DNA from: a virus
Virus record (IMG/VR): IMGVR_UViG_3300044630_001814
Location: 1-37,981 of that record
Direction: 5' to 3' (one strand)
Length of the DNA stretch: 37,981 bases
Part shown: piece by piece, positions 1 to 37,981 of the stretch
Layout: each line of letters opens with the position of its first letter
Position numbering within the stretch: the stretch's first letter is position 1
Notes under the pieces: generated by a model
What the model was told of the DNA's origin: nothing
Seen by the model: the letters and a program-made list of their open reading frames with translations, nothing else
Database searches by the model: none
Made by a program: the position numbers and the translations under genes

Positions 1-2
1 AT

Positions 3-662
3 GCATATGATCAAAAGATGCAGATGAAAAGGGAGAACATTGCAGAAAGAGGTATCTGGACTGCAAAGAAGAGATACATTCTTAATGTATGGGACTCTGA
101 AGGGGTTAGGTATTCTGAACCTAAACTCAAGATCATGGGAATTGAGGCAGTTAAATCATCCACTCCAGCACCATGCAGGCAGATGATTAAGGATGCTCTT
201 AAGATTATTATGACTAAGACTGAGGATGATCTTATTGATTATATTGATAAGTCTAGAAAAAAATTCTATTCTCTTCCTCCAGAAGAAATTGCTTTCCCAA
301 GGACTGCTAACAATATTAGTAAGTATAAGTCTCACCATAGCATCTATGAGAAGGGTTGTCCTATACATGTAAGGGGAGTCTTGTTATATAATTACTATAT
401 CAAAAAGAATAATCTGGATAACAAATATCCAAAAATTAATAATGGAGAAAAGGTTAAATTCTGTTACCTGAAGAAAGCAAATCCAATTAGAGAAAATGTC
501 TTATCTTTCATTCAACAATTTCCAAAAGAACTTAATTTAGGAAAGTATGTAGACTATGAACTTCAGTTTGAAAAGAGTTTCATTGATCCATTAAAAACAA
601 TTCTGCAATGTATTGGTTGGAGAATTGAAAAAACGAATACTATAGAATCGTTATTTTTATGA
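3..662 (+). CDS. 43: DNA polymerase (T4 gp43-like), C-terminal fragment
   Basis: The frame is open to the left edge, so this is the last 219 residues of a longer protein and no start is visible. It is the family B replicative polymerase of T4-like phages. The fragment contains the thumb-region stretch KKRYILNVWDSEG followed by YSEPKLKIMGIEAVKSSTP, which is typical of gp43. It ends in a short hydrophobic tail (IESLFL), as expected for the peptide that docks on the sliding clamp gp45. Its TGA overlaps the ATG of a small ORF at 659, and uvsX and gp41 follow, the usual replication order in cyanomyoviruses. The identity is secure. Only the catalytic palm and exonuclease domains lie outside the window. 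Confidence 0.93.
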   Translation, partial: AYDQKMQMKRENIAERGIWTAKKRYILNVWDSEGVRYSEPKLKIMGIEAVKSSTPAPCRQMIKDALKIIMTKTEDDLIDYIDKSRKKFYSLPPEEIAFPRTANNISKYKSHHSIYEKGCPIHVRGVLLYNYYIKKNNLDNKYPKINNGEKVKFCYLKKANPIRENVLSFIQQFPKELNLGKYVDYELQFEKSFIDPLKTILQCIGWRIEKTNTIESLFL

Positions 663-811
663 TAACAATTACATTTACTGAGTCTGAAATTAAGAATCTT
701 ATGAAATGTTTGAATAATAGCAATCATAAAACATTGCACGATAAGATCTGGACAATTTATTTTTCTACAAAAAAAATTATATCAAACGAGGATAAAAATG
801 GACTTTCTTAA
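659..811 (+). CDS. Small hypothetical protein between gp43 and uvsX
   Basis: A 50-residue ORF begins [20 protein letters not shown] and ends in LS. Its ATG overlaps the polymerase stop codon (ATGA), and its 3' end overlaps the first 14 bases of uvsX, so it fills the gap between the two exactly. This arrangement implies translational coupling along the replication operon. No domain is recognised. The protein is polar, with one weakly hydrophobic stretch ([12 protein letters not shown]). It may be a real small early protein, or an ORF that keeps ribosomes moving toward uvsX. Support comes from the overlaps at both ends and the absence of any other gene in the gap. Confidence 0.6.
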
Positions 812-1805
812 AGATATTGTAAAAGAAATTGGTGGTGAGTATACACAACTTGCTGCTGACATTGATGAGACGGAGACTTATGTTGATACGGGTTCATACA
901 TTTTTAATGCACTGGTTTCAGGTAGCATATTTGGTGGTGTATCTGGGAATAAAATTACTGCTATTGCTGGAGAGTCTTCTACTGGAAAGACTTTTTTCTC
1001 TCTCGCAGTGGTTAAGAATTTTCTTGATACTAATCCCGATGGTTACTGTCTCTACTTTGACACTGAGGCTGCTGTTACCAAATCTCTATTAGAAAGTAGG
1101 GGTCTTGATACTAATAGAATTGTAGTTGTAAATGTTGTCACTATCGAAGAGTTTAGATCTAAGGCATTGAAGGCAGTGGATCTTTATCTGAAGAGAAAGG
1201 AAGACGAACGCAAACCCTGTATGTTTGTGTTAGATTCTCTAGGTATGCTTTCTACTGAAAAGGAAATTGATGATGCTCTAAATGAAAAGCAAGTTAGAGA
1301 TATGACAAAATCCCAATTGGTTAAGGGTGCATTTAGAATGCTAACTCTTAAACTTGGGCAAGCAAAGATTCCTATGATTGTTACTAATCACACATACGAT
1401 GTTGTTGGTTCGTATGTTCCAATGAAAGAAATGAGTGGTGGATCTGGATTAAAATATGCAGCATCTACAATTGTATATCTTTCCAAAAAGAAAGAAAAAG
1501 ATGGAACAGAAATCGTTGGCAATATCATTAAATGTAAAACTCATAAATCTAGATTGAGTAAAGAAAATAAAGATGTTGAAGTTCGTCTGTATTATGATGA
1601 TCGTGGACTTGATAAGTACTATGGTCTTCTTGACCTTGCCGAAAAACATGGTATATTTAAGAAGGTAGGAACAAGGTATGAAGTTGGGGATGGAACCACA
1701 CAATTTGGAAAAACTATTAATGAGAATCCAGAAAAATATTTCACCCAAGAAGTAATGCAGGCATTGGACGAAGCAGCAAACAAAGAATTTTCTTATGGAG
1801 GTTAA
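798..1805 (+). CDS. uvsX: UvsX RecA-like recombinase
   Basis: A 335-residue strand-exchange ATPase that forms filaments on single-stranded DNA during phage recombination, repair and recombination-dependent replication. The Walker A motif GESSTGKT lies at residues 58-65 and a Walker B-like strand ([11 protein letters not shown]) near residue 140. The later stretch [21 protein letters not shown] matches the loop region of the family. The ATG follows GAGGATAAAA, a reasonable ribosome-binding site. The length suits UvsX of cyanophages, which is shorter than T4 UvsX (about 390). The stop codon overlaps the start of gp41 by one base (TAATG). The assignment is firm from motifs and context. Confidence 0.95.
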
Positions 1806-3187
1806 TGGAAAAAGTTGAAACTACAATTCTGAGAAATTTAATTTTTAATAATGATTATTGTAGAAAGGTATTACCATTTTTAAAAAATGATTACTTCGAA
1901 AACCTTCATGAAAAAGTAGTCTTTGAAGAGATTTGTAAATTCATTCTTAATTATGATAATCTTGCAACAAAAGAAGTTCTTTTAATCGAAACTGAAAAGA
2001 GAACAGATATCACAGAAGACACATATAAAACAATCTGTGACTATGTTTCATCACTCGATGATTCTTCTGCAGATGATCAATGGTTGATTGATACTACAGA
2101 AAAATGGTGCCGAGATAGAGCAATCTATCTGGCACTTATGGAAAGCATCAAAATTGCTGACGGACAAGATGAAAAGAAGTCTAGAGATGCTATCCCATCT
2201 ATTCTCCAGCAAGCACTTGCCGTAAGTTTTGATGATCACATTGGACACGATTATTTACAAGATTACTTAGAAAGATATGAATCTTATCACAGAAAAGAAG
2301 ACAAGATCCCCTTTGACCTTGAATACTTCAACAAGATTACAAAAGGTGGTTTACCTAACAAGACTCTCAATGTCGCTCTTGCTGGTACAGGTGTCGGGAA
2401 AAGTCTATTCATGTGCCACATGGCTAGCTCCGTCCTCTTGCAAGGACGCAATGTTCTCTACATTACACTTGAAATGGCAGAGGACAGGATTGCTGAAAGA
2501 ATTGATGCGAACCTCCTGAATGTAAACATTAAAGATATTGTTGACCTATCAAAAACTATGTTTGAAACTAAGGTAAATAACCTTAGTAAGAAGACTCAAG
2601 GTAAATTAATCATTAAAGAATACCCGACTGCTTCTGCTCATACTGGTCACTTCAGGGCATTGCTCAATGAACTTATTCTCAAAAAGTCATTTAGACCTGA
2701 TATTATTTTCATTGATTACCTTAACATTTGTGCTTCCTCTAGGCATAAAGCAAATAGTTCTGTCAATTCTTATTCGTACATTAAGTCAATTGCAGAAGAG
2801 TTACGTGGATTGGCAGTGGAATTCAATCTTCCCATTGTCTCTGCTACCCAGACCACTAGGAGTGGTTATGGAAACTCTGATGTTGAACTTACTGATACTA
2901 GTGAGTCCTTTGGTCTCCCTGCTACTGCTGATCTTATGTTTGCCCTTATTAGCACAGAAGAGTTGGAACAGTTGGGCCAAATTATGGTAAAACAATTGAA
3001 GAATCGTTATAATGATCCAACAATGAATAAAAGATTTGTTGTCGGAATTGATCGTGCTAAGATGCGATTATATGATTGTGAGCAAAGTGCTCAACAAGGA
3101 ATACTTGACTCTGGACAAGAGGAAGAGTATGATTATGACGAAGATACAAAAAAACAAAACAAATTTTCTGGATTTAAATTTTCATGA
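1805..3187 (+). CDS. 41: Replicative DNA helicase (T4 gp41-like)
   Basis: A 460-residue DnaB-type hexameric helicase that unwinds the fork and partners the gp61 primase encoded at 8717. The N-terminal half is helical. The RecA-fold motor begins near residue 180, with Walker A GTGVGKS at 194-200 and a Walker B strand PDIIFIDYLNI around residue 300. A conserved SATQTTRSGYGNSD segment follows, matching the family's sensor motif. The C-terminus is acidic and then FSGFKFS. It starts on the last base of the uvsX stop (TAATG) and its own stop overlaps the next gene by four bases, so uvsX, gp41 and the MazG-like gene are probably one transcript. Confidence 0.94.
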   Translation: MEKVETTILRNLIFNNDYCRKVLPFLKNDYFENLHEKVVFEEICKFILNYDNLATKEVLLIETEKRTDITEDTYKTICDYVSSLDDSSADDQWLIDTTEKWCRDRAIYLALMESIKIADGQDEKKSRDAIPSILQQALAVSFDDHIGHDYLQDYLERYESYHRKEDKIPFDLEYFNKITKGGLPNKTLNVALAGTGVGKSLFMCHMASSVLLQGRNVLYITLEMAEDRIAERIDANLLNVNIKDIVDLSKTMFETKVNNLSKKTQGKLIIKEYPTASAHTGHFRALLNELILKKSFRPDIIFIDYLNICASSRHKANSSVNSYSYIKSIAEELRGLAVEFNLPIVSATQTTRSGYGNSDVELTDTSESFGLPATADLMFALISTEELEQLGQIMVKQLKNRYNDPTMNKRFVVGIDRAKMRLYDCEQSAQQGILDSGQEEEYDYDEDTKKQNKFSGFKFS

Positions 3188-3594
3188 CGCAACGTATTGA
3201 CTTTGGTAAATATCAAAACTTTGTAGATGCTGTAACTTCTGATGCATCCAAAGATTTTGTAGCACTTGCTGATAGATTGGTTTCTCTAGATGAAAAGGGT
3301 GCAAATATTGAACGACTTCTAACATCTGCAGTTGGTATTAATGCTGAAGGTGGAGAGTTTATGGAGATCGTAAAGAAAATGGTATTCCAGGGAAAATCTT
3401 GGAACGATGAAACTAGAACACACCTAATTAAAGAACTTGGTGATACTCTATGGTATGTTGCCCAAGCATGTATTGCCCTTGAAGTATCTTTTGATGAAGT
3501 AGTTCAGACTAATATTGATAAATTGATGAAACGATATCCTGATGGGTTTTTTGATGTTTATTATTCAGAAAACCGAGAAGAAGGGGATATTTGA
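3184..3594 (+). CDS. mazG: MazG-like nucleotide pyrophosphohydrolase
   Basis: A 136-residue, all-helical protein. The segment GINAEGGEFMEIVKKMVF followed by KELGDTLWYVAQ has the acidic metal-binding pattern of MazG-fold NTP pyrophosphohydrolases (E-x2-E on one helix, E-x2-D on the next). Such enzymes hydrolyse (d)NTPs or alarmone-like nucleotides to monophosphates. In cyanophages a host-derived MazG is common and is thought to influence nucleotide pools or ppGpp, but the substrate cannot be read from sequence. The ATG overlaps the gp41 stop (ATGA), and a strong terminator follows at once, so this is the last gene of the replication operon. The fold assignment is good; the exact enzyme name is an inference. 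Confidence 0.8.
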   Translation: MTQRIDFGKYQNFVDAVTSDASKDFVALADRLVSLDEKGANIERLLTSAVGINAEGGEFMEIVKKMVFQGKSWNDETRTHLIKELGDTLWYVAQACIALEVSFDEVVQTNIDKLMKRYPDGFFDVYYSENREEGDI

Positions 3595-3599
3595 TGTTG

Positions 3600-3633
3600 A
3601 TCCCGTTTCTAAATAAAGGAAACGGGATTTTTT
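3600..3633 (+). terminator. Rho-independent terminator with CTAAATA in its loop
   Basis: A perfect 10-bp stem (ATCCCGTTTC at 3600-3609 with GAAACGGGAT at 3619-3628) closes a 9-base loop and is followed by five T. It ends the uvsX/gp41/mazG transcript. The loop carries CTAAATA, which resembles the phage late promoter box, directly ahead of the gene at 3635. Confidence 0.9.
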
Positions 3634-3634
3634 A

Positions 3635-4363
3635 ATGGGATTTAATAAGGGACAATTATACGAGCAAAGTTTGTTTAAACTTCTTAAACAAAATGGTAAA
3701 GTTCCATCTGATATTGTAAAAGTAGAACAAATTTTGGGACAAGATGTAACTGTAGAAAATCAATTCGGAAGATCTGGGATTGAAATTAAATTAAATGGCA
3801 ATGCTGCTTTTGGATCTGGAACATTGAAGTTTGACAACTCCAAAAAGGATTTTCCTTGGAAGTTGACTGAATCCAATCAATTGGATGACGACAACACTTC
3901 AAAAGAAATTATGAGAAGTATTGCTAGGAAATATAGATTGGATGAAGTCGTAAATAAAAAATGGTATAAAGATAATCAAAATTATTATCCATTATATTTG
4001 GAGGAAGAAAAATATAACCCCCTTCCTAACATACTTAAAATACCAAAATCCAAAAGGGGAAAACGTGATGCTGAAGCACTATCTGATATTCGAATAAAAT
4101 GCAAATCTTCTGATATTATAGATTACTATACCTCAAAAGGATCACATTATATTCAGGTTGGAGATAAAGGTTTATATTGGTTTGGTAAGGAAGATCCTTT
4201 AAACATTGCGAGTAATTTAGATACATTTGCCCCAACCGAAACATATCTAAGGGTTAGAGTGCAACCAAAGGGAGGTGAAAAATATAATTTTTCTTATGGA
4301 TTATACATAAAGGGATTATCTTCCACTAGTCAAGATTTGATGAGGAATCCAAATATTATATGA
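3635..4363 (+). CDS. Hypothetical protein, possible PD-(D/E)XK-type nuclease
   Basis: A 242-residue soluble, basic protein that I do not recognise with confidence. The N-terminal region has a helix (GQLYEQSLFKLLKQNG), then GQDVTVENQF followed by GIEIKLN. This order of Asp, a 14-residue gap and Glu-x-Lys is compatible with the core of PD-(D/E)XK nucleases. The rest shows no clear domain, and the middle and C-terminal parts look like mixed alpha/beta. It begins two bases after the terminator T-run and overlaps the next gene by four bases. It could equally be an uncharacterised virion or DNA-binding protein; the nuclease idea rests on a short motif only. Confidence 0.6.
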   Translation: MGFNKGQLYEQSLFKLLKQNGKVPSDIVKVEQILGQDVTVENQFGRSGIEIKLNGNAAFGSGTLKFDNSKKDFPWKLTESNQLDDDNTSKEIMRSIARKYRLDEVVNKKWYKDNQNYYPLYLEEEKYNPLPNILKIPKSKRGKRDAEALSDIRIKCKSSDIIDYYTSKGSHYIQVGDKGLYWFGKEDPLNIASNLDTFAPTETYLRVRVQPKGGEKYNFSYGLYIKGLSSTSQDLMRNPNII

Positions 4364-4584
4364 AACAGTTATTCTCAGAACTCATACAAATATACAAATC
4401 TAAAGTAAGAATTAAACAACTTAAGAGAAAGACAATAGAAAATTTCTCTAGATTTTTTATATCTTTCATTAAGTCAAATGAAGACCCAAAAGATAAGAAA
4501 GATAAATACTTATACTTGAAGAACGCAGGTCTCAAATATATTCTTGATAATCAAGACCTTATATATTCAAAAATTAATAAATGA
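4360..4584 (+). CDS. Small basic hypothetical protein
   Basis: A 74-residue Lys-rich helical protein beginning MKQLFSELIQIYKSKVRIKQ and rich in charged and aromatic residues. It has no recognisable domain, signal or membrane segment. The ATG overlaps the stop of the upstream gene (ATGA), and its own stop overlaps the next start (ATGA), so it is translationally coupled on both sides. That coupling is the main evidence that it is real. Its function is unknown. Confidence 0.7.
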   Translation: MKQLFSELIQIYKSKVRIKQLKRKTIENFSRFFISFIKSNEDPKDKKDKYLYLKNAGLKYILDNQDLIYSKINK

Positions 4585-5705
4585 AAACATTCTTACAATT
4601 CATCAAAGAGGCAGTAGAAACCTCAGCTTCATCACAAGCAAAGAGGATGGGATTGACTGGGGATGGTCATGGAGATTGGTATGATGCCAAAGGAAAACTT
4701 ATTGCCAAAACGGTAAAGGGACAACTTAAAGTCTTTAGTGGAAAGGCATCTCAAAAGAAAGAATCTGATAATTCCCAGAGACAAGAACCTGCTAATATTA
4801 AAGGATCCCCACAGAAAGCATATAAAGGTGGAAAGGTTAGATTAGGAAAAACTCCACAGACTCCAACACAAAGATCTTCTTCATCTGCTTCTTCAGCAGC
4901 AGCAACATCTGCACAAGCACAACCACAACAAAGTATCAGAGATGATATTGTAACAGTTGCTTTTGGTAAGTTTAATCCTCCAACAAAGGGGCATGAAAAT
5001 CTACTAAAAGCAATGTCTCAAATTTCTGCTGGTGGAAATTATTATATTTTCCCAAGTAGAACTCAGGATAAAAAGAGAAATCCATTAGATCCAGAATTAA
5101 AAATTGAATACATGAGGGAAATGTTCCCAGACTATGCTGATAGAATTATTGATAGTGATGAATTTAAAACTATCTTTGATGCCCTAACATTTTTAAATCA
5201 GGAAGGATATACTTCAGTCAATGTTGTATGTGGTGAGGAGAGAGTTGCTGAAGTTGATAGTTTAACTGCAAAAGCAAATGGTGAGGCATATCAATTCCAA
5301 TCTATTAATGTAATATCATCTGGACCTAAGGATCCAGATTCTGAAAGTGAATCTTCATCAGTTGCAAGGAAGGCAGCAGCAGATGGGGATTATATGACAT
5401 TCAAAAAGACTATGCCTACTAATGTAGATGAATCTATAATTAAGCAACTTTTTATGGATATAAGAGGTGCAATGAATATTAAAGAGGACTATAATCTTTG
5501 GGAAATTTCTCCAGATCTAGATTGGAAAGGTCTTAGAGAAAATTATGTAACTAATAAGATATTTAAAGTTGGAACTTTAGTTGAAAATTGTAATACTGGA
5601 CTTCGTGGAAATATTATTAGATCTGGAACAAATCATTTAATTTGTGTCACTGATACTGGTATAATGTTTAAATCTTGGGTAAAAGATGTTTGTGAAGTTT
5701 ATTAG
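4581..5705 (+). CDS. Nucleotidyltransferase-like (cytidylyltransferase-fold) phage protein
   Basis: A 374-residue protein in three parts. The N-terminus (MKTFLQFIKEAVE, then a low-complexity Ser/Gln/Ala linker to about residue 110) resembles leaders of T4-like prohead or virion proteins. The middle (about 115-280) has VAFGKFNPPTKGHENLL, a version of the HxGH nucleotide-binding motif of the cytidylyltransferase superfamily, and later SSSVARKAA, comparable to the ISSTxxR motif. The C-terminus (about 325-374) has the form KVGTLVENCNTGLRGNIIRS followed by FKSWVKDV, a small beta module I have seen in other cyanophage structural-type proteins. The substrate is unknown. It may be packaged in the head as a core protein carrying an enzyme fold. 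Confidence 0.75.
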   Translation: MKTFLQFIKEAVETSASSQAKRMGLTGDGHGDWYDAKGKLIAKTVKGQLKVFSGKASQKKESDNSQRQEPANIKGSPQKAYKGGKVRLGKTPQTPTQRSSSSASSAAATSAQAQPQQSIRDDIVTVAFGKFNPPTKGHENLLKAMSQISAGGNYYIFPSRTQDKKRNPLDPELKIEYMREMFPDYADRIIDSDEFKTIFDALTFLNQEGYTSVNVVCGEERVAEVDSLTAKANGEAYQFQSINVISSGPKDPDSESESSSVARKAAADGDYMTFKKTMPTNVDESIIKQLFMDIRGAMNIKEDYNLWEISPDLDWKGLRENYVTNKIFKVGTLVENCNTGLRGNIIRSGTNHLICVTDTGIMFKSWVKDVCEVY

Positions 5706-5707
5706 GA

Positions 5708-5715
5708 AATAAATA
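5708..5715 (+). promoter_or_regulatory. T4-type late promoter box
   Basis: AATAAATA lies 28 bases upstream of the ATG at 5743. It matches the ATAAATA core that recurs ahead of late-type genes in this window. Confidence 0.6.
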
Positions 5716-5742
5716 AAAGAAGGAAAAAATCTAAGTAAATCG

Positions 5743-6534
5743 ATGACTAACATTTGGGCAGATACTTTTAAAGATATCAGAGAACCATTCTTTGAAATTG
5801 AAGATCCTTATACCATTTCTGAAGAGAAGAAAGAAATGGAAGAGAAAGGTGAGAAAAAGCACAAAGAAGGTAAGGCAGAAGAAGAATCTGAAGATGCTGG
5901 AGAAAAGTTTGAAGGGAAGTACAAAAAGTCTGGCAAAAAGTCAAAAGATTATGATAAAGATGGTGAAGTAGAAGATGAGTCTGATGAGTATGCTGGAGTA
6001 AAGGATCGTGCAATTAAAAAGGCAATGAAAGAAGAGAGAGATCTCTACAGCAAAAAAAATAAAAATACAAAACTTGATGTTAAATCTGGCATCAAAAATC
6101 AAATTAATACTAAACCAACCGTTTCTGAAGAATTAGAAGAATGGGTAGATGACCTCATTGAAGAGGGTTATGACTTCTCAGAATGGACTTGGGATGAACT
6201 TGCAGAAGCATATGACAGACTTCCTTATGGTGAAATGAGTGAAGAACTTGCTGAATGGGTATTTGATCTAGTTTGTGAGGGATATGATCTCTCTGGATTT
6301 ACCTGTGATAAAATGCAAGAAATTTATGAGGCAAATTCAACTGAGATCCCTCCAAGAGGAGATTATGAAAAGAAAGTAGTAGATTCAAACTCTGCTGCAA
6401 AAAGAACAGCACAAATGCAAATTCGCAAAGAACTTGCAGATGTTCAACTTGCAAAAGCAAAATCTGCACAAAATCAATCAACAAATGAATCCGTCATTAC
6501 ATATCTCAATAATAGATATGAAATTTTTGATTGA
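5743..6534 (+). CDS. Charged prohead/core-like protein with an internal duplication
   Basis: A 263-residue, extremely acidic and lysine-rich protein. Residues about 25-85 are a low-complexity E/K/D run ending in KDYDKDGEVEDESDEYAGVK, a motif that recurs in cyanophage head-associated proteins. Two copies of a helix-turn module follow: SEELEEWVDDLIEEGYDFSE and SEELAEWVFDLVCEGYDLSG, each continuing into a W/F-T-x-D-E/K helix. The C-terminus is a helix rich in Ala, Lys and Gln ending NNRYEIFD. No enzyme motif is seen. The composition suggests a scaffold or core protein, which is an inference. A late box precedes it and a further late box follows. Confidence 0.7.
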   Translation: MTNIWADTFKDIREPFFEIEDPYTISEEKKEMEEKGEKKHKEGKAEEESEDAGEKFEGKYKKSGKKSKDYDKDGEVEDESDEYAGVKDRAIKKAMKEERDLYSKKNKNTKLDVKSGIKNQINTKPTVSEELEEWVDDLIEEGYDFSEWTWDELAEAYDRLPYGEMSEELAEWVFDLVCEGYDLSGFTCDKMQEIYEANSTEIPPRGDYEKKVVDSNSAAKRTAQMQIRKELADVQLAKAKSAQNQSTNESVITYLNNRYEIFD

Positions 6535-6539
6535 TTCAA

Positions 6540-6547
6540 AATAAATA
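6540..6547 (+). promoter_or_regulatory. T4-type late promoter box
   Basis: AATAAATA sits 26 bases ahead of the small gene at 6573, just after the stop of the charged protein. Confidence 0.55.
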
Positions 6548-6572
6548 ATATTGATTTTTTGAAAGGTTGATC

Positions 6573-6746
6573 ATGTCAATTTTAATTTCTATTGTAAGAC
6601 CAATTCTTGTTAAAACTATGAATTCATGTCAAGTTAAAAAACTTGTATGTGATCTTATTGATAAGTATGCTGGCACTACAGATAATGATGTTGATAATTT
6701 TATTGCAAATATGGTTAGAAATGCATTATTGAAAGAGTGTGCTTGA
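6573..6746 (+). CDS. Small conserved-type phage protein
   Basis: A 57-residue ORF beginning MSILISIVRPILVKTMNSCQ and ending ALLKECA. It follows GAAAGGTTGATC, a plausible ribosome-binding site, and a late box. A terminator closes it on the 3' side, so it forms a self-contained transcription unit. The N-terminus is hydrophobic but short, and the rest is helical with acidic residues. No domain is recognised. Support comes from the promoter, ribosome-binding site and terminator surrounding it. Confidence 0.65.
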   Translation: MSILISIVRPILVKTMNSCQVKKLVCDLIDKYAGTTDNDVDNFIANMVRNALLKECA

Positions 6747-6773
6747 TTAAATTTAAAAAATAAATCTATTTTC

Positions 6774-6801
6774 GGGGAGATCAGTTAGGTCTCCCCTTTT
6801 T
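6774..6801 (+). terminator. Rho-independent terminator
   Basis: GGGGAGA (6774-6780) pairs with TCTCCCC (6790-6796) and is followed by five T. It ends the small gene at 6573 and abuts the next late box. Confidence 0.88.
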
Positions 6802-6808
6802 ATAAATA
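6801..6808 (+). promoter_or_regulatory. T4-type late promoter TATAAATA
   Basis: An exact TATAAATA, the canonical T4 late promoter box, 34 bases upstream of the virion protein start at 6843. It directly follows the terminator T-run. Confidence 0.85.
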
Positions 6809-6842
6809 ACTTAAGAAGAAAAAATTCGTTCAGGTAAAACAC

Positions 6843-7691
6843 ATGGCTCTTTGGGGAAAAGCAGATAGTATTTACTCAACTGGCACAGTTACAGTTAATT
6901 ATTCTAATAAGACAATTACTGGATCTGGTACTTCATTTTTAGCTGCCACTGTTGGAAGTGTAATCACCATTGGTGCTGGTGGAACTTTTGGTCAGGCTGT
7001 TATTTCGGGAATTAGTTCACAAACTCAAATTTCAATTGCAACCACTCAATATCTGAGTGGTGCTGCTATTTCTGGTGTTGCATACACCATGTCACAGAAA
7101 CCAGTATATACTTTAGAAGATACTAATTATAATATTAGACAATCTACTTCAACTGGATTGACTAATTTCATTGAAGGTGTTGATCAGTATGAGGCAGCAG
7201 CATTAACTGCAACTGGTTCTAATTATTCTGTTGCACATGCTGGTTGGGTTGGGGTTCACACCTATACTGATATGCATGGCAATCTGAGAGTTAAATCAGA
7301 AACTCTTGTTGCAATGTCTGGTATTAGTTCTAATACATCACCAACATACGGTGTATTTGGTGATGCTGAGGATGATGCAACTCTACCAGATAGATTCATT
7401 ACAATTGCTGGAGTAACTGCTTCTCCATCAGCAGCAGTTGGTGTTGGAACTACAGTAACCTTGACAGTATCTGCAACCGCAACTCCTTCGGATTCTCTAA
7501 GTTATCAGTGGCAGAAGTCTACTACTGCTAATGGAACATCTTATACATCTATTGGTGGAGCAACCACTGCTGCTGTAAGTATTGCTAATACCGACACTTC
7601 AAATAATAACTATAAGTATCGTGTTATTGTAACATCTTCTGGTGGAGCAACTGCAACTTCAAGTGCTACAAAACTTACAGTAACTGCTTGA
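6843..7691 (+). CDS. Virion structural protein with C-terminal Ig-like domain
   Basis: A 282-residue protein rich in Gly, Ser, Thr and Ala with almost no Lys, typical of a beta-rich capsid or tail surface protein. It opens MALWGKADSIYSTGTVTVNY, a start common to cyanophage virion proteins. Residues about 193-282 form an Ig-like domain: GVTASPSAAVGVGTTVTLTV, then YQWQKS, then NYKYRVIVTSSGG. Ig-like domains on phage particles, such as T4 Hoc, usually decorate the capsid or tail and bind carbohydrates weakly. The late promoter and terminator flanks fit high late expression. Whether it sits on the head or the tail cannot be told from sequence. Confidence 0.8.
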   Translation: MALWGKADSIYSTGTVTVNYSNKTITGSGTSFLAATVGSVITIGAGGTFGQAVISGISSQTQISIATTQYLSGAAISGVAYTMSQKPVYTLEDTNYNIRQSTSTGLTNFIEGVDQYEAAALTATGSNYSVAHAGWVGVHTYTDMHGNLRVKSETLVAMSGISSNTSPTYGVFGDAEDDATLPDRFITIAGVTASPSAAVGVGTTVTLTVSATATPSDSLSYQWQKSTTANGTSYTSIGGATTAAVSIANTDTSNNNYKYRVIVTSSGGATATSSATKLTVTA

Positions 7692-7697
7692 TAATAT

Positions 7698-8069
7698 ATG
7701 CGATTTGATGATTTGAATGAAGACAATTATATTTTATTTGCTATAAAATACTACGACAATCCTCAAGCAGTTACACAAGAAGACTTCTTTGAGGATTTGA
7801 GTAGATTTAAATATATCAAAAAACTTTTAAGAAAATATATAAAAACTGGTGAATTAAAAATTGATCTTTTGATTAATCATTTTATTATAGTTTTTAATAT
7901 TTTTAATGATGCCGCAGTTCCTCTTCTTTTTTATAAATTGGAGAGGGAACTGTGGTCTTCTATTAAAACGTTTTTAGTTTTTTTAAATCGCATTCCAGAG
8001 TATCCTAAATCATTTTTAGATGATATACCAATTGATGAAAAATGCTTACAAATATTGCAATCAATTTAA
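7698..8069 (+). CDS. Conserved T4-like phage protein of unknown function
   Basis: A 123-residue, all-helical protein. The pattern FAIKYYDNPQAVTQEDFFED followed by RFKYIKKLLRKY and then NHFIIVFNIFNDAA is one I associate with a small conserved protein found near virion genes of many T4-like phages. It has no catalytic motif, signal peptide or clear transmembrane segment, although helices in the middle are hydrophobic. It starts six bases after the virion protein stop. The function is unknown, and context suggests a late or structural accessory role. Confidence 0.72.
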   Translation: MRFDDLNEDNYILFAIKYYDNPQAVTQEDFFEDLSRFKYIKKLLRKYIKTGELKIDLLINHFIIVFNIFNDAAVPLLFYKLERELWSSIKTFLVFLNRIPEYPKSFLDDIPIDEKCLQILQSI

Positions 8070-8071
8070 AA

Positions 8072-8275
8072 ATGGAAACTTCTAAATTAGACTCAATAAT
8101 AAATATTATTAGATCGTACATCACTGAAGAAGTTCCTACTATGAATCTTGGTGATGGCAAAATTGCTGGAACTAAAGAGGCAGGTGATGATCCTCCAGTA
8201 GATCTTAGGAGAGGGAAGAGGAAAAATTGGAATCCATATTTTAAAGATCTAGCCAAAATGCAAAGACGGAAATAG
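8072..8275 (+). CDS. Small conserved cyanophage protein
   Basis: A 67-residue protein starting METSKLDSIINIIRSYITEE and containing the string NLGDGKIAGTKEAGDDPPVD, a pattern I recall from a small conserved cyanophage protein. The C-terminus is strongly basic (RRGKRKNWNP). An in-frame ATG at 8042 would extend it by ten residues into the upstream gene. I chose 8072 because it follows the stop at 8069 directly and begins the conserved part. It lies in a tight row of small genes ahead of the primase. The function is unknown. Confidence 0.7.
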   Translation: METSKLDSIINIIRSYITEEVPTMNLGDGKIAGTKEAGDDPPVDLRRGKRKNWNPYFKDLAKMQRRK

Positions 8276-8279
8276 TCAA

Positions 8280-8702
8280 ATGTTCCAGCCATCATCTCCA
8301 GATACAAAAATAGCAGTTCTTCAAGAAAGATTGTCTGTGTATGAGCAGATGATGGAGAGAATTGATACGGCAATTCAAAAGATTGGAGAGACAAGTCAAA
8401 ATATTAGTCAAATGCTTGCGGTTCATAATGAAAAAATTGAGCAGTGTAATAGGACAGATAATTTGATTGTTGCAATGATTGAAGATATTAAAAGGTCCTC
8501 AAAGGAACAACATGAACAAATAAGTAAAGAATTGGGTGAAAGGATAGATAAAGTAGAAGAAAAGGTAGAAAGTATTTCAAAATTTAGATGGCAAGTACTG
8601 GGTGGGTTAGCAGTAATTGCTATTTTTATTAAATTTGCCCCTCCAGCAATTTCCTTCTTGACACAGGGACCAGCAGCAACTAGAGTGGAGAGACAGAAGT
8701 AA
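8280..8702 (+). CDS. Coiled-coil protein with one membrane helix
   Basis: A 140-residue protein. Residues 1-105 form long amphipathic helices (KIAVLQERLSVYEQMMERID and ERIDKVEEKVESISKF), likely a coiled coil. Residues about 108-128 (VLGGLAVIAIFIKFAPPAIS) form one hydrophobic segment, followed by a short basic tail. This layout (coiled coil, single membrane helix, short tail) recurs in cyanophage small proteins and is also seen in spanin- or holin-like accessories, but nothing here proves lysis. It starts four bases after the previous stop and precedes the primase. Confidence 0.7.
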   Translation: MFQPSSPDTKIAVLQERLSVYEQMMERIDTAIQKIGETSQNISQMLAVHNEKIEQCNRTDNLIVAMIEDIKRSSKEQHEQISKELGERIDKVEEKVESISKFRWQVLGGLAVIAIFIKFAPPAISFLTQGPAATRVERQK

Positions 8703-8716
8703 TATCATTTTTTATA

Positions 8717-9718
8717 ATGAGTTTTATTGACATCAAATATATTGGACTTGTATCTTCAAGACTTCAAAAATTTAAACAAGTTAAAAATAATCTGTATAAT
8801 TTTAGGTGTCCTTATTGTGGGGACTCTCAAAAATATAAGAATAAGGCAAGGGGATATATTTTCCAAACAAAGAATGACCACAATTATAAATGTCATAATT
8901 GTGGGGTTTCGAGATCTTTTACCAACTTCCTGAAGGACATGGATACTGTTCTTCATGATCAGTATGTGATGGAAAGATATAAGAATGGTCTTACTGGTAA
9001 AAACTCTAATACTCCTGAACCAAAGTTTGAGTTTAATAAACCAATATTTTCAAAAAAAGTATTTGATCTGCCTACTATCGCAGAACTAAATAAAGAACAT
9101 TTGGCAAGAACATACTTAGAAAATAGAAAAATTCCAGAAAAATTTTTAAAGGAATTATACTATTGCGAAAACTTTAAATCTTGGACTAATCAACAAAAGC
9201 ATACTTTTAATTCTATTGACAATGATGAACCAAGAATCATCATCCCTCTTATAAACAAAGGAGAAATCTTTGGGTTTCAAGGTCGTAGTATTAAGAAAAA
9301 TTCTCAAGTCAAGTATATCACTATTATCTTAAATGATTCTCATCCAAAAATCTATGGATTAGATAAAGTTGACTGGGATAAAACTGTGTATATTGTTGAA
9401 GGTCCAATTGATAGTATGTTCTTAGACAATGCAATTGCTATGGTTGGTGCAGATTTGGATATGATGTTTTTTATTAGTAATTATGATGTTGACTTTGTAA
9501 TTGCCTATGATAATGAAAAACGCAATAAACAAATTGTAGAAAAAATGCAAAAGGCAATTGATTTAAAATTTCCTATTGTCATTTGGCCAAGTGATTTGAA
9601 AGAAAAGGATATTAATGATATGGTATTGGCTGGACTAGACGTTGAATCCATGCTAAAATCAAATACCTTTCTAAGTCTAGAAGCAAAAGCAAAACTTATT
9701 GGTTGGAAACGAGTATGA
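8717..9718 (+). CDS. 61: DNA primase (T4 gp61-like)
   Basis: A 333-residue primase that makes RNA primers at the fork together with the gp41 helicase. An N-terminal zinc-binding domain is shown by C31-P-Y-C34 and C59-H-N-C62. A TOPRIM-like core begins near residue 220 with VYIVEGPIDSMFLDN, the acidic signature of the fold, and continues to AYDNEKRNKQ. The length matches T4 gp61 (342). Its TGA overlaps the ATG of nrdA, so both may be co-translated. It stands about 5.5 kb from gp41, separated by virion-type genes. The assignment is firm. Confidence 0.93.
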   Translation: MSFIDIKYIGLVSSRLQKFKQVKNNLYNFRCPYCGDSQKYKNKARGYIFQTKNDHNYKCHNCGVSRSFTNFLKDMDTVLHDQYVMERYKNGLTGKNSNTPEPKFEFNKPIFSKKVFDLPTIAELNKEHLARTYLENRKIPEKFLKELYYCENFKSWTNQQKHTFNSIDNDEPRIIIPLINKGEIFGFQGRSIKKNSQVKYITIILNDSHPKIYGLDKVDWDKTVYIVEGPIDSMFLDNAIAMVGADLDMMFFISNYDVDFVIAYDNEKRNKQIVEKMQKAIDLKFPIVIWPSDLKEKDINDMVLAGLDVESMLKSNTFLSLEAKAKLIGWKRV

Positions 9719-12012
9719 GTAACGGAACAAAAGTAGTAAAGAGAAATGGATCTATTGAGTCTTTGGATCTCGATAAGATGCATTTGATGGTTGAGGAGTC
9801 TTGTAAGGGTCTTGCAGGAGTCTCTGCTTCTCAAGTTGAAATGACATCTGGAATTCAATTTTATGATGGAATTAGCACCAAAGAAATTCAAGAGATTCTT
9901 ATTCGTAGTGCTAGTGATTTGATTGATCTAGATCATCCAAATTATCAGTTTGTAGCAGCACGGCTTCTACTTTTCTCAGTAAGAAAAAATCTATATGGAA
10001 AACTTCATGAATTTCCACATCTAGAAGATCATGTTAACAGGTGTGTTGCAGCAGGAATTTATGACTCTGAAATTTTTCTGAAGTATTCTAAAGAAGAAAT
10101 TAATAAAATCAATTCATTTATTGACCATGAACGAGACATGCTGTTTACTTATGCAGGTCTTCGTCAAGTAGTAGATAAATATTTGGTTCAGGATAGAAGT
10201 TCTGGGAAGGTATACGAAACTCCTCAGTTCATGTATATGATGATAGCACTGACTATTTTTGCAGAATATCCTAAAAGTACAAGACTTGATTACATTCGCA
10301 AATACTACAATGCAATCAGTAAGCACAAAATCAACATCCCAACACCAATCATGGCAGGGGTCAGAACCCCCCTTCGTCAGTTTGCAAGTTGCGTTCTGGT
10401 TGATGTTGATGACTCCCTCGATAGTATCTTTAGTTCTGATATGGCTATTGGCAGATACGTTGCTCAACGTGCAGGTATCGGCATTAACGCAGGCAGAATC
10501 CGTGGCATCAACTCTAAGATCAGAGGTGGAGAAGTTCAACACACAGGTGTTGTTCCTTTCCTTAAGAAGTTTGAATCAACTGTACGTTGCTGCACACAAA
10601 ATGGAATCCGTGGTGGATCAGCTACTGTCCACTTTCCAATCTGGCACCAAGAAATAGAAGATATTCTTGTACTGAAAAATAATAAAGGCACCGAGGACAA
10701 CCGTGTTAGAAAACTTGATTACTCCATTCAAATCAGCAAACTCTTTTATGAGAGGTTCATTCAGGATGGTGAAATCACACTTTTCTCCCCGCATGATGCA
10801 CCTGGACTTTATGATGCTTTCGGAACAGACAAGTTTGACGATTTATACGTTCAATATGAGAACAATTCGTCCATTCCGTCGAAAACTGTTAAAGCACAGG
10901 AACTCATTCTTAGTCTCCTCAAAGAACGTGCTGAAACAGGTCGCATCTATATTATGAATATAGATCATTGCAACTCTCACTCATCCTTCAAAGATAAAAT
11001 TGAGATGAGCAATCTGTGTCAAGAAATTACTCTTCCAACTGTCCCCTTGGACCATATTGATGATCCTAATGGTGAAATTGCTTTGTGTATTCTTTCTGCT
11101 ATCAATGTTGGTAAAGTAAAAGATGATGAAGAATTTGAAGAACTTTGTGATCTTTCTGTACGTGGATTGGAAGAACTGATTGATTATCAAAAGTATCCAG
11201 TTCTTGCTGCAGAACTTTCGACTAAAGCACGTAGATCACTTGGAATAGGTTTTATTGGTTTAGCACACTATTTGGCAAAACTTGGATACAATTATGATTC
11301 TCAAGAAGCATGGGATGCTGTACATGGACTTTCTGAGTCCTTCCAATATTATCTCTTGAAATCTTCTAATGAACTTGCTAAGGAAAAGGGATATTGTGAG
11401 AACTTTGGACGTACTAAGTATTCGGATGGCATTCTTCCAATTGATACTTACAAAAAAGACGTAGACGAAATTTCATCAATTGCACTTCAACATGATTGGG
11501 AAACTCTTAGAGCATCTATCCTACAACACGGTCTCAGGCACTCAACACTGTCTGCACAAATGCCATCGGAGAGCAGTTCCGTTGTGTCAAACGCAACCAA
11601 TGGAATCGAACCTCCTCGTGGATTCTTGTCCGTTAAAAAGTCAAAGAAAGGACCACTCAAACAAATTGTTCCACAATATCAACATCTTAAAAATAACTAT
11701 ACGTTACTTTGGGATATGGAGTCCAATCGTGGTTATATTAATACTGTTGCTGTGATGCAAAAGTTTTTTGACCAAGCAATCAGTGGAAACTGGTCTTATA
11801 ATCCAGAAAACTATTCGGATAATGAAGTTCCAGTATCTGCCATGGCACAAGACTTCTTGACAACTTATAAGTATGGATGGAAGACTTCTTATTATCAGAA
11901 TACATATGATAATAAGACTGATGAAATTAAGGAGGAACCACAAAATATCGAAAACCTACTTAACGAACTACTAAACTCGGAGGAAGAGTCTTGTGAATCA
12001 TGTGCAATTTAG
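9715..12012 (+). CDS. nrdA: Ribonucleotide reductase class Ia, large subunit
   Basis: The catalytic alpha subunit, which reduces NDPs to dNDPs for phage DNA synthesis. An ATP-cone occupies about residues 5-95 (KVVKRNGSIESLDLDK). FASCVLVDVDDSLDSI carries one of the redox cysteines, SNLCQE is the NxCxE active site, and the C-terminal CESC pair is the thiol relay that re-reduces the site. The frame opens further upstream with a TTG at 9703, but the ATG at 9715, overlapping the primase stop, is preferred, giving 765 residues, the usual length. All key residues appear present. It overlaps nrdB. Confidence 0.95.
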   Translation: MSNGTKVVKRNGSIESLDLDKMHLMVEESCKGLAGVSASQVEMTSGIQFYDGISTKEIQEILIRSASDLIDLDHPNYQFVAARLLLFSVRKNLYGKLHEFPHLEDHVNRCVAAGIYDSEIFLKYSKEEINKINSFIDHERDMLFTYAGLRQVVDKYLVQDRSSGKVYETPQFMYMMIALTIFAEYPKSTRLDYIRKYYNAISKHKINIPTPIMAGVRTPLRQFASCVLVDVDDSLDSIFSSDMAIGRYVAQRAGIGINAGRIRGINSKIRGGEVQHTGVVPFLKKFESTVRCCTQNGIRGGSATVHFPIWHQEIEDILVLKNNKGTEDNRVRKLDYSIQISKLFYERFIQDGEITLFSPHDAPGLYDAFGTDKFDDLYVQYENNSSIPSKTVKAQELILSLLKERAETGRIYIMNIDHCNSHSSFKDKIEMSNLCQEITLPTVPLDHIDDPNGEIALCILSAINVGKVKDDEEFEELCDLSVRGLEELIDYQKYPVLAAELSTKARRSLGIGFIGLAHYLAKLGYNYDSQEAWDAVHGLSESFQYYLLKSSNELAKEKGYCENFGRTKYSDGILPIDTYKKDVDEISSIALQHDWETLRASILQHGLRHSTLSAQMPSESSSVVSNATNGIEPPRGFLSVKKSKKGPLKQIVPQYQHLKNNYTLLWDMESNRGYINTVAVMQKFFDQAISGNWSYNPENYSDNEVPVSAMAQDFLTTYKYGWKTSYYQNTYDNKTDEIKEEPQNIENLLNELLNSEEESCESCAI

Positions 12013-13177
12013 AACAACTGCAGAAACTAATAAAACCATGAATGGAATGACGGTATTTAATACCAATGAGGTAGATTCAAAGAAACAACCCATGTTCTTT
12101 GGTCAACCTCTTGGGGTTCAAAGATATGATTCATACAAGTATCCTATTTTTGATAAACTAACTCAGCAACAACTTGGATATTTCTGGAGACCTGAAGAGG
12201 TCTCTCTTCAGAAAGATCGTGCTGATTATCAAACTCTTAGACCTGAACAGAAGCACATCTTTACTTCTAATTTGAAGTATCAGATTCTTCTTGATTCTGT
12301 TCAGGGTCGTGGTCCTGGTATGGCATTTATTCCATACTGCTCTCTTCCTGAATTGGAAGCATGTATGACTGTGTGGGAATTCATGGAAATGATTCATAGT
12401 CGTTCCTATACTTACATTATCAAGAATGTGTATTCAGATCCTTCTGAAGTCTTTGATACTATTCTAAGTAATGAAAAGATCCTAGAAAGAGCATCATCTG
12501 TAACAGGGGCATATGATGATTTTATCAATAGTGCTCAAAGTTATGGTAATAGCAATCTTTGGGCACACGCAGTAGAAGGTGTTCCTTATGCTCAAGAAGA
12601 AAGATATGAATTAAAAAGAAAACTTTACCGAGCAATTGCCAATGTCAACATTCTCGAAGGTATCAGGTTTTATGTCTCGTTCGCTTGCAGTTTTGCGTTT
12701 GGAGAACTTAAACTTATGGAGGGATCCGCTAAAATTATCTCTCTCATCTCAAGAGACGAAAATCAGCACCTTGTCATTACTCAAAACATCCTCAATAAGT
12801 GGCGTGAAGGTGATGATCCAGAAATGCAACAAATTGCTAAAGAAGAAGAGGGGTGGGTGAGAAATGCCTTTGAAAATTGTGTAAATGAAGAAAAAAGGTG
12901 GGCAGAATATCTTTTCAAAGATGGTTCTATGATTGGTTTGAATGATAAACTACTGTGGAACTATGTTGAATGGATTGCAAATCGTCGTATGAAATCAATT
13001 GGTCTTAAACCAATGTATGATGTTCCTGCAAAGAATAATCCACTTCCTTGGACTGAGCATTGGATCAGTTCTAAAGGTCTTCAAGTTGCTCCTCAGGAGA
13101 CAGAAGTTGAAAGTTATGTGGTTGGTGGAATCAAACAAGATGTGAAAAAGGATACATTTGCTGGATTTAAACTGTAA
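11993..13177 (+). CDS. nrdB: Ribonucleotide reductase class Ia, small subunit
   Basis: The beta subunit, which holds the di-iron centre and tyrosyl radical that activates NrdA. The family core KKQPMFFGQPLGVQRYD is followed by YFWRPEEV. The metal and radical region is WEFMEMIHSRSYTYII (Glu, His and the radical Tyr), and SRDENQH gives the second Glu/His set. The longest frame starts at a GTG at 11993, nine bases after GGAGG, inside the end of nrdA. In-frame ATGs at 12038 and 12047 would give 379 or 376 residues, closer to E. coli NrdB (376), so the true start is uncertain. The rest is clear. Confidence 0.93.
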   Translation: MNHVQFRTTAETNKTMNGMTVFNTNEVDSKKQPMFFGQPLGVQRYDSYKYPIFDKLTQQQLGYFWRPEEVSLQKDRADYQTLRPEQKHIFTSNLKYQILLDSVQGRGPGMAFIPYCSLPELEACMTVWEFMEMIHSRSYTYIIKNVYSDPSEVFDTILSNEKILERASSVTGAYDDFINSAQSYGNSNLWAHAVEGVPYAQEERYELKRKLYRAIANVNILEGIRFYVSFACSFAFGELKLMEGSAKIISLISRDENQHLVITQNILNKWREGDDPEMQQIAKEEEGWVRNAFENCVNEEKRWAEYLFKDGSMIGLNDKLLWNYVEWIANRRMKSIGLKPMYDVPAKNNPLPWTEHWISSKGLQVAPQETEVESYVVGGIKQDVKKDTFAGFKL

Positions 13178-13210
13178 CACATTATACAAATTTATTATCC
13201 TATATAAAAA

Positions 13211-13258
13211 TACGTTCATTGCATTAATGCAACGGAAGTAGGGAAACCGAAGGAACGC
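13211..13258 (+). ncRNA. Glutamine-type riboswitch (Downstream-peptide motif)
   Basis: CGTTC at 13213-13217 pairs with GAACG at 13253-13257 to form P1. TTGCAT (13219-13224) pairs with ATGCAA (13227-13232) in a second hairpin. The conserved core reads CGGAAGTAGG and then ACCGAAGGAACGC, which is the hallmark of the Downstream-peptide/glnA RNA family that binds L-glutamine in cyanobacteria and their phages. It lies 30 bases upstream of a short ORF at 13289, as that motif normally does. It probably controls that peptide in response to host nitrogen status; the direction of control is not visible. Confidence 0.9.
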
Positions 13259-13288
13259 TCTTTAGCCTAAAAATTAAGGAGAACCATC

Positions 13289-13447
13289 ATGTCACAAGCA
13301 AAATATCGTGGTTGTCAGTACAATACTGATACACCTAAAGAAGAATATCGTAAGTGGTATTCTCAAACTCACGCACCAGCACACCCACAGAATACATATC
13401 GTGGTGTTGCCTACCGTCCATGCAATAATCAAGAGATATCAAAATGA
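13289..13447 (+). CDS. Riboswitch-controlled small YRG-repeat peptide (DUF4278-like)
   Basis: A 52-residue ORF preceded by AAGGAG eight bases before its ATG. It contains two copies of the aromatic-Arg-Gly motif, KYRGCQYNTDTP near the N-terminus and TYRGVAYRP near the C-terminus. That is the pattern of small cyanobacterial DUF4278-type peptides found downstream of this glutamine riboswitch class. A strong terminator follows within 15 bases, so riboswitch, peptide and terminator form one small unit after nrdB. The biochemical role is unknown; related small nitrogen-regulated peptides act as inhibitors of glutamine synthetase in cyanobacteria, but I see no direct proof here. Confidence 0.85.
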   Translation: MSQAKYRGCQYNTDTPKEEYRKWYSQTHAPAHPQNTYRGVAYRPCNNQEISK

Positions 13448-13458
13448 ATTTGTTATTA

Positions 13459-13484
13459 AGAGGGTCCTATGACCCTCTTTTTTT
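13459..13484 (+). terminator. Rho-independent terminator
   Basis: AGAGGGTC (13459-13466), a CTAT loop, and GACCCTCT (13471-13478) are followed by a run of T. It ends the nrdB/riboswitch-peptide unit and directly abuts a late box. Confidence 0.92.
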
Positions 13485-13491
13485 ATAAATA
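13484..13491 (+). promoter_or_regulatory. T4-type late promoter TATAAATA
   Basis: An exact TATAAATA starts within the terminator's T-run, 21 bases upstream of the gene at 13513. Confidence 0.85.
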
Positions 13492-13512
13492 ACTAAAAAC
13501 ATAATCATTAAG

Positions 13513-14550
13513 ATGTCCAGAATTAATAGACTATACGAAGGTGTTGGATCAGAGCACCCAGATATTGCAGGACAAAAGGAATTTGCAAGTAAAGTGGATG
13601 CTGAAATTGCTCGTAGAAGGAAAGCAAGAGCACAGAAAAAAGGTCCACAACTTCCTGGATTTATTAAGTCTGTAAAGAAAGAAGAATATGAAATTGATGA
13701 AGAGACAATGACTTCTTCTGATAAGAAAAAGGAGAAGGAACTGAAAAAGAAATATGATCCTTCTGGAATGAAGGCATCTATGATTAAGCAATATGGTCCA
13801 GAAAAGGGAAAGCAAGTATATTTTGCAACCATTCGCAAGCAAGCAATGGAAGGTGTAGAACAGCAGTCTGCAAGAGAAAGAATTTCTTCAATGCTTGCTG
13901 AAGCAAAGCAAGATCTTATTCTAGAAAAGGCAAGAGGAACCAGACCCAAAAAGACTGTCCATGCTTATGATGTGGATGAAACCCTGTTTTCTCACGGTAA
14001 AAAGGGCAAACCAAACGTAAAGGTTCATGTAAATGATGAGTCTGGAAAAAGAGTTAAGAGTTTAAGCAATCAAGAATTTAATACTCATAAACTTGAAAAG
14101 GGTCATAAGTATGATTTTAGTGAATTCCAGAGTGCTAAAACATTCTCAAAAACTTCAAGTCCAAATAAGAAAGTAATTAAAGATATCAAGAGAAAGCAGT
14201 CAAGAGGACAAAATGTTCACTTAATTACTGCTCGTTCTAAGTTTGATAAACCAAGTGAATTCCAGGGACATCTTAAGAAGCATGGAGTGAATGTTGACAA
14301 ATCAAATATTCACTATACTGGTGGAATGAAAGGTAGTGATATTGGTGATAAAAAGGTAAAAGTTGCAAATGCTATTGCTAAGAAGAGTGGTGCTAAAAAG
14401 ATGCATATGTATGATGATGCAGCAAAAGTGCATAAGTCATTTGAAAAGGAAAAGCAAAATAAACCAACTTCAATGAAGATTAAAACTCATATGGTAAAAC
14501 CAGACAAATCTGGTGAGTCTAGAGTTCGTTCTTATCAAGCAACAAAATAA
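13513..14550 (+). CDS. HAD-fold protein with prohead-like N-terminal region
   Basis: A 345-residue basic protein. Residues about 1-145 resemble cyanophage prohead/core proteins, including KKKYDPSGMKASMIKQYGPE followed by KGKQVYFATIRKQAM, a motif shared among such proteins. From about residue 148 a HAD-type phosphatase core appears: HAYDVDETLF (motif I, D153 and D155), LITARS (motif II) and MHMYDDAAK (motif IV-like acidic pair). The HAD superfamily includes polynucleotide 3'-phosphatases, but the substrate here is open. A canonical late promoter just upstream suggests it is made late and may be packaged. Confidence 0.78.
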   Translation: MSRINRLYEGVGSEHPDIAGQKEFASKVDAEIARRRKARAQKKGPQLPGFIKSVKKEEYEIDEETMTSSDKKKEKELKKKYDPSGMKASMIKQYGPEKGKQVYFATIRKQAMEGVEQQSARERISSMLAEAKQDLILEKARGTRPKKTVHAYDVDETLFSHGKKGKPNVKVHVNDESGKRVKSLSNQEFNTHKLEKGHKYDFSEFQSAKTFSKTSSPNKKVIKDIKRKQSRGQNVHLITARSKFDKPSEFQGHLKKHGVNVDKSNIHYTGGMKGSDIGDKKVKVANAIAKKSGAKKMHMYDDAAKVHKSFEKEKQNKPTSMKIKTHMVKPDKSGESRVRSYQATK

Positions 14551-14564
14551 AGACTGCTGTGCCC

Positions 14565-14638
14565 TAGGAGGGTCAACAAGACTCTCCTAAAGGAATTGGA
14601 GTACTCAAGTATCCTCGGACTATCATAGGACACTTGAG
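14565..14638 (+). other. Two adjacent strong hairpins in an intergenic region
   Basis: The 178-base gap between 14550 and 14729 holds two hairpins. The first is a 10-bp stem (14565-14574 with 14580-14589, one G-T pair) closing AACAA. The second pairs CTCAAGT (14604-14610) with ACTTGAG (14632-14638) and TCCT with AGGA inside it, separated by one A-C mismatch, with an 11-base loop. A run of seven G and then TGTTTTG follows. Neither is a classical terminator because there is no T-run directly after the stem. It may be a structured RNA or a processing site. Confidence 0.6.
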
Positions 14639-14651
14639 GGGGGGTGTTTTG

Positions 14652-14680
14652 TTGACAGTAATCTAGAATGTCAGTAGAAT
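14652..14680 (+). promoter_or_regulatory. Sigma70-type promoter
   Basis: TTGACA at 14652-14657, a 17-base spacer, and TAGAAT at 14675-14680. It lies about 50 bases upstream of the gene at 14729 and suggests host-polymerase (early) transcription. Confidence 0.75.
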
Positions 14681-14699
14681 CACTCTGTTAGTTATGAAG

Positions 14700-14707
14700 G
14701 ATAAATA
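14700..14707 (+). promoter_or_regulatory. T4-type late promoter box
   Basis: GATAAATA lies 21 bases before the ATG at 14729 and downstream of a sigma70-type promoter, so this gene may be transcribed both early and late. Confidence 0.6.
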
Positions 14708-14728
14708 ATATTTCTTTAAAACTACTAT

Positions 14729-15157
14729 ATGAGCTATGAGAATCCTTGGAGATTCAATGGAGAGGTTTTTGAGTCTTCTGGTATTGAAGATTATTTTGGT
14801 TTTGTATATCTTATATCTTGCAGTAAAACTAATCGCAGATATATTGGTAGAAAATATTTCTGGAGTTTCCGCACACCAAAGGGAAAATCTAGAAAAGTTA
14901 AATCAGAGTCAGATTGGAAAAATTATTATGGATCATGTCCCGAACTCAAAACCGATATTAAACTTTGGGGCAAAGAATCCTTTGACAGAACAATACTTAG
15001 CCTCCATAAAACAAAAGGAAAATGTAACTACGAAGAAACAAGACAACTATTCTTAAATAATGTCTTAACTGAGTCACTTGACAATGGTGTGCCAAGGTAC
15101 TACAATTCAAACATCCTCTCAAGGTATTTCCGAAAAGATTATTATGAACAAACTTGA
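14729..15157 (+). CDS. GIY-YIG-like endonuclease (Seg-like)
   Basis: A 142-residue protein. FGFVYLISCSKTNRRYIGRK has the paired aromatic-hydrophobic and YIG elements of the GIY-YIG nuclease fold, with the Arg a few residues on. SDWKNYYGSC, KLWGKESFDRTIL and NYEETRQLFLNNV follow, a layout I know from phage proteins annotated as putative GIY-YIG or Seg-like endonucleases. It may be a homing-type nuclease or a DNA-processing enzyme. The conventional catalytic Glu cannot be placed with certainty. It has its own early and late promoter elements, and its 3' end overlaps the next small gene by 14 bases. Confidence 0.72.
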   Translation: MSYENPWRFNGEVFESSGIEDYFGFVYLISCSKTNRRYIGRKYFWSFRTPKGKSRKVKSESDWKNYYGSCPELKTDIKLWGKESFDRTILSLHKTKGKCNYEETRQLFLNNVLTESLDNGVPRYYNSNILSRYFRKDYYEQT

Positions 15158-15341
15158 ATTAAGAAATCTTTGTAAAAAAGAAATTGATGATAGGATAGAT
15201 CGTATGCATTACTTGTGCTCTGATGGGAGATCCGATGATGCTACAGCACTGTATCTAGAAATACAGGAATGGGTGATTGAAAGTGAAAATATTGAGGTAA
15301 TGTCACTTGATTACATTACTGGACTATTTGACATACAATAA
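15144..15341 (+). CDS. Small acidic hypothetical protein
   Basis: A 65-residue protein beginning MNKLELRNLCKKEIDDRIDR and ending GLFDIQ. It is helical and acidic with no known motif. The frame is open upstream, but the ATG at 15144 is the natural start because it lies just inside the end of the nuclease gene, overlapping it by 14 bases. Its TAA is part of the AATAAATA late box that follows. The function is unknown. Confidence 0.65.
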   Translation: MNKLELRNLCKKEIDDRIDRMHYLCSDGRSDDATALYLEIQEWVIESENIEVMSLDYITGLFDIQ

Positions 15342-15344
15342 ATA
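15337..15344 (+). promoter_or_regulatory. T4-type late promoter box
   Basis: AATAAATA includes the stop codon of the small gene at 15144 and lies 77 bases upstream of the lysozyme-like gene, implying a leader of about 65 bases that contains the hairpin at 15404-15419. Confidence 0.55.
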
Positions 15345-15394
15345 ATCACTCATAATGATTTTTATGATGAGAATTTGATAATGATTTAGAGCCC

Positions 15395-15423
15395 AGGAGA
15401 CTGCTTCTCGAAAGAGGAGAATG
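15395..15423 (+). promoter_or_regulatory. Ribosome-binding site with a spacing hairpin
   Basis: AGGAG (15395-15399) lies 21 bases before the ATG at 15421, too far to work directly. Between them a hairpin pairs CTTCTC (15404-15409) with GAGGAG (15414-15419) around a GAAA tetraloop. Folding leaves only five unpaired bases between AGGAG and the ATG. It also hides the second AG-rich stretch, which is only one base from the ATG and too close to act. This resembles T4 gene 38, where a hairpin shortens the spacing. Confidence 0.6.
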
Positions 15424-16113
15424 CCACTTTCTTTATTGGGATGTAGAGTTCAATTAATTTTAATGCTAAACTTCTTTACTGTAACCCTGCCTCTTTTAGC
15501 ATCGGTTACAACCACGGCAACACTGCCATTCCAGAATTACAAGATGCAAGGACCTCCTCCTCCTCCTTATTCTATTGTTAAAGAATTTGATCTTGTTAAC
15601 ACTGAGAAGACAGCAATCCGAGAGGTTGCTCCCGAAAAATCAAAAGAGAAAAGGTTAATTTGTAAAGGGTGTAATACTTATGAATCTCGTGCTCTTGTAT
15701 TTTTACAAGATCATGGAGTTACTGATAAAAATGCCCTTGCTACTATCATGGGAAATATTAGGCAGGAATCAACATTTATTCCTAATATTTGCGAAGGTGG
15801 TAGCAGAACATCATACTCAGGATGTACTAGTGGTGGATATGGATTGATCCAATGGACAGATTCTGCAAGATACAATGGTCTTGGTAGACATGCTTCTAAA
15901 ATTGGTGCTAACCCATCTTCTTTAGAAACACAACTTGATTATATGATCAATGAGTCAGACTGGAAAATTATAGAGAGGCAAATGAAAACTCCTGGTCAGA
16001 CAATCAATGATTATATGAGACTTGCTAGAAGTTGGATTCGTTGGGGACATCACGGTGCCAGAACTGATTATGCATATAACTATGCTTCTAAGTTAGTTCT
16101 TTCTGAGACTTGA
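15421..16113 (+). CDS. Secreted lysozyme-like peptidoglycan hydrolase (phage tail lysozyme domain)
   Basis: A 230-residue protein with an N-terminal hydrophobic segment (MLNFFTVTLPLLASVTTTAT from residue 15) that looks like a signal or anchor, then a Pro-rich linker. The C-terminal domain (about 88-230) has ALATIMGNIRQESTFIPN, then GGYGLIQWTDSARY, the glutamate-containing and GYG-xx-QW signatures of the phage-tail-type lysozyme family. Four cysteines flank this region. It probably cleaves the host cell wall, either as a virion component or in the periplasm at lysis. The start at 15421 is favoured by the hairpin-assisted ribosome-binding site; an in-frame ATG at 15463 has none. Confidence 0.82.
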   Translation: MPLSLLGCRVQLILMLNFFTVTLPLLASVTTTATLPFQNYKMQGPPPPPYSIVKEFDLVNTEKTAIREVAPEKSKEKRLICKGCNTYESRALVFLQDHGVTDKNALATIMGNIRQESTFIPNICEGGSRTSYSGCTSGGYGLIQWTDSARYNGLGRHASKIGANPSSLETQLDYMINESDWKIIERQMKTPGQTINDYMRLARSWIRWGHHGARTDYAYNYASKLVLSET

Positions 16114-16139
16114 CAAACTAAATATGTGGGAGTTATAAT
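16110..16139 (+). promoter_or_regulatory. Sigma70-type promoter for tRNA-Gly
   Basis: TTGACA at 16110-16115, an 18-base spacer and a perfect TATAAT at 16134-16139. The tRNA begins 15 bases after the -10 element, so the predicted transcript start leaves a 5' leader of only about 8 bases. Confidence 0.82.
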
Positions 16140-16154
16140 ACTCCCATGGTCATT

Positions 16155-16225
16155 GCGGGTATGGTGTAGTGGTAACATACCATCCTTCCAAGTTGTAGTC
16201 AGGGGTTCGAATCCCCTTACCCGCT
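16155..16225 (+). tRNA. tRNA-Gly (anticodon TCC)
   Basis: A 71-base tRNA with a perfect 7-bp acceptor stem (GCGGGTA with TACCCGC), a T-arm AGGGG-TTCGAAT-CCCCT, and a D-arm containing AGTGGTAA. The anticodon loop CTTCCAA gives TCC. The anticodon stem (CCATC with GTTGT) has only three normal pairs out of five, so the molecule is somewhat degenerate or uses non-standard pairs. No CCA is encoded. It would help read GGA/GGG codons, which an AT-rich phage uses more than its host. Confidence 0.85.
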
Positions 16226-16226
16226 T

Positions 16227-16248
16227 CCCAGTTATCTGGGTATAAATA
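16227..16248 (+). promoter_or_regulatory. Hairpin abutting a late promoter TATAAATA
   Basis: CCCAG (16227-16231) pairs with CTGGG (16236-16240) across a TTAT loop one base after the tRNA. TATAAATA (16241-16248) follows immediately, 31 bases before the porin start. The hairpin may help tRNA 3' processing; the late box should drive the porin. Confidence 0.75.
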
Positions 16249-16279
16249 ACCTACGTAGTTATAAATCTTAACAAACTAT

Positions 16280-17800
16280 ATGAAATTTTTTAAACAACTG
16301 ATGCTTGCACCCGTTGCTCTTGGTATTGTTACTCCTGCTGTTGCGAATGCCGCAGATCTTAAAATTGCAGCAGTTAACCAATACTCTTCTGAGCAAGCAA
16401 CAAGTGTGACTCAATTTTCTGATGTTCAACCTTCAGACTGGGCATATCAGGCACTTAGCAACCTTGTAGATCGTTATGGTTGCGTAGCAGGTTATCCTAA
16501 CGGCACTTATGGTGGTGGTAAGGCAATGACCCGTTATGAGGCAGCAGCACTTCTGAATGCTTGCCTTGATCGTGTAACTGAAGTGACTGATGAACTCAGT
16601 CGTCTTACAAAAGAATTCCAAGAAGAACTTGCTGTTGTTCGTGGTCGTGTTGATGGTTTAGAAGCAAAAGTTGGTCAACTGGAAGCACAGCAATTCTCCA
16701 CTACTACCAAACTACGTGGTGAAACTAAGTGGGTTCTGGGTGGTCTGTCTTATGGTGGTGATCGTAAAGATGATTACGATGCTCTCCGTGAAGCAGTTTC
16801 TTTCAACTATGATGTGAAACTGAACCTGGATACTTCTTTCACTGGCAAAGACCTGCTGCGTACTCAACTTCGTGCTGGTAACTTTGATGATAGTGGTTTC
16901 GGTGCTGCTCCTACTCCTCTTACCAAACTTGATGCTGGTTTCCAAGAAAACCTTGGTAATGCTGATGGTGGTGATGTAGTGGCAATTAACCGTCTGTACT
17001 ACAAGTTGCCTGCTGGTAATGATGTAACTATTGTTGCTGGTCCTCGTGTTCGTCAAGATGATATCCTGCCTGTGTGGCCTTCTGTCTACACTGCTGATAA
17101 GATCCTGAACATCTTCCAGTTCAACGGTGCTCCTGGTGCCTACAGCAAGGTTCTGGGTGGTGGTTTCGGTGCTTCCGTTAAGAAAGGTGGTTGGACCCTG
17201 GGTGGTGCCTACGTTGCTGCTGATGCAGACAAGGGTGATAGTGCTGAAGGTGGTATGTTCAATGGCAACTCTGCTGCTTCTACCACTGCTCAACTTGCAT
17301 ATACTGCTAAGAACTGGAACCTGACTGGTGCCTATACTTATTCCAACAACGGTGTAAGTATTCAAGGCACTCCTACTCTGACTTCGGCACTTCCTAATAG
17401 TGTAACTGGTGGTCAGACCAACTCGTTCTCTCTTGCTGGTTACTGGCAACCTTCCACCTCTGGTATTGTTCCTTCAATCTCTGCTGGTTGGGGTTATAAT
17501 AACTCTGGTTATACTGAGGGTGGTGATACTATTTCTCAGTCCTGGTATACTGGTCTGGTTTGGAAGGATGTAATTGCTAAGGGTAATGCTCTTGGATTTG
17601 CAGTTGGACAACCTACTTTTGTTACCAAGCAGAACGATGTAAATGCTCAAGATGGCAACTATGCTTTCGAGGCATATTACAAGATGCAAGTTACCGATAA
17701 CATTGCCGTAACTCCTGCTGTGTTCTATCTGAGCAATCCTACTGGTACTGATGGTCTTGATACCTTCGGTGCTTTGGTTCAGACAACCTTCAAGTTCTAA
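16280..17800 (+). CDS. Cyanobacterial-type outer-membrane porin (SLH + OprB-like barrel)
   Basis: A 506-residue protein with the full layout of a cyanobacterial major porin (SomA type). A signal peptide (MKFFKQLMLAPVALGIVTPA, then VANA) is followed by an SLH domain at about 45-98: FSDVQPSDWAYQALSNLVDR, GYPNGTY, MTRYEAAALLNACL. A coiled coil spans about 100-137 (LTKEFQEELAVVRGRVDGLE). The rest is a Gly/Thr/aromatic-rich beta-barrel ending in TTFKF; the terminal Phe is the outer-membrane assembly signal. It appears intact. Codon choice is richer in C and G than its AT-rich neighbours, consistent with host origin or high expression. A canonical late promoter precedes it. It could alter uptake (such porins have been linked to iron or carbohydrate passage) or the infected cell's surface. 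Confidence 0.92.
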   Translation: MKFFKQLMLAPVALGIVTPAVANAADLKIAAVNQYSSEQATSVTQFSDVQPSDWAYQALSNLVDRYGCVAGYPNGTYGGGKAMTRYEAAALLNACLDRVTEVTDELSRLTKEFQEELAVVRGRVDGLEAKVGQLEAQQFSTTTKLRGETKWVLGGLSYGGDRKDDYDALREAVSFNYDVKLNLDTSFTGKDLLRTQLRAGNFDDSGFGAAPTPLTKLDAGFQENLGNADGGDVVAINRLYYKLPAGNDVTIVAGPRVRQDDILPVWPSVYTADKILNIFQFNGAPGAYSKVLGGGFGASVKKGGWTLGGAYVAADADKGDSAEGGMFNGNSAASTTAQLAYTAKNWNLTGAYTYSNNGVSIQGTPTLTSALPNSVTGGQTNSFSLAGYWQPSTSGIVPSISAGWGYNNSGYTEGGDTISQSWYTGLVWKDVIAKGNALGFAVGQPTFVTKQNDVNAQDGNYAFEAYYKMQVTDNIAVTPAVFYLSNPTGTDGLDTFGALVQTTFKF

Positions 17801-17806
17801 TAAATA
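17799..17806 (+). promoter_or_regulatory. T4-type late promoter-like box
   Basis: AATAAATA spans the porin stop codon. It lies ahead of the hairpin at 17809 and the tRNA at 17829. Confidence 0.4.
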
Positions 17807-17808
17807 AC

Positions 17809-17824
17809 GGGGGAGAAATCCCCC
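17809..17824 (+). terminator. Hairpin after the porin, possible terminator or processing site
   Basis: GGGGG (17809-17813) pairs with CCCCC (17820-17824) around AGAAAT. No T-run follows, so it may stabilise the porin mRNA 3' end or separate it from the downstream tRNA rather than terminate. Confidence 0.5.
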
Positions 17825-17828
17825 TCAT

Positions 17829-17899
17829 CGTGGGTGAGTGTAAAGGTAGCACAGAAGTCTCATAAGCTTCAGGAGGGGGTTCAATTCCCTCACCCGCCA
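17829..17899 (+). tRNA. tRNA with CAT anticodon (Met, or Ile2)
   Basis: A 71-base tRNA. The anticodon arm GAAGT-CTCATAA-GCTTC is fully paired (one G-T) and gives CAT. The T-arm is GGGGG-TTCAATT-CCCTC and the D-arm GTGT-AAAGGTA-GCAC. The acceptor CGTGGGT/ACCCGCC leaves a C-C mismatch at the first pair, reminiscent of initiator tRNAs, but the GGG/CCC anticodon stem of initiators is absent. The base at position 8 is G rather than the usual T. Whether it is Met or lysidine-modified Ile cannot be decided by eye. Confidence 0.8.
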
Positions 17900-17901
17900 T
17901 T

Positions 17902-17909
17902 AATAAATA
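17902..17909 (+). promoter_or_regulatory. T4-type late promoter box
   Basis: AATAAATA directly follows the tRNA and lies 24 bases before the ATG at 17933. Confidence 0.55.
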
Positions 17910-17932
17910 CATCAAATATATGATGGAAGATT

Positions 17933-18184
17933 ATGTTAAAAGTAAGATGCAAAATGTGCAATACTGAATTATTATCACACCCAACACAAACTAAATGTTG
18001 TGGGTGTGATAATATGGCAACCATAAAGGGAGAAACTATAACTGCTATAGACTTGACAAAGATTGAGTTGATTGGTAATATAGTAAAGAAGGACAAAAAG
18101 GAAGTCCTTTCAAAAGAAGACCTTGCCTTTCAAGAGGCAAGAAAAAATCGTAAAGTTAGAAAACTGGAGTTTGAAATTAGATGA
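17933..18184 (+). CDS. Small zinc-ribbon-like phage protein
   Basis: An 83-residue protein with a short Cys cluster, CKMCNTEL and then TKCCGCDN, that would form a small zinc ribbon. ATIKGETITAIDLTKIELIG follows, and then a Lys/Glu/Arg-rich helical tail. I recall similar small proteins in cyanophages, but none with a known role. It overlaps the next gene's ATG by four bases. Zinc ribbons of this kind often touch nucleic acid or RNA polymerase; that is only a possibility. Confidence 0.75.
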   Translation: MLKVRCKMCNTELLSHPTQTKCCGCDNMATIKGETITAIDLTKIELIGNIVKKDKKEVLSKEDLAFQEARKNRKVRKLEFEIR

Positions 18185-18339
18185 GCTGGGAATCCCCAAA
18201 CCTTTCAAAAAAGGATATTGAATTGCTTACAGTATCTTTGGATGATTATATTTTTTATGCTAGGCAAGACGGTGGACCAGATACTCAAGACGTAGAACGT
18301 CTTTTAATTCGTCTGGAAGATCATCTAAGTAGATATTAA
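18181..18339 (+). CDS. Small acidic hypothetical protein
   Basis: A 52-residue ORF beginning MSWESPNLSKKDIELLTVSL and ending EDHLSRY. The ATG overlaps the stop of the zinc-ribbon gene (ATGA), so it is probably translationally coupled. It is helical and acidic with no recognised motif. It is too short for a confident family call, but the coupling and lack of competing ORFs support it. Confidence 0.65.
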   Translation: MSWESPNLSKKDIELLTVSLDDYIFYARQDGGPDTQDVERLLIRLEDHLSRY

Positions 18340-18401
18340 ATTAATCTTAAACTGGTATAGAATGTTACCGATGGTAAATAGTACTTCTATATTCCAAGTT
18401 T

Positions 18402-18551
18402 ATGGACAACCATACCCTTCAAAACTGGATTAAAATAAAGGAAACCTTTGAAAAATCTGGAAATACTAATAACATGTTTTATAAAAGGGCATGTGCGATT
18501 ATAAAAACTGGAGTAGATCCTATGGATAGTTTTTTTAAAAATGGTAATTAG
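18402..18551 (+). CDS. Small conserved cyanophage-type protein
   Basis: A 49-residue ORF with the pattern HTLQNWIKIKETFEKSGNT, then NMFYKRACAIIKTGVDPMDS. I have seen this arrangement (LQNWIKIKE, then FYKRA and a GxDP turn) in small proteins of marine cyanophages. It looks like two helices joined by a loop. The 3' end overlaps the next ORF by 11 bases. The function is unknown. Confidence 0.68.
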   Translation: MDNHTLQNWIKIKETFEKSGNTNNMFYKRACAIIKTGVDPMDSFFKNGN

Positions 18552-18684
18552 AAGATTAATTGAAATTATTTTAACAAATCAACTAGGACTTTTTATTTTG
18601 GGATTTCTTTTGATAGTTGTTCCAATAATGGGAATAATGGTAGTATCAGAACAATCAAAACATGAAAACAATCACGATCACTGA
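18541..18684 (+). CDS. Small membrane protein
   Basis: A 47-residue ORF starting MVIRRLIEIILTNQLGLFIL, which continues into a hydrophobic stretch GFLLIVVPIMGIMVV and a His/Asn-rich tail. One membrane-spanning helix is likely, with the basic N-terminus inside. It overlaps the upstream gene by 11 bases and the antitoxin-like gene by 23 bases. The overlaps suggest a real coupled gene, but the function is unknown. It could be a holin-like or membrane accessory peptide. Confidence 0.6.
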   Translation: MVIRRLIEIILTNQLGLFILGFLLIVVPIMGIMVVSEQSKHENNHDH

Positions 18685-18844
18685 ATTGCAATCCAACTTC
18701 GACAAAATTATAACAGAAGTTGAAAATGGAAAAACATTTATTATAGAAAGTGAATATGGTAATGTGGCATTAGTTCCTTATGATGAATATAAGGAACTTG
18801 ATGATCTGGTAAAGATATATACTGATCACGAAGAAGGTTGTTGA
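18662..18844 (+). CDS. Phd/YefM-family antitoxin-like protein
   Basis: A 60-residue protein: MKTITITELQSNFDKIITEV and then NGKTFIIESEYGNVALVPYD. This is the N-terminal DNA-binding fold of Phd/YefM antitoxins, with the usual beta-alpha start and a closing strand that ends LVPYDEYKEL. Family members normally bind operator DNA as dimers and neutralise a Doc- or YoeB-type toxin through the C-terminus. No toxin gene adjoins it; the next feature is a tRNA. It may act as a repressor or block a host toxin during infection, which is an inference. Confidence 0.83.
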   Translation: MKTITITELQSNFDKIITEVENGKTFIIESEYGNVALVPYDEYKELDDLVKIYTDHEEGC

Positions 18845-18872
18845 TTGCATTCGCAATTCGCAAATAGCAAAT

Positions 18873-18945
18873 GCTCCTTTAGCAATCTGGTGAATGCAAT
18901 CGACTCATAATCGATGGGAGGTGAGTTCGATCCTCACAAGGAGCA
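18873..18945 (+). tRNA. tRNA with CAT anticodon (Met or Ile2)
   Basis: A 73-base tRNA with a perfect acceptor stem (GCTCCTT with AAGGAGC), an anticodon arm ATCGA-CTCATAA-TCGAT with full pairing and CAT anticodon, and a canonical T-loop TTCGATC in a GTGAG/CTCAC stem. No CCA is encoded. It is the second CAT tRNA in the window, so one of the pair may be the lysidine-modified Ile species reading ATA, a codon frequent in AT-rich phage genes. Confidence 0.92.
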
Positions 18946-18980
18946 TTGACAATATGTATAATTTTTGATATTATACATAT
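18946..18980 (+). promoter_or_regulatory. Sigma70-type promoter overlapped by a perfect palindrome
   Basis: TTGACA at 18946-18951, a 17-base spacer and TATTAT at 18969-18974 drive the glycan operon that begins at 19001. An 11-base perfect inverted repeat, ATATGTATAAT (18952-18962) and ATTATACATAT (18970-18980) with a 7-base gap, covers the spacer and the -10. It looks like an operator, or a hairpin that could fold in a readthrough transcript from the tRNA. Confidence 0.78.
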
Positions 18981-19000
18981 AAAGAATATTAAATTTAATT

Positions 19001-20062
19001 ATGTCCAGTTACATTAGAAAGGCACTTGTTCTTGGTGCTGGTGGATTCATTGGAAGTCATATGGTGAAAAGACTTCGTTCAGAGGGATATTGGGTTCGTG
19101 GAGTAGATCTTAAGTATCCAGAGTATTCTCCCACTGAAGCAAATGAGTTTGTTCAAGGAGATTTACGAGACATAAATTTTGTTCGTCGTGTCCTAGAATA
19201 CAAGGGGGATAGAGGTAACTTCTATCAGTCAGTTCCTTATCGATATATTCAAGCATTTGATGAGATCTATCAATTTGCTGCTGATATGGGTGGAGCAGGA
19301 TTTGTATTCACTGGTGAAAACGATGCAGACATTATGCATAATTCTGCAACCATTAATCTGAATGTTCTTGAGATGCAGCATCAGATGAATGAGAGACTTG
19401 GTAAGAATGATACTAAGATCTTCTATTCTGGTTCTGCTTGCATGTACCCAGAGCACAATCAACTTGACCCCGACAATCCTGATTGTAGGGAGTCTTCTGC
19501 ATATCCAGCAAATCCAGATTCAGAATATGGATGGGAAAAACTTTTTTCAGAGAGACTGTATTTTGCCTATCATCGCAATTATGGCATTCCAGTTAGGGTT
19601 GCTCGTTACCACAATATTTTCGGTCCCGAAGGAACTTGGGAGGGGGGTAGAGAAAAGGCACCAGCAGCAATCTGTCGCAAGGTAGCATATCTTCCCGAAG
19701 AAGGTGGTGTGATTGAAGTGTGGGGTGATGGAAAACAAACTCGATCCTTCCTTTATATTGATGAATGTATTGAAGCAACTCGTCGTTTGATGGATTCCGA
19801 TTTCATTGGACCAGTGAATATTGGATCAGAAGAGATGGTGACTATCAATCAACTTGTCGATACTGCTGCTAAAGTTGCTGATAAGAATGTGCAGAAGAGT
19901 CATATTGATGGACCTCTTGGGGTTCGTGGACGCAATTCCAACAATGATCTCATTCGAGAGAAACTAGGTTGGGATTATTCTCAAACTCTCGAAGAAGGAA
20001 TTTGTAAGACTTATAATTGGATACAAAATCAAATCAATTCTAAAATGGAGAATGTTAAATGA
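19001..20062 (+). CDS. GDP-mannose 3,5-epimerase homologue
   Basis: A 353-residue extended SDR enzyme. Rossmann motif GAGGFIGS lies at 12-19; SGSACMYPE carries C147; Y176-x3-K180 is the SDR pair; GGREKAPAA carries K219. Plant GDP-mannose 3,5-epimerase has the same blocks with acid/base residues Cys145 and Lys217, offset here by two. The downstream blocks WGDGKQTRSFLYIDEC, GPVNIGSEEMV and GPLGVRGRNSNNDLI also match closely. It would convert GDP-mannose to GDP-L-galactose or GDP-gulose, precursors of surface glycans. It heads a seven-gene operon of glycan enzymes and has its own promoter. Another nucleotide-sugar epimerase of the same clade is the main alternative. Confidence 0.9.
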   Translation: MSSYIRKALVLGAGGFIGSHMVKRLRSEGYWVRGVDLKYPEYSPTEANEFVQGDLRDINFVRRVLEYKGDRGNFYQSVPYRYIQAFDEIYQFAADMGGAGFVFTGENDADIMHNSATINLNVLEMQHQMNERLGKNDTKIFYSGSACMYPEHNQLDPDNPDCRESSAYPANPDSEYGWEKLFSERLYFAYHRNYGIPVRVARYHNIFGPEGTWEGGREKAPAAICRKVAYLPEEGGVIEVWGDGKQTRSFLYIDECIEATRRLMDSDFIGPVNIGSEEMVTINQLVDTAAKVADKNVQKSHIDGPLGVRGRNSNNDLIREKLGWDYSQTLEEGICKTYNWIQNQINSKMENVK

Positions 20063-20610
20063 ATTTGCAGAAAGAATACGAAATTGCTTGTAGTACAGAG
20101 TCTGATATTAATCAACATCTTCCTATTTTATATGAGGCAGCACAAGAGTGTGAACATATAACTGAAATGGGGGTTAGAGATGGATTAAGTACAAGAGCAT
20201 TATTATATGCAGATCCAAAAAAATATGTCGCATATGATCTTAATATAAATTCTAAGGTAAATGAACTGTTTGAATATTGCAAATCTATTGGGAAGGATTA
20301 TGAATATATTCAAGCAGATGTTTTAAAAATTGAAATTGATGAGACAGACTTACTTTTTATTGATACATATCATTGCTACGAGCAATTAACTCAAGAATTA
20401 AAATTGCATTCAAGTAAAGTTAAAAAATATATTATTTTCCATGATACGTATACTTATGGAAGACGTGGGGAAAATCTTGACTACCAAAATTTTAGTGGCA
20501 CAAAGGGTATTCTGTATGCAATTGAAGAATTCTTAGAAGAAAATAAAAATTGGAAAATAGTTCATGATGTGGATTATAATAATGGGTTGATTGTCATTCA
20601 AAAATTATGA
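20059..20610 (+). CDS. Class I SAM-dependent methyltransferase-like protein
   Basis: A 183-residue protein. ITEMGVRDGLSTRALLYA is the glycine loop of SAM-binding methyltransferases, VAYDLNIN gives the acidic residue after strand 2, and DLLFIDTYHCYEQLTQELKL followed by KYIIFHDTYTYG matches the strand-4/5 region of methyltransferase-24-type enzymes. In a glycan operon it probably methylates a sugar. The ATG overlaps the epimerase stop (ATGA), and its own stop overlaps the next start in the same way. The substrate is unknown. Confidence 0.8.
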   Translation: MNLQKEYEIACSTESDINQHLPILYEAAQECEHITEMGVRDGLSTRALLYADPKKYVAYDLNINSKVNELFEYCKSIGKDYEYIQADVLKIEIDETDLLFIDTYHCYEQLTQELKLHSSKVKKYIIFHDTYTYGRRGENLDYQNFSGTKGILYAIEEFLEENKNWKIVHDVDYNNGLIVIQKL

Positions 20611-21260
20611 ATATACTACATTTAGTTCTGGGAACTAAAAATGATCATTATCTACCGATAGAAGATTCTGCAAGAAAAACTTGGGCAAAAGATCCTCCAG
20701 AAAATATTAAAACAATTTTTATGTATGGTGGATCTCAAAAAATTTATTGGGATAATGAAGATTCCTTTTATGTTAATCGTGAAGAATCTTTAGACATATG
20801 TGCTTATAAAACTATTTGTGCATATGAGACTTTCTTAGAATCTGATTTTGATTATATCTTTAGAAGTAATTGTACTGGATATTTTGATTTAAATCTGATC
20901 TCTAAATTTTTAGAAGACAAACCTTTAGAAAATTTTTATTGTGGTTGTGTAGGTATATTGAATGGAATTTATTTTGCTTCTGGAAGTGGATATTTTCTTT
21001 CTAAAGATCTTGTAAAAAAGATAGTCGAAAACAAATCTCTATTGTATGGTTATCAATTTCCTGGTTATCATGATGATGTAATTATTGGAAAATTTATAAC
21101 CCAACATCTTAATGTTAATATTAATCCAGCAGCAAGACGAATTGATTTGCCCCCAGATCAAGTTTATGATAATTTAGACATGTCTCATTATCATTATAGA
21201 ATTTTGAATTCTGGAAGTTCTCAATCTTTGTATAAAATACATGAATTAAAAACCAAATGA
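20607..21260 (+). CDS. Glycosyltransferase-like protein (GT31-like)
   Basis: A 217-residue protein with a GT-A-like course: NILHLVLGTKND, DSARKTWAKD, FDYIFRSNCTGYFDLNLIS, then ASGSGYFLSKDLVKKIV, and YHDDVIIGKFI. The R/K-x-TW start and the late acidic pair before V-x-I-G resemble beta-1,3-galactosyltransferase-type (GT31) enzymes, where EDV follows the SG/GxG loop. The usual DxD is replaced by RSN in this copy, so metal binding is uncertain. It is coupled to both neighbours by four-base overlaps. The glycosyltransferase role is supported by context; sugar specificity is unknown. Confidence 0.7.
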   Translation: MNILHLVLGTKNDHYLPIEDSARKTWAKDPPENIKTIFMYGGSQKIYWDNEDSFYVNREESLDICAYKTICAYETFLESDFDYIFRSNCTGYFDLNLISKFLEDKPLENFYCGCVGILNGIYFASGSGYFLSKDLVKKIVENKSLLYGYQFPGYHDDVIIGKFITQHLNVNINPAARRIDLPPDQVYDNLDMSHYHYRILNSGSSQSLYKIHELKTK

Positions 21261-21775
21261 CTATTATTGCAGGAAAATATACTTATGGACATGATAAAAT
21301 AGAGGTAATTCGAGCAGAAAAATATAAAATTATTATTGGAAATTTTTGCTCTATTGCCTCTGGATGTAAAGTTTATTTAAACGCAAATCATAGAAGAGAT
21401 TGGATCACTACATATCCATTTGGACATATCAATCAAAATCAATTTAATTCTTTTGATGGGTCTGGGCATCCAACATGTAAAGGAGATGTCATTATTGGAA
21501 ATGATGTTTGGATAGCATCAAATGTTACAATAATGAGTGGAGTAAAAATTGGAGATGGATCTATTATTGCGAATAATTCTCATGTCGTAAAAGATGTAGA
21601 ACCATATACTATCGTTGGTGGAAATCCTTCTAAATATATCTGCCATAGGTTTGATGAAGAAATCATATCTAAACTTTTAGAAATAAAATGGTGGGATTGG
21701 GAAGATAGTAAAATAAACCAATATTTGCCTTTACTTTGTTCTGATAACTATGAAGAATTTTTTGGGAGAGTCTAA
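21257..21775 (+). CDS. Hexapeptide-repeat acetyltransferase (CatB/XAT-like)
   Basis: A 172-residue left-handed beta-helix protein. Hexapeptide repeats read through IIIGNFCSIASGCKVYLN, then GDVIIGNDVWIASNVTIMSG and VKIGDGSIIANNSHVVKDV. ANHRRDWITTYPF is the loop with the catalytic His of xenobiotic/streptogramin-type O-acetyltransferases, and PYTIVGGNPSKYI is the usual closing segment. In this operon it most likely O- or N-acetylates a sugar. It overlaps the previous stop (ATGA) and ends one base into the next start. Confidence 0.88.
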   Translation: MTIIAGKYTYGHDKIEVIRAEKYKIIIGNFCSIASGCKVYLNANHRRDWITTYPFGHINQNQFNSFDGSGHPTCKGDVIIGNDVWIASNVTIMSGVKIGDGSIIANNSHVVKDVEPYTIVGGNPSKYICHRFDEEIISKLLEIKWWDWEDSKINQYLPLLCSDNYEEFFGRV

Positions 21776-23157
21776 TGAATCGTAAACCAGTAGTTATTTT
21801 TTCAAGTGACAATAATCTTGATTATTGTGAATTCTCTGACTTAGTTTCAGATATGTGGGAGACTTTAGGATTTGAACCTTTTTATGCTAAAATAGGATCA
21901 GATCAGTTTCCTTTGATTGATGGAGTAGAATCTTCATTACAGTCTCAAATTGTTAGATTGTATGCTACTAAATTATTCCGAGATAGAATAGTTTTAACTA
22001 CAGATATTGATATGCTTCCATTTGACCAAAATTATTTTTGGTCAAGACTTCCAAAATCTGATGATGAAATTGTAATATATTCCTCAGATGCACATGGAGG
22101 TAAGAGATATCCAATGTGTTATCTTTCTTCCTATGGAAATGTACTTTCTTCTATTGCTTTGGATAATGAAGATGAGACTTGGGAACAATTTGTCCTCCGT
22201 CTTAATTCTTTGGGGTTGGGGTGGAATACAGATGAGTTGTATATTACAGAAAGAATTGATACATGTTCTTTTAAGAAAGTAAAATACAATAGAGAATGGG
22301 AATATGGGATGGCAAAAAATAGACTCGATAGAGTCCATTGGACATTGCGAGATGTGTCTTATATTGACGCACATTGTCCCAGACCATATTCAAAACATAA
22401 AGAGGAAATTGATCAACTGAAATCTCTAATCAAATTAAATTACATGAACATTCAACCTTTTATTTTTAATTGGAATAATCAATTCGATAAAACTTGTCAT
22501 ATTGAAGATTCTCTTTCTAAAATTTTTGATAAAGTTACTGTGATTAATAGTGATGATAATAATACTAAAGAAGGTTGGATTAATCTTGGGAATGATGCAT
22601 ACTTTAGTGATCAATTTAGAAAGGCATTAGATCTTTTTGATGGTGATATACTTATGCATGTTCAGGGTGATGTTAAGTATGATAATTGGGAAAAACTTGT
22701 AGAAGATGCAAGAATATATTTTGATTATTATGATGCTGGCATCTATGCTCCTAATATTGATTATACTTGGTATTCTTCAGAAAATGCAGATATTAATTCT
22801 ATAGAATCTGATCATCCTAATATTAAAATGGTTGCGTGTACAGATGAGACTGTTTGGTTTATTAGGAAAGAAATAATTAAAGAAATGTATGATAGAAATG
22901 TAGACTTTTCAAATAATAAAATGGGTTGGGGTTGGGATATAGTTCTTGCGTCAATTTGTTTTGTTAATGGAAGACCAGTTATTCGAGATTATAATCATAC
23001 AATTGACCATCCTCCAGGAACTAACTATAATAAAGATATTGCTGGAAAGGAAATGGAAGAAGTTTGGAGAACTCTTGATGATCAATTAAAAATTGCATTT
23101 TCCCTCATTAAGGGAAGTAGATACGATAGAGAAAAACTCTCTGAGTACTTTCAATAA
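21775..23157 (+). CDS. Two-domain glycosyltransferase-like protein
   Basis: A 460-residue protein apparently made of two GT-A-like halves. The first (about 1-210) has IVRLYATKLFRDRIVLTTDI followed by DMLPF, with a DxD pair, then YSSDAHGGKRYPMCYLSSYG and NTDELYIT. The second (about 220-460) has IFNWNNQFDKTC, GDILMHVQGDVKYDNWEKLV, and GWGWDIVLASICFVNGRPVI, a GT2/GT-like pattern. It may add two sugars in succession, or one half may be structural. Overlaps of one base on both sides show tight coupling in the operon. I am not certain of the exact families. Confidence 0.72.
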   Translation: MNRKPVVIFSSDNNLDYCEFSDLVSDMWETLGFEPFYAKIGSDQFPLIDGVESSLQSQIVRLYATKLFRDRIVLTTDIDMLPFDQNYFWSRLPKSDDEIVIYSSDAHGGKRYPMCYLSSYGNVLSSIALDNEDETWEQFVLRLNSLGLGWNTDELYITERIDTCSFKKVKYNREWEYGMAKNRLDRVHWTLRDVSYIDAHCPRPYSKHKEEIDQLKSLIKLNYMNIQPFIFNWNNQFDKTCHIEDSLSKIFDKVTVINSDDNNTKEGWINLGNDAYFSDQFRKALDLFDGDILMHVQGDVKYDNWEKLVEDARIYFDYYDAGIYAPNIDYTWYSSENADINSIESDHPNIKMVACTDETVWFIRKEIIKEMYDRNVDFSNNKMGWGWDIVLASICFVNGRPVIRDYNHTIDHPPGTNYNKDIAGKEMEEVWRTLDDQLKIAFSLIKGSRYDREKLSEYFQ

Positions 23158-23810
23158 TGGCAAAAATTATATCTATGAGTGTGTGGGGAAATGCCCCATC
23201 ATATTCTGTAGGAGCAATAAAAAACGCACAAATAGCAAAAGAAGTATTTCCAGATTGGTTGTGTAGAATATTTGTTGATGCAACAGTTCCAACTCATTAT
23301 GTTGAGGATATGTTGAAGATGCCAAATGTAGAATTGGCACAAGTTGAAGATAAATCTATCTTTGGTGCATACTGGAGATTTTACTCTATGTTTCAAAATG
23401 AAGATGATATTGTTATTTCTAGAGATAGTGATTCTAGATTATCGGAAAGAGAACTTAGATGTGTTAATGAATGGATAGATAGTGATAAAAAATTTTCTAT
23501 TATTAGAGATCATTATCCACATTATGACTGGCCAATGCTTGCTGGAATGTGGGGAATGAAAGGGAAAATGAATGATGAAATTCTTTCTACCATGGAAAAA
23601 TATGCAAAACATCATTTCTATACATCGGATCAAATTTTCCTAAGAGATGTTGTATGGAAAGATGCTGAAAAAGATTCTATGATACATGGGTTTCTTGAAG
23701 TAGATTGGATGATGAAAACAAGAAACAAAAATCACTTTATTGGTCAAGGTTACAATGAAAATGATGAGACACTTTATAGTGGAGAAAAAACTGGAGAAAG
23801 GATACGATGA
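23157..23810 (+). CDS. Glycosyltransferase-like protein with DxD motif
   Basis: A 217-residue protein. ISMSVWGNAPSYSVGAIKNA begins a fold in which AYWRFYSMF and DIVISRDSDSRLSERE follow; the DSDSRL segment provides the DxD acidic pair of GT-A glycosyltransferases. RDHYPHYDWPMLAGMWGMKG and YTSDQIFLRDVVW complete a pattern common to small phage and bacterial glycosyltransferases. It follows the previous gene by a one-base overlap and overlaps the next by four bases. The donor and acceptor sugars are unknown. Confidence 0.78.
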   Translation: MAKIISMSVWGNAPSYSVGAIKNAQIAKEVFPDWLCRIFVDATVPTHYVEDMLKMPNVELAQVEDKSIFGAYWRFYSMFQNEDDIVISRDSDSRLSERELRCVNEWIDSDKKFSIIRDHYPHYDWPMLAGMWGMKGKMNDEILSTMEKYAKHHFYTSDQIFLRDVVWKDAEKDSMIHGFLEVDWMMKTRNKNHFIGQGYNENDETLYSGEKTGERIR

Positions 23811-24607
23811 ATAATACTATGGACAAAAATAAATCAGCATATAAACTCAAAGGTCTTCCTCCCATTTATTATCTCAATTTGGATGGACAACCAGAAAGAC
23901 AAAAATATATGGAGAACCAGTTTAAATACTGGGAAATTGATAACTATACTCGCATCTCTGCTTATGATGGTAGGAAAGATGATCTTGGGGATATTATAAA
24001 GGGATGTTATCCTGAGATGATGACATCAAGTGAAATTGGATGCACTACATCTCACCTCAAAGCAATTAAGCATTGGTATGAAACATCTGACAGTCAATAT
24101 GCAATTATCATGGAAGATGATTGTGATCTTGATATTGCAAAATATTGGAACTTCACTTGGAATCAGTTCATGTCAAAGGTTCCATATGATTGGGATGTGA
24201 TACAATTATCCATTATTTGTACTGGTGCTCTTTATGTGAAACTTCATAAAAGATTTGTTAATGATTTTTCAACTGCATGTTATATGATTAATCGTCATCA
24301 TGCTGAAAAGATTTTGCGGTTTCATGTTAAGGGAGACAAATATAAACTTGATAATGGAGTTAAACCTCGTGCTGTTGCTGACGACTTAATTTATAATTCT
24401 GGAAATACTTTTTCCATTCCATTGTTTCTTTATAAAATTGAGTTGGGATCAACAATTCATCCCGATCATATTGATATTTTTCATAGGCAAAGTCATGATG
24501 GATTATCAAATTTTTGGAATCAAAATGGTCCGACATTATCAATAGACGACCTTATGACATATGATCCATATCTTGGAAGGATAACAAATCCCACTCAAGA
24601 CCCTTGA
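23807..24607 (+). CDS. Glycosyltransferase family 25 (LPS-type) protein
   Basis: A 266-residue GT25-like enzyme: PPIYYLNLDGQPERQKYMEN, RISAYDGR, SSEIGCTTSHLKAIKHWYE, then AIIMEDDCDLDIA, the acidic motif, and later DDLIYNSG. These blocks match the LPS beta-galactosyltransferase-type family, where EDD binds the metal-nucleotide. An in-frame ATG at 23819 could be an alternative start. It is the last of the glycan genes; its stop codon falls within the -35 of the next promoter at 24604, so the operon ends exactly where the hli unit begins. Confidence 0.87.
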   Translation: MNNTMDKNKSAYKLKGLPPIYYLNLDGQPERQKYMENQFKYWEIDNYTRISAYDGRKDDLGDIIKGCYPEMMTSSEIGCTTSHLKAIKHWYETSDSQYAIIMEDDCDLDIAKYWNFTWNQFMSKVPYDWDVIQLSIICTGALYVKLHKRFVNDFSTACYMINRHHAEKILRFHVKGDKYKLDNGVKPRAVADDLIYNSGNTFSIPLFLYKIELGSTIHPDHIDIFHRQSHDGLSNFWNQNGPTLSIDDLMTYDPYLGRITNPTQDP

Positions 24608-24632
24608 CAAATCATAATAGAACCTATATACT
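24604..24632 (+). promoter_or_regulatory. Strong sigma70-type promoter for the hli cassette
   Basis: A perfect TTGACA (24604-24609), a 17-base spacer and TATACT (24627-24632). It lies 27 bases ahead of the hli start and overlaps the stop of the last glycan gene. Confidence 0.88.
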
Positions 24633-24659
24633 GTTGTAACAGTTCTTTACAAAACTACA

Positions 24660-24854
24660 ATGACGGTAACAACTAATGATCGTGGACAGCAAAACATGTG
24701 GGCAAAAGAACCCACAATGTATTATCAAAACTATGGTATGATGACTCCTAATCAAGTTAAGGAACTCACCAATGGTCGTTGGGCAATGATGGGAATTGTT
24801 GCTGGTTTTATTTCTTATGCACTGACTGGTAATTTTTTCTTCGGCATTTTCTGA
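24660..24854 (+). CDS. hli: High-light-inducible protein (Hli), longer form
   Basis: A 64-residue single-helix chlorophyll-binding stress protein. The signature ELTNGRWAMMGIVAGFISYA is the E-x2-N-G-R-x-A-M-x-G motif that ligates chlorophyll, and the segment ends with LTGNFFFGIF. The N-terminal 35 residues are a polar extension. Phage Hli proteins are thought to protect photosystems of infected cells from excess light. It is led by a near-consensus sigma70 promoter, so it is expressed early, and its TGA overlaps the ATG of the tiny gene that follows. Confidence 0.93.
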   Translation: MTVTTNDRGQQNMWAKEPTMYYQNYGMMTPNQVKELTNGRWAMMGIVAGFISYALTGNFFFGIF

Positions 24855-24940
24855 TGACCGAAGCAATCTTTACAGTAACTAGTGTTGCCTTCTTTGTACT
24901 TTTGGCACATTCAATTAATCAACTTTCTGAAACTTATTAA
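24854..24940 (+). CDS. Tiny single-helix membrane protein
   Basis: A 28-residue ORF, MTEAIFTVTSVAFFVLLAHS ending in INQLSETY, with one membrane helix. It is squeezed between two hli genes, its ATG overlapping the upstream stop (TGATG), and is followed 13 bases later by the second hli. Its size matches the small single-helix subunits of photosystems and cytochrome b6f (PetN, PsbT, PsbM), but the sequence does not match any of them that I can recall. I therefore leave the identity open. The coupling with hli suggests a thylakoid role. Confidence 0.7.
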   Translation: MTEAIFTVTSVAFFVLLAHSINQLSETY

Positions 24941-24952
24941 GGAGAAACTAAA

Positions 24953-25075
24953 ATGAAAAACTTTGGATTTACTGAGTTTGTAGAACTTCTAAATGGAAGA
25001 TTTGCAATGATTGGAATTATTGCAGCAATGGGATCTTATGCACTGACTGGTCAAGTTATTCCTGGAGTGTGGTGA
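24953..25075 (+). CDS. hli: High-light-inducible protein (Hli), short form
   Basis: A 40-residue minimal Hli: MKNFGFTEFVELLNGRFAMI and GIIAAMGSYALTGQVIPGVW. It keeps the E-x2-N-G-R-x-A-M-x-G chlorophyll-binding motif and lacks the polar extension of the first copy. AGGAGAAACTAAA gives a good ribosome-binding site. The peroxiredoxin ATG begins one base after its stop. This short form is the usual cyanophage type; its pairing with the longer one suggests a heteromeric complex, which is an inference. Confidence 0.92.
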   Translation: MKNFGFTEFVELLNGRFAMIGIIAAMGSYALTGQVIPGVW

Positions 25076-25076
25076 G

Positions 25077-25604
25077 ATGAAAACAGAAGGGTATCAAGTT
25101 CCACAAGTAGAGTTTGTTTTTAGAGAATCTGGAGAGTTTGTATCTCGTACATCTTCAGAACTATTTGATGGCAAACGTGTCGTCATTTTTTCACTGCCTG
25201 GTGCCTTTACTCCAACTTGTAGTGCATATCAACTTCCTGGATTTGAGGAGAAATTTGATGAGTTTATTGCTCTTGGCATTGATTCTATTTACTGCATTTC
25301 TGTTAATGACGCTTTTGTTATGAATGCTTGGGCACAAGATCAGAATATCAAAAATGTTCAACTAATTCCTGATGGTAATGCTTACTTTACTAGAGGTATG
25401 GGTATGGAAGTTGCCAAGAACAATCTTGGATTTGGCATTCGTTCTTGGAGATATGCTGCTGTGGTAGATAACGGTGTTATAGAAAAACTATTTGAAGAAC
25501 CTGGCAAGAGAGATAATGCACCAGAAGATCCTTATGGTGTTACTACTCCAGAACAAATTTATGAGTATGTAAAATCAACTGTAAGGGAAACCCAACAAGT
25601 TTGA
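25077..25604 (+). CDS. Peroxiredoxin (Prx5-type)
   Basis: A 175-residue thiol peroxidase. LPGAFTPTCSAYQLPGFEEK places the peroxidatic Cys at residue 48 in the P-x3-T-P-x-C motif, and CISVNDAFVMNAWAQDQ is the typical Prx5/PrxII segment. An Arg for the active site is present in the later IRSWRYAAVVDNG region. It reduces H2O2 and alkyl peroxides using host thiols. It directly follows two hli genes, so light stress and peroxide defence are bundled. A terminator follows 11 bases after its stop, which closes the unit. Full family length, no missing motif. Confidence 0.9.
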   Translation: MKTEGYQVPQVEFVFRESGEFVSRTSSELFDGKRVVIFSLPGAFTPTCSAYQLPGFEEKFDEFIALGIDSIYCISVNDAFVMNAWAQDQNIKNVQLIPDGNAYFTRGMGMEVAKNNLGFGIRSWRYAAVVDNGVIEKLFEEPGKRDNAPEDPYGVTTPEQIYEYVKSTVRETQQV

Positions 25605-25614
25605 TATAATAATC

Positions 25615-25647
25615 AACTCTGCCTCTAAATAGGGGGCAGAGTTTTTT
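25615..25647 (+). terminator. Rho-independent terminator with CTAAATA in its loop
   Basis: AACTCTGCC (25615-25623) pairs with GGCAGAGTT (25635-25643) and is followed by T residues. The loop contains CTAAATA, like the terminator at 3600. It ends the hli/peroxiredoxin transcript. Confidence 0.9.
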
Positions 25648-25653
25648 AGTATA

Positions 25654-25815
25654 ATGCCAAGAGGACAGTTGACAAAGGATGAGATTAAATATCAAGTCTT
25701 AAAGTTAAAAACTAAACTTCAAGAAGAAAAAATTAATTATACTTCTGATCCTAAGTCTCTTGCTAATCAATATTTAAATATGGTTTTAGATAAAATCAAT
25801 GAGTATTCTTGGTAG
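25654..25815 (+). CDS. Small conserved cyanophage-type protein
   Basis: A 53-residue basic, helical protein: MPRGQLTKDEIKYQVLKLKT, then KSLANQYLNMVLDKINEYSW. I recall very similar small proteins (MPRGQ-start, QYLN-VLD-EY end) in many marine cyanophages. It begins seven bases after the preceding terminator's T-run, so it probably relies on the late-type box in that terminator's loop. No enzyme motif or membrane helix. The function is unknown. Confidence 0.72.
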   Translation: MPRGQLTKDEIKYQVLKLKTKLQEEKINYTSDPKSLANQYLNMVLDKINEYSW

Positions 25816-25850
25816 TAAATGTTATGAGTTTAAACCATTAAATAATTTAT

Positions 25851-25858
25851 TATAAATA
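25851..25858 (+). promoter_or_regulatory. T4-type late promoter TATAAATA
   Basis: An exact TATAAATA, 24 bases upstream of the ATG at 25883. Confidence 0.85.
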
Positions 25859-25882
25859 ATTTTTTACTTATAGATATTTGAA

Positions 25883-26092
25883 ATGACCGATCAACAAAAT
25901 CATCTTCAATCTGCTGTTCAACAGAGAAATACTTTAATTGAAGAAATGAATCAATTAAATTCAACTCTCAATATCAAACGTGAACAGGCAACAAAATTTC
26001 AAGGAATTATTGAATACTTGAATGGGATTGGTGTCACTCTTCCAGAGGAATCAAAAGAAACTACTACTCAAACTGAAGTAGTAGAAGATTAA
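25883..26092 (+). CDS. Small coiled-coil phage protein
   Basis: A 69-residue protein. Residues 1-45 form an amphipathic helix with heptad-like spacing (QQRNTLIEEMNQLNSTLNIK), then IEYLNGIGVTLPEE and an acidic tail that ends in VVED. I associate this layout with a small, widely conserved late protein in marine cyanophages. A canonical late box precedes it and a strong terminator follows, so it is a monocistronic late gene. It may be a structural or assembly helper; that is unproven. Confidence 0.74.
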   Translation: MTDQQNHLQSAVQQRNTLIEEMNQLNSTLNIKREQATKFQGIIEYLNGIGVTLPEESKETTTQTEVVED

Positions 26093-26122
26093 TCTTTTAC
26101 TACTATACTTGAGATACTCTTA

Positions 26123-26147
26123 AAAGACCCTTTTCAGGGTCTTTTTT
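26123..26147 (+). terminator. Rho-independent terminator
   Basis: AAAGACCC (26123-26130), a TTTTCA loop, and GGGTCTTT (26137-26144) run into further T residues. It ends the coiled-coil gene. Confidence 0.9.
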
Positions 26148-26200
26148 ATGTCTATAAATTATCTGACCAAAATTGAATAAGATTAATGAATGTTCATATT

Positions 26201-26208
26201 GATAAATA
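26201..26208 (+). promoter_or_regulatory. T4-type late promoter box
   Basis: GATAAATA, 24 bases ahead of the ATG at 26233. Confidence 0.6.
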
Positions 26209-26232
26209 TTTTAGGCTTATGCAGCAGTAAAG

Positions 26233-26904
26233 ATGACGCTAGACCTTCATAACTTTTTTAAGTATTATGATGATGGTAATTCAAACCATGTGGCAGCAGT
26301 TCAATGGTTAGAAGACAACCTTCCTGCTGAATTTCTTGATGACTCGGAAACAGATTGGATTGGAATTTATAGAACTAAGCCACCTACACCCGCAGTTCTA
26401 AACGTTCCATACTTCAATCAGGTAGACAACTACAGGGATGCACATAGAACTTGTAACAGTTCATCGTGTGCTATGTGCCTTGCTTTCCTTAAACCAGGCA
26501 GCATTAAAGGTGATGATGAATATGTTAAGAGAGTATTTGCGATTGGTGATACGACTGACCATGCCGTACAGACAAAGGTTCTGGCAGGTTATGGAGTTAA
26601 GTCACACTTTAGTTACAATCTTTCTTTTGCTGATATTGATAAGAGTCTTGATGCTGGGAAACCTGTGGTTATTGGTATCTTGCATAGGGGTTCTTTATCT
26701 GCACCTACTGGTGGGCACATGTGTGTTGTGATTGGAAAGACACCAGATGGAAAGGGATATTATGTAAATGATCCATATGGATCACTTAATGATAATTATA
26801 CTGGACCTGTAACAAATGGTAAGAAGACCATTTATACCAAAGCAGTTCTTAAGCACCGTTGGTGCCCAGGTGGCAACGATGGTTGGGGTCGTATTTTTGA
26901 CTAA
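26233..26904 (+). CDS. C39-like peptidase with a shared N-terminal module
   Basis: A 223-residue protein. Residues 1-50 (LDLHNFFKYYDDGNSNHVAA, then VQWLEDNLP) repeat almost exactly at the start of the next gene. The catalytic part starts near residue 57 with VPYFNQVDNYRDAHRTCNSS, which supplies the Gln and Cys, and continues to GGHMCVVIGKTPDGKGYYVN, which supplies the His and Asp-like positions of papain-fold C39/bacteriocin-processing-type peptidases. It probably cleaves peptide bonds in peptidoglycan or another cell-surface target. It is late-expressed and pairs with a GH19-type hydrolase. Confidence 0.82.
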   Translation: MTLDLHNFFKYYDDGNSNHVAAVQWLEDNLPAEFLDDSETDWIGIYRTKPPTPAVLNVPYFNQVDNYRDAHRTCNSSSCAMCLAFLKPGSIKGDDEYVKRVFAIGDTTDHAVQTKVLAGYGVKSHFSYNLSFADIDKSLDAGKPVVIGILHRGSLSAPTGGHMCVVIGKTPDGKGYYVNDPYGSLNDNYTGPVTNGKKTIYTKAVLKHRWCPGGNDGWGRIFD

Positions 26905-26934
26905 AAACTAAGAAGACAACTAAGGAGAACACCA

Positions 26935-27651
26935 ATGGCAAAAATAGATTTACATAACTTTTTCAAATTTTATGATGAAAAAAATCCCAATCATGTGAAG
27001 GCAGTTCAGTGGTTAGAAGATAACTTACCAGTTAAGTATCTTGAAGATACTGTAGATTGGGCAGAGATCTATAGAAAAAAGACTAGTGCCACTACTTCTA
27101 CATCTTCAGGTGGTGGTGGGGAACAACTAGTATCCAAAAAGCAACTTGCTTATATTTGGAACTGTGGTGAAGGTCTTATCACAGACGCTGAAGTTACTGA
27201 AATGAATAATGGTCTTAGTTTCTTTAAGATCAATACTCCTCTTCGTATTCGTCATTTCTTATCACAAATCTCTCATGAGTCTGGTGGTGGAAGATATAAG
27301 GAAGAGTTAGCATCTGGTGCTGATTATGAAGGTCGTTCCGATCTTGGAAATACTCAAGCAGGAGACGGCAGAAAATATAAAGGTGCTGGATACATTCAGA
27401 TGACTGGTCGTGCAAACTATCAGGCATTTGCTAATTACATCAAGGATCCAAAGGTAATGGAAGGAGTTTCCTACGTTGCCAATAAGTATCCTATGACATC
27501 AGCTGGGTTCTGGTGGCATAATAATAATATGAATGCTTTATGTGATTCAAACCCAAGTGTGGATCAAGTTACAAAAAGAGTCAACGGTGGATACAACGGT
27601 TTAGATGACCGTAAGAAATATTATGCTCGTTGCTGTGAAGTTATTAAGTAA
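26935..27651 (+). CDS. GH19 chitinase-like lysozyme (endolysin) with a shared N-terminal module
   Basis: A 238-residue protein. Residues 1-47 ([20 protein letters not shown], then [10 protein letters not shown]) copy the module of the preceding peptidase. A Ser/Thr/Gly linker leads to the catalytic part: [20 protein letters not shown] contains the general-acid Glu of GH19 enzymes, and [20 protein letters not shown] with [15 protein letters not shown] are the family's hallmark blocks. It probably cuts the glycan strands of peptidoglycan at lysis. AAGGAG precedes the ATG. The next gene looks like a holin. Confidence 0.88.
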
Positions 27652-27708
27652 ACATACTTACCTAACTTGCCAACAATGTCAGAACAAACACAAAAAAAGG
27701 AAAAATGT

Positions 27709-28029
27709 ATGAGCACCATCGTTAGGATTACAGTTTTAAGTTGGAGTGCTGCTCTTCTTACTGCTAGTTATGCTGGTCTTCTTGCCAAGATGGACCCTAC
27801 ATTTATTGCTACAGTATTCACTGCTGCTGCAGCAACTTTTGGAGTTGATACCCTAAGAAAGGTAGATGAAAAGGATGAAGATGCCAAACCAAATTCCCAA
27901 CCTTCAATCACCTCAGTTGAACCCACTCCAGAACCAGAACCTCCAGCAGATATCGCAGAGGCAGGTTGCCCAAACTGTGATTCAGGAGATACCGAAACCG
28001 ATAATACCGTCCCAGTCGGCAGAGTCTAG
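27709..28029 (+). CDS. Holin-like membrane protein
   Basis: A 106-residue protein starting MSTIVRITVLSWSAALLTAS. The first hydrophobic helix covers about residues 5-23 and a second about 28-46 (FIATVFTAAAATFGVD). A long acidic, Pro-rich tail with a CPNC pair follows. Two membrane helices plus a hydrophilic tail directly after an endolysin gene suggest a holin, but no family motif proves it. I chose the ATG at 27709 because AAAGGAAAAA precedes it; an upstream ATG at 27676 has no ribosome-binding site. Its last 149 bases overlap the next gene in another frame. Confidence 0.68.
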   Translation: MSTIVRITVLSWSAALLTASYAGLLAKMDPTFIATVFTAAAATFGVDTLRKVDEKDEDAKPNSQPSITSVEPTPEPEPPADIAEAGCPNCDSGDTETDNTVPVGRV

Positions 28030-28759
28030 GTTTCAACTTCCTGTTACAAGAGGTCTGGCACTTCCAATATTCGAAGCACCAGACCCTTCTTTAAAATATC
28101 CAGTGATCAATGTTCCTACACAAGAAGAGTTTGATGCTGCTGTAAATGCACAAAAGCAGCAGGAACAGCAACCACCACAAGAAAAGACTAGGGGATTACC
28201 TGACCCTACCCCTCAACTGCCCCAGGTTGCTCAAACCCCTCCTGATCAAGTGCCTATTGCTGAGATACCAGCAAATAAACCAACTACCCCAACATTTACT
28301 GTCGGTGGAATCGATATTAATTTACCTGATCCTTCTCTTGTTGCTACAGCTGGTGCTGTCGCAGTAGTAACAACTGCTGCTACTATGGCATCATCAGCAG
28401 TCTTAAATGTTCTTAAGAATGCCGCTGAACCATTCATTAAAGAAGCAACAAAGAATAAATTTAAAATTAAAATCAAACAAGTTAAACCTGTTCTCCACTA
28501 TGTTATGAATAGTGAAGGAATTGTAGATATTTTTGAGTATTCATCGGAAGGAACACGACTCATTGCTCAAACAAATAATGTGGAGCAATACCTTCGAGAT
28601 GAAGTAGAAAAGAATGTATTATATGAAATTGAAAATAAAATTATTATTGACGATGTAATCAAAGATAGATTTACAAAAGAGGGGCAAGAAAGATTTAAAT
28701 CTCTCTATGCCCCTGCTAAAAAGATTGCTAAGAAATTAGCAGCTCGACTTTCTTTTTGA
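27881..28759 (+). CDS. Proline-rich virion-type protein
   Basis: A 292-residue protein from the ATG at 27881 (MPNQIPNLQSPQLNPLQNQN), which follows AAAGG; ATGs at 27866 and 27875 are also possible. Residues about 1-150 are Pro/Gln-rich and contain TRGLALPIFEAP. A hydrophobic stretch (ATAGAVAVVTTAATMASSAV) around residues 155-180 may span a membrane or sit in the virion core, and the C-terminus is basic (KKIAKKLAARLSF). I recall a very similar Pro-rich, KKLA-ending protein in cyanophage virion gene sets. It overlaps the holin-like tail and, at its 3' end, the opposite-strand thermonuclease. Confidence 0.72.
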   Translation: MPNQIPNLQSPQLNPLQNQNLQQISQRQVAQTVIQEIPKPIIPSQSAESRFQLPVTRGLALPIFEAPDPSLKYPVINVPTQEEFDAAVNAQKQQEQQPPQEKTRGLPDPTPQLPQVAQTPPDQVPIAEIPANKPTTPTFTVGGIDINLPDPSLVATAGAVAVVTTAATMASSAVLNVLKNAAEPFIKEATKNKFKIKIKQVKPVLHYVMNSEGIVDIFEYSSEGTRLIAQTNNVEQYLRDEVEKNVLYEIENKIIIDDVIKDRFTKEGQERFKSLYAPAKKIAKKLAARLSF

Positions 28760-29146
28760 TTCTAGTAAAGCAAAATCTTTTACTTTAGTTCCACCACCAT
28801 ATTCCCAAGCATAACCTTCAGAGATCATACGATCATTAAGACATACATCATCAACATATAACCTTCCAAGAATTCTCCCATACTTTTCAGTTGAGTCTGG
28901 AAGTTCTGTCTTAATAAGAACATTTTTTTTACCATTAAGATTTTTCTTTAACCATTCTTTAACTTCTAACCCAAGTGCTTTTTCTTTGAGATTGGTTGTA
29001 CGACTTTCTGGTGTATCAACACCACTAAGACGTACTCGCTTAGTAAGAGAAATATCGAACCCAAGATCAATGTCCACATCGATTGTGTCACCATCTACTA
29101 CCTTTAATACTTGTTTTACTCTATAGATATATGGATCTTTATCCAT
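28736..29146 (-). CDS. Thermonuclease (staphylococcal nuclease family)
   Basis: A 136-residue SNase-fold nuclease. VVDGDTIDVDIDLG and RVRLSGVDTPE are the metal-binding and catalytic blocks, and KYGRILGRLYVDD and MISEGYAWEY complete the family pattern. It would cut DNA or RNA without base specificity, with Ca2+. It lacks a signal peptide, so it acts in the cell or virion. It is the last gene of the minus-strand block and converges on the + strand virion gene with a 24-base overlap. Confidence 0.9.
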   Translation of the reverse strand: MDKDPYIYRVKQVLKVVDGDTIDVDIDLGFDISLTKRVRLSGVDTPESRTTNLKEKALGLEVKEWLKKNLNGKKNVLIKTELPDSTEKYGRILGRLYVDDVCLNDRMISEGYAWEYGGGTKVKDFALLESKRKSSC

Positions 29147-29358
29147 TAGAATGGTAATTTAAACTTCTCAGTATTTAGTTTGGGAATAGGTAATTTCTCA
29201 AATGCTTTGGTGACTTGCTTCTCTACAACAGCACCAACAAATGCTTCTGGATTGTCTAGAATCTTTTGTGCTTTTTGATAAGTAAGGTATGCTCCCACAC
29301 AAAGAGCACCACTAATGGTGAGACTTGTGATTGATAGAATCAGACTCAGATGTTTCAT
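29146..29358 (-). CDS. Small membrane protein
   Basis: A 70-residue protein, MKHLSLILSITSLTISGALC, then a second hydrophobic run VGAYLTYQKAQ, and a soluble amphipathic tail that ends FKLPF. One membrane helix or an uncleaved signal is likely. It shares its stop/start region with the thermonuclease. Its 5' part overlaps another ORF (29312-29464) by 47 bases. I recall small proteins of this form in cyanophages. Function unknown. Confidence 0.72.
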   Translation of the reverse strand: MKHLSLILSITSLTISGALCVGAYLTYQKAQKILDNPEAFVGAVVEKQVTKAFEKLPIPKLNTEKFKLPF

Positions 29359-29464
29359 CTTGCATCTCCGAATGTGCTAACTGTAATATGTAGTAAATTA
29401 CATAGGCAGTAAATACCAAACCAGAACAAAGAATTATAATTACACCCCAAGGAAATTCATTCAT
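29312..29464 (-). CDS. Tiny membrane protein, overlapping both neighbours
   Basis: A 50-residue ORF beginning MNEFPWGVIIILCSGLVFTA, with one strong membrane helix and a soluble acidic/His-rich tail. It starts eight bases before the end of the upstream gene (29457-29657) and ends inside the next gene. Its N-terminal helix and the coupling at both ends support it, but it shares 47 bases with the downstream gene's start and may be the less essential of the two. Confidence 0.55.
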   Translation of the reverse strand: MNEFPWGVIIILCSGLVFTAYVIYYILQLAHSEMQDETSESDSINHKSHH

Positions 29465-29657
29465 CCCAAACACCCTCTTGCTTATGAATCCAAACTTTCA
29501 AATCTTTTACATATTTTCTTAATATTTGTGCTTGTTCTTCATGCCAGTAATTACCAGTCTCCATATGCAATCTCGTGTGATTGTCTATGGCTTTAAGGAT
29601 TTGGTGGATGGGAGCATTCCAACACTCTCGTTTAGGAGTGTTCCATTCTCTTGGCAT
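29457..29657 (-). CDS. Small conserved cyanophage-type protein
   Basis: A 66-residue soluble protein: MPREWNTPKRECWNAPIHQI, then RLHMETGNYWHEEQAQILRK, and a C-terminal HKQEGVWDE. It is rich in Trp, His and charged residues. I recall similar short proteins (with the WxxxxAxxLRxYVxxLKxWI pattern) from cyanophage genomes. It overlaps the ORF at 29585 at its 5' end and the tiny membrane protein at its 3' end, which suggests coupled translation. Function unknown. Confidence 0.7.
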   Translation of the reverse strand: MPREWNTPKRECWNAPIHQILKAIDNHTRLHMETGNYWHEEQAQILRKYVKDLKVWIHKQEGVWDE

Positions 29658-29761
29658 TTGTATTCAGTAGTATATAATTGTCCGTTCAAAAAATAATCAA
29701 TCTGACACAATTTAGGTCCAGTCATAACATTACCAGCAATAAAAAGAATAAAAATTTCCAT
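29585..29761 (-). CDS. Small hypothetical protein
   Basis: A 58-residue ORF beginning MEIFILFIAGNVMTGPKLCQ. A short hydrophobic start is followed by a soluble Cys-containing part. The ATG lies one base into the stop of the upstream basic peptide (TAATG), and its 3' end overlaps the next gene by 73 bases in another frame. The coupling argues for a real gene; the long overlap lowers certainty. No domain is recognised. Confidence 0.55.
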   Translation of the reverse strand: MEIFILFIAGNVMTGPKLCQIDYFLNGQLYTTEYKCQENGTLLNESVGMLPSTKSLKP

Positions 29762-29868
29762 TATTTTTTCTTACCACCGTTTTTTGCTTTTTTGGCAGTT
29801 GCATTACCTTGATTCTGCTTAGGTTTTTTGGCAGAATTATTGCTACCTTTATTTTTTGACTTGGACAT
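29761..29868 (-). CDS. Tiny highly basic peptide
   Basis: A 35-residue ORF, MSKSKNKGSNNSAKKPKQNQ ending in GGKKK, composed mainly of Lys, Asn, Ser, Gly and Ala. Its stop overlaps the next start (TAATG), and its start overlaps the end of the exported-protein gene by 20 bases. It would be disordered and strongly DNA- or RNA-binding by charge. It may be real, given the couplings at both ends, but composition alone cannot prove expression. Confidence 0.5.
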   Translation of the reverse strand: MSKSKNKGSNNSAKKPKQNQGNATAKKAKNGGKKK

Positions 29869-30445
29869 TATTCTGTGGAACAGATAATGTATTATTTATC
29901 TGTGGGTATCTTACTACTATGTCAGAACATATTTTTGAGTATGGGGATTCGTAATGAAATGTAACACCAGACTTGATTGCTTCCCCACACTTCAGCAATC
30001 TAACTAATTCAAAATCCAATCTTGCTTTATCTGTCTCTGCTTGTTGTCTCTTGATTTCTGTCCTTGCCCTTTCTTTACACAGTTCAGTTAATCCACCATC
30101 TAATGGGAAGTTAAATCCCATGCTGATTCCAGCATTGCCAGTGTGAGTTTGATATGCTCCTGGATCTTTACTTCCATTCATATTTCCTAATATGAATGGA
30201 GATAAACTCATTGTCGGACCCTGACAACTAACCCCTCCTCCGTAGGTATTAACTGCGTATGGACCTTGGAGGACTTGGACAGCTTGGTTAGTAACGTTAC
30301 CTGTAGCAGAAGCACTGGGACCAGCAATATTAGTATTGCTAGGAGCAGATTGAGAATATGCCGTGCCACTAAAAATAACTCCTATTGAGTAAAGACAGAT
30401 ACTGAGTTTGTGGTAGATTGTTGTTCTGTTGTTCTGTCTATCCAT
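29849..30445 (-). CDS. Exported phage protein, GPSASATG-type
   Basis: A 198-residue protein with an N-terminal signal (about residues 13-31, KLSICLYSIGVIFSGTAYS). NIAGPSASATGNVTNQAVQV followed by LQGPYAVNTYGGGVSCQGPT is a strongly conserved block I recall from cyanophage exported or structural proteins. A Lys/Arg-rich helix and CGEAIKSGVTFHYESPYSKI finish the protein. Four cysteines may form disulfides outside the cytoplasm. It overlaps the previous gene of this strand by 64 bases and the next by 20. Role unknown; probably periplasmic or virion-associated. Confidence 0.75.
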   Translation of the reverse strand: MDRQNNRTTIYHKLSICLYSIGVIFSGTAYSQSAPSNTNIAGPSASATGNVTNQAVQVLQGPYAVNTYGGGVSCQGPTMSLSPFILGNMNGSKDPGAYQTHTGNAGISMGFNFPLDGGLTELCKERARTEIKRQQAETDKARLDFELVRLLKCGEAIKSGVTFHYESPYSKICSDIVVRYPQINNTLSVPQNNVQVKK

Positions 30446-30741
30446 GTTTCCTTTGCTACTCCAGGTCCGAGATAAGTTTCGCTGAACTGGAAGGGAGCAC
30501 CTTGGGTTTGGATAGTATAATTTGCTCCTTGATGGGGAGTGCCAGGAATATTAATATTAGTTCCAGTCACAGTGTATGATGTGCCAGTTGTATATTCAAC
30601 TTGACGTATAGATTCTACAATCCTTGTAGTTGTTTCTGTTGTTGCATTGATAGTACCCCTAGTAAAATTGGGGACTACTGCTTCCGCTAGGGCAGATTGA
30701 GAAAACCCTAGCAAGAGCAAACTTGATAGGAGATATCTCAT
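30382..30741 (-). CDS. Exported small phage protein
   Basis: A 119-residue protein. MRYLLSSLLLLGFSQSALAE is a typical cleavable signal peptide (ALA before E). The mature part is rich in Thr, Asn, Gly and aromatic residues (VVPNFTRGTINATTETTTRI, then YTTGTSYTVTGTNINIPG), suggesting a beta-rich secreted protein. FQFSETYLGPG resembles FTFSESFNA in the next upstream gene, so the two are probably paralogues. Its ATG overlaps the upstream stop by four bases. Function unknown. Confidence 0.75.
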   Translation of the reverse strand: MRYLLSSLLLLGFSQSALAEAVVPNFTRGTINATTETTTRIVESIRQVEYTTGTSYTVTGTNINIPGTPHQGANYTIQTQGAPFQFSETYLGPGVAKETWIDRTTEQQSTTNSVSVFTQ

Positions 30742-31199
30742 TTGAACACACTCAGTTCAATGCTACGTTGTGCTGTTGCAGTTGTTCCAGCACCACCAGC
30801 AGTTACAGTAGGAATACTAGTAGGTGATAATGTTCCTGCAAGAGTACCTTTGTCTCCTGCTAACTGAGTAACACTATCCCCATAAAGATTGGGAGAAGCA
30901 ATAACTCCACCACTGACCGACTGAGTGGTGACTGGTGTATCAGCAGCATTGAAACTTTCTGAGAAAGTAAATGCTTGACCTGCTGTATTGATATCATAAG
31001 TTCCAGCACCACCTACACCACCAAATGAACTTGATTGAATATTTGTTCCTGAAGCAGAATATGATGCACCAATTCTTGTTGATTGTACCGCAGCACCCTG
31101 GACACCAAGTTGAACAGAATCAGTAATTCTTGATGTAATTTCAGCAGCATTTACAGGAGTAACAAAGAATAACGAAAAGGCTAATAGAAGTCTTCTCAT
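30738..31199 (-). CDS. Exported small phage protein, first gene of the minus-strand block
   Basis: A 153-residue protein from the ATG at 31199 (MRRLLLAFSLFFVTPVNAAE), a clear signal peptide ending ANA-type. A longer frame from a TTG at 31232 is unlikely. The mature part is low in charge, with repeats of Gly, Ser, Thr and Ala (RITDSVQLGVQGAAVQSTRI, YSASGTNIQSSSFGGVGGAG, FTFSESFNA). It shares the SGTNI and F-FSES patterns with its neighbour. It opens the minus-strand operon and diverges from the fibre gene at 31280. Function unknown; secreted or virion surface is likely. Confidence 0.75.
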   Translation of the reverse strand: MRRLLLAFSLFFVTPVNAAEITSRITDSVQLGVQGAAVQSTRIGASYSASGTNIQSSSFGGVGGAGTYDINTAGQAFTFSESFNAADTPVTTQSVSGGVIASPNLYGDSVTQLAGDKGTLAGTLSPTSIPTVTAGGAGTTATAQRSIELSVFK

Positions 31200-31239
31200 T
31201 TTTCTGAAAATAGATTTGTAATTATTTAGCAAAGGGTGG

Positions 31240-31250
31240 TATAATAAATA
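31240..31250 (+). promoter_or_regulatory. Overlapping sigma70 -10 and late box ahead of the fibre gene
   Basis: TATAAT (31240-31245) overlaps AATAAATA (31243-31250), 29 bases before the fibre start. A weak -35 (TTGTAA at 31216-31221) lies 18 bases upstream. On the other strand GCTAAATAAT (31221-31230) may serve the divergent operon. Confidence 0.6.
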
Positions 31251-31279
31251 TTCTTACAGATAATATTGGTAGATTATAA

Positions 31280-32959
31280 GTGGAACTTAGAAAACCATCG
31301 GACTTTTTTGGTAAAAAATCGGAGGAAAGCAACCTTCCAGTTGTGGAGTCTGATATCTCTTTGCATGAAGAATTAAATAAGGTAGAGATTTTATCTGATC
31401 AAATTAATCAGTTACAACAGGAACTTACTCAAAAAGTTGTTAAAACTGATTTGGAGAATTTAGTAATCTCTCAAATCAATACTATGCAGGAGAACTTTGA
31501 TCACCTGCAAAATGATTTTAAAAAGTCAAATAAAAAAGATATTAGTGAGTTTAAAGAAAGGGCATTAAAACTAACTGAACTTGTTGAAAATCTTGTAGAG
31601 TATGAAATTCCAAAATATAAAAAGCAAGTTACAAAAAATGAAATTTATGTTAGTGAAGAAGTAAATAATGTCAAAGAAATTGTAGAACAAAATATCAATA
31701 ATATTCGAGATGAAATTGATAGTAAATTCGACAATATTGTTGATGCACTTGATAACAATATAGAATATTTTAATGAAAAACTTAATGAGACTTCGACTCA
31801 AGTTAAGGAAACTAAAAAAGTTTATACGAATATTTCTAAAACATTAGAAACTAGAGTATCTCAAGAAAATGAACAATTTGAAGAATACTCTAAAATTATT
31901 GAAAATCTTTACAAACAATTTAATGAACTTTCTTCTTTTCTTAGGGGGGAAGTATCTACAAATGAACGACATTTATTAAATGTAGATAAGTATCTTAAAG
32001 AGCATTATCAGGAATTACTTGATCTAAAGGTAGAAGTTTTTGATGAAATTAAAAAACTTCCTGTAGGAAATATTCAAGAAAATATTAAAAGACTTGAAAA
32101 TAAGATTGATTATATTAAAGAGACTTATTCTAAAATTGAACCAGAAGTCATTGTAAAAGAAGTCATCAAGGAAGGAATTCTCAATGAACCACCAGATACA
32201 AAGAATACTGATCCATTAACTCCACTCAATCAAAACTTTGTTACTTTAGATCAACTTCAACAACATTATAAATTATTCATTAATCGTATTCAACAACAAC
32301 TCTCCACATTAGGTGGTGGTGGGGAAACTAAACTAAAGTATCTTGATGATATTGTTGGTATTGCTACTAATGCTAGTGCTTATGACAATAAGTTTTTGAA
32401 GTATAATCATAGTATTGGTAAGTTTGAGTTTGTTACTGTTTCTGGTGGAGGAGGTGGGGAAGGTACTCAAGGTACTCAAGGTACTCAAGGTACTCAAGGT
32501 ACTCAAGGTACTCAAGGTACTCAAGGTACTCAAGGTACTCAAGGTACTCAAGGTACTCAAGGTACTCAAGGTATTCAAGGTATTCAAGGTATTCAAGGTA
32601 CTCAAGGAACTACAGGTTCTGGTACTCAAGGTATTCAAGGTATTCAAGGTCTTCAAGGTATTCAGGGTACTCAAGGATTGCAGGGTGTTCAAGGTATTCA
32701 AGGAACTACAGGTACTCAAGGAACTATAGGTTCTGGTATTCAAGGTATTCAAGGAATATCAGGATCTGCAGGTTCTTCTATATTAGGAATTGCAACAGCA
32801 GGGGGAATAGTTGGAACTGGTGTAACTTTATTAGATTTTAGAGGTTCTGGAATATCTACAATTACAGTTTCTTCTGGAATAGGTACTATAAATATAGGAG
32901 GTGGAGGTGGTAGTTCCACTCCAGATATAAGTTCAGTAATGATGGGAATGATATTCTAA
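31280..32959 (+). CDS. Fibre protein with coiled coil and collagen-like GTQ/GIQ repeats
   Basis: A 559-residue protein starting at a GTG. MELRKPSDFFGKKSEE is a leader shared by cyanophage virion proteins. Residues about 25-290 are a long alpha-helical coiled coil, and 320-395 a mixed segment that ends in a Gly run. About 396-500 is a collagen-like stretch of G-X-Q and G-X-G triplets (GTQ, GIQ, GLQ, GVQ, TTG, SGS), interrupted by short breaks. A Gly/Ser/Thr-rich C-terminal beta part follows, ending MMGMIF. It is probably a trimeric tail fibre or whisker-like fibre. The triplets are coded by nearly perfect 9-base repeats. Confidence 0.85.
   Translation: MELRKPSDFFGKKSEESNLPVVESDISLHEELNKVEILSDQINQLQQELTQKVVKTDLENLVISQINTMQENFDHLQNDFKKSNKKDISEFKERALKLTELVENLVEYEIPKYKKQVTKNEIYVSEEVNNVKEIVEQNINNIRDEIDSKFDNIVDALDNNIEYFNEKLNETSTQVKETKKVYTNISKTLETRVSQENEQFEEYSKIIENLYKQFNELSSFLRGEVSTNERHLLNVDKYLKEHYQELLDLKVEVFDEIKKLPVGNIQENIKRLENKIDYIKETYSKIEPEVIVKEVIKEGILNEPPDTKNTDPLTPLNQNFVTLDQLQQHYKLFINRIQQQLSTLGGGGETKLKYLDDIVGIATNASAYDNKFLKYNHSIGKFEFVTVSGGGGGEGTQGTQGTQGTQGTQGTQGTQGTQGTQGTQGTQGTQGIQGIQGIQGTQGTTGSGTQGIQGIQGLQGIQGTQGLQGVQGIQGTTGTQGTIGSGIQGIQGISGSAGSSILGIATAGGIVGTGVTLLDFRGSGISTITVSSGIGTINIGGGGGSSTPDISSVMMGMIF
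32462..32569 (+). repeat. Tandem 9-base repeat, 12 perfect units
   Basis: Twelve identical copies of GGTACTCAA (Gly-Thr-Gln) stand in a row, followed to about 32756 by variants (GGTATTCAA, GGTCTTCAA, GGAACTACA and others). Because the unit is a multiple of three, copy-number changes would lengthen or shorten the fibre without breaking the frame. Not a CRISPR, since there are no spacers. Confidence 0.95.
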
Positions 32960-32960
32960 A

Positions 32961-33320
32961 ATGGCAGCACCTAATCTCAAGAATCCAACTACAATTACAG
33001 GAAAAACTGTAAGAGTTGGTGTCACAACTTCTATCGTTGGTATTTTAACAAACTCTCCTGATAGTAATAAGGTATTAAAGATCAACAGCATCTTCTGCGC
33101 CAATGTGGACGGGGTGAACGCGGCTGACATCAGCGTGTCGATCTACGACGGCACGACAGATCGCTACATCGCCAAGACCATCACGGTGCCTGCCGATGCC
33201 ACGCAAGTGCTCAGCACCAAAGAGACGTATTTCTATCTAGAGGAAGGCGACAGCATCCGCGCCTTGGCTAGTGCTGCCAGTGACCTAGATCTGGTGATTG
33301 GCTACGAGGAGATCTCCTGA
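32961..33320 (+). CDS. Small virion-type protein, mosaic AT-rich/GC-rich gene
   Basis: A 119-residue beta-rich protein: MAAPNLKNPTTITGKTVRVG, GILTNSPDSNKVLKINSIFC, then ISVSIYDGTTDRYIAKTITV and a final VIGYEEIS. It resembles small phage tail or fibre-associated proteins. Its first 40 codons are AT-rich like the backbone. From about 33085 the codons abruptly become GC-rich (for example GCCAATGTGGACGG). The junction falls in frame inside the gene, so this is a recombinant. Its TGA overlaps the next ATG (ATGA). Confidence 0.75.
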   Translation: MAAPNLKNPTTITGKTVRVGVTTSIVGILTNSPDSNKVLKINSIFCANVDGVNAADISVSIYDGTTDRYIAKTITVPADATQVLSTKETYFYLEEGDSIRALASAASDLDLVIGYEEIS

Positions 33321-35100
33321 TGAGACTCGGACTAATTGGCGGCACGGATAGCAAGCGCACCAGCGGGATGTATCAGCCCGAGGACGTGGTGTCGCTGCAA
33401 GATGCCAAGAAATACTTGACACGCTTTGGCTACGACGGGGTGTTTAACGCCCTGAGCAGCTCTGGTATCGAAGAGGGCTTTGATGTCAGCCGTGACGGGC
33501 GTTATGTCTACGTTGCTCAACGTGGTGGCACTAGGATAACCGGCGTTATATTTCAATACACATGTTCAACGCCTTGGGATCTTTCGACGATTACCTTCTC
33601 CGGCAAGAGCTTAACTGTTGGTGACTATGAAATCAACTGCAACGGCATCGCTATCAGCGATGACGGCACCCATCTATTTTTCACTGGATACGGCGGCGAC
33701 ACCGTATGGTCCTGCACCCTGTCTACGCCTTACGATCTTGCTACTGCCACAGTTGATGTAAAGAAGTTCTACGTTGGCGGGCAAGACGCAGCGCCCAGCA
33801 CGCCGTTCTTTGGCGACAGCGGCACCAAGATGTATGTCATGGGTAGTATCAATGACAGAGTGTATCAGTACAACTTGACAACAGCATGGGATGTTAGCAC
33901 TGCAAGCTACTCCAACAACAGTCTTCTCGTTACATCGCAAGACGCAACCCCCACGGGCTTGTTCTTCGGTGACAGCGGCACAAAGTTGTATGTCGTTGGT
34001 CTAACTAATGATACTGTTTACCAGTACACTCTGACCACTGCGTGGGACATCAGCACTGCGAGTTACGCCAGTCTTAGCTTCTCTGTCGCCACGCAGGAAC
34101 TGACGCCTCGCGCTTTGTTTTTTAAGCCTGATGGAACCAAGATGTTTGTCATCGGTCAAGCTGGCGACGACGTTAATGAGTACGACCTAGGTACCGCCTG
34201 GAATGTAAGCACCGCAAGTTTTGTTCGCGCCTCTGCTGCTGTCGGTGAAACAAATCCAACGGGCCTGTGGTTCAAAGATGATGGCACAAAAATGTACGTT
34301 ACGGGCAACACGAATGACACCGTTAGAGAGTTTTCGTTGTCTACTGCATGGAACGTCTCCACGATTTCTTTTGTGCAATCACTGTCTATTGGATTTGAAA
34401 TCGCACCTACAGGCGTAACCTTTAAGGATGACGGTACTGAGTTATACGTTTTAGGCAGCACAAACGATAGTGTTTACGAAATCCAACTCGGCACCGCCTG
34501 GGACATCAGCACTGCCAAGGGATACCTCTACGTAGGCGGCACTGAGATCACTCCTCGTGGTATTCACATCAACAGCGATGGAACCTTGCTATTTCTTGCC
34601 GGCAGTGGCTCTGGCAACATTCGTAAATACACACTTTCTACTGCCTACGCGGTGGAAACTGCCGCATTGTCCCAGAGCTTTGCATTGACGACAGTTTATG
34701 GAGTTCACGTTACTGCGGACGGTCGAACCATTTATGCAACCACAGGCAACTCGTCTCCAAGCCCAGCAGGAGGCAGACAAGTGCGACAAATCACCCTGAC
34801 TTCTCCGAATAATCTATCAACTGCCAGCACTAGCTCTGTTGAAGTTATACCCCTGTACGGATTAACCGGCGTGACTGACGCTTGTTGGGGCGTCCGCGTA
34901 TCTCCTGACGGCACCCGCATGTTTGTGCTTTCTGAGGAGGTACAAGGTTTATACCAATTCTCTCTGAGGTTTGCGTGATGCTGTACTCCCTCCACGGTGC
35001 TCGCCCCGCCCCGCTGCCCTTCCGCATCACCTTGCCCAACGGATTCACCCGCACCGATCCCAGCAGCTTCACTGAAGACGAAATTTCTGCTGCTGGTTTC
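33085..35100. other. GC-rich segment with sharp edges (probable horizontal exchange)
   Basis: Codon and base composition change abruptly near 33085 and return to AT-rich near 35100. The region carries the end of one gene, all of the beta-propeller gene, and the start of the chaperone gene. The edges lie inside coding frames, which points to homologous exchange with a GC-rich relative rather than insertion of a mobile element. No integrase, transposase or flanking repeats are visible. Confidence 0.85.
33320..34978 (+). CDS. Beta-propeller-like adhesin or tail-fibre protein (GC-rich)
   Basis: A 552-residue protein made of repeated units of about 42-45 residues. Each reads roughly F-x-D-S/D-G-T-K-M/L-Y-V-x-G-x-x-N-D-x-V-Y-x-Y-x-L-x-T-A-W-D-V/I-S-T-A, as in GDSGTKMYVMGSINDRVYQY and GDSGTKLYVVGLTNDTVYQY. 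About nine to ten units can be traced, consistent with one or more beta-propellers. There is no signal peptide or membrane helix. Such repeats occur on phage fibres, where they would contact host surface sugars or proteins. The gene is entirely within the GC-rich segment. A tail-fibre chaperone-like gene follows in a four-base-overlap arrangement. Confidence 0.8.
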   Translation: MRLGLIGGTDSKRTSGMYQPEDVVSLQDAKKYLTRFGYDGVFNALSSSGIEEGFDVSRDGRYVYVAQRGGTRITGVIFQYTCSTPWDLSTITFSGKSLTVGDYEINCNGIAISDDGTHLFFTGYGGDTVWSCTLSTPYDLATATVDVKKFYVGGQDAAPSTPFFGDSGTKMYVMGSINDRVYQYNLTTAWDVSTASYSNNSLLVTSQDATPTGLFFGDSGTKLYVVGLTNDTVYQYTLTTAWDISTASYASLSFSVATQELTPRALFFKPDGTKMFVIGQAGDDVNEYDLGTAWNVSTASFVRASAAVGETNPTGLWFKDDGTKMYVTGNTNDTVREFSLSTAWNVSTISFVQSLSIGFEIAPTGVTFKDDGTELYVLGSTNDSVYEIQLGTAWDISTAKGYLYVGGTEITPRGIHINSDGTLLFLAGSGSGNIRKYTLSTAYAVETAALSQSFALTTVYGVHVTADGRTIYATTGNSSPSPAGGRQVRQITLTSPNNLSTASTSSVEVIPLYGLTGVTDACWGVRVSPDGTRMFVLSEEVQGLYQFSLRFA

Positions 35101-35394
35101 ACGGGTCCTTATGAATATCCAATATATGATCCAAAAGTAGAAACTGTTGATTGGACTGGAACAGAATTTATCGTAAGACCTTATAATACTCAAGAACTTG
35201 AAGATCAATGGAATAAGATAAGAGAACAAAGAAATCAATTACTTAAAGATAGTGATTGGACTCAAATCAGTGATTATGATTTAGGACTTGAAAATAAAGA
35301 ACAATGGGCATTGTATCGTCAGGAACTTAGAGATTTGCCAGAGGTTCAATCCAATCCTTTTGATATTCAGTGGTCAGTAATTTCCACTAAATAA
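34978..35394 (+). CDS. Tail-fibre assembly chaperone-like protein, mosaic gene
   Basis: A 138-residue protein beginning MLYSLHGARPAPLPFRITLP. The N-terminal third (NGFTRTDPSSFTEDEISAAG) is a short beta-rich head domain. The C-terminal half, WNKIREQRNQLLKDSDWTQI then WALYRQELRDLPE, is the pattern of phage tail assembly chaperones that help fibres fold or attach. The first roughly 40 codons are GC-rich and the rest AT-rich, so the right edge of the exchanged segment lies within it. The ATG overlaps the adhesin stop (ATGA). It probably serves the adhesin just upstream. Confidence 0.78.
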   Translation: MLYSLHGARPAPLPFRITLPNGFTRTDPSSFTEDEISAAGFTGPYEYPIYDPKVETVDWTGTEFIVRPYNTQELEDQWNKIREQRNQLLKDSDWTQISDYDLGLENKEQWALYRQELRDLPEVQSNPFDIQWSVISTK

Positions 35395-35401
35395 GTAACT
35401 T

Positions 35402-35409
35402 TATAAATA
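35402..35409 (+). promoter_or_regulatory. T4-type late promoter TATAAATA
   Basis: An exact TATAAATA lies 24 bases ahead of the ATG of the broken fibre gene at 35434, so that gene was once, or still is, a late unit. Confidence 0.75.
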
Positions 35410-35433
35410 CTTAAAGAAAAATATATTAAGAAA

Positions 35434-35726
35434 ATGTCGGAACTTAGGGTAGATAAAATTGTAAGTTCTTCCGGTGTTGAGGCTGTAGAATTTACAAATG
35501 GCATTATTTGAGTCCTGATGGTACAAGTGTTTATGTGGTTGGGTCTAGTTCTGATAGAGTTTTTTCTTATGACTTAGATCTTCCTTGGGAAGTGGCATCT
35601 TATAATAAATCTTTGAATGTCGTTGGGCAAGAAACATCACCTCAAGGAGTTCAGTTAAATGATGATCTATCAAAATTATATATTATTGGAAATACAAGAT
35701 TAAATTCTTATCATTTTGTACCATAA
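35434..35726 (+). pseudogene. Remnant of an AT-rich beta-propeller fibre gene
   Basis: A 25-codon ORF, MSELRVDKIVSSSGVEAVEF ending at TGA 35509-35511, has the look of a fibre N-terminus. In another frame, across that stop, comes SPDGTSVYVVGSSSDRVFSY, then LPWEVASYNKSLNVVGQETS and LYIIGNTRLNSYHF, about 1.5 units of the same propeller repeat as the GC-rich adhesin, but AT-rich. The two parts would join by a frameshift or through a deletion. I read this as what is left of the resident adhesin after replacement or deletion. A sequencing error could restore only a very short protein. Confidence 0.75.
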
Positions 35727-35741
35727 GACACCACCAACCCC

Positions 35742-35775
35742 TTGACAGGGATTCTTATGAGTGCTATGATAAATA
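35742..35775 (+). promoter_or_regulatory. psbA promoter: sigma70 element fused to a late box
   Basis: TTGACA (35742-35747), a 17-base spacer and TATGAT (35765-35770) form a good host-type promoter. ATAAATA (35769-35775) overlaps the -10, so the same site can be read as a late promoter. The transcript would have a leader of about 155 bases before psbA. Confidence 0.83.
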
Positions 35776-35812
35776 AGTCAGGAAACAAAGACAAATGTTA
35801 ATGTTTCTTACC

Positions 35813-35908
35813 ACTTCTCAAACCGAGATCACGAGAAGTAAAGCATCTCTCATATCCACGATGGAGGGTGTCGTGGAGTATAATGTAACCATTCAGTTCC
35901 CCCTGAAT
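35813..35908 (+). promoter_or_regulatory. Structured leader of psbA with three hairpins
   Basis: The 160-base leader holds ACTTCTC/GAGAAGT (35813-35819 with 35833-35839), CCACGA/TCGTGG (35856-35861 with 35871-35876) and ATTCAG/CTGAAT (35891-35896 with 35903-35908). No ribosome-binding site precedes the ATG. The hairpins could control stability or translation of psbA mRNA. Confidence 0.6.
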
Positions 35909-35931
35909 CATATTTACCCTTTTAAAAACAA

Positions 35932-37011
35932 ATGACTGCTACAATTGCTCAACAACGTTCCACAAATACCTGGAACCAATTCTGCGAGTGGGTTACTTCC
36001 ACTAACAACCGTCTGTATGTTGGTTGGTTTGGAGTCCTTATGATTCCTTGCCTACTTGCTGCTACGACTTGCTTCATTATCGCATTCGTCGGTGCTCCCC
36101 CTGTGGACATTGATGGCATTCGTGAACCCGTTGCTGGTTCACTCCTCTACGGAAACAACATCATCTCTGGTGCTGTAATTCCTTCGTCCAATGCAATCGG
36201 ACTTCACTTCTATCCTATCTGGGAAGCTGCTTCCCTAGATGAGTGGCTATATAATGGTGGACCATTCCAACTGGTTGTCTTCCACTTTCTGATTGGTATC
36301 TATGCCTACATGGGTCGTGAATGGGAACTTTCTTACCGACTGGGTATGCGTCCTTGGATTTGTGTTGCCTACTCTGCACCCGTTGCTGCTGCTTCTGCAG
36401 TGTTCCTGGTCTATCCCTTTGGTCAAGGATCCTTCTCTGACGCAATGCCTCTTGGGATTTCGGGAACTTTCAACTACATGCTTGTTTTCCAGGCAGAACA
36501 CAACATTCTCATGCATCCTTTCCACATGCTGGGAGTTGCTGGGGTCTTCGGTGGTTCTCTTTTCTCTGCTATGCACGGATCTCTTGTCACCTCTAGTCTT
36601 GTACGTGAGACGACAGAATCTGAATCACAAAACTACGGTTACAAGTTCGGACAAGAAGAAGAAACATACAACATCGTAGCTGCTCACGGTTACTTCGGTC
36701 GTCTGATCTTCCAGTACGCATCGTTCAATAACTCACGTTCGCTGCACTTCTTCCTTGCTGCTTGGCCTGTAGTTGGCATCTGGTTCACTGCTCTTGGTGT
36801 TTCTACGATGGCATTCAATTTGAATGGCTTCAACTTTAATCAAAGTATCGTTGATAGTCAGAACCGTGTAGTTAACACTTGGGCTGATGTTCTGAACCGT
36901 GCTGGACTTGGCCTTGAGGTAATGCACGAAAGAAATGCTCATAATTTCCCTCTGGACCTCGCTGCTGCTGAGAGCACTCCTGTTGCTCTTACCGCTCCTG
37001 CGATTGGTTGA
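35932..37011 (+). CDS. psbA: Photosystem II D1 protein
   Basis: A full-length 359-residue D1, beginning [20 protein letters not shown] and ending in the processing tail with [19 protein letters not shown]. The five membrane helices, the quinone-binding region ([20 protein letters not shown]) and the HxxxH-type ligands appear intact. Residue 130 is Glu (AYMGRE), the high-light D1 form, not the Gln of low-light D1. No intron interrupts it. Phage psbA replaces host D1 and keeps photosynthesis running during infection. It has an early/late promoter, a long structured leader, and a strong terminator just after the stop. Confidence 0.98.
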
Positions 37012-37034
37012 TATAAAAACTTCATAAGTTTTTG

Positions 37035-37059
37035 AGAGACCCGAAAGGGTCTCTTTTTT
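37035..37059 (+). terminator. Rho-independent terminator of psbA
   Basis: AGAGACCC (37035-37042), a GAAA tetraloop, and GGGTCTCT (37047-37054) are followed by T residues. Just upstream is a second small inverted repeat (AAACTTCATAAGTTT). Confidence 0.93.
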
Positions 37060-37067
37060 ATGCCCAC

Positions 37068-37097
37068 TTGACTAAATAGTTAAACTTATGGTATAAT
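37068..37097 (+). promoter_or_regulatory. Sigma70-type promoter for the HNH nuclease gene
   Basis: TTGACT (37068-37073), an 18-base spacer and TATAAT (37092-37097). CTAAATA overlaps the -35 side (37072-37078). Transcription starting near 37104 makes the ATG at 37105 nearly leaderless. Confidence 0.72.
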
Positions 37098-37122
37098 AAG
37101 TTTAATGTTAAACAAACAAACT

Positions 37123-37575
37123 ATGAAAACCTGTAATGTGTGCGGTGAAACTAAACCGATTTCAGAATACTATCCAACTCAATTCAAAAGTAAAGAATTT
37201 CCTGATAAAGTGTATTATCACGGCAAATGTAAGTCTTGTTTCATCAAGGCAAAACAAAAAGATTATACCCCAGAAAAAGGTAGAGATAAAAATCTACGAT
37301 ACAATTATGGAATTACTCTTGGAGAATACAATGCTCTTTTAAGTAATCAGGATGGTAAGTGTGCTACCTGCGGAACTACCGAACCGGGAGGTAGAAAATC
37401 TGGAAGGGGTGGTGGAACTAATGTGTTTGTTGTAGACCACTGCCACGATACGGGTAAAGTTAGAGGTCTTCTCTGCCATAGTTGCAATCGTGCTATGGGA
37501 CTACTGGGTGATAATGTCAGTGTTATTGAAAGTATGATTAAATATCTTGAAGAGTGTGAAACCAATGTCTCATAA
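37123..37575 (+). CDS. Endonuclease VII/HNH-type homing nuclease between psbA and psbD
   Basis: A 150-residue protein from the ATG at 37123 (MKTCNVCGETKPISEYYPTQ). A longer frame starts at 37105, but transcription probably begins right there. The first Zn pair is CNVC and CKSC. The later core, RYNYGITLGEYNALLSNQDG, then CATCG, VDHCHDTGKVRGLLCHSCN and RAMGLLGDN, is the beta-beta-alpha-metal fold of T4 endonuclease VII-like HNH enzymes. A free-standing nuclease of this class, F-CphI, sits beside psbA in cyanophage S-PM2, where it promotes spread of psbA-linked DNA. This psbA has no intron. It overlaps the next small gene by 11 bases. Confidence 0.86.
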   Translation: MKTCNVCGETKPISEYYPTQFKSKEFPDKVYYHGKCKSCFIKAKQKDYTPEKGRDKNLRYNYGITLGEYNALLSNQDGKCATCGTTEPGGRKSGRGGGTNVFVVDHCHDTGKVRGLLCHSCNRAMGLLGDNVSVIESMIKYLEECETNVS

Positions 37576-37684
37576 TACTCAAAACGAACCTATGCCTAAC
37601 TGGATAATCTGGGCAGGCATAGGACTTATGATATTCACAATACTTTGCTTTGTCTTACTGACTGTTGGGATGATTTATGAATGA
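37565..37684 (+). CDS. Tiny membrane protein between the nuclease and psbD
   Basis: A 39-residue ORF, MSHNTQNEPMPNWIIWAGIG followed by the hydrophobic LMIFTILCFVLLTVGMIYE, with one membrane helix. It begins within the last codons of the nuclease gene and ends before the psbD promoter. Its size and placement between psbA and psbD suggest a photosystem-related peptide, but no small subunit matches, so the identity is open. The alternative is a small anchor protein coupled to the nuclease. Confidence 0.65.
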   Translation: MSHNTQNEPMPNWIIWAGIGLMIFTILCFVLLTVGMIYE

Positions 37685-37697
37685 GTACAATCACTCA

Positions 37698-37731
37698 TTG
37701 ACCCCTTTGTTAACTTATGTTAAGATAAATA
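37698..37731 (+). promoter_or_regulatory. psbD promoter: sigma70 element fused to a late box
   Basis: TTGACC (37698-37703), a 17-base spacer and TAAGAT (37721-37726) overlap GATAAATA (37724-37731). The design copies the psbA promoter. A perfect AGGAGGT follows at 37744-37750. Confidence 0.75.
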
Positions 37732-37751
37732 TGAGAAATACATAGGAGGTT

Positions 37752-37981
37752 ATGACTTCTTCAACACTTTCACGACCAATTTCACAACGGGGATGGTTTG
37801 ATGTACTCGACGACTGGATTAAGAGAGATCGTTTCGTTTTTGTTGGCTGGTCTGGACTTCTTCTTTTTCCCACTGCTTACCTTGCTCTTGGTGGTTGGCT
37901 TACTGGGACAACTTTCGTTACGAGTTGGTATACTCACGGGTTGGCAAGTTCCTATCTTGAGGGTGCAAACTTTCTTACTGC
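37752..37981 (+). CDS. psbD: Photosystem II D2 protein, 5' part (truncated by the window edge)
   Basis: The first 76 codons of D2: [20 protein letters not shown], then [20 protein letters not shown] and [20 protein letters not shown]. This is the canonical N-terminus and first membrane helix of D2. The ATG follows a perfect AGGAGGT with one base between. D2 pairs with D1 in the reaction centre; the gene continues beyond the window. A promoter like that of psbA lies just upstream. The assignment is firm. Confidence 0.97.

Follow-up and report, generated by a model that had tools for sequence, protein, structure and literature searches.

On the plus strand of the window, by which we mean the whole 37,981-nucleotide stretch of viral DNA analysed here, a glutamine-I (glnA) riboswitch aptamer begins 33 nt past the stop codon of nrdB (13177) and precedes an ORF for a 52-residue peptide with two YRG motifs, which is followed by a hairpin resembling an intrinsic terminator with a T tract (Table 1). 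A preliminary description of the DNA had placed a glutamine riboswitch between nrdB and this small YRG peptide, with a terminator behind it, and this arrangement is borne out. The window is a fragment of a T4-like cyanophage, with genes for DNA polymerase, RecA-like and DnaB-like replication proteins, a class Ia ribonucleotide reductase and a psbA-like protein. Elsewhere in it, a PhotoRC-II leader RNA (35799-35891, 56.1 bits) lies directly 5' of the psbA-like photosynthetic reaction-centre protein gene (35932-37011). The ORF at 16280-17800, with an exact late box at 16241, combines S-layer-homology and OprB porin domains, the make-up of a cyanobacterial outer-membrane porin, here in a phage contig, and the ORF at 31280-32959 encodes 559 aa with collagen triple-helix repeats.

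The stretch TATATAAAAA immediately 5' of P1 is weakly late-promoter-like; further matches to TATAAATA with one mismatch start at 13203 and 13205, no sigma-70 promoter for the unit was found on the plus strand, and the promoter of the unit is uncertain. The 3' border is marked by an exact late promoter box, one of six on the plus strand of the window. The preliminary description had also tied the peptide to ribonucleotide reductase. Comparison does not support this link: of 85 peptide loci with at least 1.5 kb of upstream sequence, just 5 have nrdB within that distance, so its adjacency here reflects local chance or a weak trend, and nrdB is an upstream neighbour outside the switch. Thymidylate synthase is found near the peptide locus in S-SRM01, P-SSM2, Bellamy, ACG-2014f and S-PM2, and other genes are found there in several isolates.

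Table 1. Features of the riboswitch unit in the window, with examples of the inner ORF from related loci (working numbers with the prefix L).
Feature	Position	Strand	Basis or remark
nrdB, class Ia ribonucleotide reductase small subunit	11993..13177	+	PF00268 (Ribonuc_red_sm) E 1.3e-55; phrog_86 E 5.2e-171
Late-promoter-like stretch TATATAAAAA, weak	13201..13210	+	2 mismatches to TATAAATA at 13201; immediately 5' of P1
Glutamine-I (glnA) riboswitch aptamer	13211..13261	+	RF01739, 56.7 bits
Aptamer P1	13213-13217/13253-13257	+	
Aptamer P2	13219-13223/13228-13232	+	
Aptamer J2/3 and E-loop strand	13233-13240	+	
Aptamer P3	13241-13242/13247-13248	+	
Aptamer E-loop 3' strand, GAAG	13249-13252	+	
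Aptamer linchpin	G13235-C13258	+	located from the analogous pair G23-C60 (PMC11477058)
Expression platform: anti-SD CUCUUUAG (13258-13265) with SD strand UUAAGGAG (13274-13281)	13258..13281	+	
Predicted ligand-free extension: GAAGG (13249-13253) with CCAUC (13284-13288), beside start codon	13249..13288	+	folding prediction
52-aa YRG peptide ORF, DUF4278-like / phrog_5049	13289..13447	+	phrog_5049 E 6.7e-9
Intrinsic-terminator-like hairpin AAGAGGGTCCTATGACCCTCTT and T tract	13458..13485	+	hairpin 13458-13479, 9 pairs, 5 G-C
Exact T4-type late promoter box TATAAATA	13484..13491	+	3' border of unit, before ORF 13513-14550
Inner ORF of nested leaders, examples	L143 about 2744-2970; L202:2744-2970; L325 about 1490-1720		

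A cmscan search of the whole window against 4227 families matched the aptamer to RF01739 (glnA) well above the gathering score of 35 bits, with an E value of 4.6e-10. The match covers positions 1-53 of the 53 in the model, contains zero non-standard pairs and is far beyond chance. The canonical glutamine-I letters of J2/3 and the E-loop are present (GGAAGUAGG...CCGAAGGAACGC), and in the covariance-model alignment the core reads ACGGAAGUAGG / CCGAAGGAACGC, with both E-loop strands and the G..C linchpin in place; the G23-C60 linchpin of the crystal structure, from which the latter was located, is ligand-dependent (PMC11477058). Hence the element is of the glutamine-I/glnA class and not of the Downstream-peptide/glutamine-II class. 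The same stretch also gave weak matches to other families, the L20 leader and Yfr19 among them; these scored under the respective cut-offs and were taken as chance. By itself the element is another example of an already known type, and it belongs to the same class as the glnA RNAs annotated in T4-like cyanophages (S-CREM1, PMC9964418; PMC9602691). It shares with glutamine-I RNAs the aptamer architecture, core letters, linchpin and site before a DUF4278-type gene, and differs in lying in a phage, ahead of a two-repeat YRG peptide without an IF7-like tail.

CUCUUUAG, which follows P1 directly, is complementary to UUAAGGAG, and the two are predicted to fold into an SD-hiding hairpin (-5.7 kcal/mol, z -2.2) in which the SD is paired with a probability of about 1.0. 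Such hairpins recur with changing sequences (CACC/GGUG, CAUC/GAUG, CACUUUAC/GUAAAG) in most of 83 distinct leaders from viral contigs, with a mean z of -2.1 against dinucleotide shuffles; about a dozen of the 83 are misfits, and two rows are the first units of tandems. Folding of the free window RNA further predicts pairing of the P1 5' strand with the E-loop strand and an outer closing stem between GAAGG and CCAUC, in which the pairing probability of CCAUC is 0.82-0.93 (0 at the mismatched A) and falls to 0.02 or less once the aptamer is constrained. When P1, P2 and one P3 pair are enforced, secondary-structure prediction loses the outer closing stem and keeps the 8-bp SD hairpin. A CC-containing spacer precedes the AUG in 127/186 YRG leaders in comparison to 119/1363 background starts, an excess that is merely suggestive of the outer closing stem because the YRG leaders are related. 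A conserved 5'-strand antisequestor that would extend P1 across leaders was also considered and rejected: leaders of the cyanophage group allow such pairs to be drawn, those of other groups do not.

Glutamine binding and ON control are known for the glutamine-I class, and both glutamine-I and glutamine-II leaders, in Synechocystis and from Prochlorococcus, are reported to be ON switches (PMC6316151, PMC11288750, PMC6698751). We infer that the window leader is best explained as an ON switch acting on translation, because of these experiments on the class, because C13258 is common to the linchpin and the SD stem, and because the SD-hiding hairpin recurs with different sequences in related leaders. 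At low glutamine, CUCUUUAG would pair with UUAAGGAG and the YRG peptide would be kept off. Binding of L-glutamine would zip up P1 and engage C13258, the base with which the SD-hiding stem begins, as the linchpin partner of G13235, and the bound fold would also take up the GAAGG strand that otherwise provides the outer closure of the SD stem. With C13258 recruited to the linchpin and GAAGG taken up by the aptamer fold, the start site would open, and the YRG peptide would be made at high host glutamine. As secondary-structure prediction leaves the SD hairpin closed, its opening would have to be brought about by the linchpin, by tertiary structure or by folding kinetics.

The window peptide ends after its second YRG motif. 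Against PF14105 (DUF4278) it scores 20.7 bits (E 5.3e-4), under the Pfam cut-off of 25.3; this cut-off is passed by phage YRG peptides from other viral contigs with the aptamer in front, at 26.5 and 37.5 bits. Relatives of the peptide are encoded at 104 viral loci. An AlphaFold model has a mean pLDDT of 65, i.e. low confidence; a PDB sequence search with the peptide gave nothing significant, nor did an NCBIfam search with the peptide and the inner ORF product described below. In hosts, glutamine-I switches mostly precede DUF4278 genes (PMC6316151), and YRG proteins lie downstream of the aptamer at 44/125 places in bacterial genomes. Among 45 host YRG proteins, gathered under rules slightly unlike those behind the latter count, 41 have three YRG-type repeats and 16 have an IF7-like C-terminal tail (AR..(M/L)..R..ML). 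The phage peptide shares its YRG repeats, and a glutamine riboswitch as control element, with gifB/IF17 and cyanobacterial DUF4278 proteins (PMC6316151), whereas the window peptide has two repeats and lacks the tail. It is probably the phage counterpart of the DUF4278 YRG module in cyanobacterial nitrogen regulators, and more likely a small protein-binding adaptor of nitrogen metabolism and signalling than an inactivator of glutamine synthetase. Taking leader and peptide together, we give a probability of about 0.8 to the reading that the window holds a glutamine-I riboswitch acting at translation as an ON switch, ahead of a phage DUF4278 YRG module.

Three other readings of the window were weighed against this one. 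The preliminary description had assigned the RNA to the Downstream-peptide class and proposed a covariance-model search with both families; when run, the search gave a match to glnA (56.7 against 35 bits) and overturned the Downstream-peptide assignment. A glutamine-II riboswitch with a pseudoknot beside the ribosome site would have the same P1 letters, CGUUC/GAACG, and small DUF4278 peptides often lie downstream of either class (PMC6316151, PMC6698751), but RF01704 gave zero matches in 12900-13700 even at E 10, and glutamine-I is marked out by three features seen here, namely the E-loop GGAAGUAGG..CCGAAGG, a P3 hairpin and a G-C linchpin, so that a glutamine-II element here is extremely improbable. 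An OFF switch, in which glutamine would stabilise P1, the SD hairpin would stack on it and the peptide would be shut off at high glutamine, draws on the fact that P1 and the SD hairpin adjoin and are compatible in secondary structure. Against it stand the ON behaviour reported for the tested leaders of both classes (PMC6316151, PMC11288750, PMC6698751) and the sharing of the linchpin base C13258 between the bound aptamer and the SD stem, and we regard OFF control as unlikely. Finally, the preliminary description had suggested binding assays of the peptide with host glutamine synthetase, but direct inhibition of this enzyme is not supported. An IF17-like inactivating factor, made at high glutamine to stop ammonium assimilation, would fit host gifB (IF17), which has the same riboswitch class and a DUF4278 part (PMC6316151), and host homologs with YRG repeats plus the tail do follow the aptamer. 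The tail is nevertheless absent from the window peptide, and the DUF4278 half of IF17 is reported to be dispensable for inactivation of glutamine synthetase (PMC6316151), for which reason direct binding of the enzyme is not the natural prediction for this peptide. We regard an inactivating factor as unlikely, too.

Viral contigs commonly carry glutamine-I aptamers, with at least 120 such stretches, and several unrelated families of 30-80 aa peptides lie downstream of them, the YRG peptides being one; glutamine-I switches in T4-like cyanophages have been listed before (PMC9602691, PMC9964418). An exact TATAAATA box is present within 32 nt upstream of P1 in 24/81 leaders in comparison to 0.2% of background windows, and nearly all of these boxes start at -20 to -15; a late box at about this distance would place the 5' end of the transcript almost on that of the aptamer. 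Plain tandem glutamine-I aptamers were seen in a number of viral contigs (L007, L026, L034, L038, L048, L052, and also L059, L064, L073, L079, L106, L110), in which they precede unrelated families of tiny peptides (ITDNPFYP-type, YRG-type and others). Glutamine-I aptamers were also observed in marine proteobacterial genomes, mostly labelled Alphaproteobacteria (L455, L461, L479, L487, L490, L506, L523, L534), where by eye the ORFs behind them look like glutamine synthetase or ammonium transporter genes; these contrast with a review restricting the class to cyanobacteria.

At the 93 loci that encode relatives of the window peptide, the leader is a plain single core in 34 and takes another form in 59. 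The window has the single form, whereas most relatives of its gene carry a nested double aptamer, an arrangement that is absent from the window itself. The nested leader reads CGUUCA-P2-ACG[x]AAGUAAG-[P3]-CGGAACGG-(short loop) in its 5' part and, after the loop, CGUUCA-P2'-ACGCAAA-[P3']-CUGAAGGAACG[y]. Covariation provides good support for a fold in which an outer glutamine-I structure holds a second, permuted glutamine-like unit inside its P3, and cmscan aligns some of these leaders to RF01739 with the inner part as an insert of 41-48 nt in P3. The set comprised 196 distinct sequences from loci L122-L201, L204-L451, L202, L203 and L324-L331. The search patterns fixed the P1 strands and AAGUAAG, and in one scan also x = C, with y left free in both scans; the invariance of the fixed letters is therefore no evidence. 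A search that relied on nothing but the peptide and the 3' half yielded 46 distinct elements, and the inner GGAACG was present in all of them.

Two ordinary tandem aptamers would be the obvious alternative to nesting, as tandem glutamine riboswitches are known for the class (PMC2864571, PMC9481103), with 157 doublets described (PMC9481103), and true tandems occur among our own viral loci. The identical P1 strands of the two units do not discriminate between the readings, the lineage with a C-G linchpin pairs under either, and whole-structure scores are alike, since each reading includes P2 and P2'. P3 and the linchpins separate the two. The nested outer linchpin [x]/[y] is complementary in 196/196 distinct sequences, as G-C in 106 and C-G in 90, and the inner linchpin is C..G in 194/196. 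Read as tandems, 106 of the same sequences would set C against C in unit 2 and leave the unit-1 G opposite a non-partner or in a wobble, with G.G in unit 1 for 104, and the tandem linchpins each fail in 16 of the 38 rows of an alignment. Furthermore, P3 joins both halves with compensatory changes: in its 8-bp class the inner pair is U-A in 100, G-C in 29 and A-U in 8, and pair 5 is G-C in 123, G-U in 11 and A-U in 6, with two standing C.A/A.C mismatches in most members, whereas the 53 members of the 5-bp class show almost complete pairing. From the 38-row alignment RNAalifold proposed the outer P1, the inner P1', P2 and P2' unprompted. In the nested structure 95.0% of cells are paired, with 107 double changes against 30.3 in shuffles and a covariation score of 0.268 against 0.071. 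That the double element is an ordinary tandem is very improbable. Both arrangements place two glutamine-type units before one gene; the nested form, in contrast to the tandems, has one unit inserted in P3 of its partner and bridged by the outer linchpin, and closes the inner P1 by a short loop.

The nested leaders are followed by a YRG peptide in 185/196 cases. A sigma-70-like promoter lies upstream in 88/186 in comparison to 4.1% of background, with its -10 ending mostly 7-10 nt before P1. Current Rfam models detect the nested form poorly: in the first set the best RF01739 matches were 31.3-44.3 bits, either side of the cut-off of 35, RF01704 gave 22.7-32.1 bits, under its cut-off of 33, and the elements of P-SSM4, P-HM2 and S-SSM7 gave zero RF01739 matches at E 0.1. 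In a fasttree phylogeny of 190 peptides, built on 51 columns and poorly resolved, so that the counts are rough, the linchpin type requires 7 changes, single versus nested form 17 and presence of the ORF described below 42; four pairs of identical peptides carry different leader types.

The nested leader occurs in T4-like cyanophage isolates and was read directly in P-SSM2, P-SSM4, S-CREM1, S-SRM01, P-HM2, S-SSM7, Bellamy, ACG-2014f, DSL-LC03 and S-PM2, the usual form of the outer P1 5' strand not being seen in the elements of P-SSM4 and P-HM2. DNA similar to one nested leader occurs in 329 phage records, many of the matches being partial. In 84,980 bacterial and archaeal genomes the nested core was not found with a strict, exact pattern (AAGTAAG preceded by any base), which could miss divergent forms. 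P-SSM4 also has a manA RNA (184 bits, L325:1015-1200) a few hundred bases upstream of its nested glutamine element. The 99-nt glnA element annotated in S-CREM1 is nested (90.4 bits with model R1) and precedes a YRG peptide. It had been annotated by an Rfam match only (PMC9964418; group listing in PMC9602691), and the section of PMC9964418 on this element does not mention nesting. In the searchable literature, whose coverage is incomplete so that a prior mention is possible, neither the nested form nor a reading frame inside it turned up, and the form is apparently undescribed.

The loop of the inner P2' is longer than 100 nt in 121/196 nested sequences, and each of these 121 loops contains an ATG ORF starting 3-5 nt past the inner CGUUCA. 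Its stop codon falls at one fixed site in 112/121 (UGA in 87, UAA in 25), 8 nt before the last base of the element and within the outer E-loop strand. The products, 120 of them distinct, are 49-92 aa long, and with a single exception they fall within 49-69. Codon differences among a subset of 48 were mostly synonymous (5278 versus 2282 pairwise single differences, 1612/324/5624 by codon position), so the inner frame is under selection at the protein level. Two products that were tested match phrog_504, which has no assigned function (E 2.5e-5 and 3.5e-7), and the inner ORF of P-SSM4 is annotated as PSSM4_169.3.

The inner unit has the C..G linchpin letters of glutamine-II (ACGC / GAACGG), corresponding to C19:G41, and keeps the other letters that contact glutamine in that class, namely C1:G40, G18 and C39 (PMC6698751); on this analogy it may be a second glutamine site. 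In contrast to glutamine-II (RF01704), it is joined through P3, as in a three-way junction, and not through a P2 pseudoknot, as the covariation of P3 shows. Pairing of CUGAAG with CUUUAG was tried for the variant leaders as a P2 of the glutamine-II kind, but several of them, L167 and L179 included, do not allow it. A ribosome translating the inner ORF would be expected to open the inner unit together with P3 and some of the outer core; translation of the ORF and the nested fold should therefore exclude each other, and this predicts opposite control of the two small proteins. We lean towards a picture in which the window is the plain form of a family whose commoner, nested form has a circularly permuted aptamer in P3 and, in many phages, a second gene with opposite control of the two products.

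For the window alone, these data are consistent with a T4-like cyanophage that senses host nitrogen by a glutamine riboswitch and ties this signal to a DUF4278-type peptide. If the nested model is true, two-site glutamine sensing would sharpen the response, and a single RNA would raise one small protein while lowering the other. A nested aptamer that holds a conserved frame inside a ligand-sensing fold would be a new riboswitch architecture, one that occurs in the well-studied marine phage isolates P-SSM2, P-SSM4, P-HM2, S-PM2 and S-SSM7. The family would also give an entry to the effects that the many unnamed YRG peptides of cyanophages have on host nitrogen metabolism.

Follow-up and report, generated by a model that had tools for sequence, protein, structure and literature searches.

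The stretch of DNA analysed here (the window) is a virus record of 37,981 bases, a T4-like Kyanoviridae contig that encodes the tail of a DNA polymerase, UvsX, a DnaB-type helicase, a primase, NrdA and NrdB, together with a tail lysozyme, endolysins, a tail fibre and psbA. Its single porin gene (Table 1) is an intact frame whose product ends in TFKF. Several further elements were recorded along the contig: a glutamine riboswitch (RF01739, 56.7 bits) at 13211-13261, downstream of nrdB and ahead of ORF 13513, which has a weak polynucleotide-kinase match; a PhotoRC-II RNA element (RF01717) at 35799-35891, directly upstream of psbA; and a 552-residue ORF at 33320-34978 with matches to seven-bladed beta-propellers (lactonase/SGL), the GC (0.51) and GC3 (0.54) of which are unlike those of its neighbours and more host-like than those of the porin. 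Near the porin locus, ORF 14729-15157 matches a PHROG named 'NAD synthetase' as well as homing-endonuclease PHROGs; it reads like a GIY-YIG nuclease, and the PHROG name may be wrong.

Table 1 Features at the porin gene of the window and at the second porin site (loci I and II are described in the text)
Feature	Coordinates	Strand	Basis
tRNA-Gly(TCC), bounding porin locus I on the left	16155..16225	+	ARAGORN, Rfam; position shared by related locus I phages
TATAAATA, T4-type late promoter sequence, 39 nt before ATG	16241..16248	+	exact match; conserved in relatives
SLH/OprB porin gene, 506 aa	16280..17800	+	ORF, Pfam, NCBIfam, AlphaFold2 model
Signal peptide region, ~residues 1-24, phage signature LMLAP	16280..16351	+	read from sequence
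SLH domain, residues 46-89	16415..16546	+	Pfam PF00395
Coiled-coil helix, residues 85-138	16532..16693	+	AlphaFold2 model
Anchor/barrel junction, identity to L019 dropping from ~90% to ~50%	16700..16717	+	sequence comparison
Type A 16-strand barrel, residues 142-506	16703..17797	+	Pfam, barrel tree, AlphaFold2 model, PDB fold match
Terminator-like hairpin GGGGG-AGAAAT-CCCCC after stop codon	17809..17824	+	sequence; position shared by other locus I phages
tRNA-Met-like gene (CAT), flanking the porin on the right	17829..17899	+	Rfam RF00005, 50.7 bits
Empty locus II, site holding the porin in other phages	24608..24659		comparison with other phages

Pfam assigns the product to SLH (E 6e-9, residues 46-89) and OprB (E 2e-19, residues 106-506), and the NCBIfam model por_somb ('iron uptake porin') matches residues 41-506 at 300 bits, against a curated cut-off of 100. 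The features that mark this family are found together in one protein: SLH, OprB and a signal peptide (the N terminus being read from the sequence), a modelled barrel of 16 strands and an aromatic last residue (Phe). The AlphaFold2 model (mean pLDDT 79; mostly above 90 in the barrel, low confidence over residues 1-83) places a helix at residues 85-138, followed by 16 strands spanning residues 142 to 505, and its first match in a fold search of the PDB is OprB, with the SLH porin OmpM1 also among the matches. An earlier note, made from the sequence of the window, had described a complete SLH/OprB porin led by a T4-type late promoter and flanked by phage tRNAs, and each of these points is borne out. 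The exact promoter sequence is kept at -38/-39 in related locus I porins, and the gene lies between a tRNA-Gly gene and a tRNA-Met-like gene that was detected by Rfam and missed by ARAGORN. Across the window, the 6 copies of TATAAATA (3.6 expected) are not above chance in number; all 6 are on the + strand, and ATAAATA occurs 19 times on the + strand and once on the - strand. The alternative that the same note had named as fatal to its reading, a phage structural protein with no SLH/OprB match, is ruled out by the clear OprB and SLH matches and by a PHROG search in which the porin had no match.

Freshwater cyanobacterial viruses widely carry a predicted SLH/OprB porin gene of their own, of the kind that provides the chief pore proteins of the host outer membrane. 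Among 50,697 phage records, the only full-length relative is that of S-SRM01 (two records of one phage), which is 52% identical and annotated 'porin'; a first scan of IMG/VR gave 43 porin loci, and a second one, run with a profile, picked up at least 551 stretches encoding relatives, counted by profile match alone. The statement that no standard cyanophage gene set includes a porin, if taken to mean that the gene is unprecedented, cannot be upheld in view of the annotated porin of S-SRM01 and the hundreds of viral contigs with relatives. The porin is flanked on both sides by phage genes in more than one phage, and host contamination, which had been raised as a possible refutation, is ruled out by the T4-like genes on either side and by the recurrence of the same linkage in many independent contigs. 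In the isolate DSL-LC03 (Dishui Lake), the corresponding region is present but filled with other genes, and no porin match was obtained, which makes the gene accessory. In the papers searched, we found nothing on iron uptake porins of phages or on SLH porins as auxiliary metabolic genes, and no discussion of a phage SLH/OprB porin family; the description of S-SRM01 makes no mention of its porin (PMC8557907).

Two genomic sites hold the gene. At locus I (the window, S-SRM01 and others), the porin directly follows tRNA-Gly; at locus II, it lies between a GT25 glycosyltransferase and the region of ORF 24660, peroxiredoxin and endolysin. All 80 loci of the second scan have the neighbours of locus I or II, and 5 of them have the neighbours of both. 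One porin, and never two, was counted in each of 28 records, which are mostly fragments apart from a 132-kb contig and the full genome of S-SRM01. Each site was seen empty in phages whose other site is filled: in contig L225, the porin occupies locus II and locus I is cleanly empty, tRNA-Gly being separated from the following gene by a few dozen bases; in L231, L232, L233 and the window, locus I is filled and locus II is empty. Porins of locus II (for example, in L010, L013 and L267) have a conserved GTCCTATAGTAC / GTCGTTTAGTAC approximately 15-30 nt before the ATG, often after an inverted repeat, and a TTCTTAACA stretch is common to both loci. A Dps (ferritin-like) gene lies within a few kb downstream of the locus I porin in S-SRM01, L033, L038, L042 and L043; in L220 (5219-5650) and L221 (1633-2064), a Dps gene stands at locus I without a porin, and the porin is at locus II.

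The two halves of the protein have different histories. In the barrel tree, the type-A barrel of the window is nested, on starred branches, in porins of freshwater Synechococcus, Cyanobium and Vulcanococcus, and the B1 barrels (that is, the S-SRM01 type) and a third set, B2, are placed elsewhere among host porins. A tree in which all phage barrels form one clade is rejected (p 2e-73), ruling out a common origin for them; a joint clade of B1 and B2 withstands the same test (p 0.059), and we therefore limit our claim to at least two barrel sources rather than three. The porins of L298 and L309, whose barrels have only ~44% identity to those of types A, B1 and B2, possibly carry a further barrel source on the same phage anchor. 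In the anchor tree, the 17 phage representatives are all grouped together, apart from 79 host rows (an unstarred branch with SH-aLRT 90, based on few columns), barrel types A and B are intermixed within this group, and the LMLAP signature in the signal peptide is present in 79 of 80 viral genes. The window anchor pairs with that of the B1 phage L019 as its sister (starred, 96), and the two genes are 87-97% identical in nucleotides to approximately residue 140 and mostly 40-65% thereafter. If a pair is called discordant when its anchors have at least 88% DNA identity and its barrels no more than 60% protein identity, 70 non-redundant phage porins yield 43 such pairs; of the 25 pairs listed, most are between porins other than that of the window. 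The anchor DNA tree rejects a single type A clade, whether the window is included (p 2e-4) or left out (p 0.018). As judged from these trees and comparisons, the phage porins are one phage-lineage anchor fitted with exchangeable barrels from at least two host porin families, and the exchange evidently takes place by recombination at the anchor/barrel boundary.

The window porin, in which an anchor matching type-B1 phages is joined to a type-A barrel, may itself be an assembly artefact, namely a chimera of phages that occur together and have the anchor sequence in common. In the larger scan, every type-A barrel (14 in number) is at locus II, the barrel of the window is the only one of its type seen at locus I and no second contig of that kind was found; moreover, contigs L040 and L041 stop exactly at the junction, where assemblers break. 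However, a false join would be required at both ends of the barrel, and no fetched type-A barrel is identical to that of the window (at most ~97% in protein). We regard a chimera as rather improbable, and the family-wide mosaic stands without the window.

Base composition places the gene with phages. Although its GC (0.452) is raised relative to the window (0.363), this stems mostly from a Gly/Ala-rich protein, and its GC3 (0.30; 0.27-0.38 in 80 viral relatives) is close to that of phage core genes (0.26) and far below that of host porins (0.80-0.83). Its codon usage is nearest to that of phage psbA (distance 0.109), followed by core genes (0.151), and far from that of host porins (0.311), to which it is slightly closer than the core genes are (0.362). 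Of the host-like bases and codons described in the earlier note, then, the raised GC and the slight approach of the codons to the host hold good, whereas GC3 and overall codon usage are phage-like, which points to long residence in phages. A host-nested position, as expected of an auxiliary gene acquired from the host, is seen in one half only: the barrel nests among host porins, whereas the anchor falls in a group of phages, and recent host capture of the gene is ruled out by GC3 and the anchor tree. The type A porins are under purifying selection (dN/dS ~0.16).

Host and phage genes also differ directly before the start codon. The 9-mer GTGTGAGGA, the complement of part of the conserved motif of the small RNA Yfr1, was found in 75 of 122 host porin genes, always 2-5 nt before the ATG (a looser motif is present in 86 of 89), and at none of 35 phage porin starts, nor at any of 80 in a larger set. 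Yfr1 (RF01116) was found in 6 of the 7 host genomes examined, and the 5'UTR of a Prochlorococcus porin is repressed ~4.7-fold by Yfr1 in an Escherichia coli reporter (PMC6778093). Given the presence of the 9-mer in host genes, its absence in phage genes and this known repression, we infer that the phage porin genes most probably escape Yfr1 control, and the missing site would allow the evasion of a host small RNA by a phage gene to be tested directly.

On the basis of these observations, we suggest, giving the proposal an even chance, that the gene provides a late-made, functional channel outside Yfr1 control that takes over ion (probably iron) entry through the outer membrane during infection. 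Transcription would start at the phage late promoter, and the mRNA would be translated at a time when Yfr1 still holds the host porin mRNAs. The product would then be exported, tethered to peptidoglycan by its SLH domain and become a main channel for inorganic ions, probably including iron, so that the infected cell stays supplied up to lysis. By exchanging barrels, phages would adjust the properties of the channel, and perhaps its exposed loops, to the host or the water. The substrate (that is, inorganic ions or iron) is probable from family membership: the Synechocystis counterparts carry most inorganic-ion uptake, and Slr1908 matters for iron (PMC8707739). In keeping with such a role, host porin transcripts of Prochlorococcus go up in dark infection (PMC5082946). 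The Synechocystis ion and iron porins, together with the Dps gene in five locus I phages, favour ion or iron entry. Against this, the late timing suits replacement of a receptor at least as well as feeding, and the glycosyltransferase neighbours would also suit remodelling of the cell surface.

Receptor replacement (that is, superinfection exclusion) holds that the phage porin displaces host porins serving rival phages as receptors, barrels being exchanged since exposed surfaces face an arms race. Phage PA-2, with its porin Lc, provides a precedent for a superinfection-exclusion porin, and the constant anchor with exchanged barrels, the late-type promoter and the LPS-type glycosyltransferase and sugar genes adjoining locus II would all fit. 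Yet the external loops predicted for type A show neither positive selection nor an excess of replacement changes (their dN/dS is 0.16), and we know of no porin that acts as a receptor of these phages; this role seems possible but doubtful. Alternatively, an SLH-tethered porin may hold the outer membrane to peptidoglycan until the endolysins act, or may aid rupture; the SLH anchor is kept in all phage members, lysis genes lie near both loci and Synechocystis hypervesiculates on losing a related porin (PMC8707739). Such maintenance of the envelope would not need an exchangeable channel, however, and the barrel is kept intact under purifying selection, making this the least probable of the three. 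Our ranking is thus ion or iron entry, at about an even balance, followed by receptor replacement, with envelope maintenance third.

Considered together, the data lead us to lean slightly towards a modular cassette, in which a phage-owned anchor would carry an interchangeable host-derived barrel, present in one copy per genome at either of two sites and freed of Yfr1, with recombination switching the outer-membrane channel or surface. Most of what is known of cyanophage auxiliary genes concerns photosynthesis and intracellular metabolism. The very common phage gene family described here should act on the host outer membrane, the layer that decides entry and phage binding.

Among known systems, the closest is the porin of S-SRM01 (Kyanoviridae; Serangoon Reservoir; QPX48248.1), which is likewise a full-length SLH/OprB protein of the same phage anchor lineage and occupies the same locus, after tRNA-Gly and downstream of nrdAB and a lysin, but differs in its B1 barrel, its overall sequence (52% identity) and the Dps gene just downstream. 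Cyanobacterial Som/por_somb porins (Synechocystis Slr1841 and Slr1908) have the domain order, fold family and por_somb match in common with the phage porin, which is set apart by its LMLAP anchor, phage-like GC3, late promoter and lack of a Yfr1-complementary site. OmpM1 of Veillonella parvula (PDB 8bym) also combines SLH, coiled coil and porin barrel, and matches the window porin in sequence over the SLH/coiled-coil part and in fold, but is cellular and from another phylum. In T4-like cyanophages, an SLH domain is also found in the 'iron uptake porin' of S-CREM1 and the 'putative S-layer protein' of S-PM2; their similarity to the window porin is limited to the SLH/coiled-coil stretch, and Pfam finds no OprB in the S-CREM1 protein. 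Phage-carried porins are represented elsewhere by OmpL of Flavobacteriales viruses (PMC8115048) and by OmpC-like and OprO/P-like proteins in uncultured phages (BFVD); these belong to unrelated porin families and to other hosts, and no SLH anchor is reported for them. Exchange of barrels on an anchor recalls the exchange of tail-fibre modules, except that the phage porin concerns the surface of the host.
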